Shown in pieces: positions 1 through 64,000 of a stretch of DNA of 64,000 nucleotides (positions are counted from its first letter, which is position 1; each line of letters opens with the position of its first letter). The DNA comes from Rhizophagus irregularis (lineage: Eukaryota; Glomeromycota; Glomeromycetes; Glomerales; Glomeraceae): assembly GCF_026210795.1 (NCBI RefSeq), contig NC_089443.1, forward strand, positions 496,001 to 560,000. The letters run 5' to 3'. The notes under the pieces were generated by a model that searched no databases, was not told the DNA's origin, and saw nothing but the letters and a program-made list of their open reading frames with translations. Position numbers and translations under genes: made by a program.

Positions 1-851
1 ACATTAACATTTGCAGAAATTTCTTTGTTATCCTCTGTGACCCGTCCAGCTGATACCTCTACATTTTCATAATAGACTCTTCCACCTAAGATAATACTTG
101 TTGGGATAAATTGCCCATAAACTTCTGTTATCCTAACAAGTTTTTGAGGATCTTTTGAAGTTATAGCACGCCTTATTTCATCAACAAATTCGGGAGTCGG
201 TTCTAAATATTCATCCAATTTTAAATTCATTTTTCCATAATCTGCACAGATATGTGAAACATTTTCTTTTAAATTTAAATTCAAACTCTTTGATTTTTCA
301 AATGAAATTCCTAATTTTAAATTTACAAATTTATTAATGTTAGCATCCCCACTGGCAAATAAACTTGTTTTCAACATTTTGTCCTCACTTGAATTATAAC
401 TAATCTCTTTTTTTATACATTGTTTAGTGCCAGTTTCAATCATTTCACAATCTTTGATAGTGAACGCTTTTTTTTCCACTTTTTTAATTTCATCAGTGGA
501 CTTTATACACCCGTATTCTAATTTGCATTTTCTATTAAAGAACTTCAAATCAGGGTATAACCTTACATATAAAATATTGTTTCCATTTTTGTATATAACA
601 TCATTTAAAGAAGTGGTTTGTTCCTGGTTACGAAGTACTTCAGCAAATTTATCTTCGGAATACCTTTTTAAAAAAAAGGATTCATCATTAATAATGTCTT
701 CCTTAAGAAGCTTACTACGAATATTTTCCAAGTGATCGTCAACATTTAAAGAAATAAGTTTAGATGTTTGCGAAAGTAAATTACACTCAATTATTACTAA
801 TGTTTCTTTATTGATGGTACCAGAAGTATCTTTGGCAAGAAGGGAAAACAT
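1..851 (-). CDS. MACPF-like (DUF7431-type) protein, 5' part only
   Basis: An open frame of 283 codons reads leftwards from an ATG at 851-849 and leaves the window with no stop; an in-frame stop (905-903) lies just upstream, so this is the first possible Met. The N-terminal ~90 residues look like a small globular domain. The later part contains LFASGDANI, LGISFEKSKSLN and YGQFIPTSIILGG. The last motif closely matches [12 protein letters not shown] in the middle of the kinase-Argonaute fusion at 6084-12103, so the two belong to one family. From memory this family is large in Rhizophagus and annotated as MACPF-like/DUF7431; the MACPF fold is known for membrane attack, but no activity can be claimed here. 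No signal peptide is visible at the N-terminus. The 3' end and any introns lie outside the window. Confidence 0.75.
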   Translation of the reverse strand, partial: MFSLLAKDTSGTINKETLVIIECNLLSQTSKLISLNVDDHLENIRSKLLKEDIINDESFFLKRYSEDKFAEVLRNQEQTTSLNDVIYKNGNNILYVRLYPDLKFFNRKCKLEYGCIKSTDEIKKVEKKAFTIKDCEMIETGTKQCIKKEISYNSSEDKMLKTSLFASGDANINKFVNLKLGISFEKSKSLNLNLKENVSHICADYGKMNLKLDEYLEPTPEFVDEIRRAITSKDPQKLVRITEVYGQFIPTSIILGGRVYYENVEVSAGRVTEDNKEISANVN

Positions 852-1857
852 TCTTTTTTGAAAAGCAATTTTTTGACAGTTTTTGAGATATCTTTTTTGG
901 ATTTTATTTTATTTTTATTTATTTTTTTTTTTGCAAATTTTTGCACACATCTTAAATAATTTTCACAACCTTATATGTAAAATTATAATAAAACCATTTG
1001 CGTTGATAAGCAATCGCTACTTTTAGTAATTAATGCCACAAAGGTCAATACAAAATTCTCAAAGTTCGTCTAATTTAGACAAGAAAAACAGAAAAAGATG
1101 TTGAATGATTAATATGGTAAATAATTTGCAACTTTGGATACGTGATAATCTCTATACAAAAATAAATGCGGGCGCGTTTTATTATATTTGACCCTTAGGA
1201 ATTTCTTTATTAGTTTAATAATAATTTTTCGAATCATTACAATATTTCCACTAAGTAATAGTTATTTCACAGATATCAATGATTTTCACGGCGCAGCTGT
1301 GAAATCATATTCCGTGAAATAATTATATATATTATATTGTATTACCGTACCGTATATTAAAAGGCTTATCAAACTTATCAAACTTTACAATATAAGGAAT
1401 TCAAATAAAAAAAGGTTCATATATGAAATATAACTAAAACTCTTCAATTGTGTAACTTTTAAATCTTTTAATATCGATATTAATCGTATTATATTAAATT
1501 ATCAAAACGCTTATATATTTATCTATTAGATTGACCTGGTGCAGTAGTATCTTTCTGACTGACACAACAATATTTCTTTATAGGAGAGGGAGACGGCCAA
1601 ATAATCCGGTATGGAAAAGTTATTTATGATCGCGACTAATTCATTTCCAAACATGGCTAGCAAATATCACGTGATTTCTCGTCATACAAACCCTGAAGTT
1701 ACAAAATCGTAGTAACTGGTTTATCGTACTTATTAATCACCAGAATTAGAATTAGTTAGTTTATTTGTTTTTATTATTTTTATTTTTGTTATATTATTTT
1801 ATTATATATTGTATTGTTTTTATTAGTTAGATTTTATAGTATTACAATAGATTATAT
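852..1857. other. Gene-free upstream spacer
   Basis: AT-rich DNA upstream of the left-edge gene with T runs near 900-945 and 1740-1830. No coding frame or RNA gene was recognised. It should contain the promoter of the left-edge gene, but no clear TATA box stands out. Confidence 0.5.
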
Positions 1858-2284
1858 TGTTGGAATTATTAGATTATTTTAGTTAGAACTTTATACGTTT
1901 CTTTTATAATTAATGATTAGCTGCTGGATGAGCATCGATTATGTAAGCAGGACGACTAGTCCATGGGACGAGTTGACCCGATGTACAAGTTGACGAATAG
2001 TCAAGTTGTCCACTGAAATTTTTTCGTTATATATATCCCTCAAAATTGAGGAGGGAGAATGCAAGTTTTAGAAAGTTTTTGTTGTAGTTTTAAGTTCTTA
2101 GCGAATAGATTTTCATAGTAAAAGTTGTTCGGCAGATTTTACTATCAAGAAAATTTGTCTGAAATTTTATTACAAAGCCAATAATAACATTTTCTTATGA
2201 TTATTAACGTACATCTAAATAAAATTGATCGCGTCATATTCTTTTTTTCCTGAAATGAGTGAATTGACGCATAAACCATCAACA
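1858..2284 (+). repeat. Possible solo LTR
   Basis: A 427-bp stretch begins TGTTGGAATT and ends CATCAACA, giving the 5-bp inverted TGTTG/CAACA ends usual for LTRs. It holds a TATATATA box near 2030 and an AATAAA-like polyadenylation signal near 2217. No matching second copy and no convincing target duplication (TATAT against TTTTG) were seen, so this is only a candidate solo LTR. Confidence 0.35.
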
Positions 2285-2716
2285 TTTTGAACCCTGTATC
2301 CTGTGATTAAAGTAAACCGGTAGATAAATTGTCAGGTCACACATAATCTATGCACATGACCCGGATGATGATTTTCGGTAAATATATATACATACTTTAC
2401 GGATTACAAGCCGCACAAATAAATATTATTTAATAAAGCAAAAAATTAAATGTTTCAAATATCTTGTAGTTACCGAAATACTGAGAATAATTATCCGGAT
2501 CACGTGCACGATGATCGTGATGCTTCGTCTCTGTAAATACTGTATTCGTACTATCCTATTACAAGTATTAATAACTAAAACTACACGAAATCAACTAAAA
2601 TCGACCACTATTCCACTGCCATTTCTTCCATCTTTTAAATATCAGTAAAATTTGGTCAAATGGCCAAATTGTTACTGGCCATTTGTCGATTGGACCATTA
2701 GCTAATCCGATCAATA

Positions 2717-2820
2717 CATTTCGCCGAAACCCATCTCGCCGCCAAAGGGATGTTTCGCCGAAGGGACGTTTCACCGAAGCCATTTCACCGAATCGTCCAT
2801 TTCGCCGAAAGTCATTCCGA
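2717..2820. repeat. Short minisatellite of TTTCGCCGAA-type units
   Basis: Six or so degenerate copies of a 10-20 bp unit around TTTCGCCGAA/TTTCACCGAA. It is unusually GC-rich for this DNA and creates a spurious small reading frame (FRRN-rich) on the minus strand. Confidence 0.7.
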
Positions 2821-2912
2821 AAATTATAGAAATGATAGCGATTATCACTTTTATAAAAATATTAATCGCGCAATGAAAATAAAAAATTTTTTTTTTATTT
2901 ATTTACTAAATT

Positions 2913-3220
2913 AGGCCACACAAATTCAATTTTTCGGTTCACGTAACATTGAAATTTAAAATCGACCCGGGGACCTGGGGTTTATTGTTTATTAGTAAAA
3001 GAAGTTTATATATATAATCGTGACATTTGATTGGTTGACTTTTAAAAGGAAGGAATTTATTTTCGCTCTAGAAGTTCTCAGCCGTGATAAACTTACTCGC
3101 CAATAAAATTACGTCCTGATCACATGATAATTTTTTTTATATATAAACTTTTTTTTATTGAAATTTGAAAAAGTGACCCGGCCGGGTGAAGTGAACCAAA
3201 AATTCGAATTTGTGTGGCCT
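2913..3220. mobile_element. MITE-like element with 30-bp inverted ends
   Basis: 2913-2942 (AGGCCACACAAATTC...GGTTCAC) is the inverted match of 3191-3220 (GTGAACC...GTGTGGCCT), with about 28 of 31 aligned positions identical. The 308-bp body has no coding frame. Flanks show no clear target duplication, so the superfamily is not assigned. Confidence 0.65.
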
Positions 3221-3696
3221 TGAATATACAAATGACAAATATATAAAATAAAACTTCGACGTTGAATAATATCTTTGATTCTTGATTGAGTACTTAATAT
3301 TTTCATTTTTTAGTTTCTATTTTACATTCTTTTGCCACGTCACCTATTTTTGTAATAAAAATGAACGTTTAAACAAATTTATTTTTAATTGACTTTTCTT
3401 CTATGATAATATCACTTTAACATTCAAAGTAACTGATATTAATTGTTACGTAATAAATAAATAACTTTATTTTCCTGAAAACGTTTAAATATTCACGAAA
3501 AAGTAATTATATTTTGTGTGTTATAGTCTTCATAGTCTTCTAATAACATATAATGCTTGTATGCACAAAATATTTGTATAATATGTTTATATATTTATTT
3601 TTATATAATTAAAAAAAAAAGTGTGTGACTAGCTAATCCATGTTCTTTATAGTTAAGACTCGCTTGATCGGCAAGTCATGTTGTACATCTTTTACA

Positions 3697-5429
3697 TCTA
3701 TATAATTAAAAAAAATTTGTCTGACGTTTGGATTAGTCTCCGTATAAATAATTTAAATAATTTGAATTGTGTAGCTTGAAATCTCATGCCATATAATTAA
3801 AACCCGTGACATGTCTCCGCCTGATCTATTTATAGTCAAAAACTATTCGATTCCAATCAACTAATCCAATTTCAGTTAATAAAATTTTACCTTAATTTTT
3901 TTTGATTATTAATTTTTAGGTTTATGTAATTTTTTTCCCAAACTGAAAAAATTATATTTTTTTTATTAAATAATCCCCCATTGTTTTGGTCTTCGATCTT
4001 TTTTTTTAGGACCGTATTGTTATTTTTTTTTTAAAAAAAAAATTTTTTTTTTCACTCTTTTAGACCGGATTATTGTCCTTTTTTTTTCAGAATTCTTTTC
4101 GTACTTATTTTTTTTTTTCGGATTCCTTTTTTTCAGAAATTTCCCTTTTTTTTTAAACTGATTTCTTTTTTTTATCCTTTTTCTTCCCCCAAATTTTTTT
4201 AATTTTTTTTATTATTAAATAAAAAATAAAATATTATATTAAATATAATTACAAAATTATTATTTTTTTTAAAAGAAAATATAACATATCAGATATAGGA
4301 AAATTGACCGACGTTGATAGAAAGATGAGTAAGATATTTTCAATTAAATTGAACGCTGGATAAATAGTTTGATTTTTTCAAATTCATAAAAAATCAAAAA
4401 AATCAATTAATTAATTATAAAATATGTAAAAAATATCAATTTTTTAATAATAGATCATTATAACCAAATCCATATCCGAAATTCTCTAAATAACTACCAG
4501 ATTTTTGAATAAAGATTTTAATTCTGATTTAGTTAAATTAAGTACCAAAAGAATAATAATAAATGAAAATGAATATATTCTAATACATTTAATTATTCAA
4601 ATATTTTTTTTAAGTTGGTTATAAGTTTAAGATTGACGTAATATAAAATAAGAAATAATTATAAAGTTTATAATTAATCAAAAAAATGAGGGTGAATGAA
4701 AAAATAAGGAGAGTAAAAGGGAATAAAAGAAACGAAGGGGGAGTGAGGGAAAAACGAAATGGAGCAAAGGGGAGTGAAAGAAACAAGAGGAACAAAAAAA
4801 ATGAAGCGGGAAAATGAAAGGAACGAAGGGTAGTGTAAAGGAATGAAAAAGACAAAGGAACGAAGAGGAAATAAAAAAACAATGGAAAAAATGAAGGAAG
4901 GGAAGAATAAAAAGAGCAAAAGAGATGAAGAGACAAAAAGAAAACAAAAAAGTGGAGAAGGGACGAAATGAGATAAACAGGGGGACCAAGTAAAAACAAA
5001 ACCCATAAAACTAAAAGAAGAAATAAAGTAGTAGGGAACGGAAATTACATGTAATAAATAAACAAAAACAAAAAAAATAAAAAACATACCTTAGTAGTTA
5101 CAAAGAAGAACCGAAAGACAAAAGAATGAATTCAAACAGCTCATTAATTAGCCAATAAAATTTAATGTACAAATTTAATAATGAGGTGATATCACCAGGT
5201 AAATTATATAGGTTCAACCACCCTAGGTGAAAAATTATTAATAGTAATAATTTAATACATATTAATTTATTATTTTTTGTTAACTAATTATTACCATATT
5301 AAATTCCTAATTATAAACAAAAAACTACTGTAACCATCTTTAATTTACTTAGTATTACATTTATAATACTAAATTTTTCTACTTAAACAAATTCATTGGT
5401 CCCGGTGCGAAGCAACGGGTGACTGCTAG
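3697..5429 (+). mobile_element. Non-autonomous Helitron
   Basis: The element starts with TCTATATAATTAAAA (5' TC rule) after an A at 3696 and ends with CTAG at 5426-5429 before a T at 5430, the expected A|T insertion point. Just before the 3' end, 5401-5418 forms a hairpin: CCCGGTGC, loop GAA, GCAACGGG, with one mismatch in the stem. The 1733-bp body has no Rep/helicase coding capacity, so it would depend on a helper element. Much of its right half is the polypurine tract listed separately. Confidence 0.75.
4680..5040. repeat. Polypurine/polypyrimidine tract
   Basis: About 360 bp of almost pure A/G on the plus strand, mixing GAAA, GGGA and GGAG words. Three overlapping minus-strand reading frames here are products of this low-complexity sequence, not genes. 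Such mirror-like purine tracts can form triplex (H-DNA); that is a general property and was not tested here. Confidence 0.8.
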
Positions 5430-6083
5430 TATATTTTTAAGAAAAAACTGATGATCGATTTTCTTCAATTAAACAGAAAATCAAAAACTTCAAAATCAAA
5501 TGATAATTATAGGCTAATGTTCGCTACTAATCAGTGATCTTGTTCCTCAATTACAGTACATTTTTATCCGCTTTAATGAAAGTATATCTTAATGTGTGGT
5601 ATCTATTACAGTATCTATATTCCGACTTCTCTACAATGGTGCTGCTGGGAACGTAGGATATGTCCAACAAATATGAAGGATTTATTGGTGTAAACCTTAG
5701 TAAACTGATTTAGTATATTACTGATCCTTCTTCAAAGTATACTTGAAACTAATGTCCAAATAAAAATTATTTAAATTGAACTAAGACCCGATTAAAATAA
5801 TAAAAAATCTACTTTTCATTTCCCCAAATTTTGTAAAAGTACGATCAACGAAGCGCTAATGAGATTATCTTTGTACTTTATGTGTATTTTTTATTTTTTA
5901 ATTTTTAACTAAAATCAATTAGCGAATTATAAATTTATTTTATTAAAAAAAGTAAAAAATAAACAAGGCATTACTAAAAATACTAAAAAAGATGAAACTA
6001 AATTATATATATATTAATTAATTGATACAATAATAAAGAAAAATAAGCTACAATAAATGAATATAAAAATAAATTGCTCTTTT
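5430..6083. other. Gene-free spacer downstream of the Argonaute fusion
   Basis: AT-rich DNA with no supported coding frame; it should hold the 3' UTR and polyadenylation signal of the minus-strand gene ending at 6084. Confidence 0.5.
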
Positions 6084-9000
6084 TCAAATGAAATACATGA
6101 CATTTTGCAACTTGGGTTCCACTGTACTTAAAGTTATTTTCCCCGTAGATGACGATGATGACGATTCTTTGAAATTGTCGTCACGTAAATGAAATCGACC
6201 TCGTTTACAAGCAAGATGGGCATAATAAACGGAAGGAACTATGGAAACTGCTCGAGTACATCGTGCGTATGTATAGCACAGATTATATGATAACGTTTGA
6301 AGCGAGTCTGAAGTAAAATTGTTTTCATCGTATAGAACGTGATAATGAGTAGGCCGACACGTTCCTTGTAACCCAGCTTGACTTTGTAAATAAAAATCAA
6401 ATTCTACAGGATGAACCACTTCGGTCTCTATAAGGGTCCCAGGAAGACAGTTTCCAGTTCGGTCTGAATCTATTCTGTCAATTGGAAAAAATCGTGCGTG
6501 GTGGCGCTTTTGTACGATAACAAATGTAATTGTGGGTGAATATTCCTGTTCAAGAGAGTGGCACGCGGCTAATTATTAAGATAAAGAGGTTGAAGATAAA
6601 TAAATAAATAAAATTATTTTATTCATTTATTCAATAAGTAAAAATAAGTAACATATAAATTATAATATATACATACATTTGATTGCCCTAATTTCTTCTT
6701 CAAGTACTTGTTTAAATTGATATTCTGAAACACCATCCCTGTAAAAAAGAATTCGTTCCGGTTTTCTTCCACAAGTCTGGTAAAAAACTTTTAGTGCATC
6801 TTTGACCATGTTAGTTAAATCAGAAATGATTTCTATACGGGGCATGTGTTGCATTCTTATTGAAGCAGCATATCGAGAAGCTCCGGAATCCACGGAAGCA
6901 CAGAGAGCAGCAACCGAATAATAATCATCTGAAACGCCTGGGTGTGTCACGTCAGCGCCCATCAAAATTGAAGCCTTTTCATTAAGGAATGGATTTTGTC
7001 TTAGAGTAAGGAAAGAATTGACCCCCCCAAGTTTCGCATTAATTTTAAGACAGACATTGGAATAATATTGATTGCTAGCTTCCAACAAATATCTACTTTG
7101 AATACATTGAGTAACTACTCCAACGATTGTATCACCTACGTATTTGATAGTTCCATAAAGTTGAGAACTAGTATTTGGTAGTACACATATAATTAATTGT
7201 GGTTTTGAATTGGCGGCATGTCCAGCACGTAACCATGCTTTTTTTAAGTTCTCTTCAACATTGCCTTGAGCGTTCGCGTGTAGAATTGGTGGGCTCTTAT
7301 TGGGAATGTTCATACCAGCAATCGAACAAGCATCAATTAACTCTCGAACAAAACGTTTAACCGAATGTTCATTATCTGTTCCAAAGACTAGAATCGACCA
7401 TGAAGTAAGTATTGCGCCTGTAGCGAGTTTCTTATCCTTTAAATCCCATACTCCATATTCAGGAACGATCGAACTATAACGGTAATTAATCGTGGGTGTA
7501 GGCAATATTCTAGCTTTTACAGTGGCCATTTTATTCGACACTATCATGTTAAACTGAGTCATTTTTTCACTAGCGTAATCAATCTCTTCAACACCTCTCA
7601 TGATTTTGGCTGCACGAGAATGCGGCGATTGATATGTAAGTTTAATTATTTCGGCAGTCTGCCTGTCATTAAGTTTTCGAAAATAACGTTGATTCTAATA
7701 AAAATTAAATAGTATTAAGTAAAAATTATATACAGTAATTAGTTGGATTTCTATAAAAATAAATAATAAAAATTTACTTACTTCAATGACTTCACATACT
7801 TCCATTGGAAGAAAAATTCCCTCTCCAGCTATAACACAAGGTAAATATGGATAATCAAGGCATTTATGAGATTTTTGAAAGTATGAAGCCACATCAATTA
7901 TGTCACCGTCCGCATCATAAAATTTCGTTTGTTGAGCACTCAGAGAAGTAAATTTTAAAATACGATAAAATTGGTTGGTTTTACGATGAATAACTCGAAT
8001 TATGTAATTCTTAAGCTCTTTTTCAAGTTTATTACGTTCCCTTTCATTGATTCCTCCACGCAAGTCATTAGTACTTCGTTTTTCAAGCAATTTAACAACA
8101 ATATTGATCAAAGGACCGCTTTCACAGAACGCAGTCGCAGTCAAGTCTACATTAATCATCATTTTTCCTGTGTAATTAGAATGATATATAATATGAGCAT
8201 AGGAAATAGTTGTAAAAGTGAAGTATCAAATAATTATTACCTGGTGTAGGTCGTGCGGATTGATAATACCCTTGCCAAGCTTCAGCGATGCCGGTTAAAT
8301 TTATACGTCCATTACGTGTATAGAAAGATCTACCGCTGGGAACATAATTCACTAAAGTTTGATGTTTAATAAGAGCATTCACAAACGTGATAGCATTCAG
8401 CACGTTTGGAGTACGTTTAGCCTTGCCAACCAAATAACGCTGCAATTCATCCATATTAATTTCGTCAATTTTTTTAAGTCTGATTTTAAGAGTTCTTGGT
8501 TCGCGTTTTGTCAAAATTGAACGACTGTCAACTTCTGGAAGAGTAATATCAAAAGTGGCGGAATCTTTGAGAGGAAGAGGTTTGCAACTAAATATATTTT
8601 TATGCCCATCAAAAACGAGTGGAGTATTTTTTAACTTCTTACTATGCGAATCTTCAAATATTTGAAAAACCTTCCTAGTTAATAAGAACGGAACATCAGG
8701 TGTAATAGTTAAATCATAGTGATAAATGTTCGCCTTAGGAAGTGACGTTATTTCAAAGAAATTTGTATAAACGTGAATTTTTCGACCCTGGGTACCTAAG
8801 GAAGGTCTTTTATTAACTAAATATTCTTGTTGTGCACCCTCTCTAACAAAGTTTTCATCCGTTAATGTATGTCTAACGATTAAGTCTACACAACATTCCT
8901 CACTTCTATTATCAATTTTCAAAACTTTATAATCTGAATGTAAAACACAAATATTTACATCCATAGTAACAGTTCTATTGTCTACCATAGATACATTGTT

Positions 9001-12000
9001 ATCTCTGAATATTTGAAAATAAATGAAATTTTTCGACCAATTAACGAATTTTAAACCATGGCCTAAAAATGGATAGTATATATTAGCAAAAATGGAATCC
9101 CCTTTCGCCAATTGATGAGAAGTTTTAATTGGATAATAAGAATTATCAATGCCAAGTCGTACTGTAACTTGTGTTTTTATATAACTAACATGTAATTCTC
9201 GATTCCTTGGACTAAATACTTTTAAATTTGAAGGAATTCCAACAATTATCCATGAAACATAGCATTCTTTGATATTAATATTTGATTCTGATAGTGGAAT
9301 TATCTCTATGGAGAATGCATCATAGCAGTTTGCATAAAATTTAACGAAGAAATTCTCCATTCTTGTATTATCTTTTGAGATAATTGATCCAAAAACTACA
9401 AAATTATTTCCATTAAAATTAAAATGCACTTTTGTGCTTATATATTTGCGATAAATTTTATTATCAGTTGAAACTAAATCTTTCAAATCATCAATTCCCG
9501 TCAGGATAATTTTATAATTGTCTTTTATATTTAATACATAATCTATTTTCTTTTGTTGTTCTAACTCAAGAAGACGATGTGTGGAAATTATGTTATCCAA
9601 TTCAACAATCTCCAAATCATCATTTGTATATTTAGATAAATAATTTGATAAATTCTCTACTTCAACACATTTATCACCTTTCCCAAGAAAATATGTAACA
9701 TTAAAATCAACTAAATATTCCTTTAAAGATTCAAGTGGATTTGCTCCTAAATCTTTCTTTCCAACAAGAGTTTCTGAGTCTTTAGCAAGGTAGGCGATTA
9801 GTAAAGTATGTCTGTATAACTTTCCTAAAACTATTCTTGTTGGAAAAAATTGTCCATATTCATCAAATAAATTTTGCAAATCTGTAAATGGCGTCATGCT
9901 TTCAATGGCTTTTTCTGCAGCTTGTTTAAATTCTTCTGATGGTTTAATGGAATTTAAAGAAATCACATATTGTTCACATTTAATCATAAGATGTCCTAAA
10001 CTTTGCAACTTTTCAACATCTTTAGGTGTGATTACCCCTTTAACAAATTGAAGAGATTCCACATCCTTAATTGAAAATATTTCTCTAGAAATAAATAATT
10101 CTTCCAAAGTTGTTGTAGGAATTGCAATTTCCACATAAGTTTTATTAATTATATCTATATCAGGGATATTAACGAAATTGAAAGCAATTTTGCTACTATA
10201 TTTTGATGTGAAATTTTTACTAAATATTAGACCTTGAAGAAGATGAAATTCTTTAATCCATCTCATTAAACTATAATGTAATGAATTTCTAATCCACGTT
10301 TCTAAACTCATTTTCTTTTTAAAATTAACAACTCCAGGTTGTTTTCCATTTGCAAATGATGAAATATCAAAATTTAATTCAGAGAGAGGAATTAAGTCAT
10401 TATAAAAGATCACGTCAAGTTCTTTTTCATTAAGTTCTTTTTCTTGATATAAATTATTCATCCACTCGATTAATTCTTCGGGGTTATTTAAGCTTTTTTC
10501 ATCAAATGTTCTTATTTTCGGAAAAAAATTTAAACTGAAAAAATCATTAAATTGATTTTTTACGATAGATTTTGCTGAATCAAGCGCCCAAATTAGAAAT
10601 AATTTAAAAGTATAAATTTGTTTTGATGTGAATGATGAAAGATTATCAATATATAATCTTTGACCAATTATAAATCGTTTTGAGAACACCAAGTGGTCGT
10701 ACATTCCTTTCTCATTATTTGAAAAAGATTTTAGCGAATCAACATCATTAACATTAAAAGTGAATTCAATGATAGGAAGATCAATACATGTGTCTGATGG
10801 TTTTAAATCTTCATTGAAACTTATGAAATTTCTATCATTTATTGAGGTATATACTGAATGTTGAATATCTTTATGAAATTTTGCATTTTTTAATTCAACA
10901 CTTTCAACGAGTACGGCAGCTTGTTTACCGAGTTTTATGTCATATCCATCAATGAATAATCCATGATCCAATTTATAATCTTTAAGTATTTGATGCCCAG
11001 TATATGTAAGAATTGCCGTAACAACTTCGTGAATTGTTGGTCTCATATCTGGAACGCCGTTCCAAGATTCTATAGAATTAAAAAATATGGTTTATTATTT
11101 AAAACTGTAATATTCGAATGCTTTACTATTAAAATAATTAACTTACTTGTGTAAATATTGGAGTATTCTTCAGGTGTACCCTCTACTATATTTTCTCTTA
11201 ATCCTTGTGCAATTTCTTTAGCCAAATTAGCATCATATTCTCTATCAGAAAAAGGTATTTTTCCACTATACAGTTCCCAAAGTAATACTCCGACGCTATA
11301 AACATTACATTTTTTTAACTTTTCTATTTGTTTTGATGAGTACCACTTTTCAACTTTAATATTAAATACTTCTGGAGCGTCATAAGGTAATGTATCATAT
11401 GAAATTTTGTTTTTGTTTTTAATGCGTCTGCTTAAACCAAAATCTGATATTCTTATTGAATCTTGATGTACGAGTATATTGTTTGAATTTAAGTCTTCGT
11501 GTACTACCCCATTATTATGCATAGAACGTATTGCATTTGATATTTCACAAGCAAATCTGCATTTAATTTCCCAACCCATTAAAGAAAATCTCTCGTTTAA
11601 ATAATTACGAAGTGTTCTCCCTTCCGTATAACTCATTACTAATAAACATTCGTCTATAATAAATAAAAATAAATATTAATTTTAGAAAGTCTTATTGATA
11701 TTAATGCTTTAAAGTCATATTTACTTGAATCAGACTCAGTTATCCCAGAGAAATTTAATATATGTTCTTGAATTCCAACTTTTTTATGTAACTTTATCTA
11801 TAAAAATCAAATTATTTTTAGCATGAATGAATTTCTTAAAAAAAAAAGGGCTTCATTATATACCTCGCGGATAATTTCTTTTGTAACAGTGACATTATCT
11901 GAATTAAACGATTTTAGTGTTTTTGCATATAACTTGTACATATTTGCTTTATACATTTTATTATTAACTGATCCACAGTCCATTTCTTCTATGTCAGAGA

Positions 12001-12103
12001 AGAATCTTTCATATGAGAAATAATATTCACCATTCTGTATTGTATATTTTTCTATCGAAAATGCATTATCAGTTCCAGTATACACATTGGATGATGAAGC
12101 CAT
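6084..12103 (-). CDS. Kinase - MACPF-like - Argonaute fusion protein
   Basis: Seven exons on the minus strand (12103-11864, 11797-11725, 11653-11147, 11069-8241, 8167-7782, 7694-6677, 6568-6084) join through GT-AG introns of 66-108 bp into 1845 residues. Residues ~35-290 are a Tyr-kinase-like domain: lysine ~64, HED 156-158 in place of HRD, N163, DFG 175-177, APE 197-199, and a degenerate glycine loop. Residues ~300-1010 resemble the MACPF-like/DUF7431 family (YGQFFPT at 678-684). Residues ~1020-1845 are a full Argonaute: N domain ([10 protein letters not shown]), L1, PAZ, MID and PIWI with D1593 (GADVTHPG), E1633, D1665 (FYRDGVSE) and H1802 (YYAHL). This is the complete slicer tetrad known from the family. 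The join between the middle and Argonaute lies inside one 2829-bp exon with no stop, so the fusion is read directly. An internal promoter making Argonaute alone cannot be excluded. Confidence 0.85.
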
Positions 12104-12140
12104 ACTGGAACGAGGGAGAAAATATGAGGAATAGAAAAAA

Positions 12141-36209: not shown

Positions 36210-37484
36210 ACTTGATGTGTTTAATTTTTTTCGTTATATTAATAGATAAATGATTAATTATATTTATTATTTTTTACATTAAATATGAAACAAGATATGC
36301 ATTATTTGTGTTATTAGCAGTTATTTTATCCTTATCTCATCCCTTTTTTTATTAGATATATATTTTTTATTCAATACTAAAAATGAAATTTATTAGGGTT
36401 GTTATTTAATACAGTGGATTTAAATTAAATTTTATGCACATTTATTTTATGATTACAAAGGTAATAAATATTTGTTTCATATACATACAGTAGTTTACTT
36501 ATAACTATGTCAAAGTTTTTTTGGTCAAGTCAATTATGTTCTTTTACAGTTTATAATATAATTCATTACAAATGATGTTTCAGCTGATCAAATCAAATGT
36601 TTAAATATTTAACTTGTCTTTTTTTATTAGCAGGTTTATTTCTGTATCGTTTAATTATGTAGTTAAAGCTAATATTAGTAGCTTGTGTGCTAAAATAATT
36701 TTATACAATAATCATTCTGGGTTTGACAGCATTTACGTCTAGTAACAGGTTTGTTGTTCGAAAGAAAAATACGGTTTACCATTACGATGTTGCTTTACCA
36801 TTCCTCTTACTTCAAATCGTTGGGAAAGTTCAGGAGAGGGTTTTAATTAATAGTGGTTCTGATGCCAAGGATTGTATATTAAATTTTAATTAATATAGCC
36901 AACCCATTTTCGTGTTAAATTTACACGCAATTTAGCAATAATCTATTATTATAAATTAGCTAAACGTCTCTTGATTTATTTAACAAAAATAAATAAATAA
37001 ATAAGTAAACACAATTTTTTCTTTTTGCTAAATTTAAAGACAACACAGACTGACGACATCAAATTAAATTGGGTCAAGATTTAACTAATTAATGTTGCAT
37101 TATCCGATCATAAGACTGAAATAACACATTTAAAATTTTCTTATTTATTTAATTATTCAAGTTTTTATTGTATCTTAAATTTTTATTTTTCGTATTGAGA
37201 TGAATGCAGTGTATTTTCTTGGTTTTCATCTTACGTTTATTTAAAGTTCATGATTTAAGAAGATGCATTAGCAATCTGAAATATGAACTCAATTAATAAC
37301 CCAAATGAATAGCATTTTAACATAAAATACAACTTTATATTTTTATGATTCTTGTCCTTTTATTTATAAGCAGTATCTGTGTATTATTCATTTTATATAT
37401 ATTGTAAGGCATTCCATACGAAAAATAAAAATAAACGTCCGGAATATGTCAGCGAAATGTCCAGAATATTTCCCGTTATTATTC
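36210..37484. other. Spacer, no supported gene
   Basis: AT-rich DNA downstream of the kinase gene, with no coding frame recognised. Confidence 0.4.
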
Positions 37485-37595
37485 TTCAATGTCCGAAAAA
37501 ATGTCTATTCTTTTGATTGGTATCGAAATTTGTTCGGAATTTTTCATATTGAACAAAATCCGGACTGATCAACAGGACAAATTCCGGACATTGAA
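37485..37595. repeat. Inverted repeat with AATGTCCGGA ends
   Basis: TTCAATGTCCGAAAAAATGTC-like arm at 37485 (21 bases, written here only in part by its core TTCAATGTCCG) is mirrored by CCGGACATTGAA ending at 37595. Similar TGTCCGGA words occur just upstream at 37436-37475, which suggests a small fold-back element. Confidence 0.45.
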
Positions 37596-37714
37596 AAATT
37601 TCTAAAAAAGGATAAATTAGCGTAAAAGAAAAATTGATCATTTCTAAATTTATCTACTACCTCCAACCTTCATGCATATTTTCATATTTTTGGAAAAATG
37701 CAATCTTATTGCAT

Positions 37715-37825
37715 AAAAATGCATTATGCTTTATATATGTGTAAAGAAAAAAAATGCATTACGTGTAAAAAAAAATGCATTATACTTTGTGTAAAAAATG
37801 CATTATGCTGCTTTATGCATATGCA
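37715..37825 (+). repeat. Short tandem repeat (AAAATGCATTATG unit)
   Basis: Four imperfect 23-35 bp units, each holding AAATGCATTA followed by GTGTAAA. They produce a spurious small Cys/Lys-rich frame, which is not a gene. Confidence 0.65.
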
Positions 37826-38670
37826 GAATACATATAATTTCTTTGTATTAAAGAATGAAATTGCGATTAATCATTCTATATATATTCCTGTGCCACTTTC
37901 GTTACATGTTCAGTTTACCCATCAAGAAATAGGATCTTACGCTACCCATAAATATAAAAATTTTTTAAATAAACTAGGATATGTGACTTTGAGACTTCAT
38001 CCGCCAGACATAATATTTATTATTGTTACAAACATATTTATTGTTCAAAAGTAAGAAAAATTCCCATGAATTTTTCTAAGAAACTTTAATTGGAGCTTTT
38101 TTTTTACAATCATTGATAATGTATTAGTGTTTTCTGGCTGACCAGAATAAGCATAATATTTTGTATTTATAATTAAGAAAATAATAGTAAGGGATTAGCA
38201 AAAATGTTTATATTCTTTAAGTATTAAAAAGGAGGCCTTTTGCAACAATTGTTACTCATAACAAAAGCTATTGAACTTACGATAAATGATTTTAAGGAAT
38301 GACGGAAGCAATAAAGCAGCGGTTTATTTTTGAAAAACAAACTAATTTTGATAGTACTTTTGTTAGTTAGCTATTTTTTTTTTTTTTTTTAGTTGAATTG
38401 AATTTTCAATATTAATAAAGTGATTTAGTAAATAATCAAAAAAAAAAATTAATAATTATCATATTATTAAAAATATTATTATGAAATTTGAGTTTTAATA
38501 GATAGGACTGGGAACATTTTGCGCAATTAATAAAATGCGACGGCGACACAAAATAAAACTTAATTATTCGTTATAACATACCGAATATTCTTACAAATTT
38601 TCTTATTACGGAGTCCTTTTTCTGGACAAAAAATTCAGTATAATGCGAGCCGACTGTATAGCGATGAATC

Positions 38671-38900
38671 GATGATAACATGATTTAATTCCCATCTTGT
38701 GATGAATCTAATTGGTTATAAAAGTGATTATCATAGTTATAAAATGGTCAAAATTACGTTATCCTATTATTAAAAACTTGTTGAAAGATAATTAAGTTTA
38801 GTTAAGAATAAGGAATGATATTAAAATAATAACATAATCCAGTTAACGGAAACCTTCAGTTCTTTTCTTAAACATGGAGTTGATAAATTTAAATACTCAT
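38671..38900. repeat. Dispersed repeat, partner of 44876-45240
   Basis: GATGATAACAT, GATCTAATTG/GAATCTAATTGGTTATAAAA, AGTGATTA and CTTTCAGTTCTTTTCTT occur in the same order at both places. Identity is moderate and broken by indels. Confidence 0.5.
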
Positions 38901-38949
38901 TTACAAATATATTTAAAAAGAAATTCTATCTTTAAGCGTGATAATAACA

Positions 38950-39110
38950 CATAGTTTAACGAGCTTTATCAACATAAGTAATAATTGCAAAGAAAAGAAT
39001 TTAGCAATATAATTGGATAATTTAATAAAATAAGGAGATAACTACATAAAGAAGCAAGATTTCTAACGTCTTTGATACGGAAGAATCTATAAAGTAATGA
39101 CAAAAAACCA
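38950..39110 (-). pseudogene. Decayed duplicate of the ion-channel last exon
   Basis: Reading leftwards, CCGTATCAAAGACGTTAGAA matches CCGCATCAAAGACGTTGGAA of the channel gene's last exon (encoding PHQRRWK). The 3' flank (GAGTTTATCAACG... / GAGCTTTATCAAC...) also matches 39381-39470. Stops interrupt the frame. It is a local duplicate of only the 3' end. Confidence 0.65.
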
Positions 39111-39478
39111 CTTTACACTTTGTACATGTTTCAATTTAAGCTTAAGGATGAATATACTATTAGGACTGTCTGATATATTAAATATATAATATTATAACGA
39201 CCCGAGTTTATGACTGGTTTATGCGGCTAAATTAACATATATTTTCTCTAATAGTAACTATAATTATAAGCATCCTAACCCTAACTTTATTTTAATTTCC
39301 AAAAGTTAGTCTTAAAAATTCTTTCTTTCATTTGACAAATTCATTATTTTTCAAATCTTTCATTAATTAACCTTGGTGAGTTTATCAACGTCTGCATAGT
39401 AATAACTGCAAAATAAAAGGAAGGAAATTTAGCAATATAGCATTTGAATAATCTTTAATAAAAATAGAAAGAAAATAA

Positions 39479-42400
39479 TTACATAATATCAGGGAACCAA
39501 GTTTTCCAACGTCTTTGATGCGGAAACAAATAAAATAATTCAATTTCTCTAAGAATCTATTATAAAAAAACAAAGTTAACATTTTAGAACTAATTATATC
39601 AAGATTCATTATAATCATCATCACTAACCAATGCTTTTTGTGCTAAATAAGACGCTCGATTATTATCCGCCTCAATAGCCATATTCAGTAATCCGATGAA
39701 CAAATTCATAAGGTACACAACAACAACAAATGAAAAAATTATCATCAATATTATCATTAATGGATTTTCATTCGGTGACCACGCTGATAAAGAGTTTCTA
39801 TCTCCTATTAAATTATATTTTATAAATATTGTTAATAATAGATTAATGATTTTATTTTCTTTTTAGTACATTACCTGTAAGAAATAAATACATAGAAAGA
39901 AGTGAATTAGGGTAGTTAGAAAATAAATTGGTATATCCATCAGGTTCTTCAATTAGAATTGCATTTTTAATGATATTTCCATCTTCTGTCATTTGATGAT
40001 ATTTTTTCGTAAGCGACCAAGGATTATTAGGATCATTCAAATTTCCTTGTTCACTTTCAGAAAAATCTGATTTTGGTTCTAATAGTATAAAAAGTGCATG
40101 TGCGAATCCAAGTATAATAATAAGAATAATAAAAAGAAAAGAAATAATTCTTTTAGCAACACCTATAATAATAGCAAAATAGATTCCAAAAGATTCAAAT
40201 GCTCTAAAGAAAAGTAAAAATTTTATATCAAGCAAAAGACATGAAACTGAAATAGCTTTTGTATAGTCTGCGTTATCTCCATCTACATAGCTATTAATAC
40301 AGTATATAGAAGTTAAAACAGGTACAAGGTATGCACTAAGATCTATATAAATTAAATCATGAATAAGTATTATTCTTTAGAAAATGCTTTACTATTAAAA
40401 AATTTAATTACCAAACAAATTCCATATTTCAGATATCCATCTAAATGGGCTCCAAATAAATTGACGAACTTCAAATAATAAGTGAACAAATCCAAGAATA
40501 ATTGAGGAAAAGAAAAGCTTTTTTCTAACTTCCTTATTAAAGATATCATAAGGGATTGATGCCAATGTAAAACATGTAAGGTAAATTATGAATAAAATCC
40601 AGATTCCAGCATAATAATATCTACCAAACACTCTCCATTTAAAATTAATAATAGCTTCACCATTCCAAGTTTTATAAAGATCATTATTTTGTGTTTGTGA
40701 AAAAGGGCTTGATTGAGGTTTGATTAATAATTCTTTAAGAAAATTATAATCTTTTGGATATGTTACATAACCGGGGAATGGAACTAAAAATGTAAGCTTT
40801 GGTTTTGTCTTTCGTTCATTAAAGATAATTTTGATAAAATAGGCACAAATAGTGAAGCATATAAAGAATATGTGAATTCCAAATTCGTCAACTAGAATAC
40901 CTAATAAGTCAAGAAAGTCAAGAAAGTAACTACTAGTGTTTATTGTTAATAATAAACTATGAATAAAATAATAATTATGAATGCTAAACATTAATGATAG
41001 AAATACCAATTGAAATTTAAGTGATTCATAATATTTTATAAAGTATGTAACAATAAGAACAAAAATAATCGCGGAAATTTCGTGTTCATCTAATACAGCA
41101 ATTATAATTAAGCCAAGAATGCCAATAATATATATAAGGAATACTAATATTGGGTGTGATTTATAGTATTTTCTAAGGGATATATTCATTACAATCATAA
41201 TATCCACCGATTTTACTGAATTGAAACCAAAAGTTTGAGAAATACATGCCATATACATTAATTGTGTTTGTGATTTCCAATATTTCCAGGAGAATAAAAT
41301 CATAATAATTCCATCTGTAAAAAAACAAAGTGTTGCAATGACATATAACATATATAACAGAAGCACTAATTGTGGACGTGATTTCCAATATTTCCTGAAG
41401 AATAGAATAATAATGGTGGTAGTGTCTAGTATGTAGTGCATGTAGTAGGGATAGTCGTAATAAAAGGAACTTTCAAAAATAATTTCATAAAGGAATAATA
41501 TAACAATATAAGATAATACTAGTCGATATAATTGTGATTTCAAAAAATTTGACAACTTTGAAAATAATGTATAAAGAAAAGTCAAGATAGTAATATATAA
41601 TTTATGAAGAAAATAATATATTATAAATGTATATTTAAGTATTTTTAATTCATTACAATAAGAATAAAGATGTTGGAGGTTATTATAAATCATGTTTGAA
41701 TTTGTATCTGCAAACAAATTCATTTCATCATAGTATTTCGATAAGAATTCAAAATAATTTTGATTTAAATATGGCATATTCTTACATAATAGTGATAGTA
41801 TATAAATATTATTTTTCGGATCTTCTTTGAAATATTCAAGAGTTTTGTTATAGATTGATTCAATTAACTCTATATTATGTTGTTTTATTGCTGATTTTAA
41901 TAGGTTCTCTCCATAATAAATTAAAAAGTATCTTTGATTTATTTCATACAAGATCCATTGCTTTTTTAATCCATTATTATCTGTAGGTTGAGCTATTTCT
42001 TTAATTTCCTCGATTTTTAAAGCATCTGGTTTATTATTATTATAGAGCCTAAATGCATATTTAAGAAATTTAATATTATAACAACATTGCATTTCAATCT
42101 TATAAAATGCTGTATTGAAAATGTAAATATGTAACTCTGTCTCATCATATAAAATGTAAGTATTATTAACTTTTATGTCTTTCCAACTTTTAGAATATTT
42201 AATATTGTACGAAGATACAATTTCGTTTTGGGATGAATTATTAATAAAAGCCTCTAAAATAAATTCATTTTTTCTTAATCTCATGTCATATCCACTTTGA
42301 TTTTCATTTGAGTTTACTAAATTTGGTATAACGTACTTTTCTATAAACTCAGTTTCGTCTTTTGCTGCAGTAAATTGTTTTCCTATATTATAAAAGATGT

Positions 42401-43721
42401 TTCCATTGATTGAATCTTTGCTTTTGTTAATTTCTTCCGAATCAATATAGTTATTATTAATTATATAATTTTCCAAATCGCACTTTTTTATATTAATCAT
42501 CCATGGTTTTTCATAGAATATTCCAAATACTTTTCGATCATTAAGTCTAAATTGTATATTATTAAAATAATTAAAGTAATTAGAATTACCATTAGTTTCA
42601 AGAAAAGATTTTATCATGGTATTGTATTTTGTTGAATTTTCCAAATTTGTCCCTACAATAATTTTAATTATAAAATCCATCCTATCAGAATAAATATAAT
42701 GTATGCCTTCAATACTTATAACCATTAACGGCTTAAGATATTTTAATTCTATCATTTTAGTATCTACATTTCCCTATAAATAAAGAATAAATATTATAAA
42801 TATTGAGATCAAAGACAGTATCAATGTTATTATTAATTTTAGTATTAATATTAAGATTATACAATTATACATACATTTATCTTAAGCATAATTTTCCGAT
42901 ATTGGAATGTAAATAAATCTAATATAAATATGGCATCCTTTGATAACATCCATACCATATCATTAGTAATTCCACCAAAATTAATTTCCATTGTATCGTC
43001 GAGTTCATATGTAGATTTGCATTTCCAGATATTACCTTTAGTATTTGAAGAATAAATTAGAATAACAGGTTCCCTCCTAATCGTTTGACTCTTAAATCCT
43101 TTACTTTCAATAATATTATAAGTAATTAAATCTCCACTTGTAAGAAAATTTGTAAATTTGTAATATGGGATGTTAAATTCATATTTGTCATCTGCATATT
43201 TTTTTACACTTGAATTGAGAGTAATTTTCTTTTTATTTTTCATATCATAGATAATTGCTACAGAAAGGTAAAAATTTTTCTTATCAATAAAATAAAATTT
43301 CTTAATTACTGAAATACAATTTGAAAAATAATTTACCTAATTCATCGTTACTCTCATACATTAAAATCTTATCATCAGAGACTTTATAATCCAAAATATC
43401 TAAATCTAAATTATATGGTTGGACTTTGTCGTCAACGATAAGCGGTCCTGTATCATCATCATCATTATCATCATTAAACTCGTCGTCTTGATTGTCTTTG
43501 ATATCAAAAGACAATCCAATAAACGGGTTTATATTATTCTTAATATATTCGGAACAAAAATTTTTCTTTCGGATATCTTTACAAACTTTACTACACCATC
43601 CAACAAAAGATTTGTCTTCTTGACTATATGTCATGATATATTTTGACTGTGGAGAAATTGCAATTTTAGTTATCGGCTTTCCATTGTGCGGAATTTCTTC
43701 AACTTTGACAGTATGATCCAT
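39479..43721 (-). CDS. WD-like/ion-transport-domain channel protein
   Basis: Six exons (43721-43337, 43257-42875, 42773-40412, 40342-39875, 39804-39629, 39556-39479) join with consistent phases to 1283 residues. The N-terminus (ITKIAISPQSKYIMTYS; VGWCSKV) looks like a WD/beta-propeller blade, then an acidic run (DDNDDDD). The middle holds a long soluble part and many hydrophobic helices. The C-terminal part has the ion-transport hallmarks: helix IISFLFIILIIILGFAHAL, a pore-like NPWSLT...LTGN segment, and an S6-like helix VVVYLMNLFIGLLNMAIE, ending PHQRRWKTWFPDIM. TRP-like cation channels have this layout, and a large family of such fusions exists in Rhizophagus. Membrane-located; gating and ion unknown. 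Last-exon frame and junction agree with the family ending, which supports the model. Confidence 0.8.
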
Positions 43722-44036
43722 TATACAGTAAATAATAAATGTAAATATTACTATTTAATAGGAGAAAGATTATATAAATGAACTTATTTCCACGCATTAA
43801 TTTGAGCAATAAAACATTATTCGAAACTTGTTTGAAACTTTATATGAAAAAACTTTTAGATATTAGATACATTTTTGGAAATTATATCCGAATTTTTTAT
43901 TACGATCCCAAAGTGTTTCGGCATTATCTATTATCCGTGACAAATATATTTCATTTTACCTGTGTGCTAAACGAAAAAAAAAGGAGCAATAAAACGGAAA
44001 GGATTATTGTACCACATTTAAATCCCATTTAAATGA

Positions 44037-44208
44037 ATCATCTTACCACACCACCACCCCTGTGATGTTTTTGTACCATCGTCACGTGCTGACCTGTTTA
44101 CGTTTTTTATTATTTTACTGGCCTGATCTCTATTTGTCACTGCATTATATATCACCTGTACTACCACATTTATAATACTATTTATATTGTGACAGGTGGT
44201 AAGATGAT
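44037..44208. repeat. Inverted-repeat element (172 bp)
   Basis: ATCATCTTACCAC at 44037-44049 and its complement at 44196-44208 bound a 172-bp stretch. It ends 53 bp before the hAT MITE at 44262. No target duplication was seen. Confidence 0.5.
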
Positions 44209-44261
44209 CTTAGTACAAATGCTACGGTAGTTTGATCACGTGTTCGTACATAACTCTGTCG

Positions 44262-44526
44262 CAGGGACGATGATTTTTTGCGGCGGTATAAAGTAAATTT
44301 TGTGTGTGGTAAAAGTAAATTTTGTGAAATTTTGTGATTTGGCCAGAATTATGCAAGGTTGGCCAACATTACGATTCGTAAATTCTGGCCAAATTTAGTG
44401 TCTGCCGGAATTATAATAATTTCAAATCCTAAATCAGGCCAAAAACTTGAAAATTATCAACATTTTTATAGCCAAATTTTGTGATTTTCTGTGAAATTCT
44501 GTGATCACAAAAAATCATCGTCCCTG
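44262..44526. mobile_element. hAT-type MITE, 265 bp
   Basis: Perfect 19-bp TIRs (CAGGGACGATGATTTTTTG at 44262-44280 and its complement ending at 44526) lie inside an exact 8-bp duplication CTCTGTCG (44254-44261 and 44527-44534). CAGGG is the classic hAT end. The interior carries several TGGCCA(A/G)AATTA words in both directions. There is no coding capacity. Confidence 0.92.
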
Positions 44527-44875
44527 CTCTGTCGGGCAAATTTCATCATCCGTTGGAAAATCGTGCCCGGAAAAATTCTACAGAATGTAATAGTCCTTAC
44601 ATTTATACTATTATTGCGTTTATAAATATACAAAAAATCCTTTTGTTATATATTTTATGTTTCTATCATGTTCATATAGCAATATCTGCTATAAAGTTTG
44701 AATCTGTGATCTCTCCGCCTACTCTTACCTGATTACGGTAATAGAATTCAATATAGAATTCTATCTCGTAATGTGGGTTTGGATCTATATCGCCAAGTAC
44801 AGAGCAGAAATCCAAGGGATAAGAGATTTCCAAGCAGAATTTGCGAGCTTGACATTTGATCTCGTAAATAGATGA

Positions 44876-45240
44876 CGATGATAACATCTTGTGATTTTTA
44901 TGAATGGATCTAATTGATCATAAAAAGTGATTAAAACAAATTTTTAAAATAGGGCAAGCGTAAAAAAAGTAAATCCGTTTTTATATTCCATCTTTTTTCC
45001 GTAAAAGGCTCATATTTCCGGATTTAATAACCTTAAATATCGAATTATTTACATTTCCGTGAATGGATAAAGGCTCATTTTTATGGAGTTTTTACAGAAA
45101 TATTAAACGGATAAAATTTTTTATAGTGATTTTGATCATTTTGATCATTTTATAATAAAGTTTAATTAACTCATTTAACTGAAACTTTCAGTTCTTTTCT
45201 TCTTAAAATAAAATAACATGGGGCTAATAAATTTAAAAAT
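44876..45240. repeat. Dispersed repeat, partner of 38671-38900
   Basis: Longer copy of the repeat described at 38671. It contains a ~100-bp insertion (AAATCCG...GGATTTAATAACC and similar), and ends with CTTTCAGTTCTTTTCTT and AACATGG followed by a GATAAATTTAAA-like end. Confidence 0.5.
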
Positions 45241-45675
45241 TCAAAATGCAGGTATAATATGGTAGATAAAAGTAAATAGTCTTTTTTTTTAAAAAAAATA
45301 AATTAGGATAATTTATTATGTGAAAATTTTAGTTTGAGCATAGAAAGAAAATTCATAGCAAAATTACTTAGATTCCGATATTATTAAATTTGGTTTTTAG
45401 AAGGCAAAATAGGGGGAAAAATAATAAATAGAATTTTCATTTTTTTTATTTGCATTTTTTTTAAATTAGTATTCTAATTTCTAAGGATAAATTTCGACAT
45501 AATTATTTTTAATTTTAAATAGGAAATGCCAAAATAACATGTGATATTATGTGTTAGGGGAGGGCCAGAAATGACATCATTTCCTAAGGGGGGGAGGGGG
45601 TATCATGCCATGATGACGTTACACAATTCCTTATTAGGAAATTTCATAATTCTGGGCAACGTTAGATTAGCCATT

Positions 45676-45805
45676 AATTTTACTGCGCCATAGTCTTAAA
45701 TGTTCAGATGACACCGTTACTTAATAATTTACTGCGCCATAACCTTAATTTTCAGTTGTTACAATCTTACCTAATAAAATTTACTGTGCCATTTTAGTGT
45801 AACAA
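45676..45805 (+). repeat. Subterminal direct repeats of the transposon
   Basis: Three copies of TTTACTG(C/T)GCCAT, about 50 bp apart, between the left TIR and the transposase start. These could be transposase-binding sites. Confidence 0.6.
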
Positions 45806-45972
45806 CTTTTTAGAACAACGTTGAACAAATGTTACAATTTTAGAACAATGAGCATTTCACATGTTTCTAAAATAAAAATGTTCGCCTCACTTTGCCACTT
45901 TCTTCTTCACGTCAAAATCAAACATTTCGTAAAAATGTAGTCGCGTCAGTACATTTATACTTAATATTTACA

Positions 45973-48283
45973 ATGAAGCAAACATATTTTCAGGAACCAA
46001 AATATTCCAAAAATTACCTTATTTCGAACCCCCAAAATCTTTATGAACAGTATGTGAATGCTTTTGCATTCAGTGAAATGGTAAAGAGTCAGAGTTTGAT
46101 GCCAAATAAGAAGGAACTACAATTACAAGCACAAAGTAGTTGGCGAAAAATCAAGTCAGAAAATAAAAATATTATTCAGAACTATATTTCTGAACTATTA
46201 AAGACTCCTGTTCAACCTCCTCCCTTCACTTTTTTTTCACAACAAAATTCAGTAGTTAAACCTTCAGCCCCATCTCCAAATATTATTCCTGAACCTTCTG
46301 CTAATATTCAACCTTCTAATAATGCAACAGCACAAAAGCAGTCAGATGCTAATCTTCAAAAAGCTAAAGCTGAATTGTGTGAATATGCTAATCTATCAAG
46401 AGTAACAACATCATCGGAACTTCATATACAATTTTCTTCAAAGATTAAGGATCTTGAGAAATCTATATTTTTAGAAGAAAAAACACTCAAGCGGTTAAGA
46501 GGTAATGCAGAAGCTCAGAAACGGGCTAGAAATAAAAAAAGGGAAATGTTAGAAAAGGAAAATATTGTGGAAGTGTATGATACACCTGGGCGTCCATCAT
46601 TTCTAATAAATGAACCTAATCTTTTGGAGAATATGCACAATAGCATTGAGTTTGAAGCTGCAGATCATAAACGGCGTAAAGAAGTAATTAAAGTCCGAAC
46701 AATTAAACATCTTCGTGAAAAAATGGAGGAGAATTATGGGATTTATATGGCAAATTCTACAACACAAAATTATTTGCAACCCCGACATTCAAACACAAAA
46801 GAAGCAAAACGGCATCATCATCCTGCACAAATACGTCTGGCAGCTGTTGGAAGAAATGAGATGAGTGATCATGTTGATGAACACTATTGCCTGGCATCAA
46901 TAAAAGGCATAAAATCATTTGCATCAGCTTTCTCACAAAATGTGGTCCTGATTTCACAGGATGATAAAGCTAAGGTAATTACATTTATTTATTAATTATT
47001 TATAGCTATAAACTGATAATTAAGCTGTTTATATTAGGTTCCATTAGGAATTACAGCAGTTGGAAAAACTTTTAAGGCTATACAAACGGTAAATGAACCT
47101 GTATCTGTGCCTGATCATGATTTCCCAAAAGGTTCTAAACATAAGCTAATACCGTCTGTCTACCTGGTGATTAATCCTGATAATACAAATGATTCCCTAC
47201 GTTCTGGTAAAATGAGAATCTTTGGTTGATCTTATGACAATTACTGAAGAAGAACCCTTTCACGAATTCACACATCATGAAGGTGCAATAAAACCTATTT
47301 GGTGTTTATTAACAGATGGTGGGCCTGATGAAAACCCCCGATTTCTTGCAAATATTTTAAAATATTTGCTTATTTTTAAAAAGCTTGATCTGGATTATCT
47401 TTCAGTGAGAACACATGCACCAGGGCAGTCAGCTTATAATCCAGTGGAGAGAAGTATGGCATCTCTTTCTGGCAAATTGGCAGGCATTGTATTAAATGCT
47501 TTTAATTATGGCAACCATCTTGGCAATATGAATGGGCAAGCTAATACTGTAATTGATAAGGAGCTTGGACGTAAAAACTTTAAACATGCTGGAGAGCATC
47601 TTTGTGATCTTTGGAGTCGTGATCCTATTAATGGACAACCAGTTATTTCTACTTATATTGAAGAACATGATGATACTATATTTTCAAATGTTCAAGAAGA
47701 GGAATGGGAATGGATTGATCAGCATTCGCAAATTTGTAAATATTCTCTTGATTTACGCAAATGTGAAAATAGAAGTTGCTGTAGACCACCACGAGCTCCT
47801 GATGCTTTTGAACTGCTATCATTAAATAATGGCTTTCTTCCTCCTGTTGTGCAAGGTCAGGATAAACATTATCTCAGTTTGTTGCATACATTGGAATATT
47901 TTTGTAATCAGCTTCCTGGTTATGATGAGCATTGTCCAAGCATTCCATCTGAATTATATCATGAACTAGTATGTCAAAAATGTGGTAAGTATTTTCCAAC
48001 AAAAGCATTTATGAAAAAACATGCCAAAGTTATGCATTCAAATAGAAAGGAGAGTGGGGTGCAGGGAATACAAAAAGATAGCCAATCTGCAATTTTGGAA
48101 AAAGGTCATGATATAGCAGAGGAATTAACATACAATGCAGATCAATCTAAAAATGATGGAACTGCAATAGTAAAAAATAGTAGGCAAATCAATAGAAAAC
48201 AAAGTGGTAACAATGGGCATGTAAATGGTGATGTTAAGAATTTACGTCCTTGGAAATTAAGATCATCTAACGTTTCAGATTAA
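45973..48283 (+). CDS. DDE-type transposase with C2H2 finger, one frameshift
   Basis: Exon 1 45973-46974 and exon 2 from 47038 to the stop at 48283, joined by a clean GTAATT...TTAG intron. Start: ATG 45973 is the first in frame; the open frame extends upstream without another ATG. Exon 1 encodes a DNA-binding-looking N-terminus, a Pro/Ser linker and a basic coiled segment (LKRLRGNAEAQKRARNKKRE). The catalytic core is recognisable: ISQDDKAKVPLG (first Asp), LLTDGGPDENP (second Asp) and YNPVERSMASLSG (Glu). A C-terminal CQKCGKYF...HAKVMH zinc finger follows. Near 47205-47222 the frame shifts by one base: the upstream frame stops at GGT TGA, the downstream frame reads VDLMTIT and stays open. It is otherwise intact, so inactivation is recent, or the shift is programmed or an assembly error. 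Confidence 0.75.
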
Positions 48284-48547
48284 TTTCATAACATGTAATT
48301 CTATAGCATAAAGTATAATAAATCTTGAATAAATGTTAATTGAATCAATTAAAAAAAGAAAAAAATCGTTTATAAAGTCATTTTTAAATTTTATTAAAAT
48401 TTTTATCATTTAATTATTGATCGAACATATTAAAATAATTGATCACGTGATTAGTTGCACAATTTCTATAAATAGAATTGATGACAAGGGGAGGGGGGGG
48501 GCAAAATCTCCAAAAATAAAATGACGTCATTTCTGGCCCTCCCCTTA

Positions 48548-49002
48548 TTCATACTACCATTATTTCAACACAAAATTCTACAGACTACAGTAATTTACCG
48601 GATTTTTTTTTTTAATGCTTGATGGCCAAATATTATAGTTTTTAAATATCAAAAATAAATATTTAAATAGTTTTAAAATATAAAAAAAAATTCTAAATGT
48701 AAAGCATAACAACTTTTTATAATTATATTACATATTAATTATACAGGGAGTTTCTTTGAATAAATAATTCTCTTAATGAAACGTTATTTAAATAACTTTT
48801 GGAATTTCAATATAAAATATATCTTTAATTATATTTTTAAAAGCTATAATTGGTTAGTTTTTAAATAAAAAAAAATTGATTACAATATATTAAATTTTGG
48901 CAAACTTTTATATATATTAAAAAATGCTAATTTTACTATAAATTACTAAGTAATTTTAAAAAATCCGGTAAATTACTGTAGGCCTCTGTAGTTAATTTAA
49001 TT
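48548..49002. other. Spacer between the transposon and MITE copy B
   Basis: AT-rich; TCCGGTAAATTACTGTAG at ~48964 is a near-mirror of CTACAGTAATTTACCGGA at ~48586, so this 390-bp interval is itself bounded by inverted repeats. Confidence 0.45.
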
Positions 49003-49300
49003 AATCCCCTGTCGCACTAAGTGTCACCTTCATACTAATTTTTAAAAATTGCGAGTGATTAGCTGAGCTTATAAATAACCGTGAGTCTTCGTTTACTTAT
49101 TTCCCGGCCTCATATTGATAGCCGGGACATTACTAATTTTGGTTTAAAATAGTTAAGTTTAAAATAGTTAATATTTAATAAGTGACACGCTCCAGGGGAT
49201 TGCCCATTTTATTTCATGGGAGGGGAAACATTAGGGTTTTTCCCGAAGGGAAAATAATCCTATTATTCCCAACTCCTCATGAAATAAATAATACTAATTC
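49003..49300. mobile_element. Dispersed MITE family, copy B
   Basis: Same family as 26136-26370, with the same ends (TAATCCCCTGTCGCACTAAG; ACACGCTCCAGGGGAT). It carries the ~55-bp segment missing in copy A, which itself forms an inverted pair (TTATTTCATGGGAGGGG / CCAACTCCTCATGAAATAA). A small plus-strand reading frame over this copy is spurious. Confidence 0.75.
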
Positions 49301-50422
49301 ACAAAAATTGATATCCAAAACCTTCATTGAAGTGCAGGAAAAAAATACTACCTATGATTGGAAAATTTTAAAGTCTGTGCAAGTGATGATTATTTGACTT
49401 AGGCCAAAAGATCAATGAAACTCGGATGACAAAATCCGGACAGAATTTGAACTAGGTTAAATTTCAAACATAAATGAATATCCAGAAAATGTTCCAAAGC
49501 GTCCGGATACTCAGTTTTGTCACGAATTATATTCCAGACAATTTTAAAGCATCTTCTGGACACGTTTTTTTCGTAGGAATTAAAACATTTTGGTGGTAAA
49601 AAATAATTAAAATGGTAAGATAGGATTTTAAAAAGGAGATTCAAAAAAAGAAAATTTTGTTATCATGTCTTCGATAATCTCATCCTCCGCTTTATAATGA
49701 TACTTATACGATATACTGTATTGACCAATACATTGAAAAATAGGTTATTATGTCTCACTCATACAATATTTAAAATATTTATTATTTATCACTAAAGAGA
49801 TTTTATCTTAAACTAAACATTGAAATATTAAAATTAATCTCAATCACAAATTATAACGTAAGGGAAATTATAAAAACATCATTGTTATAAGAAATATTAA
49901 TAGAGGAGTTATTTTTTATTATTAGTGATTGCAATATTGTTACTCAAGAACTAAATGGTGTTCGAGTTTCCAAACTATTATTAAGAATATCAATTGCACG
50001 TTATACAGGTAGTCGCGCATTAATTATTTTAGAAAAAAAAATTTCTTAAAATCGATTGAATAGTTAAAATAAAGTATAAAAGGTCGTTCAATTTCTAAGA
50101 TCGTCAAAAACTTGAGATAGGATTAAAGTTTATAAAACATTTTTACATGAAAAAAAAATATGAACTGGTAAAGCATTTTTCGAGAATATTAGTTTTCATT
50201 CGTTATTTACTAGTACAAGTTCTTGTCATGTTGTGTAAGGTAATACACGTACGGATATACGGTTGCAATAAAACGTGAACTTTCCGGATTGGTCGATTGG
50301 CTGTATTTCAATAATGCATTTTTGCACTTCATTGTAAGTTTATGCTCATTAGCCATTCTTTGCCAAATTACCCTAGTAAATACATATCATAAACCTAAAT
50401 AGCTCGTTTTCTAGAAGACGAT
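49301..50422. other. Spacer upstream of the second kinase gene
   Basis: No supported gene. TCCGGAC-type words at 49430-49570 suggest an old fold-back element similar to that at 37.5 kb. Confidence 0.4.
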
Positions 50423-51822
50423 ATGGAAAATATGAAAGATGGTATAGAAAATATAAAAATTACAAAAAATGATACAAGTGAAAGATGCCCAGAATGTGGT
50501 CAAGAATTTATCAATAAAATTTTATCTTATTGTAAGCCATGTTATTCGGCACATTTCCGTAATAACTTTACTTACTGGACCAGTGGTAATTTAAATATTG
50601 ATGAACTAATTCAAAATTCACAACTCAACGCGAATGATAAATATGAATTAATTGAATGGATTGAATATTCAAATTTTAAAGATGTTGAATTTGTTGCTAA
50701 TGGTGGGTTTGGGAGTGTTTATAAAGCCATCTGGCAAGATGGTCCAATTGAAGAACCCTTTTGGAATATCAAAAAATCTGAATGGAATCGTAATAGCTTC
50801 AAGGAAGTGGCAATAAAAAAATTCCGAAATGCAACAAGTGTTAGCTTGGAGTTTTTAAAGGAGGTAAAAGATCTAATTACTCTTTGTTATTAAAAAGAAT
50901 ACTCACATAATCTAATATTTTATTGCAGGTTAGGAGTAACTTAATGTTAAATTACTCAACACATTGTAATGGAATTTATGGAGTGACTTGTGATCCTCAA
51001 AACGGAGAATATGCAATTGTCGCTAAATTCCAAAATGATGGCAATCTGAGGGAAATGATTAAAAAAAACTACAGTATCCTGAATTGGAGAGTGATTATTA
51101 AAATCCTTCATAATATCAGCAATGGATTATATATTGTTCATAATAAAAATTATCTCCACAGAGATCTCCACAGTGGTAATATTTTAAATAAATTGAAAAA
51201 TGATCCTAATCTTAGTATCTCAGTGATTTCGGATTTTGGTTTATGTTGTCCCGCAAATCAAAGTTCTGAAGATAAGCCATTATATGGTGTCTTACCGTTT
51301 GTTGCTCCAGAAGTTTTACGTGGTGGGGAGTTTACCAATGCAGCAGACATTTATGGGTTTGGGATGCTAATGTCAGAAATAATCAATGGCAACGCACCTT
51401 TTGTTGATAGAGATTATGACTTGCACTTAGCACTAGATATTTGTGGAGGAGAGCGTCCATTAATTCCAGAATATACACCTGAGCCATATGCAGCCTTGAT
51501 GAAATGTTGCTGGGATCCTATTCCTACCAATCGTCCATCAGCTAATGAATTGCTTGTGCAAACTGGAAACTGGGAAAAAATTATATGTAAATTCGAGTTC
51601 AGAGATAGTCAATTGACAGAAGAATTTAGCCAGGAACGGGAGGACATATGGAAAGCACGATTAGCAGAATTGGCTATAAATCCACATCCTTTGAAAATAT
51701 CACAAAACATGCTTACTAGTAAACGACTTTATTATTCTAAACAGCTCACACAATTACTTGAAACCAAGGATGTTGAAATGAAAACAAATGGTAATAGTAC
51801 ATTATATGCTTTATATCTTTGA
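50423..51822 (+). CDS. Zinc-knuckle Tyr-kinase-like protein kinase
   Basis: Exons 50423-50863 and 50929-51822, joined by GTAAAA...TTGCAG in phase 0, give 444 residues. An N-terminal CPECGQEF...CKPCYSAHF zinc knuckle is followed by the kinase domain. All key motifs are present: GGFGSV glycine loop, VAIKKF lysine, HRDLHSGN, DFG and APEVL, and a subdomain XI CCWDPIPTNRPSA. So it should be an active kinase. The C-terminal ~90 residues, with WKARLAELAINPHPLKISQNM then TSKRLYYSKQL, are the family's typical tail. It has the same intron position as the kinase at 34749, so the two are paralogues. Substrate unknown. Confidence 0.9.
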
Positions 51823-53411
51823 TTGATAAAATCTGTAATCTAACATATTATACTACTAATAGTATATCACACTCGGCAATTCGATATGTCTCTATAGAAG
51901 GATTAGGTAATGATGTGTGGTTTACACTTTTGGTATAATTTATTTGAGCTTTAAACTTTTATGATTGTGATTTCAGTTTACAATTATACTATTAGAGTAT
52001 TTTAAATAAACAAATCCTGTAAACTTTAATTTAATAAACAAAGTTAAATATAAAACTAGATTTGAAATTAATTAAATCACTTGTAGTATAAGATAGTGGA
52101 TATGATGCTATATCTATCAATAAACACTTTGTATAGTTTCGTAAAACAATATTTTATTATCTAAAAATTTGCGATTTATAATGTGTTATTGTTAAATACT
52201 ATTACATTTTTCATAATTTGACTTCGAGAAAATTTCATGTCGGGATTACATTTCCAACATACTTTTCTATTACATAATATGACATACTGTATATATATTT
52301 CTTTACAAAACTAATAAGGTATATAATATTCAGATAATCAGATTTATTAATCTATTCAATAAAACACAAACTTTTAAAATAACAAGTTAACAGCGTATTT
52401 ATAATTAAAATTTCAGCATACAAATATTTGGTGAAAAGATTTTTATATATTTAATGATCAATAAAAAATATAAATTTCGCTCCGGACCGTAACAGTTTCC
52501 GTTTCCTAGTGTAAGTTTCGTTTATTAAATTTGATAAAATTTCAAGAAATTGACAAAACTAATTCTAAGAAAATTCTAAATAATAAGTTTAATGAAATAA
52601 GATAACCAATTAAAAGAATAGCTTTCTATTTCTAATTTCCCAAAGAGAAACCAACCAAAATAATAATTTTAAAAGAATATTTCATATAAATTATCGTATG
52701 TTCTTACTGCCCACTATGTAGATCATTTTCAAGGGTCTGCGCCCGTGATAAATCACGTTGTCACCGCAGCCTTAACTGTATTAATAACAAAGATAATAAT
52801 GCTTGGTTTAATATAGTAATTAGAAATGTAAATCCCTAATAATTTCTATGTTGAATTGTTGATGTCCTTTCTTAAAATACGAAATTGCTCCTATTTATAA
52901 TTTCTGTCGATCATTGATTTTTCTTCAAAAAAAAAAAATTTCTAAGTTCAAAATAAATTTCAATTTCTCCTTTTTGAAATTTTCCAATTTTAACTCCGAC
53001 GCATTTTGATCTTAATAACCTTTTTCTTGAAATAATTAAATATCGTTTTCTACTTTTCATAAATATTAACTTCCAAAATCCTCAATTTTTGATTCTTCAA
53101 TCCTTTCTTATTAAAGTAATATCCCGCACTTAATTCCTAATTTCCTATTCCCAAATCTAAAAATAAAACACAACACTAGGTAAGTCACGGCATTTCAGTG
53201 TTCTACTATTTACGTCATCAATTACCCGATCCCCTAAAATACTTAACCAATGAAAAATTAATAATAACCAATAAAAGTCAACGAATAGTTGAACGTCATT
53301 ACGGACGCAATACATTTAAAACACCAAATTTTTATACACTTTTAAAAACTAAATAATACTGCGCCCTCAAAATTAATAATTTCACTAGGTAATTTCGGCC
53401 TCTACAATACC
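51823..53411. other. Spacer, no supported gene
   Basis: AT-rich DNA downstream of the kinase gene; no coding frame or repeat was recognised. Confidence 0.4.
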
Positions 53412-53521
53412 AATTCGGCATTACACCGGCGTAATACTGGTGTAATGCTATTTTCATATGAATCTTTGAACAAAAATTTGGTGTAATATATTTCACTATT
53501 ACGCCACCTTTATGCCGAATT
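53412..53521. repeat. Inverted-repeat element (110 bp)
   Basis: AATTCGGCATTACACCGGCG (then TAAT) at 53412 is mirrored, with five differences, by ATTACGCCACC...ATGCCGAATT ending at 53521. GGTGTAAT words repeat inside. It looks like a short MITE; no clear target duplication. Confidence 0.55.
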
Positions 53522-54488
53522 ATCTGAAATAATTACACCCACATGTATAGATCAATTTTATATAAAACTATTTCTGTTTAGTTTAAAAAAACTATATCTC
53601 TTCTTATTTCCTTCATTGTAAAAATTTTGTTTACCATTCACTTTCATTATTTTACCGAATATGATCTTGTACGTAACCACGTATTTCTTTTCTATCTCTA
53701 AGAATTAGTAGTCCTGTTCTTTTTCTTTATTTGAGTTCCTTGTTTGCTTGCCATTTATATTTACTTCTAATTTCTGATAACTTCATAGTACTCAGAAACC
53801 ATCTTAAATAATAACACTTGTTCTTGAAAAGTATCGCCATTACTCATTTATCACCTTTTTTAATAATACATTCTTCTAAGTCGTGAAAGAATGTATCTCC
53901 ACTCTTATTGTTTGATATTGTTTTTAATTCGTAAACGCTTAACGTATCCTAATGTTTCAAAGCTTCAATAACATCATTCAACGTAAAAATAATATGTCAC
54001 GTGATTCTTTGCTGTACAGCTTTGGAATATTGGTAATCTTTTTATCCGATTTCCCGATTTCAAAGTTGATCCTTGTAACACATTACTTAGAAGAGAATAG
54101 ATCATTTCCAAATTTATTCACTTTTTCGCCCAACTGGATGTTGTTATATGTTGTTAAACATAGTATATGCAAACAATTTCGTAATAGCATGATTGATTTA
54201 GAAAATTCAAATCATGAAAAAAAAACGCCATATGTATTATGTTCGTTAAAAAAAAAAATGCAGTAAATTTATAACATATCATGATATGATTTTACATATA
54301 AAAATTCTATAATATGTATGATTTATTGTGATTAAATAATTCTATTTCTAAATGAAAAAAAGTGATTACATTAATGAAAAAAAGGAAGGGCTTGATTGTG
54401 CTATACAAATGAATGCGTTTCAGGTATCTGACGAACATATATGATTTCAATTATACAAGTGGAGTATTGTTATATTATTATATTATTA
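53522..54488. other. Spacer between element and ABC-transporter 3' end
   Basis: A 104-codon plus-strand frame (53952-54266) has no recognisable similarity and A-rich codons at its end; it is not called as a gene. Confidence 0.4.
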
Positions 54489-57292
54489 TTATTCTTTGCT
54501 TCTCCTACTATTTCTACGTAATGAATAATAAGCAAGAACACGTGCTACAATACAGAAACCTAATAATATTATTAGGTTAACGTACCAAGGTAAATCATTT
54601 AATCCTTCACTATCTATTATAGAAATACCGGAAATACTTGTCAATGGAGCATCATCTCCTGTATCACAGATACTTAATTCTCCAGCAGGTAATTCTCCTG
54701 GTCTAGCACATCTAAATTGAGCTTTCGGTGAATCAAATTGAATTTGTAAAAGCAAAGAATACGAGTATTTTACGAATGACTATTAATAAAGATAGAGAAT
54801 TGTTAATATTATTATTGGTTTGAAAAAAAAAATTCTATGATCAATAAGATTTATCGCGACTACTTACAAGATATTTTAACCAAGTTAAGCCAAATGGTAA
54901 ATGTTTTATATAAAATCCACCTAATAACATAGATGCAAGTATAAATACCAAACTAACAGCTATATTCGATAAGAAAAAAAATTTTGTTAATTAGACATAT
55001 ATTACAAAATTATAAGATTAAAATATTTAAAATAATAAATAATACTTACATATACTTTTATGTACGTTCAATACAGTGGCACCAAATAAATAACCGAAAC
55101 TTTGAGAAGTTAAGGTAGTAAGTAAAATTACTATTAAATAGGCTACAAATCTACCAAAATCTGGTAATAAATTTGTTGCCCAATATACTGGGATAGTATA
55201 TAATGTAGGATTAAATATGATTAAAGGTAATTCGGCGATTTGTTTGGATAAGTAATATGATAGTAAACGATAAGATCGTGATTGACGTTCTTTCGATAAC
55301 ATGACTAAATCCAACGGGAAAGATGATACGGAACCAATCATTGCGTTGAACGCCCAAAATACACCACAGAAGAAAATCTATAATAAAAAATCAAAAGAAA
55401 TTTAGAATAAATGAAGTTAAAAAAATTTGTTAATAAAAAAAAAAAGAATTTTATATTATCTATACTCACATTTCCGACACGATCATTTATGTTAACTTCA
55501 GAGAAAGGAATTTGAAGCCAAACTAAGAGACAAACTATAGTCAAAGCAATAGTTTGAAATATATTAACTTTTGATAACATAATTTTTCTACTCTGTTTAA
55601 AGGTTCTTTCGGTAAGAATCGAGACTTGTTGTAAAAATGTAGCTTCCCAACGGCGTTCACTTGTAACTGGTGCATCTAATATGGTATTACTTAATTGATT
55701 ATCAGTACGCGTTCTACGAGAATGCTTTTCGACTACTTGTTTTCCAGTTGGATCATCGCGAACGTCATGTGCATATGCATTTATTAAATTTTGTTTGATT
55801 GTATTATCGTTCAAAAGTTCCACTATAATGAAAGGAAAAACGTTATAACGTTATATTTATTTAAATTTAAAAATATAATTAATTATAATAAAAAAAAAAT
55901 AATACATACGTATATAATCAGCAGGATTGAAATTAGGGTGACATTTATATCCTTGATCAGCAAGGTAATCTACGACACCAGCTCTTTCACCAAAATAGAC
56001 CATATGTCCATCAGCCATTAACATTAATTTATCGAAAGATTCAAATACTTGAGATGAAGGTTGGTGAATAACCATAATAATGGTTTTCCTTTGCTTAACA
56101 GCGAATTCTTTGAGAATTTTTGTAAGCTCAAGAGCCAATGAAGAATCTGATAATGAAATTAGAGTAAGAAATTAATAAAAAAAAAAATGAAGCGAATATT
56201 TCGAATATTTCAAAATTATCATTTGATTACTTACCCAAACCAGATGTTGGTTCGTCTAGTAAAATGACACTTGGATCTGTTAACAGTTCAGATGCAATAT
56301 TGGCTCGTTTTCTTTCTCCTCCCGATACACCGCGAATTCTTTGGTCTCCTATTATCGTATCGGCACATTTCGTCAAATTTAATAATGCCATAGTATTTTC
56401 GACTTGTTTTAATTTTTCACGTCGTGACAATTCACGTGGAAGACGTAATCGAGCCTATTAAATTCATGAAATTAAAAAATATAAAAAGTAAGGAATGATG
56501 ACGCAGCATTTCAGTTTTGCGCAGTAAAAGTTTTGGTGACGTTACTTACAGTGTAACTGAGGGTTTCTTTTACGGTTAAATGAGGGAAAAAGATATCATC
56601 TTGAGTACAATAAGCAATAAATCTCTTTGATTTTTTTGTCATTTTATGACCATTTAGAGCTATGGTTCCTTGAACTCCTTTACTTCCAACGCGATCGCCA
56701 AGAAGATTTAACAAAGTGGTTTTACCGCAACCAGAAGGTCCCATAATCGCAAGAACCTCACCTTTTAAATTTATTTTTAAATTGAAATGATTAATTACAT
56801 AAGATTATTTTTTTTAAAAAAAATATATATATACAAAATTCATAAATTAATTACCTGGATTAGCACAACCATGAATATTTTCTATTATATTTCGTACATG
56901 TTTACCGGATTCTAATTTAGAATCGGTTTTATTCCACCAGGATGATTTATGTTCTTCGGATATAGAATAATTTACTCCATGCCATTCTACGTAAACAGGA
57001 TTTTTCGCGGATGTTGATCCTTTTTCAGTACTCTGTATTAATTCTGCTCGTTTTGCTGATCTTTCTAATTGAACTGAGAGATCATTAATATCATCACTTC
57101 CTTCGAATTTTGTCTAAAAAAAAGGAAAAAATTATTTAATTTAATGAATTGATTATTTTTTTTTTTCAAAAGAAAAAAAAAAAAACAAATAATGAATACC
57201 GATGTTTTTTCATTTATGGCCGTCGATATAGAACTTGAGATAGAATTAACTTCAGTAGCAGTAGCAATTTGATCGTTTTCAATTTGTTCCAT
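54489..57292 (-). CDS. ABCG (White-Brown) half-transporter
   Basis: Nine exons (57292-57200, 57113-56855, 56761-56550, 56454-56235, 56146-55910, 55822-55470, 55377-55050, 54959-54868, 54779-54489) join with matching phases to 694 residues. The N-terminal ATPase has Walker [10 protein letters not shown], an ABC signature VSGGERKR, Walker [13 protein letters not shown] (the D comes from an exon join) and H-loop VIHQPSS. The C-terminal half carries about six membrane helices ([57 protein letters not shown]), with a Cys-containing loop before the last helix. This nucleotide-binding-then-membrane order defines ABCG half-transporters, which dimerise and export lipids, sterols or drugs. Substrate unknown. 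No frame damage is seen. Confidence 0.95.
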
Positions 57293-60200
57293 TGGGAATT
57301 TTTTTTTTTTTGAACGATTATTTTTTTTTAATTTGAGGGAAATTATTATTTTTTTCTGAAAATATTATGAAATGAAAAAAAAAAAAATGAAATTGAGATG
57401 AAAAATATCCAAAGAAAATTTCGACTCCTTTTATATTTTTTTTTTCACATTTTGCTTTGTTGAAAAGACGATAAGTAACACACGGAAAAAAATTCATCAT
57501 CTTGAACCGTAGCACATTTGATTGTAAAAAAGAAAAAATATTAAGGGTTCATTCCTCTATATTTTTTTTAAAGATTTGATTTATAATTAATATAATTTTG
57601 AAGAGGAAAAATTAATTTTCCGTATAAATTTTAATTGATTTGTACAACAAATAAACAAAAAAACGAACATAGAAAAGTATATTGTCAAAATATAGAAATT
57701 CATTAATCGGATCATCTAACGTCATTACATAAGAAAAAAAAGTTCAAGCCACTCAAGCCAATCATTAAATGATTTTATCCGATTTTATCGATTTATTATA
57801 AACTGCATGTTTATATTCCGAGAAGAAAAGAAAATTCTATTTCAACAATGATACTAAATTTGAATAAAAAACAATATTTATCTGTTATATTTACATCACA
57901 CTTTCCATAAAATGATACTCATAGTATGAAAGGATTACGCCAATCCCGCAGTACATGAATCCCGGTAAATTTTTTGTGATGACGTGATCAATTTTGCCGA
58001 TACTTCATAAAAATGGTTTTTAACGAAAAAATAAAAAAATAATAACATTTCATTTTTAAACTTACAAGAAATGTGCATTTTTACCCACTCTACAATTTTA
58101 CCTAGTCAATAAGAGTAGGTTATGGATATGGATTTTGACTTTTATATGATGATTCGTAAATAATTAATTTTACAAAAATCTGTATCTAAAATATCGCTTA
58201 AGTAAATGAGAAAGAATTAAAATTTTTTCGTTAAAAATTTGCATGCCATTTTTGATAAAGATCATCAAAAAATGATCCCGTGACCGCCAAATTTGTCGGT
58301 GAATTGCGAAATACTGCGCAATTCGGATTCGGATAAAATAATTTTCAAAAATGTTCGGTTAAAATAAAGCCGAAAATGTAAAACGCTTAAAAGTAAATAT
58401 TTTTAAACTATTTTTACTAATACTAACTTGGTTAAAAAACATTTAAATGAAATAACCAAATATGAATTCTTATGCGAATGAATGGAAAAGCTACGAGAAT
58501 TTTATTATATATTATACAATAGGATTCTAAATATTCACTAGTTATTTGCGCAGTTTTGAATTTAGTATCGATTCAATGATTTCAATTACTTGTTATTTAC
58601 TACATAATATATAAAACGGTAATTTATTACGTTCTTCCGATCCGAAGTTACATTTATGCATGTGTTGTTATGTACGAATTAAATTAAATTCTCCTTTTTG
58701 CATCTGATAACAAACGTATTACGTATAACAAAAATTTTGACATGTTTTCGCATCATTTTTTTTAATCTTTTTTAATCCAAACCTTATCTATGAATTTGTA
58801 CTAAATTGATTATTAATTATTTTTTTTTTCGAATTTTTCGGTTGATTTTCATTAAATTTATCCGATTGTGCAGGTGTGTGATACGTCTGCGCCTGATCTA
58901 TTCCATATTTTCGGTTGATTATTAATATAAATATGTTTTGTTTATTTTTTTTTGTTAAATTGAATGAAGGTTTTGGTAAATTAACTAAATAAAATTATTA
59001 TAAGTGAGATTTTTAGTGATTTTTTTTTTTGTTATAACTGATAACAGTCGTTGAAAATGTCGCAATTGTCGTCGCACGTTGATTGATCATCACAAATTGA
59101 CATTTCATATTTTTATATGTTGATCATTTTATTGATAATTTCGCTAATAGACGAAACTATCATTAGAATATACTGTATTGTTTTAAATGGTTCAAGTAGT
59201 TTTAAATGATTTAAAAGTGATTTATTAATATAATTATATTGGATAAAAATTAATTTTTAAGTACTAGCAAGAAATTGGTGATTATTTTAGGCAAAACAAG
59301 TGTGCTTACTCGAAAATACATCTAATAATCTTGTTTCTTTTTGTTTTTCGTAAATTCAAAGAATAACCAAAAATCTATTTGGATAACCGACTCTATCAAG
59401 TTGTTTCTTTTGCAGAATCACGTCTAGTAACAATAAAATATTTAAAGAATTATTATTGAACTTGTATTAAAATAAAAATTTTTTTTTTTATTAAAATTGT
59501 GCTTTTGTATTTTACAGAAAATCTACCTGAATAATTACCATTATAACCTTTGAAATTCTTTTTCTCGTGTAAAATTATATATAGTATTTTTGCAATTTCT
59601 TTTCTACTTTTAAAAGGATCTCAAAAAAAAAAGCTTGTTTTAAGGACGAAACTTTTTGCGTAAAAAAAAAAATTTTGTAAAAAAAAAAGGAAAATTATTT
59701 TTAGATAGAACATAGATCGCACGGATATGCTTTTTTATTTCTTAGTGGATTTTTTTATTATAAATTTATAGTACAGATTTTTTTTTTTTTTGAGAATTTT
59801 TATAGATAACGATAATACAACTTTCCCATCCATTCAAATTTTATTAAAAATTCTGTATCGATCTCTAGGTGTATCTTATTCTTGATCTTTCAGTTATTTA
59901 ATTTTATCTTTAACTAATTGATTGCATTTTTATATTTACTTTATTATATTTCTTTTATCATCGTCTTTATTTATTTTAGAATTAAAAAAATTAAAAATTA
60001 TGGTAAGCAAATTATAATTATAAAAATTAGCCAATTAAAACTTAAATTATAAATTGCATGGATCGCTATGGGTGACTCGAACAACGCTCATATTGAACAA
60101 GATTTTTTACAATTGCATACAAAATAATATACCGTCACATTTAGATTGTTTTATATAAAAAAAAATCTCAGTGCAACGAGCGACTGTCAAATTACAAGAA

Positions 60201-61018
60201 AAAAAAAATGAAATAAAGAAAATTTCATAATTCATAATTATTACTTCTTACCAATGAAACTGTCAAGATCATATGTCTAGTTTCCTGTTGTTCGTTTGCT
60301 GCGCCTCACGGAGCCAGTCCGAATTTTGTCTTCCTATAGTTTCAAACTTCAATATCTTTTCGATATACTGTAGTTTACATGTAATTCTTCATGGTATTTT
60401 AATAAAAATTTCGTCATTTCCATATTCAATCTAGGATCTCGATGGAAAAACTTAGGAAATTTACCATATACTTTTTCTATTTTACTCTCAAACGCTCGTA
60501 CTCAAAATTTCAAAAATTTTGTTATAAAAGAATTTGTTTCGTTATAAAATATGTCGCTAACCACTTTTCGACGACTTGTTTTCTCACAAATTTTTGACCG
60601 AATGTATTAGTAAATTTTAATTTAATTATAAGCTTCTTATTTAGAAGTTTTAAAATAATTTTATTCGGAAAAAGTTAGTGATTATCGGTTATATTTTACT
60701 AATTTATTAAATAAGCGAGTTATGAAAATAATGGTGTCCGGATCACGTTGCGGCTAATTATTTTTCGGCTAGCTACACCATTACTGGGCCAAACTAAAAT
60801 TAGGAATTATGCAGTTGATCAATGCAACGTGTACAGTATAGTTATAAAATTCATTTTTTTCTTTCCAATTATGTACTCGGACATGTTGTAGCTCAAAGAC
60901 TAAGACACAAGTGCATAAATACAATAATGCCTCATTGAAAAATTTCTAAAACGTTGAAATTTTTTTTTTTTTAAAAAAAAATAATTTAATATAAAAAATA
61001 AAAATTTCAAATGATGAA
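57293..61018. other. Long gene-free spacer
   Basis: 3.7 kb of AT-rich DNA with many A and T runs. It should hold the ABCG promoter at its left end. A short inverted pair (CACGTTGC / GCAACGTG, ~60743-60822) is present. No gene or RNA was recognised. Confidence 0.5.
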
Positions 61019-62930
61019 ATGACTTCAGTAAAAGAATGGATTGAAGAAAAGATTAAGAATGGGTTGTATATCCGCTATTTTGAATAAGATAAATTTAGTC
61101 AAATCTCCATAATTGGTAGAAGAAGGTTCGGTATAGTGAATAAAACAATTCCCTATAAAAAAGATTCTGGAAAAAACTCCGGTAAATGATCATTTTTCTA
61201 ATTTTTATTCCGAAGAAACTCAGACACGTGATCATTTTTCCGAAAAATTTTTTATAGGGGCAAATTTTGACTAATACTGGCCGGATTGGTCACATTGAAA
61301 ATTATTTGTAGTGAAAATTCAGAAGAGGAACATAATGAGTTTAATGATGAGTTTGTGAAGGAGGTAGAAATCATTTTTTTTTATGTTGTATGGTATATTG
61401 CTAGTATATATAGTTTATCATTTTTTTTTGAAACTCCTTCGCGAGGTTGATAATCATCTAAGCATCAATCATTTTCTTGGAAAAATAAAAGGATTATGTT
61501 AAGATTATTTTTAATAATAATTTTATTTATACAGTTTAATCTAACTTATTAATATTTATAATTAATAGATTCTGAGTATTATATTTTGGTGGTGTTGGAA
61601 TATGCTAATGGAGGAAATTTAAAAGGTTACTTGAGAAAAAATTTTGTTTCCATGAAATGGAATGATAAAATTCGAATATTACCACTGGGTTGAAATTTTA
61701 CACTTCAAAGAAATAATCCATAGACTTGGTAAAGGAATATTTCTTTATAGTATTTTATTCGTGATTTTGTTTTCGACAATTTAATTAATACTGTCATTAT
61801 TTTGTAGCACTCAAAGATATATTGGTAAATAATGGAAAATTAATAATAGCAGATTTTGGATTATCTAAAAAGTTGGCGGAGGTTATAACTAATTCAGTGG
61901 GTAATAGAGATGAGGTCGTTGAATATATTGAACCACAATGTTTTAAAAATATTAACCATAAAAAAGGTAAGAAGTCCGATATTTATAGTTTAAGTGTTTT
62001 ATTATGAGAAGTTTCAAGTGGGCGTCGTCCTTTTTCTGGCTATCCACGAAATTTACTTAACGATCACATTAAAGATAGCAATAAAGAAAAACCAATTGAA
62101 GGTACGTACACCTCCAAAGTATTAAAGTCTTTATCAAATTATGTTGGAATGACGAACCAAAATCAAGACCGATATTGAAGTAGTACATGAAACTCTAAGT
62201 CAATTAAATATTGAGGATACTTTTGATCTTCGCAACCTCATGTACGCAATATTGATGACAAAAGTAATTCAATCGTGATGATTTATCTATTTCTTCTAAT
62301 TATTCAAATCCAAGTAAGTTTAATATAACTATGAACTTTATTATTAATAATTTAATTGTTATTACAAAATTTCTTCCTTTAATTAATGAAATTGGAAACA
62401 TTTTAATGAAATCAATCATCAAATTAGTAGAAGCTTCTGAACATAATAAACAAATTTATGACATATTAAAAAGACGAGTCCATTTAAAGAATATAAAGAA
62501 GATAGAAAAAATTTTTTTAATATTAAAAATTATTTACTTTTACAAGATTTATCTGATATTTATAACATTAATACTTTGATAAAAAAAAAATATTAAAGCG
62601 AAAAAATATTGAAAAAACTTTTAAAGAATAATTGTCTTTTAACGGTACACAACCTAATATAGACAATATTGCTATTTCTTCTAATTATCCAAATTAAAAA
62701 ATTCAATATATCAATTATATTGATTAATAACAATTGTTTTTATTAATAATATTGAATTTACACCATTTCTTCCTTTAATTAATGAAATTGGAAATAATTA
62801 TTAATGAAATAAACGAATTAGGACGCGCTGTTGAACATAATAAGCGAACTCGTCATGTATTATTACAACGATTTTATGTTGCAGGCTTTTCCGCACTAAA
62901 TCATAAGTTCAAAAAAATAGAAAGATAATA
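61019..62930 (+). pseudogene. Tyr-kinase-like pseudogene
   Basis: Fragments read SVKEWIEEKIKNGLYIRYFE, then IIGRRRFGIV (a damaged glycine loop), EYANGGNLKGYLRKN, IIHRL (HRDL without the Asp), IADFGLSKKL, then KKSDIYSLSVLL followed by TGA where Trp is expected, and EVSSGRRPFSG. Splice-like joins lie at ~61362, ~61567, ~61725 and ~61806. After the kinase come two degenerate helical segments (ITKFLPLINEIG...ASEHNKQI and ...VEHNKRTRHVL). These resemble the helical regulatory segment attached to many Rhizophagus kinases. Stops and frame changes are numerous, so it is dead. A 109-bp inverted-repeat element sits in the first exon. Confidence 0.8.
61151..61259. mobile_element. Small MITE inside the kinase pseudogene
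   Basis: CCCTATAAAAAAG at 61151 and TTTTTTATAGGG ending at 61259 form inverted ends, with further mirrored TTTTTCCG/TGGAAAAA and ATGATCATTTTTC words. It interrupts the coding stretch after GIVNKT. No clear target duplication. Confidence 0.6.
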
Positions 62931-63636
62931 AAAATTATTTTTAATTATAAAATTTTGTTATTATAACACAAATTAAACAAAATTAAAAAATTTTTATATA
63001 AAAGCGAAAAGATTGAGAAATCTTTTAAAGAATTATGCGGAGTTGTACAGTATTAGCGAATTATTTTTTCTATTGATATTGAAATCGTTGACGAACTTGG
63101 ACAATTAAATTAACAAATTGAGTTCTATGTGAGCATAAACATTAATGCTCTTTCAAATAATTTATTGATCTTGAACCATTTAAATATTTTAAATACATGA
63201 CACTTACTGATGCAGAAAAACAACATAAAAAGAAAAAAAATGGTAAAACAATATAAATGTTTTGTAAATTTCGGTGGGATAAGTACAGCAAATTGTAATC
63301 AAATAAAAGCAAAATATTATACTACTTTTTACGCGGATCACGAATTAAATATTTTTCCGACTTATAAAAGTTTTAACCTATAGTATCTATAGTATGAAAA
63401 ATGTATAAATTTTTTTGGGGAACTGCTAACCGTCGGCCTGGGCTGGAACTTCGATCACGTGACAGATTAAATATTTTTGATTGGCCATATTGGCCACATG
63501 AACGCGTCATGTTTATTAGTTCCGTTTCCTCGGTTTTTTCGGTCTCAAAGGTATTTTTCTTTTCTTTTATTCTTATTTCTGACTTACATTCTGCTTACAC
63601 TTTGTTTCTTACTACTCTATTTCATTATTTTTAGGT
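62931..63636. other. Spacer, no supported gene
   Basis: AT-rich DNA between the kinase pseudogene and the right-edge repeat; small frames here have no recognisable similarity. Confidence 0.4.
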
Positions 63637-63925
63637 CCTTTAGTCCTTCCGGTTCTGCAATTAAGGTTCAGTTGTTTTTCACTTTACGTTTCGTTTCTTA
63701 CTACTCATTTTTTATTTTTTTTTATTTTGTTTCATAATTCGGTTTTCAATAATTTTATTTCATTGTTTTTTTAGATATTTTAGTTCTTTCAGTTCTACAA
63801 TTAATAAGGGTATGTTTTTTTATTTTTTTATTTATTTTTTTAATTTCGTTTCTATCTTATATTTCGATTCTTACTAACTTTAATTTTTTTTACTTTATGG
63901 TTTTATTTTTTTTACTTGGTCTCCT
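63637..63925 (+). repeat. Dispersed T-rich repeat, copy 2
   Basis: Matches 23249-23530 from CCTTCCGGTTCTGCAATTAA to TACTTGGTCTCCTATCA. The 20-bp minisatellite that follows copy 1 is reduced here to one or two units (CTCCTATCAT). Confidence 0.75.
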
Positions 63926-64000
63926 ATCATTACCCAACCTCCTATCATGATCATTTTTTTATTTTTTGTATTACTTCTCATTCTTCTCATTCCATTCTTT

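Follow-up and report, generated by a model that had tools for sequence, protein, structure and literature searches.

A predicted Argonaute-bearing member of a modular kinase/MACPF-like gene family in Rhizophagus irregularis

Does the Argonaute gene at this locus of the Rhizophagus irregularis genome encode one protein in which an Argonaute (AGO) follows a kinase and a MACPF-like region and, if it does, what kind of protein might this be? We analysed a window of 64,000 nucleotides (contig NC_089443.1, positions 496,001 to 560,000) and searched the whole genome (146.7 Mb, 32 contigs) for related loci. The gene occupies window positions 12103-6084 on the minus strand, where seven exons join into one 1845-residue frame (Table 1). 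Translation of the joined exons yields 1845 codons and a stop with zero internal stops, and all six introns (66-108 bp) have GT-AG borders; the seven exons and single chain of the first-pass annotation are thereby borne out. The Pfam scan of the spliced protein that it had called for places the kinase and all AGO domains above cut-off and MACPF_1 below it. Rfam has zero matches in the window.

Table 1. Coordinates in the window of the gene, its predicted parts and a neighbouring partial copy
Feature	Position	Strand	Content or basis
Exon 1	11864..12103	-	start codon, kinase N-lobe; splice model
Exon 2	11725..11797	-	kinase; splice model
Exon 3	11147..11653	-	kinase, HED 156-158, N163, DFG 175; splice model
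Exon 4	8241..11069	-	2829 bp stop-free; from the kinase end through the probable twin MACPF-like module, its conserved tail and the linker to the AGO N-terminal part
Exon 5	7782..8167	-	AGO L1/PAZ; splice model
Exon 6	6677..7694	-	AGO PAZ end, L2, MID, Piwi; D1593, E1633, D1665
Exon 7	6084..6568	-	Piwi end with H1802, stop; splice model
Protein kinase domain, residues 44-290	11020..11974	-	across exons 1-4; Pfam Pkinase 119 bits, catalytic residues
First MACPF-like repeat (probable), residues ~294-541	10267..11010	-	hhalign of two halves, probability 96.4, E 1e-9
Second MACPF-like repeat (probable), residues ~541-793	9511..10269	-	family profile against pleurotolysin B, E 1.2e-9; MACPF_1 in 14/16 members
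Family-conserved module tail, residues ~794-1014	8848..9510	-	family alignment
Junction linker, residues 1015-1025	8815..8847	-	family alignment and comparison with AGO starts; junction DNA found once in genome
Argonaute part, residues 1026-1845	6084..8814	-	Pfam and alignment to human AGO2
Inverted, truncated copy of the gene's 5' half with a broken frame	17460..19100	+	kinase and module start, no AGO

The C-terminal part is a complete Argonaute of the eukaryotic AGO clade, with N, L1, PAZ, L2, MID and Piwi in order: ArgoN (residues 1036-1173), ArgoL1, PAZ, ArgoL2, ArgoMid and Piwi (residues 1512-1812) all exceed their Pfam cut-offs. Alignment to human AGO2 identifies D1593, E1633, D1665 and H1802 as the slicer tetrad D-E-D-H, and Y1525, K1529, Q1541, K1562 and K1566 as the Y-K-Q-K-K residues of the pocket for the guide 5'-phosphate. 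The six domains and the tetrad agree with the earlier description of the Argonaute as slicer-type. It is 68% identical over 812 columns to the free-standing paralog L017 (338 codons compared in exon 6 give pS 0.504 and pN 0.181), beside which it falls in the AGO tree, a position whose support is not strong.

The N-terminal part retains the catalytic residues of a eukaryotic protein kinase, namely the VAxK lysine (K61), the αC glutamate (E80), HED 156-158 as the HxD motif, N163 and the DFG at 175. K61 and E80 were placed by eye; H156-D158, N163 and D175 also align to TNNI3K, which is the best PDB match of this kinase. The glycine-rich loop has a degenerate look, by eye in the translated sequence.

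Between these parts lies a region that probably consists of two divergent MACPF-like repeats. We found that its two halves match each other (hhalign probability 96.4, E 1e-9), and in a control comparison the last third of the module matched neither half (probability 0.1 each). A profile built from 16 family sequences matched pleurotolysin B alone in the PDB (E 1.2e-9; 8/8 sequences at E <= 1), which places the module in the MACPF/CDC group by profile similarity, and MACPF_1 was found in 14 of the 16 family members at E <= 0.1. The module profile also matched the second MACPF of another family locus, L012 (probability 78 over 143 columns). The window protein alone scores 19.2 bits against MACPF_1, below the Pfam gathering cut-off of 27.5 bits, and MACPF_1 stayed below cut-off in single-member full-length scans wherever the module matched, so that the assignment is settled by the family profile only; the MACPF-like region first proposed here thus stands by its similarity to pleurotolysin B but not by the Pfam cut-off for the protein alone. 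As the MACPF signature has an altered second glycine (by eye) and, relative to pleurotolysin B, a shorter stretch separates the core strands (profile alignment), pore formation is doubtful. A single-sequence structure prediction of the module reached a pLDDT of only 29.5, and the model was discarded. Pfam, the family profile and the AGO2 alignment together confirm the claim that a kinase, a MACPF-like region and a slicer-type Argonaute share one frame.

The switch from module to AGO falls at about residue 1015-1026, where the AGO begins some 11 residues past the end of the family-conserved module sequence. The first-pass annotation had located this switch within one stop-free 2829-bp exon, and exon 4 is indeed open over 943 codons, a run with a chance of ~7e-37 at its own base composition. 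No start codon lies near the junction, in contrast to the free-standing AGO paralogs examined, which have their own methionine near the matching position; the free-standing start of L017 is absent from the window gene. Since the window protein has no methionine between residues 976 and 1146, a separate AGO would need M968 or M976 in the module or would lose most of the N domain. The junction DNA was found once in the genome, within a 4.94-Mb contig, and the window sequence holds zero N.

The kinase/MACPF-like part is not confined to this gene. We found at least 56 clustered loci of the family in the genome, with 23 and 21 of the 56 on two contigs; this count, and that of at least 43 AGO loci, derive from matches merged by hand, with 106 of 106, 60 of 122 and 55 of 204 candidates scored. 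C-terminal tails were sought at 37 of the 56 loci by similarity with tail types already met and by Pfam scans, across about 4-5 kb of downstream sequence at 16 loci and 2.3 kb at 20 loci; the truncated inverted copy has no tail by truncation, and the other 18 loci were left out. Tails were recognised at 21 of these 37 loci (AGO at two, Sel1 repeats at five, LRR plus coil at five, an MLKL-like bundle plus kinase at seven, a second MACPF at one and a GBP GTPase at one), one locus has an AGO beside a broken module, and at 15 no tail was recognised. In 10 of the 21 tail-bearing loci the tail sits in the following exon, and gene unity is there assumed. The MLKL_N-like bundle of some members exceeds its cut-off in L040, and Pfam scans did not find it in the AGO-bearing members. 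Judged by its sequence, the gene thus belongs to a modular family that combines a recurring kinase and apparently twin MACPF-like part with an exchangeable C-terminal module, in this case an AGO.

The other AGO fusion, L001, lies on a different contig and has an open frame of 1827 residues with kinase, module and AGO. Its module half is 38% identical to that of the window gene and 67% to that of L013, and its AGO is 86% identical to that of free-standing L023. The AGO tetrad of L001 reads S-E-N-R, with the slicer residues lost and the guide pocket kept, and PAZ and ArgoL2 fall under their Pfam cut-offs. Its kinase, whose PDB matches include RIPK1 and MLKL, has also lost catalytic residues and is pseudokinase-like; the open frame seems to read through a kinase intron, and a methionine is present near the old AGO start. 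Omega is ~0.35 on the L001 AGO branch, part of which may predate the fusion, and 0.33 on that of L023. HxD, N and DFG are all kept in just two of nine other family kinases examined; as most of these lack the full set and L001 lacks both kinase and slicer residues, the activities may be dispensable. The broken, inverted copy of the 5' half is 5.4 kb away from the window gene, and pN/pS between the two is 1.02 (55 N, 13 S), which gives no sign of recent constraint on the kinase half.

In a tree of 21 AGO rows with the window AGO as their anchor, out of at least 43 AGO loci, a common origin was rejected for the two fused AGOs (p-AU 1.1e-5) and for all three module-linked AGOs (p-AU 5.6e-61). The L001 AGO is of a different clade, so that the family has captured an AGO as its C-terminal module on at least two occasions. 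The remaining module-linked AGO, C9 (L002), was not adopted as a third working fusion: its module is broken, a separate AGO start lies at L002:5626, some 200 bp past the stop of the module frame, and the stretch examined upstream holds no kinase. A module locus lies within 200 kb of just three of the at least 43 AGO loci, and in all three the AGO is directly downstream of the module on the same strand, where uniform placement would expect ~0.008 within 1 kb.

The best explanation, which we hold tentatively and at somewhat less than an even chance, combines an origin within the modular family with guide-RNA input to a kinase/MACPF-like response. Small guide RNAs would occupy the AGO part, their pairing to a complementary RNA from a virus, a transposon or a foreign nucleus would be the input, and the attached part would turn this pairing into a response through phosphorylation, membrane assembly and possibly local cell death. 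The window copy could also slice its target; L001, whose residues predict no slicing, would be limited to binding and reporting, or might be a regulatory partner. The first-pass annotation had raised a possible tie of small-RNA silencing to signalling or self/non-self recognition; the anatomy of the family makes a role in defence or allorecognition plausible. The broader proposal, rather unlikely in our judgement, is an unrecognised eukaryotic defence or allorecognition system, in which a clustered kinase/twin-MACPF family with exchangeable modules would have had Argonautes plugged in at least twice, wiring small-RNA recognition to a kinase and membrane-type response in one active and one signalling-only version.

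The AGO part might instead be bait in an immune-like receptor, an integrated decoy through which a viral or microbial AGO-targeting suppressor triggers the kinase/MACPF part. This we consider unlikely: we are not aware of a suppressor of this kind for R. irregularis, a bait has no need of the D-E-D-H that the window copy keeps, and that the family acts as receptors is presumed too. However, L001 retains the guide pocket without its slicer residues, and its AGO is about as constrained as that of free-standing L023, two AGO clades were captured independently by a family with varied tails and clustered loci, and plant immune receptors with integrated domains provide a precedent (PMC4759953). Several unrelated tails on the same scaffold indicate that the scaffold is not AGO-specific, and L001 should not slice, judged by its residues; both points tell against the idea, to which we assign a low probability, that the kinase/MACPF-like part only positions the AGO at a membrane or phosphorylates it, with ordinary silencing as the output. 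That idea gains from the intact slicer, guide pocket and kinase residues of the window copy, and AGOs tolerate N-terminal extensions.

It is similarly improbable that the fusions are unhelpful by-products of gene shuffling in transposon-rich clusters, heading for decay, as the inverted half-copy with its pN/pS, the broken module of the C9 pair and the MULE elements reported near AGO genes (PMC8647823) might suggest. Both fused frames are fully open, whole modules are joined at both junctions, module-AGO adjacency is far above uniform expectation and omega is ~0.35 for the fused AGO of L001, though on a branch that may partly predate the fusion; moreover, that one scaffold took up different AGOs more than once points to use, not accident. 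An internal promoter within the module coding sequence could also yield a separate AGO, with the fused frame rarely translated, and the methionine near the old AGO start in L001 would fit this; for the window gene, which lacks both a methionine at residues 976-1146 and the L017-type start, we regard it as very unlikely. That the junction is an artefact of assembly is scarcely credible, given that it is in frame, occurs once inside a long contig in a window free of N, and has a counterpart in the in-frame fusion of the same modules at L001.

The fusion of kinase, MACPF-like region and AGO, described as unfamiliar by the first-pass annotation, had no counterpart in those parts of the published literature that we searched; to that reading, our sequence comparisons add a probable twin MACPF-like module, a family with exchangeable tails and an independent second AGO fusion in the same genome. 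Rhizophagus is described as having 40 AGO-like proteins, 25 of them complete, and expression under one or both of two conditions is given for 27 of the 40 genes, a figure for the group as a whole (PMC6399891). The words 'kinase' and 'MACPF' are absent from the main text of that paper, in which Pfam domains are drawn in Fig. 2. A differing account, also at group level, has one AGO-like gene strongly expressed and the others minimally or not, and allows for extra domains in some copies (PMC11075540). Should the chain be produced as predicted here, it would be a eukaryotic Argonaute integrated in a protein of signalling or pore type, so that recognition of RNA leads to a non-silencing response. 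Such fusions may help to explain the dozens of AGO genes in arbuscular mycorrhizal fungi, and would set beside the fungal NLRs a receptor-like family that swaps modules and lends itself to testing.

Compared with known systems, the window AGO resembles other Rhizophagus AGO-like proteins in its complete N-L1-PAZ-L2-MID-Piwi order and D-E-D-H, whereas the free-standing ones have their own methionine and this one follows a kinase and MACPF-like module. Positions 247-496 of the family profile align to residues 10-297 of pleurotolysin B, a fungal MACPF protein, from which the family module differs in being divergent, apparently doubled, shorter between the core strands and fused to a kinase and tails. 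The L001 kinase matches and the MLKL_N-like bundle of some members recall the RIPK/MLKL necroptosis proteins, a bundle that Pfam scans leave the AGO-bearing members without. NLRs of fungi and plants that carry integrated domains resemble the family in their constant core, exchangeable modules and clustered expansion; the window protein has a kinase/MACPF-like core and no NB-ARC or NACHT match at E <= 1, and so does not class as an NLR. Prokaryotic Argonautes coupled to toxic effectors likewise pair a guide-dependent AGO with a possible membrane or killing effector, but here a long eukaryotic slicer-type AGO shares one chain with a kinase and a MACPF-like module.

The window gene comprises seven minus-strand exons with GT-AG boundaries at all six introns and a single frame of 1845 codons, which bears out the one chain proposed in the first-pass annotation. 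As also proposed there, the switch from the middle module (a probable twin MACPF-like region, residues ~294-793, and a conserved tail, ~794-1014) to Argonaute (AGO) lies inside exon 4, whose 2829 bp hold no stop; at the base composition of this exon, 943 stop-free codons have a chance probability of ~7e-37. A linker of ~11 residues separates the last positions of the module that the family conserves (near 1014) from the first that resemble AGO (near 1026). There is no methionine between positions 976 and 1146; L017, a free-standing paralog, has its own methionine just ahead of the sequence matching the window AGO start. GC3 is 0.18 for the module and 0.26-0.27 for the AGO part, a step that fits the expectation for two sources. 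The junction query (227 bases) occurs at one place only in the 146.7-Mb assembly, and the window DNA contains no N.

In a Pfam search of the spliced protein, a kinase domain (44-290) and each of the six AGO domains exceeded the cut-off. Aligned to human AGO2, the AGO part retains the residues of the guide 5'-phosphate pocket and the slicer tetrad (D1593, E1633, D1665, H1802), in agreement with its earlier description as slicer-type; of the 21 AGO rows compared, L017 is the closest to it (68% identity, 812 columns). Alignment of the kinase part to TNNI3K finds HED at 156-158, N163 and DFG at 175; the positions of K61 and E80 were assigned by eye, and the glycine loop looks degenerate. HxD, N and DFG are all retained in two of the nine other family kinases compared (L004 and L005); the remaining seven depart from them (L001, L003, L008, L010, L012, L015 and L016), with HGN as the motif in L001.

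Support for the MACPF-like region of the first-pass annotation comes from the family as a whole. In single full-length proteins the module scores below cut-off with the Pfam fungal MACPF model; the same model is matched at E<=0.1 by 14 of 16 family members, and the profile built from these 16 (alignment A1) matches eight different sequences in the PDB at E<=1, every one of them pleurotolysin B (best E 1.2e-9). The first part of the module matches the second (probability 96.4, E 1e-9, 205 columns) and the last part matches neither in the same comparison; the module thus most likely consists of a divergent pair of MACPF-like repeats and, after them, a conserved tail. AlphaFold gave no usable model from a single module sequence. 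Pleurotolysin B has a longer stretch between core strands than the module, for which pore formation is doubtful.

At locus L001 (contig C28), part of a kinase, the module and an AGO share a stop-free frame of 1827 residues, which seemingly crosses a kinase intron; a kinase N-lobe is readable by eye upstream. The L001 AGO aligns to human AGO2 across almost its entire length, with PAZ and ArgoL2 below Pfam cut-offs; it has 86% identity with the free-standing L023 and 32% with the window AGO. Its module, among 16 sequences compared, is closest to that of L013 (67%) and shares 38% identity with the window module. The junction, like that of the window gene, lies near the AGO's own start, with GC3 changing from 0.14 to 0.33 across it. 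Judged from these sequences, L001 is a second, independent AGO fusion. Its tetrad reads S-E-N-R, and that of its sister L023 D-E-D-H; the guide pocket residues are retained. Branch omega is ~0.35 for the L001 AGO (59 N, 44 S; two additional changes read as stops when placed singly) versus 0.33 for L023 (55 N, 44 S), and a portion of the L001 branch may be older than the fusion.

A broken module adjoins an AGO at L002 (contig C9), which may be a decayed third fusion. At least 43 AGO loci were counted by hand-merging genome matches; a module locus lies within 200 kb of three of them, and in each of these cases the AGO sits immediately downstream of it on the same strand. With uniform placement, ~0.008 AGO-module pairs would be expected within 1 kb, a rough figure given gene clustering. 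In the tree of 21 AGO rows, a single group of the window and L001 AGOs was rejected (p-AU 1.1e-5), as was one of all three module-linked AGOs (p-AU 5.6e-61). Elsewhere, on contig C30, loci L019 and L020 belong to a five-AGO array whose slicer residues differ per copy (e.g. S-E-D-H, D-E-D-S, S-E-N-R).

Module matches in the genome number at least 70, hand-merged into at least 56 loci, of which 23 are on C28 and 21 on C15. Tails, the parts C-terminal to the module, were sought in 37 of the 56 (the window gene, L001-L016 and L032-L051); none was recognised at 15 of these loci (L006, L009, L011, L013, L014, L037, L038, L039, L042, L044-L047, L049 and L050). Tail and module share one open frame at 11 loci (two AGO, three Sel1, three LRR, one second MACPF, L003 and L004); at 10 the tail is in the next exon, where a single gene is assumed. 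Pfam MLKL_N is above cut-off in L040 only, and the Pfam LRR model in none of the three LRR-tail loci scanned. L012 may hold three MACPF-like units in one protein.

Tails of the module family, and features of the window
Feature	Position or loci	Detail
Window gene	12103-6084	minus strand
AGO tail	window gene, L001
AGO adjoining broken module	L002:3487-8823	AGO ~200 bp on, own start, tetrad D-G-N-H
Sel1 repeats tail	L005, L015, L016, L034, L041	after second kinase in L034, L041
LRR + coil tail	L007, L008, L010, L036, L043
Bundle related to that of L040 + kinase tail	L003, L004, L032, L033, L035, L040, L051
Second MACPF + DUF7431 tail	L012:749-5308	second MACPF above cut-off
GBP (guanylate-binding-protein) GTPase tail	L048:510-1895	84.5 bits; same strand, after a module gene
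Inverted truncated copy of window gene 5' half	window 17460-19100	head to head with window gene; blocks 85-96% complementary
Open frame, Mrr-type restriction endonuclease domain	window 28246-29169	29.6 bits, above cut-off; fungal-looking genome
One LRR and two more kinase open frames	window 30780-32498, 35199-36104, 50911-51822	close to window gene
Open frame, 789 aa	window 40404-42773	no Pfam match at E<=0.001

The inverted half-copy includes introns, has a broken frame and lacks the AGO part. Between it and the window gene pN/pS is 1.02 (55 N, 13 S changes), which does not establish that the kinase half has been under constraint recently.

The arrangement, unfamiliar to the first-pass annotation, went undescribed in the opening lines of abstracts on Argonaute-MACPF, Argonaute-kinase and Rhizophagus combinations, but a kinase fusion might appear among the Pfam drawings in Fig. 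2 of PMC6399891, whose main text lacks the words 'kinase' and 'MACPF'. The same paper reports 40 AGO-like genes, 27 of them expressed under one or both of two conditions. According to excerpts of PMC11075540, one AGO-like gene is strongly expressed and the others minimally or not at all, and further domains may be present in some copies.

The AGO is best viewed as one among several C-terminal modules acquired by a receptor-like kinase/MACPF scaffold. On the most likely reading, a small-RNA-guided input would drive the response of this scaffold; close behind comes the reading of the AGO as an integrated decoy. MACPF and GBP proteins have roles in cell defence. Elsewhere, MLKL-type bundles and RIPK kinases are involved in regulated cell death, according to excerpts of PMC12881547 and PMC10197012. 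Together these roles suggest, by analogy only, that the kinase/MACPF family could act in defence or allorecognition.
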